Source: Alphaproteobacteria bacterium (GTDB taxonomy: Bacteria; Pseudomonadota; Alphaproteobacteria; ATCC43930; CGMCC-115725). Taken from it: a stretch of DNA of 64,000 bases. The notes below the pieces were generated by a model. It was not told the DNA's origin, searched no databases, and saw only the letters and a list, made by a program, of their open reading frames with translations. The stretch spans positions 1 through 64,000 of the forward strand of contig JAJPHB010000079.1 of the NCBI GenBank assembly GCA_021325525.1, written 5' to 3'. The position numbers and the translations under genes were made by a program. Of this stretch, positions 1-64,000 are shown piece by piece; the first letter of the stretch is position 1; each line of letters opens with the position of its first letter.

Positions 1-30
1 GAGGCGCTGCCGGGAGAGGCGCTGCCGGGA
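1..30. repeat. 15-bp direct tandem repeat, two copies, at the window edge
   Basis: The unit GAGGCGCTGCCGGGA occurs twice in immediate succession, with a degenerate third start just after it. One frame (from base 3) reads through the repeat as Gly/Ala-rich codons to a TAG at 66-68, so the repeat may be the low-complexity C-terminus of a gene entering from the left. Too little is visible to name that gene. Confidence 0.6.
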
Positions 31-79
31 GCGCGAGGCGCTATCGCGGCGGCGCGGCGGCGGTGTAGGCTGCGCCGCC

Positions 80-934
80 GTGACCGGAGACCCGACCATA
101 GCGCCCGCCCTCGCGCTTCCCGAGCTTGCGCCGGGGACGGTGTGGCTCGTCGGCGCCGGGCCGGGGGAGCCGGGGCTGCTGTCGCTGCTCGCGCTTCACG
201 CGCTGCAGCAGGCGGATATCGTCGTCCATGACGCGCTCGTCGATCCGCGCATCCTTGCCCTCGCGCGGCCGGAGGCAGCGCTGGAATTCGCCGGGAAGCG
301 CGGCGGCAAGCCGTCGCCGCGCCAGCGCGACATCTCGGCGCGGCTCGTCGAGCTGGCGCGCGCCGGCAAGCGCGTCCTCCGCCTCAAAGGCGGCGACCCC
401 TTCGTCTTCGGGCGCGGCGCTGAGGAGGCGCTCGCCCTGGTGGCCGCCGGCATCCCCTTCCGCATCGTGCCCGGCATCACCGCTGGGATCGGCGGCCTCA
501 CCTATGCCGGGATTCCGACGACGCATCGCGAGACCAACGCCGCCGTCACCTTCATCACGGGGCACACCAGCGACGGCACGGTGCCGGACGGGCTCGACTG
601 GGCGGCCCTCGCCAGGGGATCGCCTGTCCTCGTCATCTATATGGCCTTGAAGCACCTGGCGCCCATCGCCGAGCGCCTCCTCGCCGGCGGGCGCGCGCCG
701 GACGAGGCGGTCGCCATCGTCAGCAAGGCGGCGACGCCGGAGCAGCGCGTTCTCGAGACGACGCTGGCCGCCGCCGCCGAGGACGCGGCGCGAGCCGGCA
801 TCGAGCCGCCGGCGCTCGTCGTCCTCGGCGAGGTGGTGCGGCTGCGCGCCGGGCTCGACTGGCTGGGAGCGCTCGAAGGCCGGCGCCTTGCCGCCGATCC
901 GCTCGGCGCCCGGCCGCGGCAGCGGGCCGGATGA
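80..934 (+). CDS. cobA: Uroporphyrinogen-III C-methyltransferase (SUMT)
   Basis: This enzyme transfers two methyl groups from SAM to uroporphyrinogen III to give precorrin-2, the branch point to cobalamin and siroheme. The 284-residue product is a tetrapyrrole methylase. A glycine-rich SAM loop (VWLVGAGPGEPG) lies near residue 21, RLKGGDPFVFGRG near residue 100, and GITAGIGGLTYAGIPTTHR follows. It is a stand-alone SUMT without the CysG dehydrogenase/ferrochelatase half. The GTG start has no clear Shine-Dalgarno sequence, and the same frame is open upstream to the window edge, so the start is provisional. cobB lies 0.7 kb downstream on the same strand, which favours a cobalamin role. Confidence 0.9.
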   Translation: MTGDPTIAPALALPELAPGTVWLVGAGPGEPGLLSLLALHALQQADIVVHDALVDPRILALARPEAALEFAGKRGGKPSPRQRDISARLVELARAGKRVLRLKGGDPFVFGRGAEEALALVAAGIPFRIVPGITAGIGGLTYAGIPTTHRETNAAVTFITGHTSDGTVPDGLDWAALARGSPVLVIYMALKHLAPIAERLLAGGRAPDEAVAIVSKAATPEQRVLETTLAAAAEDAARAGIEPPALVVLGEVVRLRAGLDWLGALEGRRLAADPLGARPRQRAG

Positions 935-1020
935 TGACGAAATGCCGCAGGCGCGCGCGACGGCTGGGCCGGGCGGAATACCGCGCCCATATGGCGAGTC
1001 GCAATCTTCGCCCGGAGTGA

Positions 1021-1659
1021 GTGGATCACGTGTCTCCCGCAGCCAAGCGCGGCATTCTCGTCTTCGTCGTCGGCCTCGCCCTTCTCGTGGGCGCGCTCGT
1101 CTTCGAATACCTTTATTTGACGCCGGGCCCCGGCACCGAGGCGACGGTGCTGGCGCCGCGCGGCGCCGCCGCCATCGGCGGGCCCTTCACGCTCACAGAC
1201 CAGAACGGGCGGGTCCGCCACGACACGGATTTCCACGGCAAGCTGATGCTGGTCTATTTCGGCTACACCTATTGTCCGGATGTCTGCCCGACCGAGCTGC
1301 AGACGATGAGCCAAGCGATGGATATTCTCGGCGCCAAGGGCAAGGAGGTGCAGCCCATCTTCATCACCGTCGACCCTGAGCGAGACACGGTCGAGGAGAT
1401 GAAGGCCTATGCCGCGAATTTCCACCCGCGCCTTCTGGCGCTGACCGGCACGCCGGAGGAGATCGCCCGCGCGGCGCGCGCCTACAAGGTCTTCTACCAG
1501 AAGGCGCCGCAGGCGGATGGCGGCGACTACCTCATGGACCATTCCTCGATCGTCTACCTCATGGGCCGCGACGGCCGCTATCTCGCCCATTTCGGCGGCG
1601 ACACGACGGCGGAGCAAATGGCCGAGGCGATCGCAAAGCAGCTCGACGCCACCTCGTGA
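1021..1659 (+). CDS. SCO1/SenC family copper chaperone
   Basis: SCO proteins are membrane-anchored thioredoxin-fold proteins that help deliver copper to the CuA centre of cytochrome c oxidase. The 212-residue product has an N-terminal transmembrane anchor (about residues 10-30), then the copper-binding CxxxC in YTYCPDVCPTEL and a downstream histidine in the DHSSIVYLMG stretch. The family's Cys-Cys-His set is therefore complete. The start is GTG with GGAG four bases upstream; a second in-frame GTG three codons later is possible. It sits between cobA and cobB, 11 bp before cobB. No cytochrome oxidase genes are visible nearby, so the link to cobalamin genes is probably positional only. Confidence 0.9.
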   Translation: MDHVSPAAKRGILVFVVGLALLVGALVFEYLYLTPGPGTEATVLAPRGAAAIGGPFTLTDQNGRVRHDTDFHGKLMLVYFGYTYCPDVCPTELQTMSQAMDILGAKGKEVQPIFITVDPERDTVEEMKAYAANFHPRLLALTGTPEEIARAARAYKVFYQKAPQADGGDYLMDHSSIVYLMGRDGRYLAHFGGDTTAEQMAEAIAKQLDATS

Positions 1660-1669
1660 GCGGCGCCGC

Positions 1670-2983
1670 ATGAGCGGCGGCCTCGTCATCGCGGCGCCGG
1701 CGTCCGGCAGCGGCAAGACGGTGCTGACGCTGGGGCTCCTGCGCCGCCTCGCCCGCAGCGGGCGAAGGATCGCCTCGGCGAAGACGGGGCCCGACTATAT
1801 CGACCCCTCCTTCCATGCCGCGGCCTCGGGCGCGCCTTGCCTCAACCTCGATCCCTGGGCGATGCGGCGGGAGACGCTGGCTGGCCTCGTCGCCGGGCTC
1901 GAAGCGGGCGCCGAGCGCATTCTCTGCGAAGGCGTCATGGGCCTCTTCGACGGCGCCGGAACGGCGGCCGCGGGCTCGACCGCCGATCTCGCGGCGGCGA
2001 CGGGCTGGCCCGTCGTGCTGGTCCTCGACCTGCGCGGCCAGGCGGCCTCGGCGGCGGCGCTGCTCCGCGGCTTCGTCGAGCATCGCGCCGACGTCTCCGT
2101 CGCCGGCGTCATCCTCAACCGCGTCGGCGGCGAGCGCCACCGCGCGCTCGCCGAGGCCGCGATCGCCAAGGCGCTGCCGGAGCTGCCGATCCTCGGCGCC
2201 GTGCCGCGCCTTCCGGAGATCGCGCTGCCGGCGCGGCATCTGGGGCTCGTCCCGGCGGGCGAGCACGCCGATCTCGACGCCTTTCTCGACCGCGCCGCCG
2301 AGCTCGTCGCCGGACATCTCGATCTCGACGCCCTCCTTCGCCTCGCGCGTCCGTCGCGCCTCGGGCCGGCGGCGCCGCCCTCGCCGCTGCCGCCTCTCGG
2401 CCAGCGCATCGCCGTGGCGCGCGACGCCGCCTTCGCCTTCCTCTACGAGGCGACGCTCGCGGGCTGGCGCCGCGCCGGCGCCGAGCTTCTCTTCTTCTCG
2501 CCTCTCGCCGACGAGGCGCCGGCGGCGGCGGCCGATGCCGTCTACCTCCCGGGCGGCTATCCCGAGCTCCATGCCGGGCGCCTCGCCACGAGCCGACGAT
2601 TCCGCGCCGGGCTGCGGGCGGCGGCCGAGCGCGGCGCGCCGGTCTTCGCCGAATGCGGCGGCTACATGGCGATCGGCGAAGGGCTCATCGACGGCGCGGG
2701 CGAGCGCCATCAGATGGCGGGGCTGCTGCCGCTCGTCACCTCCTTCGCGGCGCCGCGCCTCCATCTCGGCTACCGCGCCTTGCGCCTGCTCGACGCCTCG
2801 CCGCTCGGCCCCGCCGGCGCGCGGTTCCGCGGCCACGAATTCCACTACGCGCGCATCGTCGCCGAAGGGCCGGGGACGCCGCTTTTCGAGACGGCGGATG
2901 CCGATGGCGCGCCGCTCGGCGCCGCCGGCCTGCGCCGCGGCAGCGTCGGCGGCAGCTTCCTCCACCTCGTCGATCGGGCGTGA
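1670..2983 (+). CDS. cobB: Cobyrinate / hydrogenobyrinate a,c-diamide synthase
   Basis: This enzyme performs ATP- and glutamine-dependent amidation of the a and c carboxylates of (hydrogeno)byrinic acid in cobalamin synthesis. The 437-residue product has an N-terminal P-loop domain (IAAPASGSGKTVLTLGL, residues 7-23), then TGPDYIDPSFH. A C-terminal class I glutamine amidotransferase domain carries the nucleophile in PVFAECGGYMA and the FRGHEFHYA histidine region. The frame is open further upstream into the SCO gene, but the ATG at 1670 immediately precedes the family N-terminus. Sequence alone does not separate the aerobic (CobB) from the anaerobic (CbiA) substrate. Confidence 0.93.
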   Translation: MSGGLVIAAPASGSGKTVLTLGLLRRLARSGRRIASAKTGPDYIDPSFHAAASGAPCLNLDPWAMRRETLAGLVAGLEAGAERILCEGVMGLFDGAGTAAAGSTADLAAATGWPVVLVLDLRGQAASAAALLRGFVEHRADVSVAGVILNRVGGERHRALAEAAIAKALPELPILGAVPRLPEIALPARHLGLVPAGEHADLDAFLDRAAELVAGHLDLDALLRLARPSRLGPAAPPSPLPPLGQRIAVARDAAFAFLYEATLAGWRRAGAELLFFSPLADEAPAAAADAVYLPGGYPELHAGRLATSRRFRAGLRAAAERGAPVFAECGGYMAIGEGLIDGAGERHQMAGLLPLVTSFAAPRLHLGYRALRLLDASPLGPAGARFRGHEFHYARIVAEGPGTPLFETADADGAPLGAAGLRRGSVGGSFLHLVDRA

Positions 2984-3016
2984 CGGCCGGCTCGGTCCCG
3001 GCAGGCCGGCGGGAGA

Positions 3017-3181
3017 TCAGGTGAAGACGAAATAGGCGGCGATCGGCAGCATGACGGCGACGCCGTCGAGCGGCCAGGTCCAGCCCGACATGGTCAGCAG
3101 CACGACGAATCCCAGGGCGGCGCCGGCGAGCACCAGATGCGCCGGACCGATCACGAATTTGCGCCGGCTGCGGCCTCTCAT
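3017..3181 (-). CDS. Small two-helix membrane protein (hypothetical)
   Basis: This is a 54-codon ORF with a basic N-terminus (MRGRSRRKF) followed by two hydrophobic stretches, about residues 14-31 and 37-53, separated by SGWTWPLDG. The composition is that of a small inner-membrane protein. I do not recognise a family. It lies 120 bp downstream of the amidohydrolase gene on the same strand and converges on cobB with a 33-bp gap. There is no strong Shine-Dalgarno sequence before the ATG. The main support is the coherent hydrophobic pattern, so this is moderately uncertain. Confidence 0.45.
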   Translation of the reverse strand: MRGRSRRKFVIGPAHLVLAGAALGFVVLLTMSGWTWPLDGVAVMLPIAAYFVFT

Positions 3182-3301
3182 GTTGCGTCGTCTGCCCGTG
3201 TTTTCCGCTCGAAGAGTATGCCGAGTTTCGCCGCAGCGCGGCCGGTCGGCAAGGCGAAAACGACTCGCGATATTCGCGATAAGGTGGCACAGGGCGCGCG
3301 C

Positions 3302-4813
3302 TCAGAGGCGTGCCGCGTAAGTATCGGCGGCGAGCGGATGGGTGAGGCAGCGGCGGTAGATGCGCTCATAGACCGGCCGAATCGCTTCGACGGCTTTCTC
3401 GGCCCCGTCGATGAGCGGGCGCAGCTCCGCGTGAAGCGCGGCGATCTCGGCGACGACCGCTGCCTCGTCGATCCCGGTGAGGCGCCCCTCGCGCATGACG
3501 ATGCGGCCGTCGACCAGCACCGTGTCGAGGCTCGCCCCGGTCTCGGCGAAGACGAGCTGGCGCAGCGGATCGTTGAGCGGAACGAAGGGAATGCGGTCGA
3601 GCCGGTAGAGGGCGAGATCGGCGAGACAGCCGACTTCGAGCGCCCCCAGCTCTGCCGCGCGCCCGAGCGCCGCCGCGCCGCCGAGGGTGCCGGCGCGCCA
3701 CGCCTCCTTGGCGCCGACCCATCGCTCGAAATCATCGCCCCGCAGCTTGTGCAGCAGCGCCGTCGCGGCGACGACACCCTGCATGTTGGCCGTCTCGATC
3801 GAGCCGCAGCCGTCGCTGCCGAGGCTGACATTGACGCCGGCATCGAGGAGGGCGCGCAGCGGCGCGAGGCCGGAGCCGAGCTTCAAATTGCTGACCGGGT
3901 TGTGCTGCACGCTGGCGCCGGCCTCGGCGACAAGCTCGATCTCGGCCGGCGTCAGCCAGACCGCGTGGATGAGGCTGACGCGCTTGCCGAGGAAGCCGAT
4001 GCGATGGAGATGCTCGATCGGCGTCGCGCCGAGGAGGAGGTGGCCGGTCACCACCTGGAGCCGCGTCTCCTGCGCGTGGATGATGAGCGGCAGATCGTGG
4101 CGCTCGGCGAGATCATCGCAGCGCCGGAGGAAATCCGTCGTGCAGCGCTGCGGCGCCGAAGGCGCGACGACGAAGCCGACGCGGTGGCGCTTCGGATTGC
4201 GGTTCGCCGCGAGGTCGCTCGCATAGTCGAAGATCTCCTCGGGCGCGGAGCGCTTGCCGGCATCGAGGCGGCGCAGGAGTTCCGCCGGACACTCCTCCTC
4301 GAGGAAGGGCACGCTGCGGTAGAAGGGCTTGTCCATGAGGCTGAGGCCGAGATAGGCGCGCAGCCCGATATCCTCATAGGCGCGGAACGCCGCCTCGACA
4401 TGATCGGGCCGGAGCACCGGGCTCACATTCATGTCGTCGACGATCGTCGTCGTGCCCGAGCGCAGCGCCTCGATCGCGCCGACGAGGGTGCGCAGATAGA
4501 CGTGGCGCGCCGTGAGCGGCAGCGGCGCGAAGGGGCGCACGTAGTTCATCCACAGTTCGAGCGGCAGATTGTCGTAGCGGCCCTTCTGGAAATGCTCGTG
4601 CGAGTGATAATGGCCGTTGACGAGGCCGGGGGCGGCGAGGCGGTTCTCGGCCGCGACGATCTCGCCGCCGGGCAGCTCGCCGCCGCTCGGCCGGATGTCG
4701 CGGATGCGCCCCTCGGCGAGGATGATGTCGACGGGCCCCGGGCTCAGCACGGCGTCGCGCCCGAGAAGCGCGTGACAGCCGCGCAGGATGATGCGGCGCT
4801 GGCCCGCTGTCAT
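3302..4813 (-). CDS. ATZ/TRZ-type metal-dependent amidohydrolase
   Basis: This 503-residue member of the amidohydrolase superfamily resembles the atrazine chlorohydrolase / S-adenosylhomocysteine-MTA deaminase / guanine deaminase branch. The metal-site HxH appears as NGHYHSHEHF. Later ligand motifs are IIHAQET, SLIHAVWLTP, the HNPVSNLKLGSG loop and SLGSDG with the catalytic Asp. These enzymes hydrolyse C-N or C-Cl bonds on N-heterocycles. Its ATG overlaps the TGA of the dihydropyrimidinase gene (ATGA at 4810-4813), so the two are almost certainly co-translated and probably act on related cyclic amides or ureides. The exact substrate cannot be read from sequence. Confidence 0.88.
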   Translation of the reverse strand: MTAGQRRIILRGCHALLGRDAVLSPGPVDIILAEGRIRDIRPSGGELPGGEIVAAENRLAAPGLVNGHYHSHEHFQKGRYDNLPLELWMNYVRPFAPLPLTARHVYLRTLVGAIEALRSGTTTIVDDMNVSPVLRPDHVEAAFRAYEDIGLRAYLGLSLMDKPFYRSVPFLEEECPAELLRRLDAGKRSAPEEIFDYASDLAANRNPKRHRVGFVVAPSAPQRCTTDFLRRCDDLAERHDLPLIIHAQETRLQVVTGHLLLGATPIEHLHRIGFLGKRVSLIHAVWLTPAEIELVAEAGASVQHNPVSNLKLGSGLAPLRALLDAGVNVSLGSDGCGSIETANMQGVVAATALLHKLRGDDFERWVGAKEAWRAGTLGGAAALGRAAELGALEVGCLADLALYRLDRIPFVPLNDPLRQLVFAETGASLDTVLVDGRIVMREGRLTGIDEAAVVAEIAALHAELRPLIDGAEKAVEAIRPVYERIYRRCLTHPLAADTYAARL

Positions 4814-6219
4814 CGGCTTGCCGCCGCGGGCGGCAGGGCGCAAGTGAGGAAGCGGCCGCGGCCCTTCTGCGCCAGCAGCGCGCCGTCGCGGCAGACGATT
4901 TCGCCGCGCGACAGCGTCGCCACCGGCCAGCCCTTCAGGCGCATGCCCTCATAGGGCGTATAATCGACATTGTGATGCAGCATCGCATTGGTGAGCGCGA
5001 CCGCGCGCGCCGGATCCCAGAGGACGAGGTCGGCATCGGCGCCGACGGCGATCGTCCCCTTCCGCGGGTAGATGCCGTAGAGCTTCGCCGGGTTGGTCGC
5101 GGTCAGCGCGACGAAGCCGGCGAGGTCGATGCGCCCTTTGCCGACGCCTTCGGAGAAGAGCAGCGGCAGCCGCGTCTCGATGCCGGGAATGCCGTTCGGC
5201 ACGTGACGGAACGACGCTGTGCTGCCGCGCCGCATCTTGCCGCGCGGATCGGCATAGCGGAAAGGCGCGTGGTCCGAGGAGAGAATGTGGAAGGTGCCGT
5301 TGGCAAGGCCGCTCCAGATGACCTCCTGATTGGCCTTGTCGCGCGGCGGCGGGCTGCAGATGCATTTCGCGCCCGCGAACCCGTCGCCGCCGAGGTCATC
5401 CGCGGTCAGGAACAGATATTGCGGGCAGGTCTCGGCGAAGACGCGGAGGCCCCGGCCCTGGGCGAGGCGGATCTGCTCGACCGCCTCGGCGCCCGAGACA
5501 TGGACGATCAGCACCGGAACATCGACGATCTCGGCGAGCGTCAAGGCGCGGTGCGTCGCCTCGCGCTCGACCGCGGCCGGACGCGAGGCGGCGTGGAAGA
5601 GGGGCGCCGTCTTCCCGGCGGCTTCGAGGCGCTCCGTCAGCCAGGCGATGCAGTCGCTGTTCTCGGCATGGATCATGGTGAGCGCGCCCTCGCGCCGGGC
5701 GAGCGACAGAACCGCGAGCATCTGCCGGTCGTCGAGCTTCAGATCGTCATAGGTCATATAGACCTTGAAAGATGTGTATCCTTCGCGGATGAGGGCCGGC
5801 AGCTCCTGGCCCAGCACCTGCTCCGAGGGATCGGAGACGATGAGATGGAAGGCGTAGTCGATGACCGGCTTTCCGGCGGCGCGGCGGTGATAATCCTCGA
5901 CCGCGGCGCGCAGCGTCTGCCCCTTCTGCTGGCAGGCGAAGGGGATGACCGTTGTCGTGCCGCCGAACGCCGCCGAGACCGTTCCCGTGTAGAAATCATC
6001 GGCCATGACCGAGCCGTCCGCCATCGGCTGATCGAGATGGCAATGGGCGTCGACCCCGCCCGGCGTCACGATGAGGCCCGCGGCGTCGATCTCCTCGCGG
6101 CCGCGCGGCAAATCGGCGCCGAGGGCGGCGATACGGCCGTCGCCGATGCCGATATCGCAGAGGACGGCGTCCGCCGCCGTCGCCACCAAACCGCCTCTGA
6201 TGACGCGATCGAAGCCCAT
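4810..6219 (-). CDS. hydA: Dihydropyrimidinase / D-hydantoinase
   Basis: The enzyme opens dihydrouracil, dihydrothymine or 5-substituted hydantoins to N-carbamoyl amino acids. The 469-residue product is typical in length. It has the DAHCHLD metal motif, the carboxylated-lysine region TSFKVYMTYDD (which includes the substrate-site Tyr), the metal histidines of HAEN and HVSG, and the catalytic Asp in ILSSDHAPF. A purine-rich Shine-Dalgarno sequence (GGGGAGGGG) precedes the ATG. It is the first gene of a two-gene operon with the amidohydrolase and is divergent from the AMDase-like gene across 80 bp. No N-carbamoyl amino acid amidohydrolase of the usual type is visible nearby. Confidence 0.92.
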   Translation of the reverse strand: MGFDRVIRGGLVATAADAVLCDIGIGDGRIAALGADLPRGREEIDAAGLIVTPGGVDAHCHLDQPMADGSVMADDFYTGTVSAAFGGTTTVIPFACQQKGQTLRAAVEDYHRRAAGKPVIDYAFHLIVSDPSEQVLGQELPALIREGYTSFKVYMTYDDLKLDDRQMLAVLSLARREGALTMIHAENSDCIAWLTERLEAAGKTAPLFHAASRPAAVEREATHRALTLAEIVDVPVLIVHVSGAEAVEQIRLAQGRGLRVFAETCPQYLFLTADDLGGDGFAGAKCICSPPPRDKANQEVIWSGLANGTFHILSSDHAPFRYADPRGKMRRGSTASFRHVPNGIPGIETRLPLLFSEGVGKGRIDLAGFVALTATNPAKLYGIYPRKGTIAVGADADLVLWDPARAVALTNAMLHHNVDYTPYEGMRLKGWPVATLSRGEIVCRDGALLAQKGRGRFLTCALPPAAASR

Positions 6220-6299
6220 GGCCGCCCCTCCCCGGCGCGTTTCGGCGGCTTCGGCCCGGCCGCCCTTGCTCAGCCGACATTGCCTGAAAGGATATTCGC

Positions 6300-7043
6300 T
6301 TGCCGATCCGACGTCTTGGAATTCTGACGCCCTCCTCGAACACCGTGCTGGAGCCGATGACGCAGGCGATGCTGGCCGGGTTGGACGAGGTGAGCGCGCA
6401 TTTCTCGCGCTTCCGCGTCACGGAAATTTCCCTCTCGAAGGCAGCGCTCGGCCAGTTCGATTTCGAGCCCATCCTCACAAGCGCCCGCCTCCTCGCCGAA
6501 GCCAGGGTCGACGCGATCGCCTGGAGCGGCACCTCGGGCGGCTGGCTCGGCTTCGAGATCGAGCGCGAGCTGTGCCGGCGCATTCGCGCCGAGACGCGGA
6601 TCCCGGCGACCACATCCACCCTGGCGCTGCTCGAAGCGCTGGAGTTGACGGGGGCGCGCGCACTCGGCTGGGCGACGCCCTATATCGGCGAGATTCAGGA
6701 GCGGATCATCGCCACCTTCGCCGCGGCCGGCTTCTCCTGCCGCGCCGAGCGCCACCTTTCCGACCGCGGCAATTTCTCCTTCGCGGAGATCGGCGAGGAC
6801 CGCATCGAGAGGATGGTCCGCGAGGTCGCGGCGGAGAAGCCCGACGCCGCCATCATCTTTTGCACCAATCTGCGCGGCGCCCGCCTCGTACAGCGGCTCG
6901 AAGACGAGCTGGACCTCCCCATCTATGACAGCGTCGCCCTCGCGCTCTGGAAGGCGCTGGCGCTGGCCGGAGCGGATCCGCGCCGCGTGCGGAATTGGGG
7001 CCGTCTCTTCTCGGTGGTTCCGCGGAACGACGCGCCCGCGTGA
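6300..7043 (+). CDS. Asp/Glu racemase superfamily protein, arylmalonate decarboxylase/maleate isomerase type
   Basis: This 247-residue member of the aspartate/glutamate racemase superfamily has a TTG start with AAAGGA nine bases upstream. Racemases and maleate isomerases normally use two cysteines. Here the first position is Gly77 in WSGTSGG, while the second cysteine, Cys188 in AIIFCTNLRG, is present. That Gly/Cys pattern is the one known for arylmalonate decarboxylase. Further resemblance to that enzyme is seen in PATTSTLALLEAL, WATPYIGEIQER and the C-terminal NWGRLFS. A decarboxylase or isomerase role on a dicarboxylate is inferred. It is divergent from the dihydropyrimidinase and followed by an isochorismatase-fold gene. 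Confidence 0.8.
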   Translation: MPIRRLGILTPSSNTVLEPMTQAMLAGLDEVSAHFSRFRVTEISLSKAALGQFDFEPILTSARLLAEARVDAIAWSGTSGGWLGFEIERELCRRIRAETRIPATTSTLALLEALELTGARALGWATPYIGEIQERIIATFAAAGFSCRAERHLSDRGNFSFAEIGEDRIERMVREVAAEKPDAAIIFCTNLRGARLVQRLEDELDLPIYDSVALALWKALALAGADPRRVRNWGRLFSVVPRNDAPA

Positions 7044-7089
7044 CCGCCGAGGCGCGGCCGAACCTCGGCGGCGCCCCCAATGTTTGCCG

Positions 7090-7692
7090 ATGGTGCCTCT
7101 CAGAGTCGGCCCTTTGACGGCGAGGACGGCGCATCTCTGCATCGACATGCAGAACCTCTTCGCCGAGGACACGCCCTGGCACACACCCTGGATGGCGCGC
7201 GTGCGGCCCGTCGTCGCCAGCATTGCCGAGCGCCATGCCGAGCGGACGATCTTCACGCGCTTCATTCCGCCGCAGCGGGCCGATGGCGCGCCGGGCGCCT
7301 GGCGGCGCTATTTCGCGCGCTGGCGCGCGCTGACGCGCGAGCATCTCGACCCGCGCCTTCTCGATCTCGTCCCGCCTGTCGCCGCGCTGACCCCGCCCGC
7401 CGCCTGCATCGACAAGAGCGTCTATTCGCCCTTCGCCGCGCCGCCGCTCCTCAATCTGCTGCGCCGCCGCGGCGCCGACAGCCTCGTCGTCACCGGCGCC
7501 GAGACGGATGTCCGCGTTCTCGCGGCGGTGATGGATGCGGTCGATCTCGGCTTTCGCGTGGTGCTGGCGGTCGACGCCCTGTGCAGCGCCTCGGACCGGA
7601 CGCATGAGGCGCTCCTCACGCTCTACCGCGAGCGCTTCAGCGAGCAGATCGAGACGGCCGATGCGGAGACGATTCTGGCGTGCTGGCTCTGA
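7090..7692 (+). CDS. Isochorismatase-fold hydrolase lacking the catalytic Cys
   Basis: This 200-residue member of the isochorismatase / cysteine hydrolase family includes nicotinamidases, N-carbamoylsarcosine amidases and maleamate amidohydrolases among its relatives. Of the Asp-Lys-Cys triad, Asp19 (LCIDMQN) and Lys109 (CIDKSVYSPF) are present. The cysteine of the usual TDVCV motif is Arg142 (TGAETDVRVLAA; codon CGC). It may be a non-cysteine hydrolase, as isochorismatases proper are, or inactive. It follows the AMDase-like gene by 46 bp, a pairing reminiscent of maleate isomerase with maleamate amidohydrolase in nicotinate catabolism. The open frame extends upstream, but the ATG at 7090 fits the family N-terminus. 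Confidence 0.85.
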   Translation: MVPLRVGPLTARTAHLCIDMQNLFAEDTPWHTPWMARVRPVVASIAERHAERTIFTRFIPPQRADGAPGAWRRYFARWRALTREHLDPRLLDLVPPVAALTPPAACIDKSVYSPFAAPPLLNLLRRRGADSLVVTGAETDVRVLAAVMDAVDLGFRVVLAVDALCSASDRTHEALLTLYRERFSEQIETADAETILACWL

Positions 7693-7695
7693 GGA

Positions 7696-7721
7696 GCGGC
7701 GCCGGTCGCGACCGGCGCCGC
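7696..7721. terminator. 26-bp perfect palindrome between convergent genes
   Basis: This is a perfect inverted repeat centred between 7708 and 7709, entirely inside the 36-bp gap between two convergent genes. It could fold as a very GC-rich hairpin in either transcript. No T-run follows on either strand, so it is a candidate bidirectional terminator or 3'-end stabiliser rather than a textbook intrinsic terminator. Confidence 0.6.
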
Positions 7722-7728
7722 CGCCCCG

Positions 7729-8592
7729 TCAACCGACCCCGTGCGAGCGGGAGTAGGCGCTCGCCGCCGGCGAATGCCATCCCTCGAGCGCGCCCGCGCG
7801 CGGGCGGTAGATCTCGACCTTGAGCGGATAGCAAGTGGTGGCGTCGTCGGAATGGCTGGAGCCGCAATCGCCGCCGGGACAAGCGGAGAGCGCGGCGAGG
7901 AGGTCGATCTCGGCGAAGAATTCGATGTAGTCGCCGGGTCGCACCGGGCTCGCCTTCATGAAGTACTGGTGCGTGTCGAGTCTGTATCCCGTGCACATGA
8001 AGACGTTCATGACGTCGTGGACATGCGCCTCTGCATCCTTGAGCGGCAGCTTGCGCTCCGCGGCAAGGGCGCGCGTCAGGTTGGAGTGGCAGCAATGGTG
8101 GTATTCGACGCCTTTCAGCAGCAGGTTCGTGTAGGGATCGCAGCGCGTGCCGATGATGTCGTGCACGCCGGCCCCGTCCTCGTCCCAGCCATACCAGTCG
8201 AGCGTGTCGCGGGTGATAGTGGCCATGGGGCGCAGATTCGGCATCGTGCTCCACAGCCGGTCGCCGGTGCTGAGATGGGTCGCGTGCAGCGCCCGCGTCT
8301 TGCCGCTGTAGAAGCGCTCGCTCAGATCATGCGCGTTCCAGAGGTTGAGGTCGCCGACCTGCGGTCCCTCGATGCTGACGATGCGGAAGAACTGGCCGGC
8401 CGGCACCGTGAACGCCTTGCCCTCGCGCGGCGGCACGGTGAGCTCGGCGACCTTGCTCATTCCCTCCCGAGCCCGCTCGTAGAAGGCTTTGTCGAAGGCC
8501 GGCAATTGCTCGACCGCATAGGTCAGCACCACGGGTCTGCGACGCCGCTCCGCCGCGTCCGGGGGCGGCGTCGTCTCAGCGGATCTCCTCAT
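7729..8592 (-). CDS. DUF1989 (urea carboxylase-associated) family protein
   Basis: This 287-residue protein is of the DUF1989 family, often encoded beside urea carboxylase or purine and pyrimidine catabolic genes. Family-like features are VPAGQFFRIVSIEGPQVGDL, LWNAHDLSERFYSGKTRA, a Cys/His-rich stretch (EYHHCCHSNLTRAL), the VMNVFMCTGY segment and SPVRPGDYIEFFAE. Clustered Cys and His suggest metal binding (inference). It converges on the isochorismatase-fold gene. No urea carboxylase or allophanate hydrolase is visible in the window, so its association here is with the dihydropyrimidinase group. Confidence 0.85.
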   Translation of the reverse strand: MRRSAETTPPPDAAERRRRPVVLTYAVEQLPAFDKAFYERAREGMSKVAELTVPPREGKAFTVPAGQFFRIVSIEGPQVGDLNLWNAHDLSERFYSGKTRALHATHLSTGDRLWSTMPNLRPMATITRDTLDWYGWDEDGAGVHDIIGTRCDPYTNLLLKGVEYHHCCHSNLTRALAAERKLPLKDAEAHVHDVMNVFMCTGYRLDTHQYFMKASPVRPGDYIEFFAEIDLLAALSACPGGDCGSSHSDDATTCYPLKVEIYRPRAGALEGWHSPAASAYSRSHGVG

Positions 8593-8729
8593 CTCCTCTC
8601 CCTCTCTCTGGCGGCAGCGCTCCGCCGGCCGCGATCATAGCATGCCTGCCGTCGCAGTGCTGACCCGACGGAGCCGTTTCCCGCGGATCGCCGGCGCTGC
8701 ACGCCGCGCGCCGAACTCGCCGCTTCAGG

Positions 8730-9863
8730 CTAGTGCCGCGTCGGGCGCAGCCCGGCCGCAAGCGCCGCGGAGGGCGCGCCGCGGCGCGCGAGCTGCGCCA
8801 GCACCGGTTCGAGGCTGGCGGGCCCGATATCGTCGTAAGCGAGGACGAGGCGGTCGAGGATATGCTGCGTGTAGCCGGCGCGGCCGAGCCGCAGCCGGCC
8901 CTCAAGGACCGCGCCGACGCCGATGCGGAAGGCGGGGAAGAGCCGGACCGGCAGGCCCGCGCGCTGATAGAGCGCCCGCAACCCGCCGAGGCCGCGCTCG
9001 TAGAGGAGGCTCCGCGCATTGGCGAGCGGCAACCCGGCCAAGGCTGCCATGGCGGCATCGAAGAAGGAAAGGTCGCCGAGGCAGAGGGCGCGCAGCACGA
9101 GGCTGGCGGTCAGGCGCTGCCGGCCGTGCAGATGGCGCGCGAGCGCTTCCGCCGCACCGCCGCCCCTCCCATCCTCGGCGACGAGCTGGGCGAGGACGCG
9201 CTCGCGCGCATGGGCCGCCAGCTCCTCCGCCAGATGATCCGGAATGCGATGCTTCACGACGAGGCGGTCGCGTAGGACATGCGAAAGCTGCGCGATGAGC
9301 AGCTCGCAGACGGTCAGCGGCAAGCTCGGCCGCTCGACGAGCAGATTCTCGATCGCTTCGTTGCCGCGAAAGCTGCGCGCGATCTTGAGGAGGGACAGCT
9401 CCGAGATCTCGGCGGCGGCGTTGCCGAGGAGGGCGCCGACGACGGCCGGATCGCCCGTCTCGACGAGCGCCTCGGCGACGCCGAGGGCAACGCTGCTGCG
9501 CCGCGCGACGGCGACGCGCCGCGCCTCGCTGCCGGCGCGGACCATGCGGATGAGCTCCGCATCGCCGAGCAGCGGCGAGTGCTGGATGACCGGGAGCGCC
9601 ACCTCGTCTTCGATGTCCTGTGCGAGAGCGAAAGCAATCTCGCGCGGCAGGAAGGGAGAATCCTTGACGTGCTCGGCCAGCGCCTGGCGGACCCGGCGTT
9701 CCAGATCATGCGCCAGCGCCGCCAGAATTTGCTCGGCGATGCGCGCCTCGCTCGGCGTCAGCGCCGCCGTCGCCAGATCCGCCGCCACCGCCACCGCGAT
9801 GTCGGCGCGAACCGCGGCGGACGGGCTGTCGCGCAGCGCGCGGAGATGGGCCTGCGTGAGCAT
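8730..9863 (-). CDS. DUF2336 domain protein
   Basis: This 377-residue, almost entirely alpha-helical protein has the DUF2336 family pattern found in Alphaproteobacteria. Short helical repeats rich in Ala, Leu and Arg run throughout, for example SPSAAVRADIAVAVAADLA and EIAFALAQDIEDEVALPVIQ, in the style of HEAT repeats. The function of the family is not established. The start at MLTQAHLRALRDS is preferred over an upstream in-frame start because the extra 21 residues look unrelated. A short AT-rich stretch around 9944-9962 upstream probably holds its promoter. Confidence 0.8.
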   Translation of the reverse strand: MLTQAHLRALRDSPSAAVRADIAVAVAADLATAALTPSEARIAEQILAALAHDLERRVRQALAEHVKDSPFLPREIAFALAQDIEDEVALPVIQHSPLLGDAELIRMVRAGSEARRVAVARRSSVALGVAEALVETGDPAVVGALLGNAAAEISELSLLKIARSFRGNEAIENLLVERPSLPLTVCELLIAQLSHVLRDRLVVKHRIPDHLAEELAAHARERVLAQLVAEDGRGGGAAEALARHLHGRQRLTASLVLRALCLGDLSFFDAAMAALAGLPLANARSLLYERGLGGLRALYQRAGLPVRLFPAFRIGVGAVLEGRLRLGRAGYTQHILDRLVLAYDDIGPASLEPVLAQLARRGAPSAALAAGLRPTRH

Positions 9864-9970
9864 CGGGCGGTCGGCCGTGCGCAAGGTCGTTCGAAGAAAT
9901 GTGGAGAAGCCGGCGCCAATGCACAACGGCTATCGCTTCGGTTCTTAATAAAAATCAATTTGTCTACGAA

Positions 9971-11155
9971 TCATCGCGATGCCGCCGCGCATCTCTGCAC
10001 GACATGGCAAAAGCGGCCGATCTCCGCCTCGGTGTTGTAGTAATGGACCGAGGCGCGCACGAGCATGTCGAGGCCGCGCGCCGTCATATCGTGGCGGGCG
10101 GCGAAGACGGATGAGGTCACGGCGTTGATGCGCGCCGCGGCAAGGCACCGGCAGACCTCTTCGGACGGCACGCCGGCGACGGTGAAAGTGACGATGCCGC
10201 AGCGCCGCCGTCCGAGGTCGTGAAGGGCGACGCCGGGAATAGCCGCCAGCGCGTCGCGCAGCGTTGCCGCCAACGCGCCGACGCGGGCGGCGATGGCATC
10301 GAGACCCAGCGCCAGGGCGTAATCGATTGCGGCGCCGAGCCCGAGCCGGCCGGCGACGAAGCTCTCCCAATTCTCGAACCGCCGCGCATCGGCGCGGATT
10401 TCGTACCGATCCGGCGTGGTCCAGCGCGCGGCGTGGAGGTCGAGGAAGGGCGGCTCCAGCCCGGCAATGAGGTCGCGGCGCACCCAGAGGAAGCCGGTGC
10501 CGCGGGGGCCGCGCAGGAATTTGCGTCCCGTCGCCGACAGCATGTCGCATTGGATCGCCGCGACGTCGATCGGCAGCTGGCCGACCGATTGGCAGGCATC
10601 GAGCAGGAAGGGAATGCCGTGGCGGCGCGCGATGCGCCCGATCTCGGCCGCCGGGTTGACGAGGCCGCCATTCGTCGGCACATGCGTGACGGCGATGAGC
10701 CTCACGCGCTCGTCGATCATGGCGTCCAGCGCCTCGACCGAGAGCTGGCCGCTCGCATCGTTCGGCACGACGGCGATCTCGGCCCCGCTGCGCCGCGCCG
10801 CCTGAAGGAAGGCGATGTAGTTGCTGGCATATTCCGCCGAGGCGGTGAGAATCCGGTCGCCCGCCCGCAGGGGAACGGCGTAAAAGGCCATGTCCCAGGC
10901 GCGGGTCGCGTTCTCGACGAGGGCGATCTCGTCGGGCGCGGCGTTCAGGAGCCGGGCGATGCTGGAATAGACGGCTTTGAGCCGCTCCTCCGCCTCGTCC
11001 GCCGCTTCATAGCCGCCGATCTCGGCTTCGCGGCGCAAATGGGCGACGACCGTCTCAACCACCCTCTGCGGCGGCAGCGCGGCGCCGGCATTGTTGAAAT
11101 GGACGACGTTGCGGCATCCCGGCGTCTCGGCGCGGACGCGCTCGACATCGATCAT
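9971..11155 (-). CDS. Class V PLP-dependent aminotransferase (cysteine desulfurase-like)
   Basis: This 394-residue fold-type I PLP enzyme of the class V / isopenicillin-N epimerase-like group contains HFNNAGAALPP near the N-terminus, the PLP-binding Asp in FLLDACQSVGQLP, and the Schiff-base lysine in SATGRKFLRGPRGTGFLW. It lacks an obvious IscS-type cysteine loop, so an aminotransferase, epimerase or C-S lyase role on a small amino acid is more likely than Fe-S cluster work. It is divergent from a thioesterase gene. The substrate is unknown. Confidence 0.87.
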   Translation of the reverse strand: MIDVERVRAETPGCRNVVHFNNAGAALPPQRVVETVVAHLRREAEIGGYEAADEAEERLKAVYSSIARLLNAAPDEIALVENATRAWDMAFYAVPLRAGDRILTASAEYASNYIAFLQAARRSGAEIAVVPNDASGQLSVEALDAMIDERVRLIAVTHVPTNGGLVNPAAEIGRIARRHGIPFLLDACQSVGQLPIDVAAIQCDMLSATGRKFLRGPRGTGFLWVRRDLIAGLEPPFLDLHAARWTTPDRYEIRADARRFENWESFVAGRLGLGAAIDYALALGLDAIAARVGALAATLRDALAAIPGVALHDLGRRRCGIVTFTVAGVPSEEVCRCLAAARINAVTSSVFAARHDMTARGLDMLVRASVHYYNTEAEIGRFCHVVQRCAAASR

Positions 11156-11268
11156 GGCAGCTTCCCCTCCGGCCCCCCTCTCTTAGCATGGAGGCGGCAC
11201 ACCCGCAGGGCGCGTTTTGCGCGGGGCGAAGCCGCGTGGTTTACTCGGCACCGGAGAGGAGACAGGCC

Positions 11269-11685
11269 ATGAAGAGCAGCCTCACGACAGGGCTCGCGGC
11301 GACGCAGCGCATCACCGTCGACCGCGACCGCACAATCGGCTTCATGGGCGAGGCGGCGCGCGTCTATGCGACGCCGCGCCTCGTCCATGACATCGAGCAT
11401 GCCTGCCGCGATTTGCTCCTCGCGCATCTCGATCCGGGCGAGGATTCCGTCGGCGCTCGGGTCGAGCTCGACCACTTGGCGCCGACGCTCCCCGGCATGT
11501 CGGTCGAGATCGCGGTGACGATCGCGGCGGTCGAGGGCCGGCGCGTCACCTTCGCGGTCACGGCGCGCGACGCGATCGACGAGATCGGGCGGGGGAGCCA
11601 TACGCGCTTCATCGTCGACAAGGCGAGGACCGAACGGCGCCTTGCCGAGAAGACGCAGCGGGCGAAGGCCGCCGGCGCCCTGTGA
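11269..11685 (+). CDS. Hotdog-fold thioesterase (FlK-like)
   Basis: This 138-residue single-domain hotdog thioesterase resembles the fluoroacetyl-CoA thioesterase group. It shows an N-terminal TVDRDRTIGFMG segment, a VYATPRLVHDIEHACRDLL helix, EDSVGARVELDHLAPTLPG and a C-terminal sheet GRGSHTRFIVD. The start ATG has GAGGA eight bases upstream. It lies 0.2 kb before a phenylacetate-CoA ligase-type gene on the same strand. A CoA-ester hydrolase guarding or terminating a pathway that uses that ligase is plausible (inference). Confidence 0.82.
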   Translation: MKSSLTTGLAATQRITVDRDRTIGFMGEAARVYATPRLVHDIEHACRDLLLAHLDPGEDSVGARVELDHLAPTLPGMSVEIAVTIAAVEGRRVTFAVTARDAIDEIGRGSHTRFIVDKARTERRLAEKTQRAKAAGAL

Positions 11686-11896
11686 CGCGGCGGGAAGGAG
11701 AGGAGGCGTTTCAGCGCAGAGGACGTGGGGGATGCGCAGTGGACGCGCGGCGCGATCCGAAGGCCGCTCCCGGCTCATCGCTCGCGTCCAGGCGAGGAAC
11801 TCGGCGCGGCAGAGCATCCTTCTATCCGGCGTCCGCGGCGCATCCTTTGCGTCCCCCGCGCTGAATTCCTGATTCCAACGCCGGGAGGAGGCAGGA
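11686..11896. other. Non-coding gap between thioesterase and CoA ligase genes
   Basis: About 210 bp with no gene I can support. The short open frames crossing it are arginine-rich shadows. The only clear signal is a strong Shine-Dalgarno run (GGGAGGAG, 11883-11890) six bases before the ATG at 11897. That run decides the start of the following gene. A promoter for the ligase gene could lie here, but I see no consensus. Confidence 0.5.
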
Positions 11897-13240
11897 ATGG
11901 ACCGGGCAAGAAGAGAGAGCGAAGGCGGCGAAGAGTTCATGTTCGACCGCGCCGCCGAGACGATGTCGCGCGATGCGCTTGCCGCGCTTCAGCTCGAGCG
12001 GCTGCGGAGCTCTCTCGCCCGCGCCTATGAGCGCGTGCCGCATCATCGCCGGCGTCTTGCCGCGGTCGGCTTCGCGCCGGGCGACCTTGCCGCGCTCAGC
12101 GAGCTCGCGGGCCTGCCCTTCACGACGAAGGACGATCTGCGCGAGACCTATCCCTTCGGGCTCTTCGCCGTGCCGCGCGCCGAGGTGGCGCGCCTCCACG
12201 CCTCGTCCGGCACGACGGGCAAGCCCACCGTCGTCGGCTATACGCGGGCCGATCTCGATCTCTGGACCGAGCTCATGGCGCGCTCGCTCGCCTGCGCCGG
12301 GGCGCGCCCGGGCGATGTCGTCCACAACGCCTATGGCTACGGCCTCTTCACGGGCGGGCTCGGCGCGCATTACGGCGCCGAGCGCCTGGGCTGCACCGTC
12401 GTGCCGGTGTCGGGCGGCAACACCGAGCGGCAGGTGATGCTGATCGCCGATTTCGGCGCCGCCGTGCTCTGCGCCACGCCGTCCTACGCCCTCAACATCG
12501 CCGAGACCGCCCGCCGCCAGGGCGTCGACCTCGCGCGCGGGCCGCTGCGCATCGGCGTCTTCGGCGCCGAACCCTGGAGCGAGGAGATGCGGCGCCTGCT
12601 CGAAGAGCGGCTCGGCCTCGCCGCGCTCGACATCTACGGCCTCTCGGAGATCCTGGGGCCGGGCGTCGCCATGGAATGCGCCGCGGCAAAGCAGGGGCTC
12701 CATGGCTGGGAGGACCATTTCCTCTTCGAGGCGATCGACCCCGAGACCGGGAGGCCCGTGCCGGAGGGCGCCGCCGGCGAGCTCGTCATCACGACGCTGA
12801 CCAAGGAAGCGCTGCCGATGATCCGCTACCGCACGCGCGACATGACGCGGGTCGAGGCCGCGCCTTGCCCCTGCGGCCGCACGCATCGGCGCATCATGCG
12901 GATCACCGGGCGCAGCGACGACATGCTGATCATTCGCGGCGTCAACCTCTACCCTTCGCAGATCGAGGCCGCCCTCCTCGGCTATCCCGCCCTCGCGCCC
13001 CATTACCAGCTCGTCATCGAGCGCAGCGGCGCGCTCGACCGCCTAACCGTCGAAATCGAGGCCGATGAAACGGCCGCCGCCACGGCGGAGGCGCGCGCGG
13101 CGCTCGCCGCTGCGGTGCAGCATCATCTCAGATCGCGCATCGGCCTCACCTGCGCCATTGCCATCAAGGCGCCGGGCGAGGTGCCGCGCTCGCAAGGGAA
13201 GGCGGTGCGGGTGCGCGACCTTCGCCGAGCGGCGCCGTGA
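11897..13240 (+). CDS. Phenylacetate-CoA ligase family (PaaK-type adenylate-forming enzyme)
   Basis: This 447-residue acyl-adenylate-forming enzyme activates an aryl or acyl carboxylate to its CoA thioester. Motifs in order are the P-loop-like LHASSGTTGKPTVVGYT, VFGAEPWSEEM, the adenylate-binding IYGLSEILGPGVAMEC, MIRYRTRDMT, a CPCG knuckle, GRSDDMLIIRGVNLYPSQIE, and a C-terminal lysine region (PRSQGKAVRVRDL). The start at 11897 has an excellent Shine-Dalgarno sequence; MFDRAAE at 11939 is an alternative. No phenylacetyl-CoA epoxidase genes are present, so the true substrate may be another aromatic or aliphatic acid. Confidence 0.9.
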   Translation: MDRARRESEGGEEFMFDRAAETMSRDALAALQLERLRSSLARAYERVPHHRRRLAAVGFAPGDLAALSELAGLPFTTKDDLRETYPFGLFAVPRAEVARLHASSGTTGKPTVVGYTRADLDLWTELMARSLACAGARPGDVVHNAYGYGLFTGGLGAHYGAERLGCTVVPVSGGNTERQVMLIADFGAAVLCATPSYALNIAETARRQGVDLARGPLRIGVFGAEPWSEEMRRLLEERLGLAALDIYGLSEILGPGVAMECAAAKQGLHGWEDHFLFEAIDPETGRPVPEGAAGELVITTLTKEALPMIRYRTRDMTRVEAAPCPCGRTHRRIMRITGRSDDMLIIRGVNLYPSQIEAALLGYPALAPHYQLVIERSGALDRLTVEIEADETAAATAEARAALAAAVQHHLRSRIGLTCAIAIKAPGEVPRSQGKAVRVRDLRRAAP

Positions 13241-13261
13241 CCGCGTAATGAGCCGCAGCGG

Positions 13262-14392
13262 TCAGCGCCGGGTTTCGGCGATGCCGCGCCAGACGGCGAG
13301 CGCCTGCCGCGTCTCGGCGACGTCGTGGACGCGCAGGATGTGAACGCCTTGCGCGACGCCGTAGAGCGCCGCCGCGAGCGAGCCCGGCAGCCGTTCCTTG
13401 GGAACGGCGGCGCCGGTCACGCCGCCGATGAAGGATTTGCGCGAGGCGCCGAGGAGGACGCCGCAGCCGAGGCCGTGGAGCAGGGCCAGGCGCGCGAGAA
13501 TGTCGAGATTGTGCTCCAGAGTCTTGCCGAAGCCGATGCCGGGATCGACGACGATGCGGTCCCGCGCAATGCCGGCGGCGAGGCAGTCGGCAATGCGCGC
13601 CGCGAGGTACTCGGTGACCTCGATCGGAGCGCTGACATAGCTCGGGTCGCGCTGCATGGTGCGCGGCTCGCCCTGCATATGCATGAGAACGACGGCCGCG
13701 CCCGCCTTCGCCGCGGTGGCGCGCGCGGCCGGGTCGCCGGTGAGCGCCGTCACGTCGTTGACGATGCGCGCGCCGCGCGCCAGCGCCGCCGCCATGACCG
13801 AGGCATGCCGCGTGTCAATGGAGACGAGCGCGCCCGCCGCCGCCAGCGCCTCGACCACCGGCTCGACGCGCCGCCGCTCCTCCTCGGGCGTGATCGGCGC
13901 CGCCCCGGGGCGCGTCGATTCGCCGCCCACATCGATGATGTCGGCGCCGGCGGCCAGCATGGCCCGGCCGGCGGCGATCGCCCGCGCCGGATCGGCGAAA
14001 TCGCCGCCATCGGAGAAACTGTCGGGCGTGACGTTGACGACCCCCATGATGCGCGGCCGGTCGAGCGGCAAGCCGGCCCAGACGGCGCGCGGCGCGGCCA
14101 GCGCCGCCAAGAGCTCGGCGATGCGATCGGCGACGGCTCGGCCCGCCGCCTCCGCCCAGCCGCGCAGCGCCGGGAGCGGGAGCGCGGCGGCGAGATAGCC
14201 CCCCTCCCCCAGCGCCAGCACTTCGGCCGCGCCAAACGCCAGCGCATCGCCGGCAAGAGGATGGGCGCGCGCCGCAGCGATGGCGGCTGCCGCATCGGGA
14301 CCGGAAAGCAGCGCCAGCGGACGCAGCCAAAGCCGCGCCGCGGGGAGGCGCGCCAAGCGGGTGAGGACGGCATCGGGTGACACTTGCGACAT
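13262..14392 (-). CDS. folP: Dihydropteroate synthase with N-terminal extension
   Basis: This enzyme condenses 6-hydroxymethyl-dihydropterin pyrophosphate with p-aminobenzoate in folate synthesis. The catalytic barrel begins at IMGVVNVTPDSFSDGG (about residue 115), followed by IIDVGGESTRPGA, VSIDTRHASV, IVNDVTAL, MHMQGEPRTMQ and DPGIGFGKTLEHN. The product is about 376 residues against roughly 280 for common forms, because about 110 Ala/Leu-rich residues precede the barrel. An in-frame TTG at 14404 is an alternative start; neither has a well-spaced Shine-Dalgarno sequence. It converges on the CoA ligase gene with a 21-bp gap. Confidence 0.92.
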   Translation of the reverse strand: MSQVSPDAVLTRLARLPAARLWLRPLALLSGPDAAAAIAAARAHPLAGDALAFGAAEVLALGEGGYLAAALPLPALRGWAEAAGRAVADRIAELLAALAAPRAVWAGLPLDRPRIMGVVNVTPDSFSDGGDFADPARAIAAGRAMLAAGADIIDVGGESTRPGAAPITPEEERRRVEPVVEALAAAGALVSIDTRHASVMAAALARGARIVNDVTALTGDPAARATAAKAGAAVVLMHMQGEPRTMQRDPSYVSAPIEVTEYLAARIADCLAAGIARDRIVVDPGIGFGKTLEHNLDILARLALLHGLGCGVLLGASRKSFIGGVTGAAVPKERLPGSLAAALYGVAQGVHILRVHDVAETRQALAVWRGIAETRR

Positions 14393-14543
14393 CTCCTCGA
14401 TCAAACAATTTACGCCAGGCGAATTCGGCCAAGCCGCGCTCGACTCCCCGCCCCGAGGCCGGACTCTCTACGAGTGGAAGCCTTGCGGAATTCCCGGCGC
14501 AACGCAGGCGTTTGCCAGCCATCATCGACGGACAGGGACAGCC

Positions 14544-15167
14544 GTGTCATCGTCATCGACCGATCCGGCCTATTGGCGCAAGAAGGCAATCGACTTCCAC
14601 CAGCGCGCCTGCGGCGCGCCGCCCGGCGAGGCGGCGATCCTGGCGCGCCGCGCCGCCGAGTTCGCGGCCATGGCGCGGCGCATGCAGGCGCCCGACGGCG
14701 AGCTCGCCGCGGCGCCGTCCCGCTGGCCGCTGCGCGCCGCCGTTCTCTGCCTCGCCGGCGCTCTGGCGGTCGCCATGCTGTGGCTGGCGACGGCGCGGAG
14801 CCAGTCGGAGGCGGATCCCGCGCTCGCGGCTCCGAAGGCGCCCCCGGCCGCGACGTCGAGCGCGGCGCTCACCGCGCCCGCCATGCCGCCGCTCACCGAG
14901 GCCAACCTCAGCATCGCGCTTGCCGCGCCGCCATCCGCGACGCCCGAACCGCCTGCCGCCGCGCCCGCTCCGTCCGCGCCAGCGCCCACAGCCGAGGATG
15001 CGGCGCCGCCCGCGGAGACGGCCGTGCAGGCGCCGCCCGTCATCACAGTCGCGGCCCATCCGGCGAAGTGGCGAGCATCGCGCAGCAAGCCGAGGCTGGC
15101 ACAAATCCAGCCTTTCGCTCACCGCTGGTATCCCGCGGTGGTGCCGGAATTTCATGACCGGCGCTGA
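14544..15167 (+). CDS. Single-pass membrane protein with Pro/Ala-rich periplasmic tail
   Basis: This 207-residue ORF starts at GTG. The N-terminal cytoplasmic segment (DPAYWRKKAIDFHQRA) resembles a short motif common in small alphaproteobacterial proteins. One transmembrane helix lies at about residues 56-76 (LRAAVLCLAGALAVAMLWLA). A low-complexity Ala/Pro/Ser stretch of roughly 90 residues follows, ending in a more ordered, basic C-terminus (RSKPRLAQIQPFAHRWYPAV). The function is unknown. It is divergent from folP. The frame is open upstream, but the GTG start matches the recognisable N-terminus. Confidence 0.6.
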   Translation: MSSSSTDPAYWRKKAIDFHQRACGAPPGEAAILARRAAEFAAMARRMQAPDGELAAAPSRWPLRAAVLCLAGALAVAMLWLATARSQSEADPALAAPKAPPAATSSAALTAPAMPPLTEANLSIALAAPPSATPEPPAAAPAPSAPAPTAEDAAPPAETAVQAPPVITVAAHPAKWRASRSKPRLAQIQPFAHRWYPAVVPEFHDRR

Positions 15168-15179
15168 GGCGCCGCAGGG

Positions 15180-15965
15180 TCAGGACGCGATGCGGCGGTC
15201 GCGGCACTTGAGATAACGGTCGACAAGCTGCACCAGGCGATCGCGGCCGAAGCTCGGGTCGTGGCCGGCGTGAACGACGGTCACGGGCAGCTCGCGCAGC
15301 CGGCGCATGGTCGCGACATAGTCGCGGATGTTCGAGGTGGCGAGCTCGTCGAGGAGCGGCCCGTCATAGACGGCGTCGCCCGAGAAGAGCGTGCCCGTCG
15401 CCGCTTCCCAGAGCCCGATGCTGCCCGGCGAATGGCCCGGCAGGTGCAGCACCTCGAAATGGCGGTCGCCAATATCGACGATGCTGCCTTCCTCGACGAT
15501 GCGCGTCGGCCGCGCCGGACGGATCCGGTAGTCTTCGAGCGCGTAACCGGCATGGGGCAGCGCGGTGATCAGCGTTTCCGCGACCTCGTAGCCGGCGCGC
15601 CGCAGCATCGCCAGCTCGTCGGCGGCGAAAGCGTCGCGGCGCAGGCTGCCGCGGCCGCGCGGCTCTGAAAGCCGCTCCGCCTCGGCGCGGTGGACGAGGC
15701 AATCGGCGAATTCGAAATGGCCGCCGATATGGTCGGCATGCGTGTGCGTGGCGACGGCGGTCACGGGCTTTTCGAGGAGAGAGCGCGCCGCCTCGCGGAG
15801 GCTCGCGACGCCCATTCCCGTGTCGATGAGGAGATCGCGGTCGCGGCCGCGCACATGCCAGATGTTGCAGCGCATGAGCGGCACGACATGCGGCTCCCAA
15901 AGGAGCGTGATCGCGTCGTCGACGCGCCGCATCTCGAACCAGCGCTCGGCGATGCGCAGGCCCAT
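15180..15965 (-). CDS. Metallo-beta-lactamase fold hydrolase
   Basis: This 261-residue MBL-fold protein has the zinc motif THTHADHIGGHFEF, the later histidine in LHLPGHSPGSIGLW, the bridging Asp in TLFSGDAVYDGP and a terminal histidine in VVHAGHDPSFGRDR. Family members hydrolyse thioesters, lactones or phosphoesters; the substrate is not evident. One base separates its ATG from the TGA of the upstream aminotransferase gene, so the two are co-translated and possibly in one pathway. The longer open frame upstream is a shadow of that aminotransferase. Confidence 0.87.
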   Translation of the reverse strand: MGLRIAERWFEMRRVDDAITLLWEPHVVPLMRCNIWHVRGRDRDLLIDTGMGVASLREAARSLLEKPVTAVATHTHADHIGGHFEFADCLVHRAEAERLSEPRGRGSLRRDAFAADELAMLRRAGYEVAETLITALPHAGYALEDYRIRPARPTRIVEEGSIVDIGDRHFEVLHLPGHSPGSIGLWEAATGTLFSGDAVYDGPLLDELATSNIRDYVATMRRLRELPVTVVHAGHDPSFGRDRLVQLVDRYLKCRDRRIAS

Positions 15966-15966
15966 C

Positions 15967-17154
15967 TCAGAGTCGGTTGAGGCGGGCCGAGCGGCCGAGG
16001 CGGTCCGCGATCTCCTCCATGCGCTCGGCAGCGACATTGGCGAAGGCGAAGCGCAGATACGCCTCCTGGCCGGGTCCGAACATGCTGCCGGGGAGGCAGA
16101 GCATGTTCTCCTCCTCGGCAAGGCGCTGAGCCACGGCGCGGGCGCTGCTGCCGGCGAAGGGATGGCGCAGATAGGCGAAATAGGCGCCGGAGGAGACGAG
16201 GTCATAGCCCGTCGACCGCGCCGCGAAGGCGGCGCGCAAGGCGGCGACACGCTCCTTCATCAGGAGCCGGTTCTGCTCGCGCCAGGCCGCGAGGTGGGTG
16301 AGGCCGTAGAGCGCCGCCTCCTGCCCGATCCGGGGCGCGCAGATGGCGACGCAATCCATGGCCTTGGCGATCTCGGCGATGAACTCCGGGGCGGCGATGA
16401 TGGCGCCGACGCGGTACCCGGTGAGGCAATAGACCTTGGAGAAGGAATAGAGCTGGATGAGCGTCCCCGGCCAGTCCGGCGCAGCGAAGAGCCGGTGCGG
16501 CGGTTCCGCGTCCGCGAGGAAGTCCTTGTAGGTCTCGTCGAGCACCAGGGCGATGCCATGGGCGGCCGCAAGATCGCGGAAGGCGGCGATGGTTTCTTCC
16601 GGATAGACGGCCCCGGTCGGGTTGTTGGGGCTGACGAGGACGATGGCGCGCGTCTTGGGTCTGATGAGCCGCGCCGCCTCCGCCGGGTCGGGAACGCCGC
16701 CGCGGTCGGCGCGGAATGGCAGATGCACGGCGGCGATGCCGAGCATATCGAGCCACATCTGGTGGTTGAAGTAATAGGGGAGCGGCAGGATGACCTCGTC
16801 CCCCGCCCCCGCCAGCGTCATGAGCGCGAGGCAGAACGCCTGGTTGCAGCCGGCGGTGATGGCGACCTGCGGCGCCGCGATGGAAGCGCCGTAGAAGGCG
16901 CTCATATGCGCGGCGAGCGCCTCGCGCAGGGACGGGACGCCCTCGATCTCGGTATAGCGCGCCGTCTCGGGCGAGGGAATGACCGCGGCGAGATGCTGGG
17001 TCAGAGCCGGTGGCGGCGGATATCCGGGCACCGCCTGCGCCACGTCGATGAGCGGCTTCTCCGCGGGAAACCGCCGCGCGCGAATCCAGCTATGCGCCTC
17101 GGCGATCGGCGGCTCGGCGACGCGGTGCAGCAGGCCGTTGACGCGGTAGTCCAT
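15967..17154 (-). CDS. Class I/II PLP-dependent aminotransferase
   Basis: This 395-residue fold-type I aminotransferase carries VSPNNPTGAVYPEE, the PLP-contacting Asp/Tyr in ALVLDETYKDF, the Schiff-base lysine in YSFSKVYCLTGYRVGA, and a C-terminal substrate-carboxylate Arg region (EAYLRFAFAN). The start at MDYRVNGLLHRV is preferred to an upstream in-frame one. It is the first gene of a two-gene unit with the MBL hydrolase. It resembles aspartate or aromatic aminotransferases in general; the amino-donor specificity is unknown. Confidence 0.88.
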   Translation of the reverse strand: MDYRVNGLLHRVAEPPIAEAHSWIRARRFPAEKPLIDVAQAVPGYPPPPALTQHLAAVIPSPETARYTEIEGVPSLREALAAHMSAFYGASIAAPQVAITAGCNQAFCLALMTLAGAGDEVILPLPYYFNHQMWLDMLGIAAVHLPFRADRGGVPDPAEAARLIRPKTRAIVLVSPNNPTGAVYPEETIAAFRDLAAAHGIALVLDETYKDFLADAEPPHRLFAAPDWPGTLIQLYSFSKVYCLTGYRVGAIIAAPEFIAEIAKAMDCVAICAPRIGQEAALYGLTHLAAWREQNRLLMKERVAALRAAFAARSTGYDLVSSGAYFAYLRHPFAGSSARAVAQRLAEEENMLCLPGSMFGPGQEAYLRFAFANVAAERMEEIADRLGRSARLNRL

Positions 17155-17220
17155 CCGCCTTTGATACACTGACCCGGCGTGCGGCGCCACCGGTCCCGTC
17201 GGCACCGCATCGGCAGCGCG

Positions 17221-17637
17221 CTAAGCGCTGAGGCCATCGGCGGTGAGCGCCGCCACGGCATAGAGCCGCGCCTCGGTGCGCGAGAGGATCCAGCCGCCCA
17301 GCGACACCGTGCGCCCCTCCGAGAAATCGCCGCGGTGTCGGGCCGTCACGAGACGGCGCAGCTCGGCCGCGGGAAGCGCCGCCAGCGCCGCCGCCGACCG
17401 ACCCGGCAGGAGGAGGGCGAGAATGCGGCCCAGCTCGGCTTCCGCCGGCTCCGCTTCGAGATAGGCCCTGCCGATGAAGGCGGCGCTGTCGGGCCGGCGC
17501 AGAAGCCCGACAAGGCGCAGGTGTATGGGGAGGGCGGAGGCCGGCGTCGCGAGGCTCCAGAGACGGCGGCCGCCGAGCGCCGGCCATAGGAGGCCGGCGG
17601 CGAGCGTGGCGAGCAGGCGGCGACGAGCTCTTATCAT
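17221..17637 (-). CDS. Small exported protein, putative partner of GMC oxidoreductase
   Basis: This 138-residue protein has an Arg-rich N-terminus and a hydrophobic signal region (MIRARRRLLATLAAGLLWPAL), suggesting Sec or Tat export. The C-terminal motif GDFSEGRTVSLGGWILSRTE is typical of small subunits encoded with membrane or periplasmic sugar/alcohol dehydrogenases (recollection of the family, not verified). It follows the GMC oxidoreductase by nine bases. Its Shine-Dalgarno sequence AGGAGG (17643-17648) overlaps the stop codon of that gene, so the two are coupled. It may act as a chaperone or secretion subunit for the oxidoreductase. Confidence 0.65.
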   Translation of the reverse strand: MIRARRRLLATLAAGLLWPALGGRRLWSLATPASALPIHLRLVGLLRRPDSAAFIGRAYLEAEPAEAELGRILALLLPGRSAAALAALPAAELRRLVTARHRGDFSEGRTVSLGGWILSRTEARLYAVAALTADGLSA

Positions 17638-17646
17638 AAGATCCTC

Positions 17647-19209
17647 CTATGCCAACGCCTCGCGCAGGTGATCGGCAAGGCGCAGCGCCAGGGCGACGAT
17701 GGTCAGCGTCGGATTGGCTTGACCGTAGGTCGGGAACACCGAGCTGCCGGCGATGAAGAGGTTGGCTATGCCATGGACGCGGCAATCGGCGTCGACGACG
17801 CCGTGCCGCGGATCGACATGCATGCGCGTCGTGCCCATGTGGTGATGGCTGTTCTCGACGCTGGCGATGGGGTCGCCGACATCCTCCGCGGTATTGACGT
17901 GAAGCCGCGCCAGCCCCGCCGAGCCCAGGGCTTCCGCGAGCAGCGCATGGGCGCGCTGGAAGTTGCGCGCGAAATCCGCGGGCAGGCGCCAATCGATGCG
18001 CACGCGGCGCTGGCCCAGCGCGTCGCGCCGGTCGGAGAGGGTGATGCGGCTGTCGCGCTGGGGCGGGCAATCGCACCAGTAGCGGGTCGAGAAGAACCGT
18101 CTGAGCGAACCCGTCGCCTTGTCGTAGACGGCGCCGACGAGGCTGTCGACATCGCCGATGGCGCGGGCGAGATGGCGCAGCACGTCCCCCGCCGTCTCGC
18201 CATGGCCGAAATTGCGCTTGAGGGTGCGCAGGGCCGCCGCCGATGCCGAGACGTCGGCGAGCGACGCGTGATCGAGGCAGATCGCGAAATTGGCGAGACC
18301 CTCCTTCAGCATCACCTCGGTCACCGGCACGAAGACGCCCTGGATGCGGGTGCCGCGCACCGTGTGATAATCGTAAAATTCGAGATCCGGGCGCTCCGTC
18401 GCGAAGAGGACCTCGCTGCCCTTCCAGATCTTGGGATGGTCCATGAAATAGCGGCCGACGAGGTCGTTGTCGTTGCCGAGCCCGCGCGTCGCGACGCGGT
18501 CGGAATTGAGCAGCAGGCGCGGATTCTCGATGCCGCCGCAGGCGAGCACGTAGAGCATCGCTTTCGCCCGCAGCCGCTTCCCGTCGAGGCAGGCGAGGGC
18601 GAGTCCGGTCACCTCGCGGCACGGCGCGACGGTATCGAGTTCGAGGAGATTGGCGTTGAGGTAGACGGTGATGTTGGAGGCGCCCCTCAGCTCATCGCCA
18701 TAGACGCTGGCAAAGCGCGTCGGCGGGCTGTTCTGAAAGACGGCGGAGCGGACGCCGCCCGAGATCGGCAGCGGTCCGACGTCGCCGTCGCGCCAGAACG
18801 CCGCCTCGTAATCATAGGGGCCGAGCTGGCAGATGCTCTGCGCGCGGCGATAATAGGGATCGAGATGGGCGGCATCGAAGGGCCAGCCGCTGTCCGGAAC
18901 GTCGGGGCGCCGGGCAAAATCGGAGGGGTCGAGCGGCCGACAGAGGCCGTCCCAATGGTTGGTCGAGCCGCCGAAATAGCGCAGCCGCGTGACGGTCGGC
19001 GGGAAATAATCGTGGCCGACGATGTCGCCGTCATAGAGGTCCTGCGTCGCCGCGTCGAAATCGAGCCCGCCGCTCTCGATGAGAGCGACCTTGACGGCGC
19101 CGTCGAGGAAGCTGCGGGCGATGGTGATGCCGGCGGCGCCGGCGCCGATGATGGCGATGTCCGCGGCGATCGTCGAATCCTGAGGCAGCGCCCTCGCATC
19201 GACGATCAT
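17647..19209 (-). CDS. GMC family FAD-dependent oxidoreductase
   Basis: This 520-residue glucose-methanol-choline oxidoreductase has an N-terminal FAD dinucleotide fold (IAIIGAGAAGITIARSFL), the FGGSTNHWDGLC flavin/active-site region, and the ACGGIENPRLLLNS segment. The C-terminal catalytic portion contains SHHHMGTTRMHVDP and SVFPTYGQANPTLTI. It probably oxidises a sugar or alcohol with an electron acceptor other than oxygen. The protein itself has no signal peptide; the coupled small exported protein may help it reach the periplasm (inference). It is divergent from the deacylase gene. Confidence 0.87.
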   Translation of the reverse strand: MIVDARALPQDSTIAADIAIIGAGAAGITIARSFLDGAVKVALIESGGLDFDAATQDLYDGDIVGHDYFPPTVTRLRYFGGSTNHWDGLCRPLDPSDFARRPDVPDSGWPFDAAHLDPYYRRAQSICQLGPYDYEAAFWRDGDVGPLPISGGVRSAVFQNSPPTRFASVYGDELRGASNITVYLNANLLELDTVAPCREVTGLALACLDGKRLRAKAMLYVLACGGIENPRLLLNSDRVATRGLGNDNDLVGRYFMDHPKIWKGSEVLFATERPDLEFYDYHTVRGTRIQGVFVPVTEVMLKEGLANFAICLDHASLADVSASAAALRTLKRNFGHGETAGDVLRHLARAIGDVDSLVGAVYDKATGSLRRFFSTRYWCDCPPQRDSRITLSDRRDALGQRRVRIDWRLPADFARNFQRAHALLAEALGSAGLARLHVNTAEDVGDPIASVENSHHHMGTTRMHVDPRHGVVDADCRVHGIANLFIAGSSVFPTYGQANPTLTIVALALRLADHLREALA

Positions 19210-19414
19210 CGCAGCTCACCCCCCGAACGGTACCGGCGCCAGCCCGGTCAGAACCGCGGCCTGTCAACGCGAGGGCCCGCCGGGCGGTTCCGGCCGAAGG
19301 CGGCGGTGCGACCGCCTGCCGCCGAGGCGACAAAGGTGTTTGCCGCGACTGCGCCGCGCGCTAGCGTGCTCCAGCTCGACGAGGGCGATGGAGCCATTCG
19401 CGGGAGGCCGGCGC

Positions 19415-21094
19415 ATGCATGACCTGCTCATCAAGAACGCAATGATCGTCGACGGCCTCGGCGGCGCCCCTCTCGCCGGCGCCCTCGCCGTCCGCGACGG
19501 GAGAATCGCGGCGATCGGACGCGATCTCGGCGCCGCGCGCGAGATCATCGACGCGGGGGGCCTGACCTTGGCCCCCGGCATCATCGACGGCCACACTCAT
19601 TACGACGCCCAGATCACCTGGGATCCGTTCGCCGACCCCTCGCCTTCGCTCGGCGTCACCACCATCGTCATCGGCAATTGCGGCTTCACCATCGCGCCCT
19701 GCCGCGCCGCCGACCGCGAGATCACCATGCGCAACCTGACGCATGTCGAGGGCATGTCCCTCGACGCGCTGCGCGCCGGGATCGCCTGGGATTTCGAGAG
19801 CTTTCCCGATTATCTCGCGATTCTGGAGCGGCGCGGCGTCGTGCCGAACGTCGCCGCCTTCATCGGCCACTCCTCGGTGCGCACATATGTGCTCGGCGAG
19901 GACGCCTCACGGCGAGCCGCCCGCGACACGGAAATCGCCGCGATGCAGCGCCTTGTCCGCGAGGCGATGGCGGCAGGCGCGGTCGGCTTCGCCACCTCGA
20001 CGAACGAGCCGCATAACGGCGAGAACGGCGTGCCGATGCCCTCGCGCCTGGCCGAGGACCGCGAGCTGCGCGGCCTCGTCAAGGCGATGGGCGAAAGCGG
20101 GCGCGGCATCTTCATGCTGACGAAGGGGACGAAGACCTCGATTCCCTATCTCGAAGGGATTGCCGCGGAGAGCGGCCGGCCGGTCCTCATCGCGGCGCTG
20201 CAGCACAATCCGGTCAATCCGGAGGGCGTTTTCGGCGCGATCGCCGAGATCGCGGCGGCGCGCCGGCGCGGGCATCGGCTCGTCGGCCAAGTCTCATGCA
20301 CGCCGCTGACCATGGATTTCACCCTAAAGAGCCCGTACCTCTTCGAATCCTTCGAAGCGTGGAAGCCCGCCATGGCGGCGCAGGGCGCGGCGCTCGCGGC
20401 GGTCTACCGGAGCGAGGCGTTCCGCGCCGCCGTCAAATCGGAGATGGCGGCGCTGCGCGGGATGCGGCTCTTCAACAGCGAATGGCACAAGGTCGAGGTG
20501 ACGGCCGTCGCGAACGAGAAGAACCGGGCGCTTGAAGGCCGGCGCGTCGACCAGCTCGCGGCCGAAGCGGGGCAGCATCCGCTCGACTGGCTGCTCGATT
20601 TCGCCTTGTCCGAGGAGCTCGAGACCCTGTTCACGGCGATGCTGCTCAACTCCGACGAGGCGGCGGTCGGGCGCCTCATCGCCGACCCCGAGACGCATGT
20701 CGCGCTGTCGGACGCCGGCGCGCATCTGACCTTCCTCTGCGATGCGGATTTCGGCCTGCATCTCCTCGGCCACTGGGTGCGCGACCGCGGCGTCCTGACG
20801 CTCGCCGAGGCGGTGCGCAAGCTGACGAGCCAGCCCGCCGCCCTTTTCGGCATCGCCGATCGCGGCAAGCTCGAGCCGGGCTGCGCCGCCGATCTCATCC
20901 TCTTCGATCCGGCGACGGTCGGGCGCGGCGAAAAGCGCCGCGTCCATGACCTGCCGACCGGCGCCGCGCGGCTGACGACGCCGCCACGCGGCCTTCATGG
21001 CGTGTGGGTCAACGGCACGCGCATCGCCGATGAGCGCGGCCTCATCCGCAGCGACGAACGTCCGGGAAAGGTGCTGCGCGAGTTTGCCGGCTGA
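19415..21094 (+). CDS. N-acyl-D-amino-acid deacylase family amidohydrolase
   Basis: This 559-residue member of the D-aminoacylase branch of the amidohydrolase superfamily has the metal-binding GIIDGHTHYDAQITWDP, GVTTIVIGNCGFTIAP with the Cys characteristic of the branch, the histidine of IGHSSVRTYVLGE, and LSDAGAHLTFLCDAD. Such enzymes release D-amino acids from N-acyl derivatives, and some act on other amides. The ATG at 19415 has GGGAGG a few bases upstream. The catabolic setting (other amidohydrolases, aminotransferases) fits, but no operon partner is present. Confidence 0.87.
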   Translation: MHDLLIKNAMIVDGLGGAPLAGALAVRDGRIAAIGRDLGAAREIIDAGGLTLAPGIIDGHTHYDAQITWDPFADPSPSLGVTTIVIGNCGFTIAPCRAADREITMRNLTHVEGMSLDALRAGIAWDFESFPDYLAILERRGVVPNVAAFIGHSSVRTYVLGEDASRRAARDTEIAAMQRLVREAMAAGAVGFATSTNEPHNGENGVPMPSRLAEDRELRGLVKAMGESGRGIFMLTKGTKTSIPYLEGIAAESGRPVLIAALQHNPVNPEGVFGAIAEIAAARRRGHRLVGQVSCTPLTMDFTLKSPYLFESFEAWKPAMAAQGAALAAVYRSEAFRAAVKSEMAALRGMRLFNSEWHKVEVTAVANEKNRALEGRRVDQLAAEAGQHPLDWLLDFALSEELETLFTAMLLNSDEAAVGRLIADPETHVALSDAGAHLTFLCDADFGLHLLGHWVRDRGVLTLAEAVRKLTSQPAALFGIADRGKLEPGCAADLILFDPATVGRGEKRRVHDLPTGAARLTTPPRGLHGVWVNGTRIADERGLIRSDERPGKVLREFAG

Positions 21095-21133
21095 CCTCGC
21101 GGACGCGCGGCGCTCCGCCGCCGGCGATCGCGC

Positions 21134-21304
21134 TCAAGCGCCCGGCAAGGCGTTGCCGGCGTTGGTGTAGAAGGTGTTGAGCGACTGGCCCAAGGTGGTG
21201 GCGCCGGCGATGATCGCGAGGCCGATGAGAGCCGCGATCAGCACATATTCGATCGCGACGGCTCCGCTGCGGTCGCCACGAAAGAGCGCAAGGTAGCATG
21301 ACAT
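21134..21304 (-). CDS. Flp family type IVb pilin, copy 2
   Basis: This 56-residue pre-pilin has a short N-terminus, then GAVAIEYVLIAALIGLAII. This contains the Flp hallmark of a glutamate and tyrosine (EY) at the start of a long hydrophobic helix, where the TadV/CpaA peptidase cleaves. It is similar to the neighbouring pilin (shared AGATTLG). No cpa/tad assembly genes are in the window, so assembly must be encoded elsewhere or the genes are orphans. Confidence 0.88.
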   Translation of the reverse strand: MSCYLALFRGDRSGAVAIEYVLIAALIGLAIIAGATTLGQSLNTFYTNAGNALPGA

Positions 21305-21404
21305 GATGGGCACCTCCCCCGTGTCGATCGCTGCGTCGGCCCCGATCGAGGCCGCTCTCGGCTCTTGCGCGCGCGGCGCATGACGCGCCGTGGTCCGGGC
21401 CCCC

Positions 21405-21432
21405 ATCCCGCGGGCGTCGCCGCCCGCGGGAT
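21405..21432. terminator. 12-bp stem hairpin between the two pilin genes
   Basis: Bases 21405-21416 are the exact reverse complement of 21421-21432, with a 4-base loop (TCGC). It starts 26 bases downstream of the first pilin's stop codon, on the path to the second pilin. Without a T-run it is more likely to attenuate or stabilise mRNA, setting different levels of the two pilins, than to terminate fully. Confidence 0.65.
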
Positions 21433-21458
21433 CGGGTCCAACCCGAAGGGAGAGCCTG

Positions 21459-21641
21459 TTAGCCGCCGCCCGCGCCCGGATTGACCTGGCCGGCGATATT
21501 CGTGAACTCGCTGCTCAGGTTCTTACCCAAGGTGGTGGCGCCGGCAACGATCGCGAGGGCGACGAGGGCGGCGATGAGGCCGTATTCGATAGCCGTCGCG
21601 CCGTCGCGGTTGCGAAGCAGCTTGTCGAGCAGGGTACGCAT
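21459..21641 (-). CDS. Flp family type IVb pilin, copy 1
   Basis: This 60-residue Flp pilin precursor consists of MRTLLDKLLRNRDGATAIEY followed by a hydrophobic helix (GLIAALVALAIVAGATTLG) and a short polar C-terminus. EY sits at the processing site. A strong Shine-Dalgarno sequence (AGGAGG) precedes the start. It is first in a two-pilin unit, divergent from the ICMT-type gene across an AT-rich region. Confidence 0.9.
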   Translation of the reverse strand: MRTLLDKLLRNRDGATAIEYGLIAALVALAIVAGATTLGKNLSSEFTNIAGQVNPGAGGG

Positions 21642-21862
21642 GAAGACCTCCTGGTGTTGAACGCCGGGAGACTATTCGGCTCAATCCGTTTACGAACAGT
21701 AAAAAATCGCCGCTATCATAATGAATCTCCTACAATTTTACGGAAATTTACCACCTATCTCGCAGAAATGAAAAACAACCGCAAGACAAGCCTGAAACTC
21801 GATTTAAGTATTCATATATGAATTCTCTGCTTATCTCTAGCGATCGTTAGGCGGAGTCAATC
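21642..21862. promoter_or_regulatory. AT-rich divergent promoter region with a 14-bp palindrome
   Basis: This 220-bp stretch is much more AT-rich than anything else in the window. It lies between the divergent Flp pilin and ICMT-type genes. It contains a perfect palindrome ATTCATATATGAAT (21810-21823), a plausible dimeric-regulator site. No ORF here is convincing. AT-richness fits a strong or nucleoid-protein-controlled promoter for the pilins. Confidence 0.6.
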
Positions 21863-22597
21863 ATGGCAAGCACCGAGAGCGCGCTTTTGAGCACGCGGGC
21901 CGACGAAGCCCGGCAAGACGGGGGCTGGCGGCGCATCGGCGACAGCGATGCCTATCAAGCCGTCATCCGCCTCGCCGTCATTCTCTGGGCGCTGCTCCTC
22001 GCGCGTTCCTATTGGCACGGAATCGAAGAGGCGCTTACGAACGCGCGCGGAGCGGTCGGCGTCTTGGGCGCCGCCCAGTTCTTCGCCAAGACCTGCCTCC
22101 TCGCCTATTTCCTCCTCGTCGCCGGGATCGCCTTGACCCGACCCAGACCGATTTCGCGCGCCGAAGGGCTGGGGCCGCGGATCATCGCTCTGCTCGGCAC
22201 CAACCTCGTCTATGGCGTCGGCTTCCTGCCGGCGCGCCAGGATCTCGGAGCCGCCTGGCTGCTCCTGTCGGCGGCGCTGCTCTTCATCGGCAATGCCTTC
22301 ACGATCGCCGTCCTGCTCCGCCTCGGGCGGTCGTTCAGCATCATGCCGGAAGCGCGCAAGCTCGTGACCTGGGGTCCCTATGCCGTGATCCGCCATCCGC
22401 TCTACTTGGCAGAGCAGACGGCGATGCTCGGCGTCTTCATCCAATTCGCCTCGCTCCCGGCGGCGGCGCTCTTCGCCGCGCAATTCCTCTGCCAATTCCG
22501 CCGCATGCTCAACGAGGAGGCGGTGCTGGAAAGAGCCTTCCCCGACTACGCCGCCTACAAGGCGCGCACCGCCCGCCTCGTCCCCGGCATCTGGTAA
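21863..22597 (+). CDS. Isoprenylcysteine carboxyl methyltransferase (ICMT/PEMT-like) membrane protein
   Basis: This 244-residue multi-pass membrane protein has about five hydrophobic segments. The C-terminal ICMT/phospholipid methyltransferase signature includes LGRSFSIMPEARKLVTWGPY, VIRHPLYLAE and the EE/Arg end region (MLNEEAVLERAFPDYAAYK). Bacterial homologues are SAM-dependent methyltransferases of uncertain substrate. The ATG follows a purine-rich sequence. No partner gene is evident. Confidence 0.8.
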   Translation: MASTESALLSTRADEARQDGGWRRIGDSDAYQAVIRLAVILWALLLARSYWHGIEEALTNARGAVGVLGAAQFFAKTCLLAYFLLVAGIALTRPRPISRAEGLGPRIIALLGTNLVYGVGFLPARQDLGAAWLLLSAALLFIGNAFTIAVLLRLGRSFSIMPEARKLVTWGPYAVIRHPLYLAEQTAMLGVFIQFASLPAAALFAAQFLCQFRRMLNEEAVLERAFPDYAAYKARTARLVPGIW

Positions 22598-22644
22598 GGA
22601 CGGGGCCGCTCTGCGGCTTCCTCGAAGGCCCCGTCCCGGCCTCT

Positions 22645-22664
22645 CCGCGGCCGGCGCGCCGCGG
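22645..22664. terminator. GC-rich hairpin after the ICMT-type gene
   Basis: A 7-bp perfect stem (22645-22651 with 22658-22664, six-base loop) lies about 50 bases after the stop codon and before the ihfB promoter region. There is no T-run. It is a candidate transcript end separating the ICMT-type gene from ihfB. Confidence 0.4.
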
Positions 22665-22723
22665 CCGGAAAGCGCAGAAGAGCTTGAAATAGGCTGAGTT
22701 CTCTTGACGGTGGCGGGGCGATT

Positions 22724-22739
22724 TGGCACGCTTCCTGCA
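22724..22739 (+). promoter_or_regulatory. Sigma-54-like -24/-12 promoter upstream of ihfB
   Basis: TGGCAC, five bases, then CTGCA closely matches the sigma-54 consensus TGGCAC-N5-TTGCA, with GG (22725-22726) and GC (22737-22738) exactly ten bases apart. Transcription would start near 22750, about 13 bases before the ihfB ATG. This is a pattern match only; a single hit of this quality can arise by chance in GC-rich DNA. Confidence 0.45.
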
Positions 22740-22762
22740 GAGTTCTCGCGCGGGGAAGGGCC

Positions 22763-23047
22763 ATGACGAAATCGGAACTCATCCAGCGTTTGGCCGAGCA
22801 CAACCCGCATCTCTACCAGCGCGATGTCGAGCTCATCGTGACCGCGATCTTCGACGAGATCACGGCGGCGCTGGCGCGCGGCGACCGCGTCGAGCTGCGC
22901 GGCTTCGGCGCCTTTTCCGTGAAGCGGCGCGATGCGCGCCTCGGTCGCAACCCGCGCACCGGCGACAGCGTCCATGTCGACGAGAAGCATATCCCCTTCT
23001 TCAAGACCGGCAAGCAGCTGCGCGACCGCCTGAATGCCGGGAGCTGA
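22763..23047 (+). CDS. ihfB: Integration host factor beta subunit
   Basis: This 94-residue HU/IHF-family DNA-bending protein forms the beta subunit of the IHF heterodimer in recombination, replication and sigma-54-dependent transcription. It has the N-terminal [17 protein letters not shown], the core [15 protein letters not shown], and the beta-arm tip sequence [11 protein letters not shown] with the intercalating proline. IHFbeta is favoured over HU by position (followed by lapA, then pyrF-trpF) and by the MTKSELI start. Confidence 0.93.
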
Positions 23048-23080
23048 GCCCGTCCTGCGGGCCGATCGGCGGTCGGCGAG

Positions 23081-23425
23081 GTGAGGCCCGTTCACTGGCT
23101 CGTCAGCATTCCGGCAACCGTGGTGCTGATCGACTTCGCCATCGCCAATCAGCAGGAGGTGCCGGTTGTGCTGTGGCCGGTGCTGGACACGCTTCTGCCT
23201 GAATGGATCGTCGTGCTGATCGGGCTTGCGGGCGGCGTCCTCATCGGCGCCGCGCTCGCCTGGATCGCGGGCCGCCATGTCCGCCGCGAGGGGCGCGCGA
23301 AGGCGCGGCGGATCGCGGCGCTCGAACACGAATTGCGCGCCGTCGAGGCCCGGCTCGAGGAGGCCCGCGGCGCGACGGCACCCGCGTCGGCCGCGCTGCC
23401 GCCCGCCGGCGCGGCGCGCCATTGA
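23081..23425 (+). CDS. lapA: LapA-domain (DUF1049) membrane protein
   Basis: This 114-residue inner-membrane protein has two hydrophobic helices (about residues 5-22 and 40-62), a basic stretch (RHVRREGRAKARRIAALEHE) and a cytoplasmic coiled-coil tail. This is the LapA architecture; in enterobacteria LapA acts with LapB in controlling LPS synthesis. lapB is not here. Adjacency to ihfB is common in proteobacteria. It has a GTG start, 33 bp after ihfB. Confidence 0.82.
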   Translation: MRPVHWLVSIPATVVLIDFAIANQQEVPVVLWPVLDTLLPEWIVVLIGLAGGVLIGAALAWIAGRHVRREGRAKARRIAALEHELRAVEARLEEARGATAPASAALPPAGAARH

Positions 23426-23482
23426 CCGCCGCGCCGCGACCCGGCATCTAAGGCGCAGCCCCGAAGAGGCAGTCCCCGCGCC

Positions 23483-24427
23483 ATGCGCATCATCGGTCCT
23501 TCCGAAGTCGTCGCCGCCCTCGACTTCCCGGCGCTCGTCGAGCAGCTCCGCCAGATGTTTCGCACGGGCTGCACGGCGCCGCTCCGCCATCACCACACCG
23601 TCCCGACGCCGGATGGCGGCACGCCGGCGACGCTGCTCCTGATGCCGGCCTGGCAGGTGGGCCGGCAGATCGGGATCAAGCTCGTCACCGTCTTCCCCGA
23701 CAATGCCGCGAAGAGCCTCCCCGCGGTGATGGGCGCCTATCTCCTCCTCGACGGCAAGACCGGCGAGCCGCAGGCCCTCCTCGACGGGCCGAGCCTCACC
23801 GTCCGCCGCACCGCCGCGGCCTCGGCGCTCGCCGCGAGCTACCTCGCCCGGCCCGATTGCGAGCGGCTCCTCATGGTCGGCACCGGAGCGCTGGCGCCGC
23901 ATCTCATCGAGGCGCATGCGAGCGTGCGGCCGATCCGCAACGTCCTCGTCTGGGGCCGCAACCCGGAGAAGGCGGCGCGGCTCGCGCAGCGCCTCGACCG
24001 CCGCTCCCTCAAAGTCGCCGCCACCCAAGATCTCGAAGGGGCCGTGCGCGGCGCCCACATCGTCTCCTGCGCGACGCTGAGCAAGGAGCCGCTGATCCGC
24101 GGCGACTGGCTGCCGCTCGGCGTCCATCTCGACCTCGTCGGCGCCTTCACGCCGGAGATGCGCGAGGCCGATGACGAGGCCTGCCGCCGCGCCCGCATCT
24201 TCGTCGACACGCGCGAGGGCGCCCTTAAAGAGGCGGGCGACATCGTCCAGCCGCTGCGCGCCGGCGTTTTCGCCGAGGACGACATTGCCGGCGACCTCTT
24301 CGAGCTGACGCGCGGCAGCCGCGCCGGACGGCGCTACCACGACCAGATCACGCTGTTCAAATCGGTGGGCACGGCGCTCGAAGATCTGGCCGCGGCGCAA
24401 CTCGCCTTCGAGCGTGCGCGCGGATAG
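23483..24427 (+). CDS. Ornithine cyclodeaminase / mu-crystallin family protein
   Basis: This 314-residue NAD(P)-binding protein of the ornithine cyclodeaminase family has IGIKLVTVFPDNAAKSLP with the substrate lysine, the Rossmann loop LLMVGTGALAPHLIEAH, and LVGAFTPEMREADDE in place of the SYRPxMQE-type motif. Members include ornithine cyclodeaminase, delta-1-pyrroline/piperideine-2-carboxylate reductases and ketimine reductases. A ketimine reductase is at least as likely as true cyclodeaminase. It converges on lysE across a long palindromic element. Confidence 0.85.
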   Translation: MRIIGPSEVVAALDFPALVEQLRQMFRTGCTAPLRHHHTVPTPDGGTPATLLLMPAWQVGRQIGIKLVTVFPDNAAKSLPAVMGAYLLLDGKTGEPQALLDGPSLTVRRTAAASALAASYLARPDCERLLMVGTGALAPHLIEAHASVRPIRNVLVWGRNPEKAARLAQRLDRRSLKVAATQDLEGAVRGAHIVSCATLSKEPLIRGDWLPLGVHLDLVGAFTPEMREADDEACRRARIFVDTREGALKEAGDIVQPLRAGVFAEDDIAGDLFELTRGSRAGRRYHDQITLFKSVGTALEDLAAAQLAFERARG

Positions 24428-24468
24428 CGCATAGATTTGGCCTGGTGCGGCTGAGCGTAAACCGCGAT

Positions 24469-24585
24469 CCCCTCACCCAGCTCCGGATAAGCCCCCCGGG
24501 CTGTGACCCGGGGGGATGCCTCGCCAACCCTTCGCAGCCCTCTCCCCGCTTGCGACCGCTTGCGGGGAGAGGGAAGGGTGAGGGG
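24469..24585. repeat. Compound nested palindromic intergenic element (REP-like)
   Basis: Three inverted repeats are nested in 117 bp between convergent genes. The outer arms are CCCCTCACCC (24469-24478) and its complement (24576-24585). One inner hairpin has CCCCCCGGG (24492-24500) against CCCGGGGGG (24507-24515). Another has CCCTCTCCCCGC (24539-24550) against GCGGGGAGAGGG (24562-24573). It would form a branched structure in either transcript. It resembles repetitive extragenic palindromes of Alphaproteobacteria, though copy number in the genome is not visible here. Confidence 0.7.
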
Positions 24586-24607
24586 AACTCACCCTGATCG
24601 GAGCATC

Positions 24608-25225
24608 CTACCGCCGATGCGCGAGGGCGAGGCCGAAGCCGGCGCCGATGAGGAGCCCGCCGGTCAAGCGATTGCGCAGCCGCGCGCGCGTCGCGAGCAC
24701 GGCGCGGGCGCGGCCGGCGAGCAGCGCCCAGGCGCCGTCGAGGAGAATGGCGATCACGAGGAAGGTCGCCGCCAGGATCGCGATCTGCGCATCGACGCGG
24801 TCGTTCATGACGACGAATTGCGGGAAGAAGGCGCTGTAGAAGAGCAGCGTCTTCGGGTTGGTCAGCGAGACGAGGAGCCCGCGCGCGTAGATGGCGCGGA
24901 AGGATTTCGGCTGCGCCTCGGTGCGTGCGAGATCGACCGGCTTCGCCCGCCACGCCTTGATGCCGAGATAGAGAAGGTAGAGGACGCCGGCCCAGCGGAT
25001 CCATTCGAACCAGGCGGCGAGAACGCCGAGGACGGCGGTCATGCCGAGCGCCGTCAAAGCGAGCTGAACCAGCTGGGCGGAGCTCGTCCCCGCCACCGTG
25101 AGAAAGCCGTAGCGCGTGCCGTAGGCGACGCTGTTCGCGACGATGAGCGCGACATTGGGGCCGGGCATCAGGATGAGAATGCTGGTCGCGAGGATAAAGG
25201 CGAGATAGAGGTGAAGATCGATCAT
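24608..25225 (-). CDS. LysE family amino acid exporter
   Basis: This 205-residue transporter has about six membrane helices and the family signature near the N-terminus (ILILMPGPNVALIVANSVAY) plus SLTNPKTLLFYSAFFPQF. LysE/RhtB proteins export basic amino acids, homoserine/threonine or related compounds. No LysG-type regulator is adjacent. Specificity is unknown. It is divergent from pyrF. Confidence 0.88.
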   Translation of the reverse strand: MIDLHLYLAFILATSILILMPGPNVALIVANSVAYGTRYGFLTVAGTSSAQLVQLALTALGMTAVLGVLAAWFEWIRWAGVLYLLYLGIKAWRAKPVDLARTEAQPKSFRAIYARGLLVSLTNPKTLLFYSAFFPQFVVMNDRVDAQIAILAATFLVIAILLDGAWALLAGRARAVLATRARLRNRLTGGLLIGAGFGLALAHRR

Positions 25226-25353
25226 CCTGCCCTCCAGGCGCGCTGCCGGCGAGACTGCCGGAACGGCCGAAGAGGAGTAGCCCGCCCGGCCGCCGGTGTC
25301 GAGGCCGGCAGGAGGCCTTGCGGCCTGCGCCGCGCCCGCCTTATGGTCGCCGC

Positions 25354-26064
25354 ATGCGCCGGGACAACCCGATATACTGCGCCATCGACACGGCCGATCC
25401 CGAGGCGGCGCGCGCCCTCGCGGGCGCCGTCAGCCCCTTCGTCGGCGGCCTCAAGCTCGGGCTCGAATTCTGCACCGCGAACGGGCCGGCCGCGGCGCGG
25501 CGCGTCGCCGGCGAGGTGCCGCTCTTCCTCGATCTGAAGCTGCACGACATCCCGAACACGGTGGCGGGCGCGGTCCGCGCCGCGGCGGCGCTGGGGCCGG
25601 CGCTGCTGACGCTTCATTGCGCCGGCGGCAAGGCGATGATGGAGGCGGCGGCCGCCGCCGCGAAGGAGGCTGCTCCGCCGGGCGGCCGGCGGATGCAGCT
25701 TCTCGGCGTCACCGTGCTGACGAGCCTCGGCGACGATGATCTCGACGAGGTCGGCCAGCGCGGCCCGGCGCTCGACCAGGCGCGGCGCCTCGCGGCGCTG
25801 GCCCGGCGCGCCGGGCTCGACGGCATCGTTTGCTCGCCGCTCGAAGTGGCGGCGCTCCGCCGCGAATGCGGCCGCGATTTCCTCCTCGTCGTGCCCGGCA
25901 TCCGGCCAGCGTCGGCGCGCGGCGCCGACGACCAGAAGCGCGTCATGACGGCGCGCGAGGCGATCGCGGCTGGCGCCGACCATCTCGTCATCGGCCGCCC
26001 GATCACGGCGGCGCCGGACCCCGCCGCGGCGGCGCGGGCCATCGCGTCGGAGATCGGGCCGTGA
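25354..26064 (+). CDS. pyrF: Orotidine 5'-phosphate decarboxylase
   Basis: This enzyme converts OMP to UMP, the last step of de novo UMP synthesis. The 236-residue barrel has GGLKLGLEF, the catalytic Asp-Lys-x-x-Asp in FLDLKLHDIPNTV, VPGIRP and ADHLVIGRPIT. The ATG at 25354 is chosen; an in-frame TTG 12 codons upstream is possible because no clear Shine-Dalgarno sequence precedes the ATG. Its TGA overlaps the GTG of trpF (GTGA), a translational coupling. Confidence 0.94.
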   Translation: MRRDNPIYCAIDTADPEAARALAGAVSPFVGGLKLGLEFCTANGPAAARRVAGEVPLFLDLKLHDIPNTVAGAVRAAAALGPALLTLHCAGGKAMMEAAAAAAKEAAPPGGRRMQLLGVTVLTSLGDDDLDEVGQRGPALDQARRLAALARRAGLDGIVCSPLEVAALRRECGRDFLLVVPGIRPASARGADDQKRVMTAREAIAAGADHLVIGRPITAAPDPAAAARAIASEIGP

Positions 26065-26741
26065 GCGTCGCCGCCAAGATCTGCGGCCTCTCGAGCCCCG
26101 AGGGCGTGGCGGCAGCGGTCGCCGGCGGCGCCGCCTTCCTCGGCTTCGTCTTCTATCCGCCGAGCCCGCGCCATGTCGCGCCCGAGCGCGCCGCCGCCCT
26201 CGCCGCGGCGGCGCCGCCCGGCATCGCCCGCGTCGGGCTCTTCGTCGATGCTGATGACGACGCGATCGCGCGCACGCTTGCGGCGGCGCCGCTCGACATG
26301 CTGCAGCTTCACGGCAAGGAGAGCCCGGAGCGGGTGGCGGCAGTCCGGGCGAAATTCGGCCGGCAAGTCATGAAAGCGGTGCCGATCGCCGAGGCCGCCG
26401 ATGTCGCCGCGGCCGCGCCCTATCTCGAAACCGCCGACTGGCTCCTCTTCGATGCGCGCCCGCCGCGCCGGAGGGACGCGCTGCCCGGCGGCAACGGTCT
26501 CGCCTTCGACTGGCGCCTCATAGCGGGGCGGCACTGGCCGAAGCCGTGGATGCTGTCGGGCGGCCTCACCGCCCAGAACCTCGCCGAGGCCGTGCGCCTC
26601 GCCGGCGCGCCGGCGGTCGATGTCTCCTCCGGCGTCGAGAGCGCGCCCGGAGTCAAGGACCCGGCGCTGATCGCCGCCTTCCTCGGCGTCGCCGCAAGCC
26701 TCGGCGGGACGGCTGGGGCTAGGGCGCGCTCCAGGCCTTGA
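26061..26741 (+). CDS. trpF: Phosphoribosylanthranilate isomerase
   Basis: This enzyme catalyses the Amadori rearrangement of phosphoribosylanthranilate to CdRP, the third step of tryptophan synthesis. The 226-residue barrel begins VSVAAKICGLSSPEG with the catalytic cysteine, followed by FLGFVFYPPSPRHV, LQLHGKESPERV, FDARPP, LSGGLTAQNLAEAV and VDVSSGVESAPGVKD. It has a GTG start in overlap with pyrF. Its last 23 bases overlap the 3' end of the opposite-strand cytochrome c gene. trpB and trpA lie 1 kb downstream. Confidence 0.93.
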   Translation: MSVAAKICGLSSPEGVAAAVAGGAAFLGFVFYPPSPRHVAPERAAALAAAAPPGIARVGLFVDADDDAIARTLAAAPLDMLQLHGKESPERVAAVRAKFGRQVMKAVPIAEAADVAAAAPYLETADWLLFDARPPRRRDALPGGNGLAFDWRLIAGRHWPKPWMLSGGLTAQNLAEAVRLAGAPAVDVSSGVESAPGVKDPALIAAFLGVAASLGGTAGARARSRP

Positions 26742-27225
26742 AATCCTCGTCCGAAACCGTCGGCAGCTTCTTCAGGAAGGCGACGATCGTCCAGATCTCG
26801 CGATCGGAGGCGCCGAGGGGACCGAAGCTCGGCATGCCCGTCATGTTGATGCCGTTCTTGATGACCCAGAAGAGCTCGCGCGGCTGGAGCTGGCCGACCA
26901 CCTTCTTGAGGTCCGGCGGGTCGGGATGCAGCCCCTCGGAGAATTTCTCCCATTTGACGCCGGGGCCGCCATGGCAGGCAACGCAGCCGCGCGTCGCGAA
27001 GGCCCGCGCTCCCGCCTTCACCATGGCGGGATCCTCGAGCGACAGCGGCGGCGTCTCGACCGCATGGCGGTCGATCGAGGCCTGGCGGATGCGAATCAGG
27101 GCCGCGGCGACGGCGTCCGGCTCGGCCGCGGTCCCGGCAACGCTGTAGAAGCCGCCGAAGAAGAACACCGCGCCCGCCGCGGCGGCGAGTATCGCGAGGA
27201 TTCCGATCAGCGCCAGAATTCGCAT
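26719..27225 (-). CDS. Membrane-anchored monohaem cytochrome c
   Basis: This 168-residue protein has an uncleaved-signal-like N-terminal helix (MRILALIGILAILAAAAGAV). The haem-binding CVACH lies at 81-85, with a likely distal ligand Met131 in INMTGMPSFGP. Cytochromes of this form serve as small periplasmic electron carriers or subunits of dehydrogenases; the partner is not evident. It lies antisense between trpF and trpB, downstream of and overlapping an AbrB-type gene by 19 bases. Confidence 0.87.
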   Translation of the reverse strand: MRILALIGILAILAAAAGAVFFFGGFYSVAGTAAEPDAVAAALIRIRQASIDRHAVETPPLSLEDPAMVKAGARAFATRGCVACHGGPGVKWEKFSEGLHPDPPDLKKVVGQLQPRELFWVIKNGINMTGMPSFGPLGASDREIWTIVAFLKKLPTVSDEDFKAWSAP

Positions 27226-27587
27226 CGGTCCGCCCCTCGAAAGGTCGCCTCTTCGGATAGCTTCGCCCAATCCCGGCGCCTTCCGCAAGGAGGAGGCGAT
27301 CCTGGTGCTGGCCGCGCTGCCGCGCCGGCCGCCCGGCATGCGGAAAGGGCAGCTTCACGGTATTCCAAGCCTCGAAGCTTGTCATAGGCTCGCCGATCAT
27401 TGTCGGAAGCCCATTCGCCGAAGGTCGTAAACGGATCCTCGACCGCGGCCGCCGGGGCTTTCGTCAAGATCACCCGATCGCCCTCGATCGCGTAGGCGAT
27501 CTCGTCGCCCGGATTGAGGCGCAGCGCCGCGCGGACGGGCTGCGGGATCGTCGTCCGCCCGTTGCTCGTGATGCGGCTCGTGATCAT
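27207..27587 (-). CDS. AbrB/SpoVT-type DNA-binding protein (orphan antitoxin-like)
   Basis: The 126-residue ORF has an N-terminal swapped-hairpin AbrB domain (ITSRITSNGRTTIPQPVRAA then GDEIAYAIEGDRVIL). An acidic segment ending DNDRRAYDKL follows, where type II antitoxins of this group usually stop. After that come about 50 residues of low-complexity Arg/Ala/Pro sequence that run into the cytochrome gene, probably the result of a lost stop codon. No MazF/PemK-type toxin follows. It is likely a transcription factor or a relic of a toxin-antitoxin pair. Confidence 0.75.
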   Translation of the reverse strand: MITSRITSNGRTTIPQPVRAALRLNPGDEIAYAIEGDRVILTKAPAAAVEDPFTTFGEWASDNDRRAYDKLRGLEYREAALSACRAAGAAARPAPGSPPPCGRRRDWAKLSEEATFRGADRCEFWR

Positions 27588-27736
27588 GGCGCCTACTCGA
27601 AGGGTGAGCGGACCGAGATGCAAGCAAATTCCTGACAGATTTTAATAGCGCCTCTCGTGTGTCATCCTGGCATTGCCGCAATTTCCGGGGTCCACGGCGG
27701 CGCCGGCCATGTTAGGTTCCCGGCACATTCACCCTT
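27588..27736. promoter_or_regulatory. Divergent region between abrB-type gene and trpB
   Basis: About 150 bp holds the 5' regions of two divergent genes. I see no trp leader peptide with consecutive Trp codons and no clear T-box or attenuator structure. The AbrB-type protein could bind here and affect both sides (speculative). Confidence 0.35.
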
Positions 27737-28960
27737 ATGCTTCGACCGATGCAGAGACCCAATACCTATCGCGGCGGACCCGACGAGCGCGGCCATTTCG
27801 GCCTCTTCGGCGTGCGCTTCGTCGCCGAGACCTTGATGCCGCTCATCCTCGCGGTCGAGCGCGCCTGGGAGGCGGCGAAGAAGGACCCGTCCTTCGCCTC
27901 CGAGCTCGCCTACTACCTCGAGCATTATGCCGGGCGGCCGAGCCCGCTGTTTTTCGCCGAGCGGCTGACGCGGCACTGGGGCGGCGCCAAGATCTACATG
28001 AAGCGCGAGGAGCTGAACCACACCGGCTCGCACAAGATCAACAACACGCTGGGTCAGATCCTGCTCGCCCGCCGCATGGGCAAGCGCCGCATCATCGCCG
28101 AGACTGGGGCGGGGCAGCACGGCGTCGCGACGGCGACGGTCTGCGCGCTCTTCAACCTGCCCTGCGTCGTCTATATGGGCACGACCGATATCGAGCGGCA
28201 GAAGCCCAATGTCTTCCGCATGCGGCTCCTCGGCGCCGAGGTGGTGCCGGTGAGCTCGGGAACGGGGACCCTCAAAGACGCGATGAACGAGGCGCTCCGC
28301 GACTGGGTCGCCAATGTCGAGGACACCTTCTACATCATCGGCACGGCGGCGGGCCCGCACCCCTACCCCGCCATGGTCCGCGACTTCCAATCGGTCATCG
28401 GCCGCGAGCTGCGCGAGCAGATGCGCCGCGCCGAAGGGCGCCTTCCCGACACGCTCGTCGCCTGCATCGGCGGCGGCTCCAACGCGATCGGGCTCTTCCA
28501 CCCTTTCCTCGACGACGCGTCGGTCCGCATGATCGGCGTCGAGGCGGGCGGCCTCGGCATCGCCACCGGGAAGCACGCGGCATCCTTGACGGGCGGCGTG
28601 CCGGGCGTCCTCCACGGCAACCGCACCTACCTCCTCCAGAACGAGGACGGTCAGATCACCGACGCGCATTCGATCTCGGCGGGGCTCGACTATCCCGGGA
28701 TTGGTCCCGAGCATGCCTGGCTGCGCGAGCAGGGCCGCGTCGATTACGTCGCCATCACCGACGAGGAGGCGCTGGCGGCCTTCCAGCTTTGCTCCAGGCT
28801 CGAAGGCATCATCCCGGCGCTGGAGCCGGCGCATGCCCTCGCGCATGTCGCCAAGATCGCGCCCGGCCTGCCCAAGGACCACCTCCTCGTCGTCAATCTC
28901 TGCGGCCGCGGCGACAAGGACATCTTCGCCGTCGCCGAGCGGCTGGGGACGCGGCTGTGA
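27737..28960 (+). CDS. trpB: Tryptophan synthase beta chain
   Basis: This enzyme condenses indole and serine to tryptophan within the alpha2-beta2 complex. The 407-residue product contains [20 protein letters not shown], the PLP lysine in [36 protein letters not shown], and the phosphate-binding [15 protein letters not shown]. An in-frame ATG at 27752 ([10 protein letters not shown]) matches the family N-terminus as well as the first ATG does. The stop overlaps the trpA start (GTGA at 28957-28960). Confidence 0.96.
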
Positions 28961-29802
28961 GCCGCCGCATCGAGGCGCGCTTCGCCGCGCTCCGCGCCGA
29001 GGGCCGGGCGGGCCTCGTCGCCTTTCTGATGGCCGGCGATCCCGATGGCGCGACCTCGGCGCGGCTCATCGCCGGCCTGCCCGCGGCGGGCGCCGACCTT
29101 ATCGAGATCGGCATGCCCTTCTCCGATCCCATGGCCGACGGGCCGGCGATCCAGGCGGCGGGACAACGCGCGCTCAAATCCGGCATGACGCTGCAAGGCA
29201 CGCTCGACATCGTGCGGCGCTTTCGTACCGCCGACGCGACGACCCCCGTGGTCCTCATGGGCTATTACAACCCCGTCTACCGCCGCGGCGGGGAGCGCTT
29301 CGTCGCGGAGGCCGCGGCGGCCGGGGTCGACGGCCTCATCATCGTCGATCTGCCGCCCGAGGAGGCGGACGAGCTGCTGCCCTTTGCCGAGACGGCGGGC
29401 CTCGCCGTCATCCGCCTCACCGCGCCCACGACGGACGAGGCGCGGCTGCCGGCGGTCCTCGCGCGTTCGAGCGGCTTCGTCTACCACGTGGCGATCGCCG
29501 GCATCACCGGCACGAAATCGGCGGCGACGGCGAGCATCGCCGAGGCGCTGGCCCGCCTCCGCCGCCACACGCGACTCCCCGTCGCCGTCGGCTTCGGCAT
29601 CAAGACGCCGGAGCAGGCGGCCGAGGTGGCGCGCCTTGCCGATGCCGCCGTCGTCGGCTCCGCCCTCGTCCAGCGCATCGCGGGCAACCTCGACGCCGCG
29701 GGCCGCCCCCTGCCGGATCTCGAAGGCGCCGTGCTCGCCGAGGTGCGGGCGCTCGCGGCGGGCATTCGCGCCGCGCGCCGCACGGAACGGGCGGCGCCAT
29801 GA
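28957..29802 (+). CDS. trpA: Tryptophan synthase alpha chain
   Basis: This enzyme cleaves indole-glycerol phosphate to indole and glyceraldehyde-3-phosphate. The 281-residue barrel has [16 protein letters not shown] with the catalytic Glu, [13 protein letters not shown] with the catalytic Asp, [14 protein letters not shown] and [15 protein letters not shown]. The GTG start overlaps the trpB stop, and its own stop overlaps the accD ATG. The trpB-trpA-accD chain is therefore fully translationally coupled. Confidence 0.96.
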
Positions 29803-30719
29803 GCTGGCTCACCAACTTCGTCCTGCCGAAGATTCGCGCCGTCGTCGCGAAGAAGGAGGTCCCCGACAATCTCTGGGACAAATGCCCGCATTGCGGACAG
29901 ATGCTGTTCCATCGCGAGCTCGAAGCCAATCTCTATGTCTGCCATGCCTGCGGCCATCATCTGCGCCTCTCGCCGCAGCGACGGCTCGCGATGCTCTTCG
30001 ACGACGGCGCCTTCACCCGCATCGAGCTGCCGAAGACGCCGGCCGACCCGCTGAAGTTCCGCGACCGCAAGCGCTATGCCGAGCGCCTCAAAGAGGCGCA
30101 GGCGAAGAACGGCGGCAACGGCGATGCGATCTGGGTGGCGCATGGCCAGATCGGCGGCATCGCCGCCGTCGTCGCCGCCTTCGATTTCGGCTTCATGGGC
30201 GGCTCCATGGGAATCGCGGTCGGCGAGGGGCTGCTCGCAGCGGCGCGGCTTGCCGTGCTGCAGGAGGCGCCGCTCATCGTCGTGCCGGCTTCGGGCGGCG
30301 CGCGCATGCAGGAAGGCATCCTCTCGCTCATCCAGATGCCGCGGACCGTTCTTGCCGTCGAGGAAGTGAAGGCGGCGGGCCTGCCCTATATCGTCATCCT
30401 CACCGATCCGACGACAGGCGGCGTCTCCGCCTCCTTCGCCATGCTGGGCGACATCACCATCGCCGAGCCCGGCGCCGTGATCGGCTTTGCCGGCGCGCGC
30501 GTCATCGAGGAGACGATCCGCGAGAAGCTGCCGGACGGGTTCCAGCGCGCCGAGTACCTCTTGGAGCACGGCATGGTCGACCTCGTGGTCAGGCGCGCGG
30601 AGCTGCGGCAGACGCTCGCCCGCCTCATCGCGTTCTTGCGCCAGAAGACGCCGCCCGCCGAAATCGTGCCGCTGCCCGGGCGCGGCGAAGCCGACGCCGC
30701 CGCCGCGCCCGCCGACTGA
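29799..30719 (+). CDS. accD: Acetyl-CoA carboxylase carboxyltransferase subunit beta
   Basis: This is the beta subunit of the carboxyltransferase that makes malonyl-CoA for fatty acid synthesis. The 306-residue product has the N-terminal zinc ribbon (CPHCGQ...CHACGHH), then the crotonase-fold [35 protein letters not shown] and [18 protein letters not shown]. The ATG overlaps the trpA stop (ATGA). The trpA-accD linkage is common in Alphaproteobacteria, where folC usually follows. Here it is followed by a broken opposite-strand gene. Confidence 0.96.
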
Positions 30720-30751
30720 GCAACGGCGCCCGCCCGGGCTTTCCGCTCAGA

Positions 30752-31223
30752 TCAGATCGGCTTGCCGTCGAGCGTATAGAAGACGGTGAGGCAGAGCAGC
30801 GTGTCGACCTCGAGCCGTCGGCCGCGAGCGGCAGAAAGAGGCGCTCCAGCTCCAACATCTCGGTGGTGTGCTTCATTGTCGGCGAGCCGCGGAACCAGAC
30901 GGGCTGCCGCTCGGCGATGACGAAACGGAAATCCTGATAGGCCGGGCCGTCCTCGCCCGTGAACTGATCGATAAATCGCCGACCTTGGCCGGAATGCCGA
31001 GCGGCCGCATCGCCTCGCCGATGAGGCGGACGCGAAACCTGGGCGGCGCCCCGACGACATCGAGCATCCAGATATTCTCGAGCAATCGCGGAATATGCGT
31101 CGGATCGATGTCCTTGCGGCCGGGCAAGGCGTCGCGCCGCGCCCTCGCCTTCAACCAATAGTCGTAGAGCGCGCGATTCTTGTTATGCGCGTTCGCGGGC
31201 GGCGCGATGATCTTCCCAGCCAC
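30752..31223 (-). pseudogene. PAS_5-type domain protein, two frameshifts
   Basis: Three successive frames carry one continuous PAS_5-like protein of about 155 residues. Frame one starts at GTG 31223 (NRALYDYWLKARARRD, IPRLLENIWMLDVV, FRVRLIGEAMRP). Frame two continues near 30980 (RFIDQFTGEDGPAYQDFRFV, RQPVWFRGSP, MLELERLFLPLAADG). Frame three continues near 30830 (RRLEVDTLLCLTVFYTLDGK) to the stop at 30752. Two indels are needed to join them. Either this is a recent pseudogene or the assembly has two errors here. Intact homologues are sensory or regulatory PAS proteins of unknown ligand. Confidence 0.8.
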
Positions 31224-31332
31224 GTCCGGCCGATAAGAAAGTCGAAATCGGCGCTCCCCGGCGCCTCGGCCCGCGACACCGTCCTCTCCCCGGCGCTGCG
31301 GCGCGGGAGCCTGGAGCGAAAGCCGCGGCCGG

Positions 31333-31653
31333 CTACAGCACGGACTCCACCCAGTCGTGCAGCTTGCTCTTCGTCGTGGCGCCGATCTTCTGCGCCGCGA
31401 CTTGGCCGTTCTTGAACAGGATCAGCGTCGGAATGCCGCGCACATTGTATTTTGTGGGGGTCTGCGGATTCTCGTCGATATTGATCTTGGCGATGGTGAC
31501 GCGGCCGCTCATCTCGTCGGCGAGCTCCTCGAGGGCGGGGGCGATCGCCTTGCAAGGTCCGCACCATTCCGCCCAGAAATCCACCAGTACCGGACCCGAC
31601 GCGCTCAACACTTCGGACTCGAACGAGCTGTCGGTGACCTGTCTCGGCTTCAT
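31333..31653 (-). CDS. trxA: Thioredoxin
   Basis: This 106-residue classical thioredoxin has the active site [13 protein letters not shown], the cis-proline loop [14 protein letters not shown], and the buried Asp (VLVDFWAEW). It is the general dithiol reductant for ribonucleotide reductase, PAPS reductase and protein disulfides. A Shine-Dalgarno sequence (TTAGGAGAGGC on the minus strand) precedes the ATG. It lies 110 bp downstream of the PAS_5 relic's start, on the same strand. Confidence 0.96.
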
Positions 31654-31841
31654 TTGCCTCTCCTAACGGGGGATCACGGTGCACCTCTGGCGCCGCCCTT
31701 CGGCCGATCGCGAGGTTGCGCCAGAGATTAGGGGCGTGGTTAAAGCGGCGTCAAGATGATGACCCGGGAAAGGCGCATCGTAGAATGTCTTAACACGCCA
31801 AGATTGTACAACGTCGGCGCGCAATCGCGCGGCCCGCTCCC

Positions 31842-33206
31842 TCAGCTTCCGGCCTGTTTTGCGAGGACGGCAAGGCTGGGCGCCGCCATCTCCAGCTCCT
31901 CGGCTTCGCCGTCGATGAGCGCGCTTTCGCTGCTCATCACCTGATAGGCCGGGAGATTGCCGGGGAGCGGCTTGTTCGGCTGCACACCGAGCTGGGCGAG
32001 CCGCCGCGCCTTCGGCAGCAAATTACCATTGACCGACCGCGTCAGCTTCTCGAAGCCTTCCGCGGCCGCCTTGATGCCGCGACCGACGCCGAGCGCATGG
32101 CCCAGCACGGTGACGAAGGAATTGAGCAGCGCCTGCGTGGTCTCGACGATCCGCTCGCGGTTCTCGATCTGGCGGCCGAGGCTGATCTCGGTGGAGGCGA
32201 AGCTCAGAATGCAGGCGAGCCCGGCCGGGCCTGCCGGGATGATCCGGAGGTCGGCGGCGCGCTGCTGGAAGCCCGGATCGCTGCGGTTCAGCGCCTCGAC
32301 CATGCTCTCCGTCGGCAGATACATGACACTGAAGACCCGCCCGATCTCGCCGGGAAAGCCGGCGCGGCGATAGCTCTCCACGACCGCGTTCCGGTAATCC
32401 TTCTGGGCCAGCGCCTTCAAATGCTGGTTCATCGTCCGCGCGAGGTTCTGGTTCGCCGCTTCCGCGGCCTCGGCGTCCTCGAGCTCGGCCGCCTTCATCA
32501 GGAATTGCGAGGCCTTCGCGTCGATGACGAGGACGTTGTTGCCGGGCAGGAAGACGACGGCGTCGGGGCGGAGGCGCTGCCCGGTCTCGGCATCCGCCGT
32601 CGTGAATTGCAGCTTGAAGTCCTTGCCCTCTTCGAGGCCGAAGGATTTGAGCGTGTTGGCGAGGATGATCTCGGCGAATTGCCCGGCCCCGCTCGGGTTG
32701 GAGAGCGCGCGCAGCACCGTCTCGACGCGCTCGCCATCCTCGGCGACGCGGCCCTGCAGCCGGGAGACCTCCTTCGCGATCTCCTCGACCTGCTTGACGA
32801 GCGCCTCCGACGCCTTGCGGACCTGCTCCTCGCCCTGCTGCTGCGCCGCCGCGCTCTCGCGCTTGTGGTCCTCGAGCAGCTTCGAGGAGAGCTCCTGACC
32901 GGTGCGCAGCACGGCGGCGCTGGTGGCCGTGAGGAATTCCTGCTTCAGTCGCTCGAATTCGGCGAGGCGCGTCTCGGCATCGCCGATCCGCTGGCGCGCC
33001 GCCGCCAGCGCCTCGCCGGCCTCGCGCTCGGCCTTGCGCGCCGCGTCGCGCTCGTCCGTCAGCGCCGCGATGAGGCGCTGCGCCTCGGCCAGGCGCGTCT
33101 CGGCCGCGACGCGCGCCGCCGTCCCCTGCGCCCGCGCCAGCAGCGCCGTAACGACAACCGCGGCGAGCGCGAGCAGCGCCGCTCCCCCGAAGACCCAAGG
33201 TTCCAT
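31842..33206 (-). CDS. rmuC: DNA recombination protein RmuC
   Basis: This 454-residue protein has an N-terminal membrane helix (WVFGGAALLALAAVVVTALL), a long coiled coil (about residues 30-165, Ala/Glu/Arg-rich), and a C-terminal PD-(D/E)XK nuclease-like core. That core contains SNPSGAGQFAEIILANTL, RPDAVVFLPGNNVLVIDAKA and MYLPTESMVEALNR. RmuC limits inversions at short inverted repeats. The start is MEPWVFGG. It is divergent from def, which is a common arrangement with fmt-def clusters in Alphaproteobacteria. Confidence 0.93.
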   Translation of the reverse strand: MEPWVFGGAALLALAAVVVTALLARAQGTAARVAAETRLAEAQRLIAALTDERDAARKAEREAGEALAAARQRIGDAETRLAEFERLKQEFLTATSAAVLRTGQELSSKLLEDHKRESAAAQQQGEEQVRKASEALVKQVEEIAKEVSRLQGRVAEDGERVETVLRALSNPSGAGQFAEIILANTLKSFGLEEGKDFKLQFTTADAETGQRLRPDAVVFLPGNNVLVIDAKASQFLMKAAELEDAEAAEAANQNLARTMNQHLKALAQKDYRNAVVESYRRAGFPGEIGRVFSVMYLPTESMVEALNRSDPGFQQRAADLRIIPAGPAGLACILSFASTEISLGRQIENRERIVETTQALLNSFVTVLGHALGVGRGIKAAAEGFEKLTRSVNGNLLPKARRLAQLGVQPNKPLPGNLPAYQVMSSESALIDGEAEELEMAAPSLAVLAKQAGS

Positions 33207-33358
33207 GCCCGCCCCTCCTGCGCCGCATCTTACCAGCACGAAACCGGAACGAAAACGGGATTGCGCCGCCGCGGCCGTAACCCGATGTCGGCTTGACGGC
33301 TTGCCGGCGACCGCATACCTAACAGTCCCAGCCCCTCCCAGATTAAGACGATTCCAGA

Positions 33359-33880
33359 ATGGCCCTCCTCCCCGTCCTCGTCGCGCCGGATCCGCGGCTC
33401 AAAATCAAGGCCAAGCCGGTGCCGCAGGTCGATGACACGGTGCGGCGGCTCATGGACGACATGCTGGAGACGATGTACGAGGCGCCGGGCATCGGCCTCG
33501 CCGCGCCGCAAGTCGGCCGGCCAGTGCGCGTCATCGTCGTCGACGTGGCGCGCGAAGGCGAGGCGCCGCAGCCGCTCCGCCTCGTCAACCCCGAGATCCT
33601 CTGGCGCTCGGAGGAACTCGCGACCTACAACGAGGGATGCCTGTCGCTGCCCGAGCACTATGCCGATGTGACGCGCCCGGCGGAAATCCGCCTGCGCTGC
33701 CTGGACGAGAGGAACGAGACGCGCGAGATGGAGGCGAAGGGGCTGCTCGCCACCGTCCTCCAGCACGAGATGGATCACCTCGACGGCGTGCTCTTCGTCG
33801 ACCACATCTCGCCGCTGAAGCGCAACATCATCCTGCGCAAGCTGGCCAAGGCGAAGCGCCTCAACGCCGAGGCCGTCTGA
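33359..33880 (+). CDS. def: Peptide deformylase
   Basis: This enzyme removes the N-formyl group from nascent peptides. The 173-residue product has motif 1 [11 protein letters not shown], motif 2 [14 protein letters not shown] with the metal cysteine, and motif 3 [15 protein letters not shown] with the HExxH-type histidines and catalytic Glu. It is first in a def-fmt-truA operon. Confidence 0.96.
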
Positions 33881-33908
33881 CCCGCCCGCCCTCGCGCGGG
33901 AGGCAGAG

Positions 33909-34868
33909 ATGAGCGGCACCGCTTCGCCGCGCCTGCGCCTCGCCTTCATGGGCACGCCTGATTTCGCCGTTCCGAGCCTCGCCGCGCTCGTCGCGGCCGG
34001 ACACGATGTCGCCGCCGTCTATTGCCAGCCGCCGCGCCCGGGCGGCCGCGGCCACAGCGTGCAGCCCTCGCCGGTCCAGCGCTTCGCCGAGGCCCGCGGC
34101 ATCGCGATCCGCCACCCGGCGACGCTCCGCGCCCGCGAAGAGAGCGACGCCTTCGCCGCGCTTCGCCTCGATGCTGCGGTGGTCGCCGCCTATGGCCTCA
34201 TCCTGCCGGCGGCGATCCTGACGGCACCGCGCCTCGGCTGCCTCAACATCCATGCCTCGCTCTTGCCGCGCTGGCGCGGCGCCGCGCCGATTCAGCGGGC
34301 GATCCTCGCCGGCGATGCCGAGACGGGCATCACCATCATGCAGATGGAGGAAGGGCTCGACACCGGCCCCATCCTCTTGGCTGAGAGTCTGCCGATCGGG
34401 CCGCGGATGACGGCGGCGAGCCTCCACGACGCGCTCGCCCGGCTCGGCGCGCGGCTCGTCCTCGAAGCCCTGGCCCGCCTCGCGGCGGGCCGCCTTCAGG
34501 CGCGGCCGCAGCCGCGCGAGGGCGTCACTTACGCGGCGAAGCTCCGGCGCGATGAAGGCCGCCTCGATTGGCGCCGGCCCGCGGCCGAATTGGAACGCGC
34601 CGTCCGCGCCTTCGACCCGTGGCCCGGCACCTTCTTCGAGGCGGCGGGCGAGCGCATCAAGGTGCTGGCCGCCGATGCGGTGCCGCCGGCGCGCGCGGCG
34701 GCGCCGGGCACGGTCCTCGACGACCGCCTCGCCATCGCCTGCGGGGCGGGCGCGCTTCGGCCGACGCTGCTTCAGCGCGCGGGCCGCTCGCCGGCACCGG
34801 TCGAGGCCTTCCTGCGCGGCTTTCCGCTGCCGCCCGGCACGCTCTTGCCATGCCCCGCTACAAGCTGA
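33909..34868 (+). CDS. fmt: Methionyl-tRNA formyltransferase
   Basis: This enzyme formylates Met-tRNAfMet with 10-formyl-THF. The 319-residue product has [40 protein letters not shown] with the Asn-His pair, [16 protein letters not shown] with the catalytic Asp, and a C-terminal OB-like domain with [16 protein letters not shown] good Shine-Dalgarno sequence (GGGAGG) lies just upstream. Its 3' end overlaps truA by 19 bases. Confidence 0.95.
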
Positions 34869-35587
34869 CGCTCGAATATGACGGAGGCGGGCTGGTCGGC
34901 TGGCAGCGCCAGGAGAACGGCCCGTCCGTCCAGGCGCATCTCGAAGCCGCGGTCGAGCGCTTCTGCGGCGAGCGCGTAACGGTGCACGGCGCCGGGCGCA
35001 CCGATGCCGGCGTCCACGCGCTGGGGCAGACGGCCCATCTCGACCTCGTGCGCGACTTCGCGGCGGAGGAGGTGCGGGGCGCCCTCAATCATCATCTCCG
35101 ACCGGCGCCGATCGCCGTCCTTGCCGTCGAGCGCGTCGCCGACGACTTCGATGCGCGGCGCTCGGCGAAAGGGCGCCTTTACCTTTACCGCATCCTCAAC
35201 CGCCGCGCTCCGCTGGCGCTCGAGCGCGGCCGCGTCTGGCATGTGGGGCCGCCGCTCGACGGCGCGGCGATGCAGGAGGCGGCTCGACACCTCCTCGGCC
35301 GCCACGATTTCACGACCTTCCGCGATTCCCTCTGCCAGGCGAAATCGCCGGTGAAGACGCTGGACCGGCTCGAGGTCGAACGGATCGGCGAGGAAATCCG
35401 CATCACCGCCGGGGCGCGCTCCTTCCTGCACCATCAGGTGCGCAACATGGTGGGAACGCTGAAGCTCGTCGGCGCCGGCAAATGGCGGCCGGAGGATGTC
35501 GCGCGAGCCCTGGCGGCGCGCGACCGCCGCTGCGGCGGCCCGACGGCGCCGGCGGAGGGGCTTTACCTCGTCTCCGTCCTCTACTGA
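34850..35587 (+). CDS. truA: tRNA pseudouridine(38-40) synthase
   Basis: This enzyme isomerises uridines 38-40 in the tRNA anticodon arm. The 245-residue product begins [20 protein letters not shown] and carries the catalytic Asp in [16 protein letters not shown], then [30 protein letters not shown] and [13 protein letters not shown]. It starts inside the end of fmt, suggesting translational coupling in def-fmt-truA. It converges on the membrane-protein gene with an 11-bp gap. Confidence 0.95.
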
Positions 35588-35598
35588 ACCTGAGGAGG

Positions 35599-36165
35599 TC
35601 AGCGCAGCGCGGCGACGAGCCGCGACAGCAGCTCGCTCGTGACGAGGTCGATCAGGACGACGAGCGCCGCGGGCGGCGCCGCGAGGCGAAGCGCGACCCG
35701 GGCGATGAACCATTCGTAGACGGCGACAAGGGCTTCGATGAGCCAGCCGATCCCGACCGCCGGGACGACGCCGCTTCCGGCGAGGCCCAGCATCGCCATG
35801 ACGAAGCCGGATTGCAGGACTTGCGACCAGTTCCAGGCGATGATGAAGCCGGGCCACAGCGCCTCCCGCCCGAGAAAGCGGGAGACCGGCAGCATGATGA
35901 GCGGAAAGGCGGTCCAGCCCACGACATAGCCGATCGTCTCGACGAGGAGAATGCGCAGGACATGGCCGTGCTGCCACGCCTCGGGCGGGATGCGCAGCGG
36001 CATCAGGATGAGAAAGGCGGGAAAGACGAGGACGGCGGCAAGGAAGGATCGCCGCAACGCGCCCGCGTCGCGGGCGAAGAAGTAGAGGCCGGCGCGGTCG
36101 AAGCAGGCGAGGCGCCACGCCCCGTGCAGGGCGCTCGCCACCTCTGCCCAGCGGCCGGTTTCCAT
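35599..36165 (-). CDS. Integral membrane protein coupled to dapE (hypothetical)
   Basis: This 188-residue protein has about four or five hydrophobic segments (for example RSFLAAVLVFPAFLILM, ILLVETIGYVVGWTAFPLIM, SGFVMAMLGLAGSGVVPAVG). The fold resembles YIP1-like or small transporter-type proteins only loosely, and I do not recognise a family with known function. Its ATG shares one base with the dapE TGA (TGATG), so it belongs to the dapD-dapE operon. No enzymatic motif is visible. Confidence 0.7.
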   Translation of the reverse strand: METGRWAEVASALHGAWRLACFDRAGLYFFARDAGALRRSFLAAVLVFPAFLILMPLRIPPEAWQHGHVLRILLVETIGYVVGWTAFPLIMLPVSRFLGREALWPGFIIAWNWSQVLQSGFVMAMLGLAGSGVVPAVGIGWLIEALVAVYEWFIARVALRLAAPPAALVVLIDLVTSELLSRLVAALR

Positions 36166-37334
36166 CAGGAGCGCGGGAAATAGAGGTCGAGCGCCGTCTC
36201 GTAGATGCGGGTCAGGGCGGCAAGATCGGCGAGATCGACCTGTTCGTCCGCCTTGTGCATGGTGAGGCCGACGAGGCCGAATTCGGCGACCGGGCAGACC
36301 CGGTGGATGAAGCGGGCATCGGAGGTGCCGCCCGTCGTGCTGAGCTCCGGCGCCCGGCCGAGCGTCTTGCCGATCGCCTCGACGAGAATGGCGCTGACCT
36401 CGCCCGGCGGCGTCAGGAAGGATTCGCCGCTGACGCGGATGGCGAGATCGTAGCGGCCGCCGACGGCATCGAGCCTTTCGGCGAGCCAGCGCCGCAGGCT
36501 GTCGCTCGTCCAGGCGTCGTTGAAGCGGATGTTGAAGACGGCGCGCGCCTCGGCCGGGACGACATTGGACGCCGGATTGCCGATATCGATCGTCGAGACC
36601 TGCAGAGTCGATGGCTGGAAATGCGCGGTGCCCGCGTCGAGCGGGACGCTCGTCAGCGCATGAAGCATGCGCACCATCCGGTGCGCCGCATTGTCGGCCA
36701 AATGCGGGTAGGCGGTGTGGCCTTGCGTCCCGTAGACCGTGAGCGTGCCAGTGAGGCTGCCGCGGCGCCCGATCTTCACCATATCGCCCAGAAGGGCGGC
36801 ACTCGTCGGCTCGCCGACGATGCAGGCATCGAGCCGCTCGCCGCGCTCGCGCAGCCAGTCGATCACCTTTTTCGTGCCGTTGATCGAGACGCCTTCCTCA
36901 TCGCCCGTGATGAGGAGGCTGATCGAGCCGCCGAAGTCGCGGCCGCGCGCCGCGAGGAAGCGGTCGGCAGCGGCGATGAAGGCGGCGATCGCGCCCTTCA
37001 TGTCGGCGGCGCCGCGGCCGATCAGCTTGTCGCCGACGATCTCCGCGGCGAAGGGATCCTGCGACCACGCCGCGGCATTGCCGGGCGGCACGACGTCGGT
37101 GTGGCCGGCGAAGCAGAAATTGCGCCCCGACTTGCCGAGACGCGCGTAGAGGTTGACGACGTCCTCGGTGCCGGGCTCGGAGAAGACGAGGCGATGGCAG
37201 GCGAAGCCGAGGCCTTCGAGGATGCCGGCGAGCGTGTCGATCGCGCCTTCATCGCGCGGCGTCACGCTCGGCCGGCGGATGAGCTCGCGGGTGAGCGCGA
37301 CGGGATCGACGGCGCGGTTGGCGAGATCGGCCAT
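36165..37334 (-). CDS. dapE: Succinyl-diaminopimelate desuccinylase
   Basis: This di-zinc M20 hydrolase releases succinate from N-succinyl-L,L-DAP in lysine and peptidoglycan synthesis. The 389-residue product has [46 protein letters not shown] with the catalytic Glu, CIVGEPTSA and [12 protein letters not shown]. The start overlaps the dapD stop by one base (TGATG). The frame remains open through dapD, but that part is a shadow. Confidence 0.95.
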
Positions 37335-38179
37335 CAATCGCGCAGGAGCTCGTTGATCGAGGTCTTGGCGCGCGTCTTCTCGTCGACGCGCTTGACGATG
37401 ACGGCGCAGTAGAGGCCGGGGCCGGGGCTGCCGTCGGGCAGCGACTTTCCCGGATAGCTGCCCGGCACGACGACCGAATAGGCGGGGACGCGGCCGTAAT
37501 GCGTCTCGCCCGTCGCGCGGTCGATGATGCGCGTCGTCGCGCTGATGAAGACGCCCATCGAGAGGACGGAGCCGGTCTCGACGACGACGCCCTCCACCAC
37601 CTCGCTGCGCGCGCCGATGAAGCAATTGTCCTCGATGATGACCGGGTTCGCCTGCAGCGGCTCCAAGACGCCGCCGATGCCGACGCCGCCCGAAAGATGG
37701 CAATTCTTGCCGATCTGCGCGCAGGAGCCGACGGTCGCCCAGGTGTCGACCATGGTGCCGCTGTCGACATAGGCTCCGACATTGACGAAGCTCGGCATGA
37801 GGACGACCCCGGGGGCGATATAGGCCGAGCGGCGGACGATGCAATTCGGCACGGCGCGGAAGCCGGCGGCGCGGAAGGCATTGTCGCCCCAGCCGGCGAA
37901 TTTCGACGGCACCTTGTCCCACCAAGCCGTGCGCTCGCCGGGACCGCCCGGGATCGCCGTCATGTCGTTGAGGCGGAAGGAGAGCAGCACCGCCTTCTTC
38001 AGCCATTGATGGACGCGCCAGCCGCCGCCTTCCTTGGCGGCAACGCGCAGCCGTCCCGCGTCGAGGGCGGAGAGCGCCGTCTCGACGGCGTCGCGAATCT
38101 CGCCCCGCGTCGCCGGGCCGACGGAATCGCGCGCTTCCCAGGCGGCGTCGATGACGGATTCGAGCTGCGCGTCGATCAT
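37334..38179 (-). CDS. dapD: Tetrahydrodipicolinate N-succinyltransferase
   Basis: This enzyme succinylates tetrahydrodipicolinate using succinyl-CoA. The 281-residue left-handed beta-helix protein has hexapeptide repeats ([55 protein letters not shown]). [15 protein letters not shown] at 38179 is chosen as the start; an upstream in-frame start adds 20 residues that do not look like the family. It is the first gene of dapD-dapE-membrane protein. Confidence 0.95.
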
Positions 38180-38318
38180 GGCAATAGGGTTCGTCTCGGA
38201 AGTTGCAGGCGGCGCGGAACATGCGGCAGGGTCCGGCATGTGTCAATCAGCTGGGATGGCGCACGTCATCCCCGACGAAAGCCGCGCTTCAATCGAGATG
38301 CCGCCTTCGCCGTGACGC

Positions 38319-38897
38319 TCACAGCTCGAGCAAGGCGGGGGCGAGCCAGCCGATGAGGCCCATCGCGAGTCCGGCGAGGCCGAGACCCGCCGAGACGAGT
38401 TCCAGCAAGGTGACCTCGGTGATGACCGCCGCCGAAGCCATGACGATGGCGAGCTGCAGCGCCGCCGCCGCGTATTCGTAATCGTGATAGGCGTGGAGCT
38501 TGTGGTCGCGCTCGGCCGTGATCTCCTTGGCCCGCACCAGCAGCTCCTTGCGGCCCTCGCCCGAGGCGGGGTCGGAATCGAGGCGCTTGATCGTCGCCTG
38601 CCAGTCGGCGATCTGCTTCTCGCGCGCCGCACCCTCATCCGCCGCCCCTTCCCTGGGCAGCAGCGCCGCGCCCTCCATCACCGTGCGCACGAGCGTCGAG
38701 CGGATCGTCTTCGCCTGGTAGAAGGCGTAGGTGTCGGACCGGTCGATGTTGCGGTCGATCGACTGGAACTCGGCCTCCTTGCCGGCCATCTCGACGATGG
38801 CGAGCAGCGCCGCGAGGGCGATGATGAGGATCGCCGCGCGCTTGTTGTTCTTGTGGTGGGCCTCCTCGATCTTCTCGTGCGTCTCGTGAATTTCCAA
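38319..38897 (-). CDS. DUF4337 membrane protein
   Basis: This 192-residue protein has an N-terminal polar, His/Glu-rich segment, a membrane helix (AAILIIALAALLAIVEMAG), a long helical soluble region with a KEITAERDHKLHAYHDYEYA motif, and two C-terminal membrane helices. This is the DUF4337 pattern; function unknown. It is on the same strand as and 65 bp downstream of the T6SS-type kinase, so it could be co-transcribed, although the family also occurs without T6SS. Confidence 0.78.
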   Translation of the reverse strand: MEIHETHEKIEEAHHKNNKRAAILIIALAALLAIVEMAGKEAEFQSIDRNIDRSDTYAFYQAKTIRSTLVRTVMEGAALLPREGAADEGAAREKQIADWQATIKRLDSDPASGEGRKELLVRAKEITAERDHKLHAYHDYEYAAAALQLAIVMASAAVITEVTLLELVSAGLGLAGLAMGLIGWLAPALLEL

Positions 38898-38962
38898 ATT
38901 GCCCTCCGTTCCGTCGCCGCGCCGGCCGACGGTGTCGCCTCTGCGGCCGCTGATCTCTTATC

Positions 38963-41113
38963 TCACGGGACCGTGTCGATGAAGCTGTAGCTGCTGGCCA
39001 GTTCCCTGCCTTCGGGCGTCGCGGCGATGCGCGCCAGCTTCGCCTGCAGGGCCCGCAGATATTGATCCGCCGGCTCCGCCTCCTCGCCCTCTTTCTCGAA
39101 GATCGGCTTCGGCGCCTCGAAGGCGATGACGAGGTTCGGGCCGAAGGGCTCGCTGATCTCGTAGACGCGCGCCTCGCCCTTGGCGTCGGCGCTCGCCGCG
39201 CCGAGGCTGACCTGCTGGCCGGCTTTGAGGAAGTTGTTCTTGCGCAGCGGCGTCGGGAAGATATGGACGACGGTGCCGCCATTGTCGATGTAATCGACAT
39301 AGAGATAGCCGTCGTGCTGACGGCCGGCCGTCGCCTTGACGATCAGCTTGTCGCCGTTCTTGTAGACTTTCGAGGGCTTGTTGAATTCGAGCCGCGGCGC
39401 CTGTCCCGGCGCCGCGTTCGCGTCATCGAGTAGCAGCTTCACATAGGCGCAGTGCGGCCAGGCATAGACCGCGACCTTGTCGGCGGCCGGCTTGATTCCG
39501 TCGATCGCGGCGAGGCCGTGCTGCAGCTTCGCGAGGTCGTCGGCCGTGCCGACGAAACCCGTCACCTTCGCCTGCAAATCATCGGAGAGCGTCGCGTTGA
39601 GCGCCGCGCATTGGAACTGCGCGAGAAGCCCGTGCAGCTTCGCCTCGGCATCGCTGCGCAGATGCGGCGCCACGGGAATCGCCGCGAGCTGCGGCGGCGG
39701 CGCCGGGGTCGGAGCGGCGCCGGGCGCGGGGGCCGCCGGCGCCGCTGCCGTGACCTTCTCGGGCTGCGGCGCGGGCATGGTTGGCGCCGGCGTCGCCGCC
39801 GCGACGGCAGCGTCGGACGCCGAGGCCGAGGCAGCGGGTGCGGCCGGCGGCGGCGCCGAAGCGCTGACGCTTGCGGCCGGCGCCAGCGCCGGCGTTGGGC
39901 TCGCGGCGGGCGGCACCGGAGCCTCGCGGCTTGCGAGCGCGGGGCCGCCAGCGGGGCGCGTCAGCAGGATGTAGCCGGCCCCTGCCCCGACGACGAGGAG
40001 GAAGGAGACGAGCGCCGCCAGGACCAGAGGGACGGCGCTCCGCCGCTGCGGCGCGGGCGGCGGCGTTTGCGGCGGCTGCGAGCTTGGCGCGGCCACGGGA
40101 GCCACCGGCGGCGCCGCCCGTGCCTCGGCCGGCTCGATCACCGTCGGCGCAGCGACGGCGCTGCCCGGCAGCTCGCGCATCGATTGCGGCCGCTGCGCCG
40201 GATCCGGCTGCAGCAGCGGCCGCAGCTCGTCGCGCAACTCCTCCGGAACGCCGCTGAGATCGGGCACGCCTTGCCGCTTCTCGATGACGGAGATGGGCGA
40301 GTTCCCCATGTCGAGCGGGCGCCCCTGCGCCGCCGCGACGAGGACGAGGCCGAGACTGTAGATATCGGAGCGGCCGTCGACCGTGCCGCCATAGGCGCCG
40401 AGCTGCTCGGGCGAGACATAGGAATATTTGCCGGCGAAATCCTGCCCGACGACGGTGCGGTCGCCGGGATCGGCGGATTTGGCGATGCCGAAATCGATAA
40501 TCTTGGCGTGATCGGCGCGGCCGGCGACGAGGATGATGTTGTCGGGGGAGATGTCGCGGTGATAGATGCCCTTGTCATGCGCCGCGGCGAGGCCCGAGGC
40601 GATGCGGTCGCGGAGCCGGCGCACCTCGGCAGGCGACAGCGGCCGCTCTTTCAGCAGCTTGGCGAGGGGCACGCCCTCGACATATTCCATGACCAGATAG
40701 CGCCGGCCGAATTCGTCGCGGAAGAGGCCTTCATAGGCGACGACCGCGTCGTTGCGCACCTTGCGCAGCTTCTTCGCCTCCTCCTTGAACATGGCGACGA
40801 TGCGCGGGTCGCTGACGAGCTCCGGCAGGATGATCTTGATCGCGTGCAGGCTGCCGAGCTCGGTGTGGCGCGCGCGGTAGACCTCGCCCATGCCGCCGCG
40901 CGCAAGCAACGCCTCGATCTCGTAGGTGTGGCCAAGGACTTGGCCGGGCTCGATCTTTGCGGGCGGCGCGCGCGGAGCGGGCGCCGCAGCGTCGGCGGAC
41001 CCCGCGCCGCTGCCGCTCCCGGCCGTCACCGGCGCCGCGCGCTGGACGATGCGCGTTGCATCGGCGGCTTCTGCATCGGTGGCGCGATCGGGAGAAGGCG
41101 GTTGATCGGGCAT
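38963..41113 (-). CDS. PpkA-type Ser/Thr protein kinase with DUF4384-like sensor domain
   Basis: This is a 716-residue membrane-spanning Hanks-type kinase. The kinase domain (about 60-330) has the glycine loop LLARGGMGEVYRAR, Lys93 in AIKIILPEL, the catalytic loop YHRDISPDN (HRD at 185-187), DFG at 207-209 and SPEQLGAYGG. A Pro/Ala-rich juxtamembrane region and one helix (VPLVLAALVSFLLVVGAGAG) follow. A Pro/Ala-rich periplasmic linker leads to a C-terminal DUF4384-like domain (SKVYKNGDKLIVKATAG, GYLYVDYIDNGGTVVHIFP). In other T6SSs PpkA phosphorylates the FHA protein to promote assembly; tagH is in this locus. It is divergent from vgrG. A PppA phosphatase is not visible. Confidence 0.9.
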   Translation of the reverse strand: MPDQPPSPDRATDAEAADATRIVQRAAPVTAGSGSGAGSADAAAPAPRAPPAKIEPGQVLGHTYEIEALLARGGMGEVYRARHTELGSLHAIKIILPELVSDPRIVAMFKEEAKKLRKVRNDAVVAYEGLFRDEFGRRYLVMEYVEGVPLAKLLKERPLSPAEVRRLRDRIASGLAAAHDKGIYHRDISPDNIILVAGRADHAKIIDFGIAKSADPGDRTVVGQDFAGKYSYVSPEQLGAYGGTVDGRSDIYSLGLVLVAAAQGRPLDMGNSPISVIEKRQGVPDLSGVPEELRDELRPLLQPDPAQRPQSMRELPGSAVAAPTVIEPAEARAAPPVAPVAAPSSQPPQTPPPAPQRRSAVPLVLAALVSFLLVVGAGAGYILLTRPAGGPALASREAPVPPAASPTPALAPAASVSASAPPPAAPAASASASDAAVAAATPAPTMPAPQPEKVTAAAPAAPAPGAAPTPAPPPQLAAIPVAPHLRSDAEAKLHGLLAQFQCAALNATLSDDLQAKVTGFVGTADDLAKLQHGLAAIDGIKPAADKVAVYAWPHCAYVKLLLDDANAAPGQAPRLEFNKPSKVYKNGDKLIVKATAGRQHDGYLYVDYIDNGGTVVHIFPTPLRKNNFLKAGQQVSLGAASADAKGEARVYEISEPFGPNLVIAFEAPKPIFEKEGEEAEPADQYLRALQAKLARIAATPEGRELASSYSFIDTVP

Positions 41114-41316
41114 CGCTGGCGGCTGAGACAACGTCCGGCGGCCGGACGCTTCGGGACCCGACGAGCGAGCGGAAACCAACCGGCGCGGCAGTATACGAAA
41201 GGGTTCCGCCGCCGTCGATAGCACGATCCGGCAGCCTTCGCTCAATCTGCGGTAAATCCTCGTTTTCGCGCATCTCGCGCCTATGGCAAGATGGCGCTTT
41301 GGTCGATTGAGCCACA
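41114..41316. promoter_or_regulatory. Divergent region between kinase gene and vgrG
   Basis: About 200 bp carries the 5' ends of the two divergent genes. I find no clear -24/-12 motif and no ORF I would defend. The sequence close to vgrG (GAGCCACAATG) has only a weak Shine-Dalgarno sequence, so MADSRSG at 41329 is an alternative vgrG start. Confidence 0.35.
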
Positions 41317-43422
41317 ATGCGGGTCGATATGGCTGATTCCCGGTCCGGTCAGGAAAGCTCCAGCGCGCGCGATATCAGGATCACCAGCGAGGTGAAGGGA
41401 TTCGATTTCGTCTGCCTCTCGATGAGAGCCGATGAATATGTGAGCCGCCCCTTCGTCATAGAGCTCGAACTGCTGATCGCCGATTTCGACCTCGAAATGA
41501 AAAATTTTCTCGGCAAGCACATGACCGTCGAGCTCGACGTCAAGGACGGGCTCATTCGCTATTTCGACGGCATCATCACCCAGTTCAGCTATCTGACGGC
41601 GGTTCGCGGCGCCGCCTGCTACAAGGCGACGCTCCGACCGTGGCTGTGGCTCTTGACGCGCAACATCCAGTCGAAGGTGCATTACGTTCAGCCCGATCAG
41701 GCCGTTTCGGCGACCGGGACCGCCGACCAGAACACGGCCGGGACGGCGCCCAACATCATCAAGAACCTGTTCAGCAACGCCGGCTTCAGCGACGTCGAGT
41801 TCAAGCTGTCGCGCAGCTACCGAGTCCGCGACTTCTGCGTGCAGTATCAGGAGAGCGACTTCGCCTTCGTCAGCCGCCTGATGGAGCAGGAGGGCATCTA
41901 CTATTACTTCAAGCATGAGAGCGGCAAGCACACTCTCGTCCTCGCCGACAGCAGCACGGCGCATGCGCCGTTCGACAACAGCCTGACCAACATCTCCTAC
42001 ACCAACCAGGAGCATTCGGGTCAGCGCGCGGACTACATCCACGAATGGTCGGTCTCGCTCGAGATCCAGTCCGGCAAGCTGACCATCCGCGACTATGATT
42101 TCACCGGCCCCAACGCCAATCTCGACAAGGTCAAGTCGATGGCGCAGGGCCACGCCTCGGACAGCTACGAGATCTACGAATACCCGGGCAAGTACACGAA
42201 GCCGGCGGATGGCGAAGCCTATGCCGGCGTCCATCTCGAGGCCGAGGTGGCGCGCTTCGAGCGCGGCGCCGGCACGAGCAATGCGCGCTGGCTCGCGCCC
42301 GGCTATCTCTTCACGTTGGCCGATGCGGCGCGCAGCGACCAGAACCGGCAATACCTCGTGCTCGAGGCGCACAGCACCATCCATGCCGAGTTCCGCGGCG
42401 AGGACCGGCAGCCGTTCCGGACGAGCTTCGTCGCCCTGCCGAACACCTACGCCTATCGCCCGCCGCGGCTGACGCCGCGCCCCTTCATCCGCGGGCCGCA
42501 GACGGCGGTCGTCGTCGGCCCGAGCGGGCAGGAGATCTACACCGACAAGTACGGGCGCGTGAAAGTGCAGTTCCTGTGGGACCGCATCGGCACCAAGGAC
42601 GAGAACAGCTCCTGCTGGATCCGCTGCGCCCAGGCCTGGGCCGGCAAGTCATGGGGCTGGGTCTTCATTCCGCGCATCAATCAGGAGGTGATCGTCCATT
42701 TCGCCGAGGGCGACCCCGACCGGCCAATCATCACCGGCGCCGTCTACAACGGCCCCGAGGACCAGCCTTCGCCGATCACGCTCCCCGACAACGCGACGCA
42801 ATCGACGGTCAAGTCGAATTCGAGCCTCGGCGGCAACGGCTTTAACCAGATCATGTTCGAGGACAAGGCGGGCAGCGAGAACTTCTACATGCACGCCCAG
42901 AAGGACATGAACATCGAGGTGCTGAACAACCGTACGACGACGATCACTCAGGACGATACCGAGACGGTGAAGCAGGGCAACCGCTCGCTGACCGTGTCGC
43001 AGGGCAACGAGACGAAAGAGATCAGCCAGGGCAACCAGTCGCTCAAGGTCGCGCAGGGCAACCAGACGATCGAGGTGACGCAGGGCAACCGCACCATCAC
43101 CGTCGGCCAGGGCAACGAGGAGGTCGACATCAACGCCGGCGGCCACACGATGAAGGTGGCGCAGAACTACCAGCTCACGATCAGCCAGGGCAATTACACG
43201 GTCTCGATCTCCTCGGGCTCCGCCTCGCTGACGGCCGCGCAAGGCATCACCATCTCCTCCGACGAGTCGATCACCCTCTCGGTCGGCAGCAACAGCATCA
43301 GCATCGGCACCTCCGGCATCACCATCAGCGGCATGAATGTCAGCGTCAGCGCCGATATCGAGGCGAAGCTCGCCGGCTCGGCGACGGCGACGATCCAAGG
43401 CGGGATCGTCAATATCAATTAG
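41317..43422 (+). CDS. vgrG: T6SS spike protein VgrG
   Basis: This 701-residue trimeric spike protein (TssI) caps the Hcp tube. The gp27-like N-terminal part includes SRPFVIELELL, FDGIITQFSYL, RPWLWLLTRN, CVQYQESDFAFVSRLMEQEG and IYYYFKHE. The gp5/OB region has YTDKYGRVKVQFLWDR, SSCWIRCAQAWAGKSWGW and IPRINQEVIVHFAEGDPDRP. The needle (about 500-701) is repetitive and ends without an extra effector domain. It contains six exact 9-residue repeats. The separate PAAR gene on the opposite strand probably supplies the tip. No DUF4123 or DUF2169 adaptor is adjacent. Confidence 0.95.
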   Translation: MRVDMADSRSGQESSSARDIRITSEVKGFDFVCLSMRADEYVSRPFVIELELLIADFDLEMKNFLGKHMTVELDVKDGLIRYFDGIITQFSYLTAVRGAACYKATLRPWLWLLTRNIQSKVHYVQPDQAVSATGTADQNTAGTAPNIIKNLFSNAGFSDVEFKLSRSYRVRDFCVQYQESDFAFVSRLMEQEGIYYYFKHESGKHTLVLADSSTAHAPFDNSLTNISYTNQEHSGQRADYIHEWSVSLEIQSGKLTIRDYDFTGPNANLDKVKSMAQGHASDSYEIYEYPGKYTKPADGEAYAGVHLEAEVARFERGAGTSNARWLAPGYLFTLADAARSDQNRQYLVLEAHSTIHAEFRGEDRQPFRTSFVALPNTYAYRPPRLTPRPFIRGPQTAVVVGPSGQEIYTDKYGRVKVQFLWDRIGTKDENSSCWIRCAQAWAGKSWGWVFIPRINQEVIVHFAEGDPDRPIITGAVYNGPEDQPSPITLPDNATQSTVKSNSSLGGNGFNQIMFEDKAGSENFYMHAQKDMNIEVLNNRTTTITQDDTETVKQGNRSLTVSQGNETKEISQGNQSLKVAQGNQTIEVTQGNRTITVGQGNEEVDINAGGHTMKVAQNYQLTISQGNYTVSISSGSASLTAAQGITISSDESITLSVGSNSISIGTSGITISGMNVSVSADIEAKLAGSATATIQGGIVNIN
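42973..43134 (+). repeat. Six 27-bp in-frame repeats in the vgrG needle
   Basis: Each unit begins CAGGGCAAC (Gln-Gly-Asn) and recurs exactly every 27 bases at 42973, 43000, 43027, 43054, 43081 and 43108. The protein period is nine residues (QGNRSLTVS, QGNETKEIS, QGNQSLKVA, and so on). A degenerate copy (QGNYTVSIS) follows further on. The periodicity fits a repeating beta-strand needle. Confidence 0.9.
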
Positions 43423-43439
43423 CCGCGTCCGTCCCCGAG

Positions 43440-43730
43440 TTATCCGCCGATCATCACCGTCGGGCAGCCCAGGGTGATGACGCCGCCATGGCCCGTCGGG
43501 TCGCCCATGCGGGCGGCCGGCAGCTTGCCGATCATGACCGTCGTCGAGCCCATGGCGATAATATCGGGAGGGCCGGTGCAGGTCGCCTGATCGGTGGCTC
43601 TCGCCGCCGGCATCTTGCCGATCATGACGGTGGGGCAGCCGGGCGGGATGATGGGGCCGCCGACATGCGGCACGACGCCCGTCACCATCGGACAGGTGTG
43701 CATGTCGCCCGCGCGCGCCGCCGGCGGCAT
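43440..43730 (-). CDS. PAAR-domain spike-tip protein
   Basis: This 96-residue PAAR protein forms the metal-stabilised sharp tip on VgrG. It begins MPPAARAGDMHTCP and has three similar strand-turn repeats (PGCPTVMIGKMPAARATD, MGSTTVMIGKLPAARMGD, LGCPTVMIGG) with the conserved His and Cys residues. It is a stand-alone PAAR without a fused toxin. Its ATG lies one base beyond the stop of the upstream sheath-like gene, so it is co-translated. It converges on vgrG with a 17-bp gap. Confidence 0.92.
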   Translation of the reverse strand: MPPAARAGDMHTCPMVTGVVPHVGGPIIPPGCPTVMIGKMPAARATDQATCTGPPDIIAMGSTTVMIGKLPAARMGDPTGHGGVITLGCPTVMIGG

Positions 43731-43731
43731 C

Positions 43732-45507
43732 TCAGAGCCCCTTCAAGAGCTCGGCGAGCTCCGGATCCATCTCGCCCTCGCCGCTCTCCGCCTCGGCCGG
43801 CGCCTCCTCGCCGGAGGGCGCGTCCTCGCTCGGCGCCTCCTCGGCTGGCGTGTCGTCGAGGCTGGCCATAAGCTCGTCGAGGTTGCTGTCCGCGCTCTCG
43901 CCGCCATCGCCGGAATCGGCTGCCGCCTCCTCGCCCTCGGCGGGCGCCTCCTCACCTTCCGCCGGCGCCTCGGCCTCGCCTTCGGCGGCGGGCGCGGTCT
44001 TCGGCGTGAAGACGGCGCCGGTCGGCTCCGGCCAGCGCCCGGCGAGCGGTACGCCGGCGAGCGAGGTGAAGCCGCCGAGGCGCACCTCGGGCCGCCCCTT
44101 GATCGACAGGAGCGGAATGAAATGCTCCGACTTGACGCGCGCGGCGACGCGCTCGCTCATCAGGCGCTCGGTGCAGGGAAGCGCGGTCTGGTCGCCCTCC
44201 TCGTCGACATAGAAGTAATAGGGAATGTCCCCCGCCGTCAGGACGGTCCCGAGATTCATTTTGGCGCCCTGCTTGGCGAAAGTCTGGGCCAGCATGAGCC
44301 CGGCCATGAAGGCGGGATTGCCCCACAGCATGCCTTTGAGGCCGGTCTGCGGTGTGAACTCTTCGAAATCATCGAAGCTGTCGATCGGGTCGGTGCGCTC
44401 GCCATAGGGCTGGCGCAGCAGGAAGCGCGGCGTCACCAGCGCGAGATAGCGCGCCTCGTCGAGGCCGCGCAGCCCGTCCCAGGCCGCGGTGATGAGCGGG
44501 TGGACATCGGCCGGGGCGGTCTGGAGGAAGTCGGGGCTGATCGCGGAGATAAACGGCGCGTTCGCCTCCGCCGCGAGCTTCGCCATGCGGCCCAGAAGCT
44601 CGGCCTGAGGCGGCGTCTGGTCGAAGACATAGGCGCCGATCATCGCGGCGAGCGCCCCCTGGCCGGCATCGAGCGCCGGCTGCTCGACGAGGAGCTTGAA
44701 GAGCCCGGTCTCTTCCAGCGAGTCCCGGCTCGACAAATCGGCCGCGAATTCCTCGGCCGAGACGTCGTAGAGGACGATCTGGAGCTGGGTGCTGGTCTCG
44801 ATACGGCGCGTCAGCAGATCGACCGAGCGCCACAGCGATTCCAGGATCTGGAAGTCGGGATGATGCAGCACCTTGCGCATCGTCGCGGCGAGCGCCTTGT
44901 CGAGCGAGGCGAGGAGCGCCGCCTGCTGCGGATCCTTGGCCTTGACGATGTAGGGCCGCACCACGGATTTGAGGAGATCCTCGACGGCGATATCGACATG
45001 GTCGCGCGGCGCCGAGGGCTGGCCGATCAGCTTGGCGAAATCGCTGAGCTTGCCGCCGCGCGGGACCGTGGCGCCGCGCGGCCGGCGATGGCCGGCATGG
45101 CTGCGCGGCGCCGGCTCGGCGCGCCAGGCGACCATCTCCTTCGCCGCGGCGGCGAAGCCCGACTTGCTGGTGAGGCGCCGGCGCAGATCGGCCATCGCCG
45201 AGAACAGCTCGACCTTGTCGTAAAGCTGGTCCGGATGGAAGTCGTCCATGCCGGTGATCGGAAACTCGACCGCGCCCTCGCCGGCCATCGGCAGCGACAC
45301 GGTGATCTTCAACCGCTCGATCACCTGGTCAATATTGTCGACATCGACGCGGAGCGGCTTGCGTTTGGCGAGCTTGTCGCCGATCTCGAGGCGGCCCTTG
45401 TTGGCGCCGGCCGAGAAATCGCCCAGCACGGCGAGACGGAAAGGCGCCCCCGCCGACACCTTGCGCGCCGTCGCATCCGCCCCCATGACGCCGAAATTCA
45501 GCTCCAT
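43732..45507 (-). CDS. TssB/TssC-fused sheath-like paralogue with acidic tail
   Basis: This 591-residue protein has three parts. Residues about 20-112 match TssB (FRLAVLGDFSAG, RVDVDNIDQVIERL, FPITGMDDFHPDQLYDKVEL). Residues about 205-490 match the first two-thirds of TssC (LHHPDFQILESLWRSVDLL, AYVFDQTPPQAELLGRMA, ANAPFISAISPDFLQ, YLALVTPRFLLRQPYGERTD). The last roughly 85 residues are a Glu/Ala/Asp/Pro-rich acidic tail. The C-terminal TssC portion seen in the canonical copy (YLFASCRFAHYLKCIVRDK onward) is absent. A canonical tssB and tssC are both present upstream, so this is a second sheath-type component. Rhizobial T6SS loci also carry a second TssC-like gene. A Shine-Dalgarno sequence (AAGGAGAG) precedes the start. 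Confidence 0.82.
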   Translation of the reverse strand: MELNFGVMGADATARKVSAGAPFRLAVLGDFSAGANKGRLEIGDKLAKRKPLRVDVDNIDQVIERLKITVSLPMAGEGAVEFPITGMDDFHPDQLYDKVELFSAMADLRRRLTSKSGFAAAAKEMVAWRAEPAPRSHAGHRRPRGATVPRGGKLSDFAKLIGQPSAPRDHVDIAVEDLLKSVVRPYIVKAKDPQQAALLASLDKALAATMRKVLHHPDFQILESLWRSVDLLTRRIETSTQLQIVLYDVSAEEFAADLSSRDSLEETGLFKLLVEQPALDAGQGALAAMIGAYVFDQTPPQAELLGRMAKLAAEANAPFISAISPDFLQTAPADVHPLITAAWDGLRGLDEARYLALVTPRFLLRQPYGERTDPIDSFDDFEEFTPQTGLKGMLWGNPAFMAGLMLAQTFAKQGAKMNLGTVLTAGDIPYYFYVDEEGDQTALPCTERLMSERVAARVKSEHFIPLLSIKGRPEVRLGGFTSLAGVPLAGRWPEPTGAVFTPKTAPAAEGEAEAPAEGEEAPAEGEEAAADSGDGGESADSNLDELMASLDDTPAEEAPSEDAPSGEEAPAEAESGEGEMDPELAELLKGL

Positions 45508-45524
45508 GTTGCTCTCCTTTTTTC

Positions 45525-45548
45525 CCCTCCCCCGCAAGCGGCGGAGGG
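45525..45548. terminator. Hairpin between tssH and the sheath-like gene
   Basis: The 45-bp gap contains an imperfect inverted repeat (about ten paired bases with one mismatch around a short AA-centred loop). On the minus strand it lies 45 bases or less after tssH and just before the Shine-Dalgarno sequence of the next gene. There is no T-run on that strand. It may modulate read-through. Its arms resemble those of the palindromic element at 24.5 kb. Confidence 0.4.
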
Positions 45549-45552
45549 TTGA

Positions 45553-48252
45553 TCAAGCGGGATCGCCGAAATCGTAGCGGAACTCGCCATCGGCGGCGCT
45601 GACCTGAAGCCGCGTCACCGGCCGCCCCGTCATCATGCGGTCGAGGAATTCGTGGCTGATCGCCGGCAGCATCGTGTTGGTGAGGATGGCGTCGATCATG
45701 CGGCCGCCGCTTTCGAGCTCGGTGCAGCGGCTGGCGATCAGCTTGACGACGCTGTCGTCATAGCCGACCGGGATCTTGCGCGTCTCCTCGATGCGCTTCT
45801 GGATGCGGCCCAATTGCAGGCGGATGATGTTCTCGATCATCGTCTGGCTGAGCGGATAATAGGGGATGACGATGAGGCGGCCCAGAAGCGCCGCCGGGAA
45901 CACTTTGAGAAGCGGCTGGCGCAGCGCCTTGGCGATGCCGTCGGGATCGGGCAGCAGCTCCGGGTCCTTGCACAGATTCATGATGAGATCGCTGCCGACA
46001 TTCGAGGTCAGCAGGATGAGCGTGTTCTTGAAGTCGATGAGGCGGCCCTCGCCATCCTCCATGACACCCTTGTCGAAGACCTGGAAGAAGATCTCGTGGA
46101 CGTCGGAATGCGCCTTCTCGACCTCGTCGAGGAGGACGACGCTGTAGGGCTTGCGCCGCACCGCCTCGGTCAGGATGCCGCCCTCGCCATAGCCGACATA
46201 GCCGGGCGGCGCGCCCTTCAGGGTGGAGACCGTGTGCGCCTCCTGGAACTCGCTCATATTGATGGTGATAACGTTCTGCTCGCCGCCATAGAGGGCCTCG
46301 GCGAGGGTGAGGGCCGTCTCCGTCTTGCCGACGCCCGAGGGGCCGCAGAGCATGAAGACGCCGATCGGCTTCGAGGGATTGTCGAGCCCGGCGCGCGAGG
46401 TCTGGATGCGCTTCGCTATCATGTGCATCGCGTGGTCCTGGCCGACGACGCGCTGCGAGAGGATGCCGGCGAGGTTGAGGATCGTCGCGACCTCGTCCTT
46501 CACCATCCGGCCGACGGGAATGCCGGTCCAATCCTGGACGACGGTCGCGACCGCCTGCTGATCGACGGTCGGAAGGATGAGCGGCGCCTCTCCTTGCAGC
46601 TCGGCGAGGCGGCCTTGCAGCTCCCTCAGCTCGGCGAGGAGCTTGGCGCGGTCGGGCGACTGCGCCGCCTGCCCTTCGGGCGGCGCCTCGACGGTCCCGC
46701 CCTCGCCGCGCAGCTCGGCACGGATCTTGAGGAGGCGATCGACGAGATCCTTCTCGGCTTTCCAGCGCTCTTCGAGCCCCGCGAGCCGCTCGCGCTCGGC
46801 GGCGAGCTTGCTGCGCGCCTCGCCCTCGCGCGCCGCCGTCTCGACGCCGATCGCTGCTTCCCGGCCGATGATCTGGAGCTCGGTTTCGAGCGCCTCGATG
46901 CGGCGGCGGCTGTCATCGACCTCGGGCGGCACGGCATGCTGGCTGATGGCGACGCGGGCGCAGGCGGTGTCGAGGAGGCTCACCGCCTTGTCGGGGAGCT
47001 GGCGCGCCGGAATGTAGCGATGCGAAAGCCTCACCGCCGCTTCGAGCGCCTCGTCCAGAACCTGGACGCGGTGGTGCTTCTCCAGAGTCGAGACCATGCC
47101 GCGCATCATGAGGATGCCCTTCGCCTCGTCGGGCTCCTCGACCTGCACCACCTGGAAGCGGCGCGTGAGCGCCGGGTCCTTCTCGATATGCTTCTTGTAC
47201 TCGGCCCAGGTCGTGGCGGCGACGGTGCGCAAGGTGCCGCGGGCAAGCGCCGGCTTCAGGAGGTTGGCGGCATCGCCCGTGCCGGCGGCGCCGCCGGCAC
47301 CGACGAGAGTGTGCGCCTCATCGATGAAGAGGATGATCGGCTTCGGCGAGGATTGCACCTCCTCGATGACGGAGCGCAGGCGCTGCTCGAACTCGCCCTT
47401 CATGCTGGCCCCCGCCTGCAGGAGGCCGACATCGAGGGTCAGAAGCCGCACCTCGCGCAGGCTCGGCGGCACGTCGCCGGCGGCGATGCGGAGCGCGAAG
47501 CCCTCGACGACGGCGGTCTTGCCGACGCCGGCCTCGCCGGTGAGGATGGGGTTGTTCTGGCGGCGCCGCATCAGGATGTCGACGACCTGGCGGATCTCCT
47601 CGTCGCGGCCGACGATGGGGTCGATCTCGCCCTTCCGCGCCTTTTCGGTCAGATCCACCGTGAAGCGCTTCAGCGCCTCCTCCTTTCCCATCTGCGCCGG
47701 GGCGATGGCGCCGCTCGCCTCGCCGGGCGCGGCCCCGCCCGCGAGGTTGGAGCCGTCGGAGGCGCCGAGCCCGTCCTCCGGCGAGCCGGAGACGATCTGC
47801 GGCAAGCGCTCGGCGAGGTCGTCGGGCTTCACCTTGGCGAATTCCTTCGAGATCGCGAGAAGCGCGTTCTTCAGCCCCGATGTCTTGAGGCAGCCGAGGA
47901 GGAGATGGCCGGTGCGCACCTGCGCCTCGCCGAACATCAGCGTGCCGAAGACCCAGCCGCGCTCGACCGCCTCCTCGACATGCGCCGAGAGGTCGGAGAC
48001 GGCGGTGGCGCCGCGCGGCAGGCGGTCGAGCGCCGCCGTCAGCTCCTTCGCGAGGACAGCCCCGTTGATATCGAAGGCTTTGAGAATGCGATGGAGGTCG
48101 GAATCTTGAAGCTGCAGGATCTGGTGGATCCAGTGCACGAGCTCGACATAGGGGTTGCCGCGCAGCTTGCAAAAGACGGTCGCCGCCTCGATCGCGCGAT
48201 AGGCGAGGCTGTTGAGCTTGCCGAAGAGAGCGACACGGCTGATATCGGCCAT
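45553..48252 (-). CDS. tssH: T6SS AAA+ ATPase ClpV (TssH)
   Basis: This is the 899-residue ClpB-family disaggregase that recycles the contracted TssB/TssC sheath. It has an N-domain (ISRVALFGKLNSLAYRAIEA, the sheath-binding part). AAA1 has Walker A LTGEAGVGKTAVVEG and Walker B ILFIDEAHTLVGAG. A middle coiled coil lies at about 430-560. AAA2 has CGPSGVGKTETALTLAEAL, SEFQEAHTVSTLKGAPPGYV and VVLLDEVEKAHSDV. The D2-small domain is near the C-terminus. MADISRVALFG at 48252 is the start. A 70-bp gap separates it from tssG. Confidence 0.96.
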   Translation of the reverse strand: MADISRVALFGKLNSLAYRAIEAATVFCKLRGNPYVELVHWIHQILQLQDSDLHRILKAFDINGAVLAKELTAALDRLPRGATAVSDLSAHVEEAVERGWVFGTLMFGEAQVRTGHLLLGCLKTSGLKNALLAISKEFAKVKPDDLAERLPQIVSGSPEDGLGASDGSNLAGGAAPGEASGAIAPAQMGKEEALKRFTVDLTEKARKGEIDPIVGRDEEIRQVVDILMRRRQNNPILTGEAGVGKTAVVEGFALRIAAGDVPPSLREVRLLTLDVGLLQAGASMKGEFEQRLRSVIEEVQSSPKPIILFIDEAHTLVGAGGAAGTGDAANLLKPALARGTLRTVAATTWAEYKKHIEKDPALTRRFQVVQVEEPDEAKGILMMRGMVSTLEKHHRVQVLDEALEAAVRLSHRYIPARQLPDKAVSLLDTACARVAISQHAVPPEVDDSRRRIEALETELQIIGREAAIGVETAAREGEARSKLAAERERLAGLEERWKAEKDLVDRLLKIRAELRGEGGTVEAPPEGQAAQSPDRAKLLAELRELQGRLAELQGEAPLILPTVDQQAVATVVQDWTGIPVGRMVKDEVATILNLAGILSQRVVGQDHAMHMIAKRIQTSRAGLDNPSKPIGVFMLCGPSGVGKTETALTLAEALYGGEQNVITINMSEFQEAHTVSTLKGAPPGYVGYGEGGILTEAVRRKPYSVVLLDEVEKAHSDVHEIFFQVFDKGVMEDGEGRLIDFKNTLILLTSNVGSDLIMNLCKDPELLPDPDGIAKALRQPLLKVFPAALLGRLIVIPYYPLSQTMIENIIRLQLGRIQKRIEETRKIPVGYDDSVVKLIASRCTELESGGRMIDAILTNTMLPAISHEFLDRMMTGRPVTRLQVSAADGEFRYDFGDPA

Positions 48253-48322
48253 CAGAGGTCTCCTGTGGTGACGATGGCGCGCTGGCCGCCGCCCTGATGC
48301 TGCGGGGTTGGGCGAGCGGGCG

Positions 48323-49351
48323 TCATGCGGCGCTCCGGTAGGGGGTGAGCAGAAGGTCGGCGGCATCGCGCTCGCTCCGCCGCGTGCCGAGCCAGCTCGT
48401 CCAGCCGAGGAGCCCCGCCTTGCCGAGGCGCAGCTCCGGGACCTCATCCTTCAGGAGAATGAGGTTGACGTCCCAGGAGAACTCGTCGCCCACATAGTTG
48501 CGGACGATCGGCACGAGACGTTCGAGGCTCTTGCCGCCGGGGAGGAGCCGCGCGTAATCGGCAAAGCCGATGGGGCCGATGAGGATGCGGAATTTGTGAT
48601 GGAAGACGCGGATGCGGGCGCCCGCCGTCGCCGTCGAGCCCAAGGTTCCCGTCTCCGGCGCCTCGCCCAGCATGCAGAGCGAATGCGGCGGCAGGCTCAC
48701 CCATTCGGGAATGAACTCGTCGATCTCGACGGGCAGCTTGAAGAAATCGGCGATGATGGCGCGCAGTCCCTCGGCATTGCGCGTCTGGTTGGCAAGGCGC
48801 CCGGCGAAATGCAGCTTCGCGAGGTCGGGCATCGCATCGCGCTGCCGCGCCTCGGCAAAGCCGAGGCCGAAGAGCGAGGCGACATAGGTGCCGAAGCGGT
48901 CGACATCAGGCCGGTCATGGCTCACCGTCGGCTGCGCCGCCGCCCAGGCGCGGTAGAAGAGCGACAGCATGCGGTGGTGGAAAATGTCGACGAAGCGGGC
49001 CAGGGTCGGATCGCCGGCATTGCGCTGCCGGTCGCGTGCGTATTCGGTGATGTGCAGCGGCAGCGCGCCGCTCGGCCCGAAGACGCCGAAGAAATAGGTC
49101 GAGAGTCGGGCCGGGCGCTCGCCGGCGGGAACGAAGTCGGCGAGCGTCGCCGGCGCGAAGATGACCGACGGAATCTGGCCGAGGCGAACCGGATCCTCGG
49201 CCGGCCGCGTCGACTCGCCGAAGCGCGGCCGATCGGGATGCGCGGCCTCGATGCGCCGCAAGGCCTGGAAGAAATCGAAGGCGTAGGGCGCGGCGCCGAG
49301 CGCTCGGTAGAGCTCTAGAGCGTGTGGCGGCGTCCGATCTTCATCGGCCAT
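48323..49351 (-). CDS. tssG: T6SS baseplate protein TssG
   Basis: This 342-residue baseplate component is of the ImpH/VasB family. The N-terminus DFFQALRRIEAAHPDRPRFG is typical, followed by FFGVFGPSGALPLHITEYAR, the FVDIFHHRMLSLFYRAWAAA segment and LLPGGKSLERLVPIVRNYVG. TssG pairs with TssF and TssE/TssK to form the wedge. It starts at MADEDRTPPH inside the 3' end of tssF (37-base overlap), so the two are translationally coupled. The frame upstream of 49351 is a shadow of tssF. Confidence 0.94.
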   Translation of the reverse strand: MADEDRTPPHALELYRALGAAPYAFDFFQALRRIEAAHPDRPRFGESTRPAEDPVRLGQIPSVIFAPATLADFVPAGERPARLSTYFFGVFGPSGALPLHITEYARDRQRNAGDPTLARFVDIFHHRMLSLFYRAWAAAQPTVSHDRPDVDRFGTYVASLFGLGFAEARQRDAMPDLAKLHFAGRLANQTRNAEGLRAIIADFFKLPVEIDEFIPEWVSLPPHSLCMLGEAPETGTLGSTATAGARIRVFHHKFRILIGPIGFADYARLLPGGKSLERLVPIVRNYVGDEFSWDVNLILLKDEVPELRLGKAGLLGWTSWLGTRRSERDAADLLLTPYRSAA

Positions 49352-51189
49352 CGCATCACCTCGCCCCGGTCGACCGTCTTGACGACGGTTTCCGTGAAGG
49401 AATTGATCGAAACGTATTTTGCGCAGAACTCGGCCAGCACCATGCCGAGCAGGAAGACGCCGATGCCCTGGAACGCCGTCTCGTCGAAGGTGACGGCGAT
49501 TTCGAGCCCGCGCGCGATCGCCGTCTGTCCGGCGCCCGGCAGGCGGCGGATGATCGGCGCCGAGGAGACGGCCTTCAGCCCTTCGATCTGCTTGCCGATG
49601 GCGGCGTCGCCCGTCTCGGCATAGAGCGCAAGGAGCTGGCGCAGCGCCGCGGCGCCGCGCTCGCCGCCTTCCTCGGTGATGGACAGGTAGTTGAGCGAGA
49701 GATGGCTGATGAGGCGCCAGGCCGTCTCGCCATGGGCGCGCGACGGCCGCGGCCGCGTCGGGCCGGCGAGGCAGCGGATCGCCTCGACCGGCGCGCCGAT
49801 CTCGAGGGTGAAGTCGGTCTTGCCCTTGCCGATCGGCATGAGGAGCGGCAGGTCGCGGTTGGTGCACATCGCCCGCAGCGCGAGCTGGCGCAGATCGCCG
49901 CGATAGGGCGCCTCCTTCGAATCGACGAGGGCGAGGAAGATCTCGCTGCCGACGTAATTGGTGCGCAGGCCGTTGCGCCGCTCCTTCGCCGACAGCATGC
50001 GCGGCTGGCGGCGGATCGTGTAATAGGCGCCCTGATCGCTCTCGCGCGTCAGGTCGCTGCGGGCATAGAGCGGCAGGAACTCCTGCTCGCGGCCGAGATC
50101 GGCGCCCTGCCCGCTCACCGCGGTCAGATGGTGGATCTCGTAATCGGTCGGCCGCGTGCGGTCGGCGATGACGTGATGCTCCCAGGTCCGGTCGGTGAGA
50201 TGGATGCGGTCGAGGCGCTTCGGGAAGAGGTTGACCGCCGGGGTGCAGTTGAGGACGAAATTCTCGACGCCGATGCCGCGCGCCAGCGTCTTGTCCTCGC
50301 GATTGAGGAGGATGATCGCTTCGAGCTCGGTCCCGGTCGTGCGGCGGACTGCCGGGCCGAGCCCGTTCAGGGTGAAGAAGAAATTGCGCTCGGGAAAGGC
50401 GAAATACTCGGCGAGCAGCCGGTAGCCCTGGAAGGAGCGCGGGCCGCAGGGCAGCAGCGCGTCCTCGTCGCCGAGGCCGCGATGCCGGATCTGGGATTTC
50501 GGAAGGAAGTCCTGCCAGGGCGTCGGCCGGAGATTGGGGCGCAGGACGACGCCGAGCGCGTTGGCGAGGAGCTGCTCCAGAATGAGCGTCGGCAGCTCGC
50601 TCGGTCCCTGGAGAAAGAAGGAGAGGCTTTGCAGCGACAGCGCCGAGAAGGGCATCTGCCCGACCGTCCTGAGGCGCAGACGGATCGCGGCGCGGGCGCC
50701 GCGCTGATCGGCGAGGCCCAGCGCCGAGATCGCGGCGTTGCCGGCGAGGTAGTCGGCCTCGGCAAGGGTGACCGGCCAGAGGGCGACCTCATGCGCCGTG
50801 CGAAACTCGCAGGCCGTCACCTCGTCCTTGCCGAGGACCCCGAGCAGCGTCGTGTCGCGCGGCACGATGTAGCCATTCTCGAAGCCGCCCTGCATGTTGG
50901 GCTTGAAACCGACGACGACCATGGACGGCGTCGGCGCCAGGTAATGCGGATAGACGATCTCGAAGAGATGCTGGGTGAAATTGGGGAATTCCGCTTCGAG
51001 CTTGAGCTGGACGCGCGCGGCGAGGAAAGCGAAGCCTTCGAGCAGCCGCTCGACATAAGGGTCGGCGCATTCGAAGGCTTCGAGGCCGAGGCGTCCGGCG
51101 ATCTTGGGAAATTCCGCCGCGAACTCGCCGCCCATTTCGCGGATGAAGCGGAGCTCCTGATCGTAATGCCGCAGCAGCCGGGGATCCAT
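49315..51189 (-). CDS. tssF: T6SS baseplate protein TssF
   Basis: This 624-residue ImpG/VasA family protein is the largest wedge subunit. It has the family N-terminus MDPRLLRHYDQELRFIREMG, then FAAEFPKIAGRLGLE, DPYVERLLEGFAFLAARVQL, FPNFTQHLFEIVYPHYLAP and a C-terminal CAKYVSINSFTETVV with the usual end. The start overlaps the tssE stop by one base (TGATG) and the end overlaps tssG. Confidence 0.96.
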   Translation of the reverse strand: MDPRLLRHYDQELRFIREMGGEFAAEFPKIAGRLGLEAFECADPYVERLLEGFAFLAARVQLKLEAEFPNFTQHLFEIVYPHYLAPTPSMVVVGFKPNMQGGFENGYIVPRDTTLLGVLGKDEVTACEFRTAHEVALWPVTLAEADYLAGNAAISALGLADQRGARAAIRLRLRTVGQMPFSALSLQSLSFFLQGPSELPTLILEQLLANALGVVLRPNLRPTPWQDFLPKSQIRHRGLGDEDALLPCGPRSFQGYRLLAEYFAFPERNFFFTLNGLGPAVRRTTGTELEAIILLNREDKTLARGIGVENFVLNCTPAVNLFPKRLDRIHLTDRTWEHHVIADRTRPTDYEIHHLTAVSGQGADLGREQEFLPLYARSDLTRESDQGAYYTIRRQPRMLSAKERRNGLRTNYVGSEIFLALVDSKEAPYRGDLRQLALRAMCTNRDLPLLMPIGKGKTDFTLEIGAPVEAIRCLAGPTRPRPSRAHGETAWRLISHLSLNYLSITEEGGERGAAALRQLLALYAETGDAAIGKQIEGLKAVSSAPIIRRLPGAGQTAIARGLEIAVTFDETAFQGIGVFLLGMVLAEFCAKYVSINSFTETVVKTVDRGEVMRWPMKIGRRHTL

Positions 51190-51704
51190 CAGCGGCGGCC
51201 CGTCTCCGACTGCTCTGTGACGCGCACGGCGCCGAGCTCGAGGTCGAGCTCGGTCTTCATGAACATGCGCAGCGGCACGGGCTGGGCCCAGAGCTCGGCC
51301 ACCATCTGGAGCTGCAGCGCGCTCTGGCTGCCCTCGTCGCCGCTGCCGGCGAGCTTCACCCGCACGGTCTTGCCGAGAAGCCGCGGCTCGAAGCGGATCA
51401 CGGCCTCGCGGATGGCGCGCTCGATGTCGGTCGAATCGAGGCGCGACTGGACCATGCCGGAAAAGCTCGGGACCCCGTAATTGACGACGGAACGCGCGAC
51501 TTCGGGATATTCGGAGAGATCCTCGGTCGAAGCGAGGTTGGGCGTGTTGAGGAGCCAGGTGAGGTCGCGCAGGACGGCCTGCCGCAGCTTTTGCAGCGAG
51601 ATGGCCCGCTGCTCGCGGGATTCCTGCGTCTTCTGCGGCTCGTCGTCGGTCAATCGGTCGAGCAGCGCCGGCTGAAGCCGCTCCTGCGTCGTCAGCTCAG
51701 CCAT
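51189..51704 (-). CDS. tssE: T6SS baseplate gp25-like protein TssE
   Basis: This 171-residue member of the gp25/lysozyme-like family connects baseplate to sheath. It contains QPALLDRLTDDEP, LRQAVLRDLTWLLNTPNLAS, YPEVARSVVNYGVPSFSG and the conserved AIREAVIRFEPRL. The start MAELTTQERL overlaps the end of tagJ by eight bases. The frame is open 15 codons further, but this ATG fits the family N-terminus. Confidence 0.94.
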   Translation of the reverse strand: MAELTTQERLQPALLDRLTDDEPQKTQESREQRAISLQKLRQAVLRDLTWLLNTPNLASTEDLSEYPEVARSVVNYGVPSFSGMVQSRLDSTDIERAIREAVIRFEPRLLGKTVRVKLAGSGDEGSQSALQLQMVAELWAQPVPLRMFMKTELDLELGAVRVTEQSETGRR

Positions 51705-52509
51705 GCTCGCCCGCCGGCGGCTGCTGGTCGATCTCGATCGAGCGGGCATCCATCAGCGGAAACTCGCCGGCATCAGTGGCAAGGAGGCGCTGCCCGCGGC
51801 CCTCGAAGCTGTCGGGCGCCGTCTCCACCCATTCGGTCTTGCGGGCGAGGCGGATAAGCGGATCGGGGCTCGCCTCGGAACCGAAATAGCGTGTCGGGAT
51901 GAGCCCGACCGTCTCGCCGCCATTCGCCAGGGTGAAGCGGACCGGCATCCAGACCTGGTCGCGCAGGTCGCTCGGGGCGTCGATATCGATGCGGGCGAGA
52001 CGCATGAAGGGCAGCCAGAAATAGCGGCCATTGACGATTGCCTCGAGCATGGGGCCGAGCCGACTGTCGGCATCGGCGATCCATTCGAAAGCCTCGCCGT
52101 CGATGCGGCCGGTGCTCGGCGGCGCCGCTTCGAGCGCCTTGGCGCGCAGCGCCGACGCGGCGCCGTGCTCGCCGCGGGCGGCGAGGCGCAGCGCCTCGTA
52201 GAGCTCCGCCATCCAGGGCTGCGGGTCGCCGAAGATGGTGGGAGCCGCCTCGCCGGTGAAGGCTTGGCGTCGCGCCGCCTCGCAGGCGATGGCGCCGCCA
52301 TAGACACGCGCCATCAGCATGGCGCCTTGATCCATCTGATGCGCCACTTCGAGCTGCGTCTTGGCGCGTTCCCAGGCGCCTGTCACGCAGGAGAGCTGAA
52401 AGAGGAAGATGCGGAGCTTCGGGTTGGCCGGATCGGCACGGATCTGGTCGAGGAGACGCGCCACCGCCTCCTCCAGCTTGCCACCGCGCAACAGCTCTGC
52501 CGCATCCAT
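51697..52509 (-). CDS. tagJ: T6SS accessory protein TagJ (ImpE/SciE family)
   Basis: This 270-residue protein has an N-terminal TPR-like helical part (AELLRGGKLEEAVARLLDQI, LRIFLFQLSCVTGAWERAKT) and a C-terminal ImpE domain (FWLPFMRLARIDIDAPSDLR, DQVWMPVRFTLANGGE, LIPTRYFGSE). TagJ binds TssB in several systems and is found in those with an ImpE-type locus. It lies between hcp and tssE, the usual place in imp-type clusters. MDAAELLRGG is the start. Confidence 0.92.
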   Translation of the reverse strand: MDAAELLRGGKLEEAVARLLDQIRADPANPKLRIFLFQLSCVTGAWERAKTQLEVAHQMDQGAMLMARVYGGAIACEAARRQAFTGEAAPTIFGDPQPWMAELYEALRLAARGEHGAASALRAKALEAAPPSTGRIDGEAFEWIADADSRLGPMLEAIVNGRYFWLPFMRLARIDIDAPSDLRDQVWMPVRFTLANGGETVGLIPTRYFGSEASPDPLIRLARKTEWVETAPDSFEGRGQRLLATDAGEFPLMDARSIEIDQQPPAGEHG

Positions 52510-52590
52510 CGCTCGCCCCCCGCGCCGCTCGCCGCCCCGAGCCGGCGCCGCTATCCGCAACGGAGAGCGGCGCGCGGCCTCGGCTCGGCT

Positions 52591-53172
52591 CTAGGGCTTG
52601 GCGCTGCCCGACGGGTCGGACGCGCCGTAGCCGCCATCGAAGACGTTGCTGTTCTTGACGCGGTCCCACATCGACGACTTCTTGTTCGCCGTATCGGCGG
52701 CGCCCGTCGGCTTCTGCGGGAAATAGACGATGCAGAGCGCGCCGTATTCGAATTTGATGTCCTCGGTCGGCGCCGGGTCGCCATGCTTCCATTCGATGTT
52801 GGAGATGGCGACCATCTTGAAGAAGAACTGCAGATATTTGTAGCCGCTCTGCGACGCGGAGGAGCCGCCGGAGCGGCGCAGGAACAGCGCCACCTCCTGG
52901 TAATGGCCGCCGGCGCAGCAGGTGTGGAAGAGATAGGGCGAAGCCTTGTCGATCGACTTCGTCACCGCAAAGGAATCGAAGCTGACCTTGCCCGAACCGG
53001 CGCCGCCCGACATGCTGCCGATATTCGTCGGGTTGCTGGCGCCGAAGCTCCAATTCGAGATCTCGAAGGGGACCGGGCTCATCTTCGCCATGTCGCGGTC
53101 CTTGGTCTCGCCGTTGAGATCGACGGCGTTGTCGCCCTTCTTGGTGAATTGCAGAAATGCATCGATTGCCAT
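52591..53172 (-). CDS. Hcp tube protein, copy A
   Basis: This 193-residue Hcp (TssD) family protein forms hexameric rings that stack into the inner tube. It starts MAIDAFLQFTKKGDNAV and shows PFEISNWSFGAS, VTKSIDKASPYLFHTCCAGG, YQEVALFLRRSGG and FEYGALCIVYFPQK. The double cysteine lies at the loop typical for this subgroup. A C-terminal tail of roughly 25 residues is longer than in minimal Hcp. It lies just upstream of tagJ and is the third of three hcp genes in transcription order. Confidence 0.92.
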   Translation of the reverse strand: MAIDAFLQFTKKGDNAVDLNGETKDRDMAKMSPVPFEISNWSFGASNPTNIGSMSGGAGSGKVSFDSFAVTKSIDKASPYLFHTCCAGGHYQEVALFLRRSGGSSASQSGYKYLQFFFKMVAISNIEWKHGDPAPTEDIKFEYGALCIVYFPQKPTGAADTANKKSSMWDRVKNSNVFDGGYGASDPSGSAKP

Positions 53173-53325
53173 GAGAACTCTCCCTCAAATCCTGTGCTGC
53201 ACGCCGGCCGCCGGCGCCTCGCATGCGGGCGCGCCGGACCGCCTTGCCGTGCGCGCGCCGCAGAGCCGCCCGGGCCGCTGCGCGTCATCGAGATACCAAG
53301 TCGCCACCAGCATCGCCGCGGCGCC

Positions 53326-53862
53326 TCAGATGGCCGCGTCGTAATCGGCCGAGTTGGTCACCTGGCTCCATTGCGTCGTCGCGGCCTCGCCGAGGCCGCC
53401 GGTCTGCTTCTGCGCCGTGTATTTGAATTGCAGCGCGCCGTAGTCGAAGCTGATGGTCTCGGTCGGCACCTCGCCGTTCGACCACTGGATGTTCGAGACC
53501 ATGACGAGCTTGAAGCCGATCTGGAGGTAGGTCTGCCCGCTCTGCGAGGGAGTGCCGCCGGCGCGGCGGACGAAGAGGTTGAGCTCCTTGTAGTGGCCGC
53601 CGACGCAGCAGGTGTAGAAGAGGTTGGGCGAGGCCGAATCGATGTTCTTGGTGACGCGGAACGGCTCGAACTTCGCCTTGCCGGTGCCGCCGCCCGCCTT
53701 CGAGCTGCCGATGCTCACCGGCAGCGAAACCGAGAAGCCCCAGTCGCTGATCTCGAAGGGCGCCGGGCTCATCGCCTTCATTTGCTGGTCCTGCGTCTCG
53801 CCGATCAGCTCCGGCGCGCCGTCTCCCGTCGAGGTGAATTGAAGAAATGCATCGACCGCCAT
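53326..53862 (-). CDS. Hcp tube protein, copy B
   Basis: This 178-residue Hcp family protein is clearly paralogous to copy A (MAVDAFLQFTSTGDGAPEL, PFEISDWGFSVS, VTKNIDSASPNLFYTCCVGG, YKELNLFVRRAGG, FDYGALQFKYTAQK), with many substitutions. It has a short, acidic C-terminal tail. It is the middle gene of three. A 150-bp gap follows before copy A, so separate translation or a processing site is possible. Confidence 0.92.
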   Translation of the reverse strand: MAVDAFLQFTSTGDGAPELIGETQDQQMKAMSPAPFEISDWGFSVSLPVSIGSSKAGGGTGKAKFEPFRVTKNIDSASPNLFYTCCVGGHYKELNLFVRRAGGTPSQSGQTYLQIGFKLVMVSNIQWSNGEVPTETISFDYGALQFKYTAQKQTGGLGEAATTQWSQVTNSADYDAAI

Positions 53863-53986
53863 AGCTCAAGTCTCCTTCAAGGCTCCTGTTGTCGGATGGC
53901 GTTACGGAGCGCATCCTTCCGGCTTTTCGCCGCGCCGGCAGTACATTCCGTCACACCCTGTTCGCGTACCCCCTCATGCCGTCTTC

Positions 53987-54658
53987 TTAGACTCCGTCCT
54001 CGCCGCCATCGCTCGACCCGTCCGGCAGCGCGAATTCGGCGGATTTCGCCGCGTTCTCCCGGCCGCCCGTATGCTTCTGCGGCCAGTATTCGATCTTCAT
54101 CGAGCGATAGCTGAGCTGTACGGTCTCGAGCGGCGGCGCTTCCGCGCCGCCGGTCGTCCAGTCCATGTTGGTGACGACCACCTGGCCGAAGGTGATCTTG
54201 AGAAAGACATGTCCGGCGGCGGCGATCGTGCCGCCGGCGCGGCGCTGGATGAGGCAGACCTCGTCATAGGTCGCATTGGTGCAGAGCGCCTGGAAGAGGC
54301 CGGGCGTGCCGGAATCGACGGCCTTGCTGAAGGTGAAGTTGTTCAGCTTCGGCTTCGGCAGCCAATTGGCATTGCCGGATTTCCCCGCGGCGGCCTTGGC
54401 CTTCTTGAGCTGATAGGGCCAGAGCGCCTCGATCGAGAGGCCGAGCTGGTAGGATTGGAGCTCGATGGGAGATCCGGCGATCGCCTCCTTGCGGTCGATT
54501 CCGGCCGAGGCGCCGTCATCCTTGCCGCTGCCCGCCGACCCCTTCGACGACGGAACGAGCGCCAGATCCGTCGTCTCGCCTTCGATCGCGACCGTGTCGC
54601 CGGCCTTGTTCTTCTTGAAGTAGAGAAAGGCGTCGAGCGCTTCGGAGGTTCTGGCCAT
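53987..54658 (-). CDS. Hcp tube protein, divergent copy C
   Basis: This 223-residue Hcp-like protein has a recognisable fold (ALDAFLYFKKNKAGD, FTFSKAVDSGTPGLFQALC, YDEVCLIQRRAGG, LSYRSMKIEYWPQKHTGG). It carries about 30-40 extra residues around positions 36-100, including a Gly/Ser/Asp-rich loop (SSKGSAGSGKDDGASAG), and only one of the two cysteines seen in copies A and B. It lies directly after tssC (21-bp gap), the position of a structural hcp in many loci. It could form its own tube or act as a specialised ring. Confidence 0.87.
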   Translation of the reverse strand: MARTSEALDAFLYFKKNKAGDTVAIEGETTDLALVPSSKGSAGSGKDDGASAGIDRKEAIAGSPIELQSYQLGLSIEALWPYQLKKAKAAAGKSGNANWLPKPKLNNFTFSKAVDSGTPGLFQALCTNATYDEVCLIQRRAGGTIAAAGHVFLKITFGQVVVTNMDWTTGGAEAPPLETVQLSYRSMKIEYWPQKHTGGRENAAKSAEFALPDGSSDGGEDGV

Positions 54659-54679
54659 GGCGGGCGCGGGTCCGTCCGG

Positions 54680-56176
54680 TTATTTGCCGGACGGCATCTT
54701 GGAGACGAGGCGGAGCGACACCGTCAGCCCTTCGAGCTGGTAATGCGGCCGCAGGTAGAAGCGCGACTGGTAGTAGCCGGGATTGCCTTCGATCGGCTCG
54801 ACCTCGACCTTGGCCTCGCGCAGCGGCTTCATCGCCTTGGTGACCTCGCTCGAAATCTGCGGCGAGCTGTCGACATATTGCGAGATCCAGCTATTGAGCC
54901 AGGCCTCCATGTCCTCGCGCTCCTTGAAGGAGCCGATCTTGTCGCGGACGATGCATTTCAAGTAATGCGCGAAGCGGCAGCTCGCGAAGAGATAGGGCAG
55001 GCGCGCCGAGATCTCGGCATTGGCCGTCGCGTCCGGATTCTCGTATTGCGTCGGCTTCTGCAGCGACTGCGCGCCGATGAAGGCGGCATAGTCGGTGTTC
55101 TTGCGATGGATGAGCGGCATGAAGCCGTTCTTCGCCAGCTCGGCCTCCCGGCGGTCGCTGATCGCGATCTCGGTCGGGCATTTCGCCTCGACGCCGCCGT
55201 CATCGGTGGGGAAGGTGTGCGTCGGCAGGCCTTCGACGAGGCCGCCCGATTCGATGCCGCGGATGCGCGAGCACCAGCCGTAGAGCTTGAAGGAGCGGTT
55301 GATGTTGACGGCCATCGCATAGGCCGAGTTGGCCCAGGTGTATTTCGAGTGGTCGGCGCCCTCGGTTTCCTCCTCGAAGGCGAATTCGTCGACGGGGTTG
55401 GTCTTGGCGCCGTAGGGCATGCGCGCCAGGAAGCGCGGCATGGTGAGGCCGATATAGCGCGAATCCTCGGATTCGCGCAGCGAGCGCCAGGCGGCGTATT
55501 CCGGCGTCTGGAAGATCTTGGTGAGGTCGCGCGGATTGGCGAGCTCCTGCCAGGACTCCATCTGCATGACGCCGGGATCGGCGGCGGCGATGAAGGGCGC
55601 GTGCGCCGCCGCCGCGATCTGGGCGATGCCGGAGAGCAGCTCGACGTCGGGCGGGCTGTGGTCGAAGTAATAGTCGCCGACGAGGCAGCCATAGGGCTCG
55701 CCGCCGAACTGGCCGTATTCCTCCTCGTAGATCTTCTTGAAGATGGGGCTCTGATCCCAGGCCGTGCCCTTGAACTTCTTCAAGGTGCGCGCGAGCTCCT
55801 TCTTCGAGATGTTGAGGACGCGGATCTTCAACATCTCGTCGGTTTCGGTATTGGTGACGAGATGATGGAGGCCGCGCCAGGCGGACTCCAATTGCTGGAA
55901 GTCGGGATGATGGATGATCTTGTTGATCTGCTCGGTGAGCTTGGCATCGATCGCGGCGATGATCGCCTCGATGGTGCGCAGCGCGTCCGAGCCGATGAGC
56001 TTGGTGTCGGCGAGGGCGTGCTCGGCGAGGGTCTGCACCGCCGTCGCCACGGCCTCCTTCGCCGTGTCGGTCTTCGGCTTGAACTCCTTCTGCAGGAGCG
56101 AGGAGAACTCGTTCAGCTCGATCTGGCCGGCGACAGCCTCCTGGGCCTGGGTCTGCGGGCTTGCCATCGCGGTCAC
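54680..56176 (-). CDS. tssC: T6SS contractile sheath large subunit TssC
   Basis: This 498-residue VipB/EvpB-family sheath protein contains IHHPDFQQLESAWRGLHHLV, YGCLVGDYYFDHSPPDVELL, AAAHAPFIAAADP, YIGLTMPRFLARMPYG, WANSAYAMAVNIN, then the complete C-terminal half (ARLPYLFASCRFAHYLKCI, YYQSRFYLRPHYQLEGL). It starts in ATGA overlap with the tssB stop, as expected for stoichiometric sheath subunits. Confidence 0.96.
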   Translation of the reverse strand: MTAMASPQTQAQEAVAGQIELNEFSSLLQKEFKPKTDTAKEAVATAVQTLAEHALADTKLIGSDALRTIEAIIAAIDAKLTEQINKIIHHPDFQQLESAWRGLHHLVTNTETDEMLKIRVLNISKKELARTLKKFKGTAWDQSPIFKKIYEEEYGQFGGEPYGCLVGDYYFDHSPPDVELLSGIAQIAAAAHAPFIAAADPGVMQMESWQELANPRDLTKIFQTPEYAAWRSLRESEDSRYIGLTMPRFLARMPYGAKTNPVDEFAFEEETEGADHSKYTWANSAYAMAVNINRSFKLYGWCSRIRGIESGGLVEGLPTHTFPTDDGGVEAKCPTEIAISDRREAELAKNGFMPLIHRKNTDYAAFIGAQSLQKPTQYENPDATANAEISARLPYLFASCRFAHYLKCIVRDKIGSFKEREDMEAWLNSWISQYVDSSPQISSEVTKAMKPLREAKVEVEPIEGNPGYYQSRFYLRPHYQLEGLTVSLRLVSKMPSGK

Positions 56177-56694
56177 TCTCCCTTCGCTTCGTCGGCGGCC
56201 TCGGCCTTCGGCGCCGAGGCCAGCGCCTGCATCAGCGCCGGATCGGCGAGGACCTTATTGAGCAAGGTCTCGGCGCCGGTCTTGCCGTCCATATAGGTCA
56301 AGAGGTTCGAGAGCTGGGTGCGCGCCTCGAGCAGCTTGTTGAGCGCATCGACCTTGCGCGCCACCGCGGCCGGCGAGAAATCGTCCATGCTCTCGAAGGT
56401 GAGATCGACCGCGAGGTTGCCTTCGCCGGTCAGCGTGTTCTCGACATTGAAGGCGACGCGCGGCTTCATCGATTTGAGGCGCGCATCGAAATTGTCGATG
56501 TCGATCTCCAGCATCTTGCGGTCGGCAACGGGCGCCAGCGGCTCGGCCGGCTTGCCCGAGAGATCAGCCATGACGCCCATGACGAAGGGCAGCTGGATCT
56601 TCTTCTCCGACCCGTAGACCTCGACGTCATATTCGATCTGGACGCGCGGCGCGCGGTTCCGGGCAATGAATTTCTGACTATTGGCTTTGGCCAT
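56173..56694 (-). CDS. tssB: T6SS contractile sheath small subunit TssB
   Basis: This 173-residue VipA-family protein has RVQIEYDVEVYGSEKKIQLP, FVMGVMADLSGKPAEPLAPV, LEIDIDNFDARLKSMKPRVA and FESMDDFSPAAVARKVDALN. It has a typical C-terminal helix for ClpV/TssC contacts. tssC follows in ATGA overlap. A Shine-Dalgarno sequence (TAGGAG) lies upstream. Confidence 0.96.
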   Translation of the reverse strand: MAKANSQKFIARNRAPRVQIEYDVEVYGSEKKIQLPFVMGVMADLSGKPAEPLAPVADRKMLEIDIDNFDARLKSMKPRVAFNVENTLTGEGNLAVDLTFESMDDFSPAAVARKVDALNKLLEARTQLSNLLTYMDGKTGAETLLNKVLADPALMQALASAPKAEAADEAKGE

Positions 56695-56771
56695 GGCTCT
56701 CGTGCTCCTATCCTCGGGTCGGCAGACCCGGAATTCGGCGTTCTATTCGGTCGCTTTCTTCTACCACCGAT

Positions 56772-57836
56772 CTATTGGTTGTCCTCGTCCCTGATGCCGG
56801 CGATGACGTTCAATTGCGGGACCCCGTCGGGGGTCATGTCGCGCAGAATATCGATGAAATTCATGGTCGCGAGGCGCTTGGCGCGTTCGAGCAGCAGCGG
56901 CACCGGGCTCGACGGCTCATGATCGGCATAGTAGCGGCAGATCTTGTCGAGCAGCAGCGTGACATCGGCGCGGCCGCGAATGACGCCGCCGCCCCCGCCG
57001 CCGCCCGGCGCCGCGGCGTCGGGCTGCGCCGCGGTCGCGTCTTCGCCCTCGGCGGCTTCGCCCTCGCCGACGCCGCGCTTCGCCAATTGCTGGTCGAGGA
57101 GCCCCTTGATGTCGCGCAGCAGCACGCGCAGCGGCTCGAGATCGGGGCCGCTCGCGGCGCCCAGCGCAGAGCCGAGCGCGGCTTCGATGGCGCCCACCGC
57201 CTCGATCGCGCCGGCGGCCGCCTCTTGCGCGGCAGCGAGGACCTCGACGGGGGAATCGGCAAAGGCGGCCTCGATCGTCGCCGAATCGGGCAGCCTCTCC
57301 TCCTCTTGCCCCTTCTTCGGCGGCGGCAGCGGCATGAGGCCGCTGGCGATGGCGAAATCGCGGTAGGAGACGCGGCCGAACTGACGCGACTGGGTCAGCG
57401 GGCAGGCGCGCAAGGGCCGCAGCATCGCCTCGCCGTCGCAGAGCGAGGCGATGATGTTGATGCGCGCGCTCGGATCGTTGTCATCCTCGGGATCGAGCTG
57501 CGGATGCACGCTGTCCCAATATCGCGCGAGATACCCGTGGATCAGCTCGAGGCCATCCTTCAACCCCTCGAGCCCGGCGAGCTTCAGCGCCGCCCGCGTC
57601 AGATAGACGGCGACGCGCAGATCCTTGGAGCGGGCGCAGAGCTCGAGGGCGATGCGCTCGACCTCGCGCCAATCCGGCTCCTCGGCGGCGACGATGGTGT
57701 CGCCGAGCTCCTGCTCGGGCTTGCCGCGCGCCGCCGTTTCGAGCTCGATATACTGGGCGTCGTACTCGATGGCCTCGCCGCTCGGAGAGTCGGCGGAGAT
57801 CGGCTCGAGCAGAGCCGCAATGTCAATCGCCGTCAT
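56772..57836 (-). CDS. tssA: T6SS cap/baseplate protein TssA
   Basis: This 354-residue protein has an N-terminal ImpA domain (ALLEPISADSPSGEAIEYD, EEPDWREVERIALEL, SKDLRVAVYLTRAALKLAGL, GLELIHGYLARYWDSVHPQL). A middle linker with a poly-Gly run follows (residues about 255-295). The C-terminus is short (LLLDKICRYYADHEPSSPVP, LERAKRLATMNFIDILRDM), matching the short-C-terminal TssA class. It is the first gene of the minus-strand T6SS operon. Confidence 0.94.
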   Translation of the reverse strand: MTAIDIAALLEPISADSPSGEAIEYDAQYIELETAARGKPEQELGDTIVAAEEPDWREVERIALELCARSKDLRVAVYLTRAALKLAGLEGLKDGLELIHGYLARYWDSVHPQLDPEDDNDPSARINIIASLCDGEAMLRPLRACPLTQSRQFGRVSYRDFAIASGLMPLPPPKKGQEEERLPDSATIEAAFADSPVEVLAAAQEAAAGAIEAVGAIEAALGSALGAASGPDLEPLRVLLRDIKGLLDQQLAKRGVGEGEAAEGEDATAAQPDAAAPGGGGGGGVIRGRADVTLLLDKICRYYADHEPSSPVPLLLERAKRLATMNFIDILRDMTPDGVPQLNVIAGIRDEDNQ

Positions 57837-58148
57837 GACCTACCCGCTCCGGGCGGCTTGTCCCCGTCGCCGTGCCCGAAGCCCCTCCTTGCCGCATTCT
57901 CCCCCGCTCGCTCCCGCTCCCGGGTATCCAGCACCGCCCGAACACCCGCCGGCGTCCCCGGTCCCCGTATTCACGGTTGAGCGCGTGTCCCTCGACACAC
58001 GAGGCTACGCTGCCGCGTCCTTCGGAAAAGATCAATTGAAATCTTGCCGGCGTCGGTATCGCATCGGTGGAAGCCGATGATTGACGCGGCCGTGAGGGTG
58101 CCGGATATTGGGCGATGATTTCCCGCCGTCTCGCCAGGAGGGCGTGCT
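57837..58148. promoter_or_regulatory. Divergent T6SS promoter region
   Basis: This 312-bp gap lies between the tssA operon (minus) and the tssK operon (plus). I find no gene. The tssA-proximal half is C-rich. The other half is less GC-rich around 58025-58045 and includes the palindrome TCAATTGA (58032-58039). No convincing -24/-12 motif is visible. The right end carries a strong Shine-Dalgarno sequence (AGGAGG, 58136-58141) seven bases before the TTG at 58149. Confidence 0.5.
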
Positions 58149-58391
58149 TTGCCGCAGATGGTGATTGCATATTTCAACGAGACTTGGTGGTTGGTTAAGG
58201 GCGAAAGCCATCTCGACGACGTGCTCGCCGCCAAGGAGTCGGCCGAACTCGACATCTCGCTCCTGACCTGCAGCGCCTGGACGCAGGTGATGCAGCTCTG
58301 GGAAAATCCGGAATTCGGCCGCATGCCATGGGCGATCAACCCCAAGATCATCGAGCGGCTGAAGACGCGCGAGCGGACGACCCAGGGCTGA
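58149..58391 (+). CDS. Small T6SS-linked protein of unknown function
   Basis: This 80-codon ORF starts at TTG with an ideally spaced AGGAGG; an ATG three codons later is less well placed. The sequence is not GC-shadow-like: balanced composition, Trp-rich, with a mix of acidic and aliphatic residues (VIAYFNETWWLVKGES, DISLLTCSAWTQVMQLWEN, GRMPWAINPKIIERLKTRE). There is no signal peptide or membrane helix. It is the first gene of the tssK-tagH-tssJ-tssL direction, 73 bp before tssK. I do not recognise the family. Possible roles include a regulator or small baseplate accessory. Confidence 0.7.
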   Translation: MPQMVIAYFNETWWLVKGESHLDDVLAAKESAELDISLLTCSAWTQVMQLWENPEFGRMPWAINPKIIERLKTRERTTQG

Positions 58392-58464
58392 GGGGCGATG
58401 GCCGGCCGCCCGGCGCCCGGCGCCGACGGACATCCTCGCGGAAGGCAAGAACAGGGACGCGCCG

Positions 58465-59802
58465 ATGTCGTGGGATAACAGGGTCATCTGGTCCGAGGGG
58501 CTGTTCCTCCGGCCGCAGCATTTCCAGCAGGCCGACCGCTATTTCGAGCGCCTCGTCCGCAGCCGCGTCGGCAGCTTGCGTCCCTATCCCTGGGGCCTCA
58601 CCGCGCTGAAGCTCAACCGCGAGTTGCTGAGCCTCGGCAAATTCGCCATCGAGGAGGCGAAAGGGGTGCTGGAGGACGGCACGCCCTTCAGCATCCCCGA
58701 TGATGCCGACCATCCGCCGCCCCTCGACATCGCCGAGAATACGCGCAACAGCGTCATCTATCTCGCCCTACCCGCCTACCAGCCGGGCGCGCAGGAGGCG
58801 GCGCCGGCCGACGCGACCGAGACCGTGGCGCGCCTTGCCGTGCACGAGCAGGAGGTCATCGACACGACCGCGCCCGGCCGAGCCGGAATCGGCATCGAGA
58901 TCGGCAAGCTGCGGCTGCGCCTCGTCCCTGAGGAGGCCGACCGCGCCGGCCTCGTCTGCCTCGGCCTCGCCCGCATCACTGAGATCCGCGCCGACAAGCA
59001 GATCGTCCTCGACGAGAGCTACATTCCACCCGCCCTCGACTGCGCCGCGGTGAAGAACCTCGCCGGCTTTCTCACCGAGATCCAGGGCCTGCTGCACCAC
59101 CGCGGCGAGGCGCTGGGCGGGCGCGTCGCCGATTCCGGGACGAAGGGCGTCGCCGAGATCGCCGATTTCATGCTGCTCCAGGTCGTGAACCGCTACGAGC
59201 CGCTCTTCTCGCATCTCGTCGCGGCGCATGCGGTGCATCCCGAGCGCTTCTACGCCCTCGCCGTCCAGCTTGCGGGCGAGCTCGCCACCTTCACGACGCC
59301 GGGCAAGCGGCCGGGCGCGTTCCCGCCCTATCGCCACGACGACCTCGCCGCCAGCTTCGCGCCGGTGATGCGCTCGATCCGCCAATCGCTGAGCGCGGTC
59401 CTCGAGCAGACGGCGGTGCCGATCCCGCTGCAAGCGCGCAAATACGGCGTTCATGTGGCGCCGATCGCCGACAAGACGCTGCTGACGACGGCGGCCTTCG
59501 TCCTCTCCGTCAAGGCGGCGATCGAGGCCGAGCGCTTGCGCCGCGCCTTCCCGACCCAGGTGAAGCTCGGCCCCGTCGAGAACATCAAGGAGCTCGTCAA
59601 CGTCGCCCTGCCCGGCATCGCCATCCGGCCGCTGCCCGTGGCGCCGCGCCAGATCCCCTATCACACGGGCGTCACATATTTCGAGCTCGACCGCACCAGC
59701 CCCTATTGGAAGGCGATGCAGACCTCGGGCGGCCTCGCCCTCCATGTCGCCGGCGACTTCCCCGGCCTCGAAATGGAGCTGTGGGCGATTCGCGGGCAGT
59801 GA
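58465..59802 (+). CDS. tssK: T6SS baseplate protein TssK
   Basis: This 445-residue ImpJ/VasE family protein connects the baseplate to the membrane complex. It has the hallmark N-terminus VIWSEGLFLRPQHFQQADRY, followed by GLTALKLNRELLSLGKFAI. In the C-terminal part it has LPGIAIRPLPVAPRQIPYH and YFELDRTSPYWKAM. It is followed by the DUF6931-like gene and tagH. Confidence 0.96.
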   Translation: MSWDNRVIWSEGLFLRPQHFQQADRYFERLVRSRVGSLRPYPWGLTALKLNRELLSLGKFAIEEAKGVLEDGTPFSIPDDADHPPPLDIAENTRNSVIYLALPAYQPGAQEAAPADATETVARLAVHEQEVIDTTAPGRAGIGIEIGKLRLRLVPEEADRAGLVCLGLARITEIRADKQIVLDESYIPPALDCAAVKNLAGFLTEIQGLLHHRGEALGGRVADSGTKGVAEIADFMLLQVVNRYEPLFSHLVAAHAVHPERFYALAVQLAGELATFTTPGKRPGAFPPYRHDDLAASFAPVMRSIRQSLSAVLEQTAVPIPLQARKYGVHVAPIADKTLLTTAAFVLSVKAAIEAERLRRAFPTQVKLGPVENIKELVNVALPGIAIRPLPVAPRQIPYHTGVTYFELDRTSPYWKAMQTSGGLALHVAGDFPGLEMELWAIRGQ

Positions 59803-59949
59803 GGCGGCCCGGGAGCCGACGGCCCTCGACCGACCATTCGGCCGGCCCCGCCTCGATTGTCACCGCCCGGGCGGCCATGCTAAGCCATGCCGTGCCGACC
59901 GAGGCGCCGGGCGCGCCGGGCGGCGGAGTGGTGCCGGGACGGAGCGGGG

Positions 59950-60543
59950 ATGGCGGGGAATCCGAAGCTCAAGATCAAGGCGGCGACGGCGCAGGAACTC
60001 TGCGCGCAATTCCAACTCTCGGCGGCGGCGAAGCCGCATCTCGAAGACGGCATCGCGCCGCTCGACTTCTTCGATGCGCTCGTCGCCAATGAGATTTATC
60101 CCGACGCGGTGCAGTTCATGGCGCGTGCACTGCCGAAGCGCGAAGCCGTGTGGTGGGCCTGCCTCTGCGCCCGCGAGGCGCCGCCCGCGGAGAACGCGCC
60201 GCCTCTGGCCGCGGCCATCGACGCGGCCGAGAGCTGGGTCCGCCGCCCCTCCGAAGAGACCCGGCGCCGGGCGCAGAAGGCGGCCGAGGCGATCGAGGCG
60301 TCGCATCCGGCGCGCTGGGCGGCGATGGGCGCCTTCTGGAGCGGCGGCAGCATCGCGCCGCCCGAGCTTGCCGAGGTGAAGCCGGCCGACGACATGACGG
60401 CGAAGGCGGTCGCGGGCGCCGTCTCGATGTCGGCCGCGCTCGATGCGAAGAGCGTCCAGCCGCGCTATCGCCGCTTCCTGGCCTATGGCCGCGACATCGC
60501 CAATGGCGGCACCGGCCGGCCCGCGGCGGCCGCCGCCGGCTGA
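59950..60543 (+). CDS. DUF6931-like T6SS-linked protein
   Basis: This 197-residue soluble, mostly helical protein contains ATAQELCAQFQLSAAAKPHL, PLDFFDALVANEIYPDAVQF, MARALPKREAVWWACLCARE and KSVQPRYRRFLAYGRDIANG. The central WWACLC-type segment is what I associate with the DUF6931 group; this assignment is from memory and unverified. The function is unknown. Its location between tssK and tagH, with a 24-bp gap to tagH, ties it to the secretion system. The start is MAGNPKLKIK, with a purine-rich sequence just upstream. Confidence 0.7.
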   Translation: MAGNPKLKIKAATAQELCAQFQLSAAAKPHLEDGIAPLDFFDALVANEIYPDAVQFMARALPKREAVWWACLCAREAPPAENAPPLAAAIDAAESWVRRPSEETRRRAQKAAEAIEASHPARWAAMGAFWSGGSIAPPELAEVKPADDMTAKAVAGAVSMSAALDAKSVQPRYRRFLAYGRDIANGGTGRPAAAAAG

Positions 60544-60567
60544 GCCGGCTCCGCCGCGATCGCGCCG

Positions 60568-61995
60568 ATGCCGCTCGTGCTCCATCTCGACAGCGCCGAC
60601 GCCGCCCTGCTCCAGAGCGCGCCGCGCCGCGTCGAAGTCGGCGAGCGCCTAACCATCGGGCGCGGCCCCGACAACGACCTCGTCCTCCCCGATCCCAACC
60701 GCCATCTCTCGAAGAATCATTGCGTCATCGCCTTCGACGGACGCGGCTATACCGTCACCGATACCAGCACGAATGGCGTCTTCCTCGACAACGACGCGGA
60801 GCGGCTGCCGCGCGACGTCCCGACCCCGCTGCGTGACGGCAGCGTGCTGCATCTCGGCGCCTACGCCATCACCGTCGCCGCGGTCGTGCCGCCCGCCGCG
60901 GGCGCCGCCCTCCTCTCCTCGGCCCCGCACCCGGCTCCGCACGCCGACGATCCGCTCTTCGGCGATCCCTTCGCCGCGCCCCCGGCCGCCGCCAGCCACG
61001 GCGGAGCCTTGCCGGGCGATGACGAGCTCTTCGGGCTGGCGCCGCAAGCGTCGCCGCCGACGCCGGCGCGCCCGCTCGCCGCGGCAGGCCCGGCCGAGGA
61101 TCCGTTCGGCCTCGCCCCCGCCCGGGCGGGGCCGGCGCCGCTCATCCCCGACGATGTCGATCTCTTCGGCGACAGCGAGGCGGGCGAGCCTTGGCACGGC
61201 CCCTCGCAGCCCGACAACGCGCCGGCGGACCAGGTCTTCTTCGCCCCGCCGAAAGTCGTCGCCGAGACCATCCCCGAGGATTGGGACGCGCTCGGCGATC
61301 TCGGCCTTCCGCGAACGCCGGCCGCTCCCGTCCCGTCGCCGGCGGCGGCGCCGCCGCCCGCTTTTCGTCCGGCCGCAGCCGCCGCCCCGGAGATCGGCGC
61401 CGCTCCCGGCGGCGACGCCCAGGCGATCGCCGCCTTCCTCGCCGCCGTCGGCCTTGCCGGAACGGCGCTCGACGCCGCGGAGAAGGCGGCGCTGATGCGC
61501 CTCGTCGGCGAGACCATCGCCGTCACGGTGAAGGGTCTCACCGAGATCCTGGCGGCTCGCTCCTCGACCAAGCAGGAGTTCCGCATCGAGCGCACGACCC
61601 TGGGCGCCATGGGCAACAACCCGCTCAAATTCTCGGCCGGGCTCGACGAGGCGCTGCGCGTCATGCTGCTCGGCCGCACGCCCGGCTTCCTCACCGCGCG
61701 CCAGGCGGTTGAGGAAGCCCTCGAGGATGTGAAGAGCCACCAGCTCGCCGTTCTCGCCGGCATGCAGGTCGCGCTCCAGACCGTGATCGCCCGCTTCGAT
61801 CCGGCGAAGCTTGAGGAGCGGCTCGAAAAAAGCTCGCTTATCGAGGGTATCCTGCCGGCGGCGCGCAAGGCGCGCTATTGGGAGCTCTTCCGCGCTCTCT
61901 ACAAGGAGATCGCGGCCGAGCTACAGGACGACTTCCAGAGCCTCTTCGGCGCCGAATTCGCCCGCGCCTACAAGGCCCAGATCGAGAAGCTGTGA
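60568..61995 (+). CDS. tagH: T6SS-associated FHA-domain protein TagH
   Basis: This 475-residue protein has an N-terminal FHA domain (residues about 1-100; IGRGPDNDLVLPD, HLSKNHCVIAFDG, VTDTSTNGVFLDN) that binds phosphothreonine. A low-complexity linker (about 110-275) contains repeated acidic-Phe-Gly motifs. The C-terminal TagH domain (about 285-475) has ILAARSSTKQEFRIERTTLG, NNPLKFSAGLDEALRVMLLG and FDPAKLEERLEKS. In threonine-phosphorylation-controlled T6SSs, Fha is the PpkA target that triggers assembly. A PpkA-type kinase is in this locus. Confidence 0.94.
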   Translation: MPLVLHLDSADAALLQSAPRRVEVGERLTIGRGPDNDLVLPDPNRHLSKNHCVIAFDGRGYTVTDTSTNGVFLDNDAERLPRDVPTPLRDGSVLHLGAYAITVAAVVPPAAGAALLSSAPHPAPHADDPLFGDPFAAPPAAASHGGALPGDDELFGLAPQASPPTPARPLAAAGPAEDPFGLAPARAGPAPLIPDDVDLFGDSEAGEPWHGPSQPDNAPADQVFFAPPKVVAETIPEDWDALGDLGLPRTPAAPVPSPAAAPPPAFRPAAAAAPEIGAAPGGDAQAIAAFLAAVGLAGTALDAAEKAALMRLVGETIAVTVKGLTEILAARSSTKQEFRIERTTLGAMGNNPLKFSAGLDEALRVMLLGRTPGFLTARQAVEEALEDVKSHQLAVLAGMQVALQTVIARFDPAKLEERLEKSSLIEGILPAARKARYWELFRALYKEIAAELQDDFQSLFGAEFARAYKAQIEKL

Positions 61996-62207
61996 GCGGC
62001 TCCGCCTTATTCTTCGCGTTCGGGCGCTGCCAACGGAAAACTCACCACGTCCTGAGCGTGGACCATCCGGCCTAAGTGGAAGGACCAGAATCCAAGGCTC
62101 GATCCTCGCCGCGATGCCACTACCGGTTCCGGGCGCTTTCGGGCATACTCGCCCGGCGGTCGGATGGGACCGCGGGGGAAAGTTTTCGCTAAAGCGCAGG
62201 GGACGTC
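61996..62207. other. Non-coding gap between tagH and tssJ
   Basis: This 212-bp stretch has no gene I can support; the frames crossing it are short or arginine-rich. The last part (GCGCAGGGGACGTC) gives a weak Shine-Dalgarno sequence for the GTG of tssJ. It may hold an internal promoter for tssJ-tssL, but I see no consensus. Confidence 0.4.
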
Positions 62208-62702
62208 GTGGTGGCGCTCGCATCTGGCAGACTCGGGGCGGCTCTTTCTTTTACGGTCTTTTCGGTCTTCTCCCTCCTCGCCGCTTGCAGCTCGCCGCCG
62301 CCTCCGCCGCCGCCGACCGTCGTCGAGCTCACCTTCACGACCTCGCCCGACGTCAATCCCGACCCTTCGGGGCGCGCCTCGCCGGTCGTCCTCCGCTATT
62401 ACCAGCTCGCCGGGACGAGCGCCTTCGAGAAGGGCGATTACTTCCAAATCCACGACAAGGAGGCGGCCGTGCTCGGCCCCGACCTCCTCGCCCGCGAGGA
62501 GCTGCCGCTCACGCCCGGCTCGACGCAGAAGGTCTCCTTCGAGGCGAAGAAGGACGCGAAATTCATCGGCGTCATCGTCTCCTATCGCGACATCGACCAG
62601 GCGGTCTGGCGCGCCGACGCGCCTATCCCGCCCAACAAGACGACGAAGCTGAAGGTCCAGCTCGACAAGCTCAAGCTCTCGGTCGTGCCGGATGCGAGCT
62701 GA
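62208..62702 (+). CDS. tssJ: T6SS outer-membrane lipoprotein TssJ
   Basis: This 164-residue lipoprotein anchors the membrane complex to the outer membrane and binds TssM. The signal peptide ends at the lipobox LAAC with lipidated Cys27, followed by a proline run. The body is a TssJ-type transthyretin-like fold (RASPVVLRYYQLAGTSAFEK, GDYFQIHDKEAAVLGPDLLA, GVIVSYRDIDQAVWRADAPI). The start is GTG (a second GTG is adjacent). Confidence 0.94.
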   Translation: MVALASGRLGAALSFTVFSVFSLLAACSSPPPPPPPTVVELTFTTSPDVNPDPSGRASPVVLRYYQLAGTSAFEKGDYFQIHDKEAAVLGPDLLAREELPLTPGSTQKVSFEAKKDAKFIGVIVSYRDIDQAVWRADAPIPPNKTTKLKVQLDKLKLSVVPDAS

Positions 62703-62762
62703 TCGAGTGCCGCGCGACCGCCCGGCCGACGGCGGCTGCCATGGCTACGGAACGCGCCCGCG

Positions 62763-64000
62763 ATGACCATCGATGATCCCTTCGCCGAGCCCGGAGACAG
62801 CGAGCGGACGGTGATCCGTCCCAATCCGGGCGGGCGCCGCCCGGCCGAGACGATCGCCGCCGCGGTGGCGCCGCCGCCCCTGGCCTTCGAGCGCGCGCAG
62901 CCGGTCGAGCTGCCGCCGCTGCCGGGACTCAACCCGCTCGTCAACGCCGCGATCCCGCTGCTCGACCTCGCCGTCCAGCTCAAGAACCGCGCCGTCCACA
63001 ACAATGTCGAGGCGCTGCGCGACCGCGTCATCGCCGAGATCAATGCCTTCGAGCGTCGCATCACGCCGCTCGGCATCGCGCCGCAGGCGATCCGCGCGAG
63101 CCGCTACGCGCTCTGCGCCACCATCGACGACCTCGTCCTCAACACGCCCTGGGGCAGCCGCAGCATCTGGGCGCAGAAGAGCATGGTCGGCACCTTCTAC
63201 AGCGAGACCTGGGGCGGCGACCGCTTCTTCGATCTCCTCAACCAGCTCAAGAAGGATGCGGCCGTCAATCTCGACATGCTCGAGCTGCTTTATCTGTGCC
63301 TCACGCTCGGCTTCGAGGGGAAGTACCGCGTCCTGCCGCGCGGCGCCTCGGATCTGGCCCTGCTGCGCGAGGATCTCTACCGCACGATCCGCAACCGCCG
63401 CGGCGAGTTCGAGCGCTCGCTGTCGCCGCATTGGCAAGGGGTCGAGGCGGCCCATCGCGGCCTCGGCGCCATCGTCCCGACCTGGGTCGTCCTCGTCACG
63501 GCGCTCGGCATCCTGGCGCTCGTCTATACCGGCCTCACCTTCGCCCTCAGCAGCCGCTCGGACGCAGCATACGCCGCCCTCAACGCCGTGCCGCCGCAAG
63601 GGCCGGTGGCCCTGGCGCGGGCGGCGGCGCCCTTGCCGCCTCCGCCCCCCAGCGACCAGACCGGCAAGATCCGCAAATTCCTCGAACCCGAGATTCGCCA
63701 GGGCCTCGTCACGGTCCTCGAAGACGCGCAGACGATCACCATCCGCATTCGCGGCACCGGTATGTTCCCGTCGGGGAGCGCCGTGGTCGAGGCGAAGTTC
63801 CTGCCGCTCCTCGGCCGCATCGGCGAGGCGGTCAACACCGAGCCGGGGCCGCTGCTCGTCACCGGACATTCCGACAACGTGCCGATCCGCTCCGTCAAAT
63901 TCCCGTCGAATTACGAGCTGTCGAAGGCGCGGGCCGAGGCCGTCCTCGAAATCCTGGCGCGCAAGGTCAACGATCCGAAGCGCCTCACCGCCGAGGGGCG
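62763..64000 (+). CDS. tssL: T6SS membrane protein TssL with C-terminal OmpA-like domain (partial)
   Basis: The visible 412 residues run off the right edge. They comprise an acidic N-terminus, a cytoplasmic DotU/ImpK domain (LNPLVNAAIPLLDLAVQLKN, RASRYALCATIDDLVLNTPW, ETWGGDRFFDLLNQLKKD, LYLCLTLGFEGKYRVLPRG), and one membrane helix (TWVVLVTALGILALVYTGL). A periplasmic OmpA/MotB-type peptidoglycan-binding domain follows (LLVTGHSDNVPIRS, NYELSKARAEAVLEIL). This is the extended TssL type. tssM is expected next but lies beyond the window. Confidence 0.95.
   Translation, partial: MTIDDPFAEPGDSERTVIRPNPGGRRPAETIAAAVAPPPLAFERAQPVELPPLPGLNPLVNAAIPLLDLAVQLKNRAVHNNVEALRDRVIAEINAFERRITPLGIAPQAIRASRYALCATIDDLVLNTPWGSRSIWAQKSMVGTFYSETWGGDRFFDLLNQLKKDAAVNLDMLELLYLCLTLGFEGKYRVLPRGASDLALLREDLYRTIRNRRGEFERSLSPHWQGVEAAHRGLGAIVPTWVVLVTALGILALVYTGLTFALSSRSDAAYAALNAVPPQGPVALARAAAPLPPPPPSDQTGKIRKFLEPEIRQGLVTVLEDAQTITIRIRGTGMFPSGSAVVEAKFLPLLGRIGEAVNTEPGPLLVTGHSDNVPIRSVKFPSNYELSKARAEAVLEILARKVNDPKRLTAEG

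What the first reader, a model, noticed from the sequence alone, without database searches (positions are those of the whole stretch)
43732..45507. A second sheath-type T6SS protein combining TssB-like and truncated TssC-like parts with an acidic tail
The locus has intact, coupled tssB and tssC. It also encodes a 591-residue protein whose first ~110 residues look like TssB and whose middle ~285 residues look like the first two-thirds of TssC. The TssC C-terminal half is missing and replaced by ~85 residues rich in Glu, Ala, Asp and Pro. Because the C-terminal part of TssC contributes to inter-protomer contacts, this protein is unlikely to be an ordinary sheath protomer. It could be a cap, initiator or length/contraction regulator. 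It is co-translated with the PAAR tip gene and sits next to clpV. Rhizobial loci carry a second TssC-like gene (TssC40/ImpD), so this may belong to that group; whether that group also has the TssB-like part and tail I cannot say.
Basis: partly seen in the sequence, partly recalled or inferred. Interest (0 to 1): 0.75.

Follow-up and report, generated by a model that had tools for sequence, protein, structure and literature searches.

The report
Armless sheath-like T6SS protein with sticky tail
Next to a normal set of genes for a bacterial contractile 'crossbow' (type VI secretion) lies a gene for a one-chain imitation of a sheath building block that has lost both arms that link blocks together and instead carries short repeated docking helices; relatives occur in many marine and soil bacteria (one form was named TssCL in 2022), its job is unknown, and the best guess is that it docks on the sheath and handles the machine that takes the sheath apart.

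Summary
Window 43732-45507 (minus strand) encodes a 591-aa protein: TssB-like 21-114, TssC-like 198-481, acidic tail 496-591. AlphaFold2 gives a confident one-chain sheath protomer. It lacks exactly the parts that interlock protomers: the TssB N-terminal arm and the TssC C-terminal domain (PF18945). It is not TssC40/ImpD: 12 of 12 TssC40-type proteins keep PF18945 and lack a TssB part, and the tree separates the groups. It is a short form of TssCL, described in 2022 from roseobacters (PMC9515649), function unknown, said to be confined to Alphaproteobacteria.
New here: the family also occurs in Planctomycetota MAGs and Beta-/Gammaproteobacteria. All 78 complete tailed members end in a conserved helical motif ([DE]LAALLxxL). 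Rhodobacterales forms add a full TssB plus a long array of the motif. The motif partly resembles TssC's own N-terminal helix ([DE]FxxLL), through which ClpV recognises sheath in V. cholerae. The contraction residue D333 is absent in 40 of 40.
Best reading (about 0.4): a non-polymerising sheath pseudo-protomer that docks on sheath and recruits or titrates the ClpV recycling machinery. Rivals: baseplate-side initiator, distal cap. Docking and partner are inferred, not shown.

The parts
43732..45507 (-). short TssCL-type gene: single-chain armless sheath pseudo-protomer, 591 aa
45166..45447 (-). TssB/VipA-like part, residues 21-114; begins just after where the canonical N-terminal linker arm would end
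   Evidence: PF05591 profile positions 26-122 of 155; alignment with tssB
45019..45048 (-). linker element LSDFAKLIGQ (residues 154-163), aligned with the N-terminal helix of canonical TssC (LNEFSSLLQ)
44065..44916 (-). TssC/VipB-like part, residues 198-481, without the C-terminal gp25-like domain
   Evidence: PF05943 E 2.6e-49, no PF18945; VIA-align Z 28.9 to P. aeruginosa TssC1
43735..44022 (-). disordered acidic tail, residues 496-591
   Evidence: pLDDT under 50 at 496-538 and 552-578
43858..43884 (-). tail motif 1, NLDELMASL (542-550), conserved [D]LDxLLxx[FL] helix
   Evidence: helix 540-551 in the model; 166 motifs in 78 tails against 2.6 in shuffled tails
43735..43773 (-). tail motif 2, exact C-terminus EMDPELAELLKGL (579-591)
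   Evidence: present in 78 of 78 complete homologues; helix 582-589, pLDDT 77
43440..43730 (-). PAAR spike-tip gene, 1 bp downstream
   Evidence: PF05488; sequence
45553..48252 (-). clpV (tssH), real start probably at MADISRV; Arg6/Asp87 groove class
   Evidence: TIGR03345
54680..56176 (-). canonical tssC
56173..56694 (-). canonical tssB, its end overlapping the start of tssC
51697..52560 (-). tagJ (ImpE)
   Evidence: PF07024 E 1.4e-44; ORF
41317..43422 (+). vgrG, convergent neighbour
   Evidence: ORF; tblastn with it finds annotated vgrG/tssI in related loci

Best explanation
The gene makes a soluble, single-chain mimic of a TssB-TssC sheath protomer that cannot polymerise in the normal way, because the TssB N-terminal linker and the TssC C-terminal linker domain that interlace protomers are absent (shown by sequence and model). 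I infer that it docks on the sheath, at its surface or an end, through the retained outer domains, and that its short helices act as extra docking sites for the same partner that reads the TssC N-terminal helix. These are one [DE]FxxLI element in the B-C linker and two [DE]LxxLL-type motifs in the tail. That partner is most likely the ClpV recycling machinery, so the protein would recruit, or hold off, sheath disassembly. In Rhodobacterales a complete TssB is fused in front of a long array of the same motif, which should let the protein enter the sheath lattice itself and display many motifs. Shown: architecture, missing arms, conserved motifs, family. Inferred: sheath docking, partner, effect on recycling.
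For: Both arms missing in the whole family: 40 of 40 VipA plus VipB, 0 of 40 VipB_2; the alignment shows loss of TssB residues before the core and of the TssC C-terminal domain. [quoted passage not shown] D333, needed for contraction, is lost in 40 of 40. Confident model (pLDDT 82, pTM 0.80) with the fold of T6SS TssC, and of one-chain phage/eCIS sheaths across both halves. Tail motifs are conserved far above shuffles and are the only helices predicted in the tail. A 7-position profile from 16 TssC N-terminal helices picks the C-terminal motif as the best match in the protein in 51 of 77 members against 9.0 with permuted columns, and the linker in 11 against 4.0. In Aquabacterium the tail ends DFSVLLKDLRKP while its own TssC helix is EFASLLNKEFKPK. 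ClpV is present in all 10 whole genomes checked (a megaplasmid record alone had none), and clpV lies upstream within 3 kb on the same strand in 38 of 54 loci.
Against: All 51 ClpVs in these loci have Arg6, so they belong to the class whose N-domain groove is closed and did not bind the TssC N-helix of P. aeruginosa (PMC4239648). The 10-position TssC helix profile does not pick the tail, so the likeness is limited to [DE]FxxLL. vgrG is the closer conserved neighbour (within 500 bp in 47 of 54 loci), which fits a baseplate role better. Most gammaproteobacterial members lack the tail. No interaction data exist.
Confidence: 0.4

Rival explanations
1. Baseplate-side initiator or adaptor: an armless pseudo-ring that sits under the first real sheath ring and links sheath, baseplate and VgrG/PAAR spike, helping start polymerisation.
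For: vgrG directly downstream on the same strand in 48 of 54 loci, 47 of them within 500 bp; PAAR 1 bp downstream in the window; gammaproteobacterial members also lie beside vgrG in L196, L205 and L202.
Against: It lacks the gp25-like handshake domain by which TssE and sheath interlock. Most of the 54 loci are from related Alphaproteobacteria, so the gene order is not independent. Many orphan copies have no vgrG within the stretch examined.
Confidence: 0.25
2. Distal cap or terminator: an end subunit without arms that stops sheath growth or limits its length.
For: A protomer that cannot offer the next linker is a natural chain terminator. The TssB-fused forms could add to a growing lattice.
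Against: TssA, the known cap-type component, is present in the same loci. Nothing in the sequence favours one end. Conserved peptide motifs are not explained.
Confidence: 0.15
3. Member of the TssC40/ImpD group, the essential second TssC of Agrobacterium.
For: Also a second TssC-like protein in a locus with canonical TssBC; roseobacter loci without TssCL can carry two tssC genes instead (PMC9515649).
Against: TssC40-type: 12 of 12 with VipB_2, 0 of 12 with VipA; separate clades at bootstrap 100; G394 carries a tssC, a TssC40-type gene and a family member.
Confidence: 0.03
4. Decaying remnant of a tssB-tssC fusion without function.
For: Reduced similarity to canonical TssB/TssC.
Against: Open frames in almost all members, many invariant family-specific residues across phyla, and a 78 of 78 conserved C-terminal motif.
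Confidence: 0.02

Closest known systems
TssCL of roseobacters (PMC9515649, 2022)
   Same: VipA-like plus VipB-like parts in one chain beside intact tssB and tssC in an H1-like T6SS locus; same clade (Ruegeria sp. ANG-S4, one of that paper's strains, is L123 here)
   Different: The window form has no N-terminal full TssB and no long motif array. That paper does not report, in the passages read, the missing C-terminal domain or the tail motifs, and found the protein only in Alphaproteobacteria.
TssC40 / ImpD (Atu4340, PMC3702570)
   Same: second TssC-related protein beside canonical TssBC; not redundant with the main TssC
   Different: TssC40-type proteins keep the PF18945 C-terminal domain, have no TssB part, and form a separate clade
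One-chain sheath proteins of R-pyocin, AFP, PVC and other eCIS
   Same: TssB-like and TssC-like halves in one chain with the same overall fold (Z about 14 to 16.5 across residues 18-505)
   Different: Those have the interlocking arms and polymerise; the fit shows fold only
TssA caps
   Same: proposed to act on sheath ends
   Different: Unrelated family (ImpA_N); present separately in the locus

Membership tests
TssCL (PMC9515649) | VipA-like and VipB-like parts in one chain | tested here: met
   40 of 40 relatives
TssCL (PMC9515649) | encoded in a T6SS locus that keeps separate tssB and tssC | tested here: met
TssCL (PMC9515649) | common clade with roseobacter members | tested here: met
   BC clade with bootstrap 100 includes Rhodobacterales members
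TssCL (PMC9515649) | second, N-terminal VipA domain highly similar to TssB | tested here: not met
   only 20 residues precede the degenerate TssB part; fused TssB found in 43 other members. So this is a short form, not a TssCL in the strict sense.
TssC40/ImpD | VipB plus VipB_2, no TssB part, clusters with TssC40 | tested here: not met
Canonical TssC | C-terminal gp25-like domain and NCBI equivalog cut-off | tested here: not met
   no PF18945; 170.5 against 271.5 bits
Canonical TssB | NCBI equivalog cut-off and N-terminal arm | tested here: not met
   47.6 against 97.25 bits; arm absent
ClpV-binding protein | physical binding to ClpV | not testable with these tools
   only motif likeness to the TssC N-helix

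The most novel reading that the evidence does not exclude
A family of non-polymerising sheath pseudo-protomers, spread over several bacterial phyla, displays copies of the sheath's own disassembly-recognition helix as a multivalent array. It would thereby control when and where ClpV takes the contracted sheath apart; in Rhodobacterales the array is built into the sheath lattice through a fused TssB.
Probability: 0.25. Interest if true: 0.75.

Novelty: new variant of a known kind. Interest (0 to 1): 0.5.

Why it matters
T6SS sheaths are thought to be built from just TssB and TssC. Here is a conserved extra sheath-type component in many environmental bacteria that lacks exactly the linkers needed to polymerise and contract, yet keeps a sheath fold and strictly conserved docking peptides. 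It offers a natural tool to ask how sheath growth and ClpV recycling are controlled, and it corrects an annotation: databases call it 'sheath large subunit'.

Tried and rejected
1. TssC40/ImpD membership: rejected. 2. TagJ as the partner of the tail: not supported; one tailed genome (Salipiger DP6N14-6, G656) has no PF07024 hit, and gammaproteobacterial genomes with tail-less members often have TagJ. 3. A simple rule 'tail present where TssC lacks LLDEII': not clean for the same reason. 4. Orphan gammaproteobacterial copies were examined for a telling neighbour; besides vgrG in three, flanks are unrelated (NUDIX, TPR, BatD, GGDEF, methyltransferase, HypD). 5. Likeness of the tail motif to CheZ/FliM CheY-binding peptides is from memory only and was dropped; no CheY was looked for. 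6. A first conserved-stretch search with a diverse N-terminal alignment failed. 7. The 10-position TssC helix profile gave no enrichment at the tail. 8. The genome was not available as a file, so no proteome-wide motif background was computed. 9. No complex could be predicted; a second structure job was not used.

Full report
What is there. The gene runs on the minus strand from an ATG at 45507 to a TGA at 43734-43732 and encodes 591 residues. It lies 45 bp downstream of clpV and 1 bp upstream of a PAAR gene, with a convergent vgrG beyond. The locus reads, on the minus strand, tssA, tssB, tssC, three hcp-like genes, tagJ, tssE, tssF, tssG, clpV, this gene, PAAR. On the plus strand are vgrG, tssK and tagH.

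Domain content. Pfam finds T6SS_VipA at 21-114 and VipB at 198-481, and no VipB_2. The neighbouring tssC has VipB and VipB_2, and tssB is complete. NCBI's curated cut-offs for TssB and TssC are not reached. Refinement: what is missing is the C-terminal domain of about 112 residues of TssC and also the N-terminal arm of TssB. In V. [quoted passage not shown] So the two elements that interlace protomers are the two that are gone.

Structure. AlphaFold2 on 40 family members gives mean pLDDT 82 and pTM 0.80, with residues 1-490 mostly confident and the tail disordered except for helices 540-551 and 582-589. The TssC-like part matches P. aeruginosa TssC1 (Z 28.9, residues 189-505). One-chain sheaths of PVC, AFP, pyocin and other injection systems match across both halves (residues about 18-505, Z about 14 to 16.5). 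This shows fold, not function.

Family. Plasmid records gave Rhodobacterales relatives at 42-47% identity and Eleftheria terrae (Betaproteobacteria) at 42%. A genome-contig scan returned 80 loci, the cap, out of 489 relatives, from Rhodobacterales, Rhodospirillales, Acetobacteraceae, Rhizobium, Aquabacterium and six Planctomycetota MAGs. The six MAG sequences come from separate assemblies and group together near Rhodospirillales members in the tree, though MAG misbinning cannot be excluded for each. A survey of 369 genomes of the class of G601 found about a dozen more, mostly tail-less and away from the T6SS locus. Of 16 such genomes, 15 also have a TssC with VipB_2. Among 39 genomes of the window's own family, no other clear family member was found.

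Tail and array. All 78 members with a complete 3' end have a motif at or within three residues of the C-terminus, with consensus [DE]LAALLxxL (positions -8 to -4 carry 3.6 to 3.9 bits). Tails hold 166 motifs against 2.6 in shuffled tails. Members from Rhodobacterales and Rhizobium have N-terminal extensions of up to about 1170 residues with the same motif repeated (298 in 51 proteins against 21 in shuffles). At their very N-terminus 43 members carry a full canonical TssB, about 65-75% identical to the window's TssB. Two plasmid-record annotations (L033, L034) appear to start too late and miss that TssB.

Prior art. PMC9515649 (2022) named the long roseobacter form TssCL, reported two VipA and one VipB domains, found it only in Alphaproteobacteria, and left its function open. 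It is the only paper in the library that uses the name. The window protein is a short form of this family. Unfused forms occur in the other lineages, so I infer that the B-C core came first and the extra TssB was added later; I did not run a formal reconstruction.

Not TssC40. Agrobacterium TssC40 (ImpD) is needed for Hcp secretion and does not stabilise TssB (PMC3702570). Twelve proteins encoded directly after tssC (that is, TssC40-type by position) all have VipB plus VipB_2 and no VipA. [quoted passage not shown]

Function. The aspartate equivalent to VipB D333, needed for contraction (PMC5797969), is Asp in 20 of 20 canonical TssC and in none of 40 family members. The position was mapped through the alignment, whose V. 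cholerae residues fit D333 and K223. The protein is thus unlikely to contract or interlock. Its B-C linker keeps the element aligned with the TssC N-terminal helix (LSDFAKLIG against LNEFSSLLQ). A 7-position profile of that helix from 16 TssC proteins finds the family's C-terminal motif as its best match in 51 of 77 members (9.0 expected from permuted columns). The likeness is short, and the full 10-position profile does not show it. In V. cholerae that helix is where ClpV's N-domain binds. In the P. aeruginosa H1 class, with Arg6 and Asp87 in ClpV, it is not sufficient (PMC4239648), and the 51 ClpVs here all have Arg6. So ClpV is a plausible but unproven partner; TagJ is not a consistent one. 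Gene order points also to the spike: vgrG is within 500 bp downstream in 47 of 54 loci.

Verdict. A real, conserved, non-canonical sheath-type component; a short variant of the little-studied TssCL. I put 0.4 on a sheath-docking adaptor for the recycling machinery, 0.25 on a baseplate-side initiator, 0.15 on a cap, and the rest on readings not named.

Noticed in passing
window 52591-53172, 53326-53862, 53987-54658 (-): Three different Hcp-like genes in a row in one T6SS locus; the first of the operon (53987-54658) has an extended N-terminal region. Eleftheria terrae (L035) has four.
   Followed up: no
window 45553-48447 (-): The clpV ORF as listed begins too far upstream and overlaps tssG; the real start is probably MADISRV at about 48252.
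   Followed up: partly
L033:14039-14513, L034:12803-13655: Annotated starts of these TssCL genes seem too late: a complete TssB is in frame upstream.
   Followed up: partly
L196, L205 (G890, G766): Tail-less family members divergent from an orphan vgrG, with a GGDEF/PAS protein on the other side.
   Followed up: partly
G905: Genome (95% complete) with a family member but no VipB_2 (canonical TssC C-terminal) hit; could be incompleteness or a T6SS-independent copy.
   Followed up: no
L070 (G394): One cluster with tssB, tssC, a TssC40-type gene and a tail-less family member together.
   Followed up: partly
L033:12230-14070, L034:10639-12810: A hypothetical protein and an ion-channel-like protein lie between clpV and TssCL in two Rhodobacterales T6SS loci.
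   Followed up: no
L035:33256-35355: A row of RebB-family R-body genes close to the Eleftheria T6SS locus.
   Followed up: no
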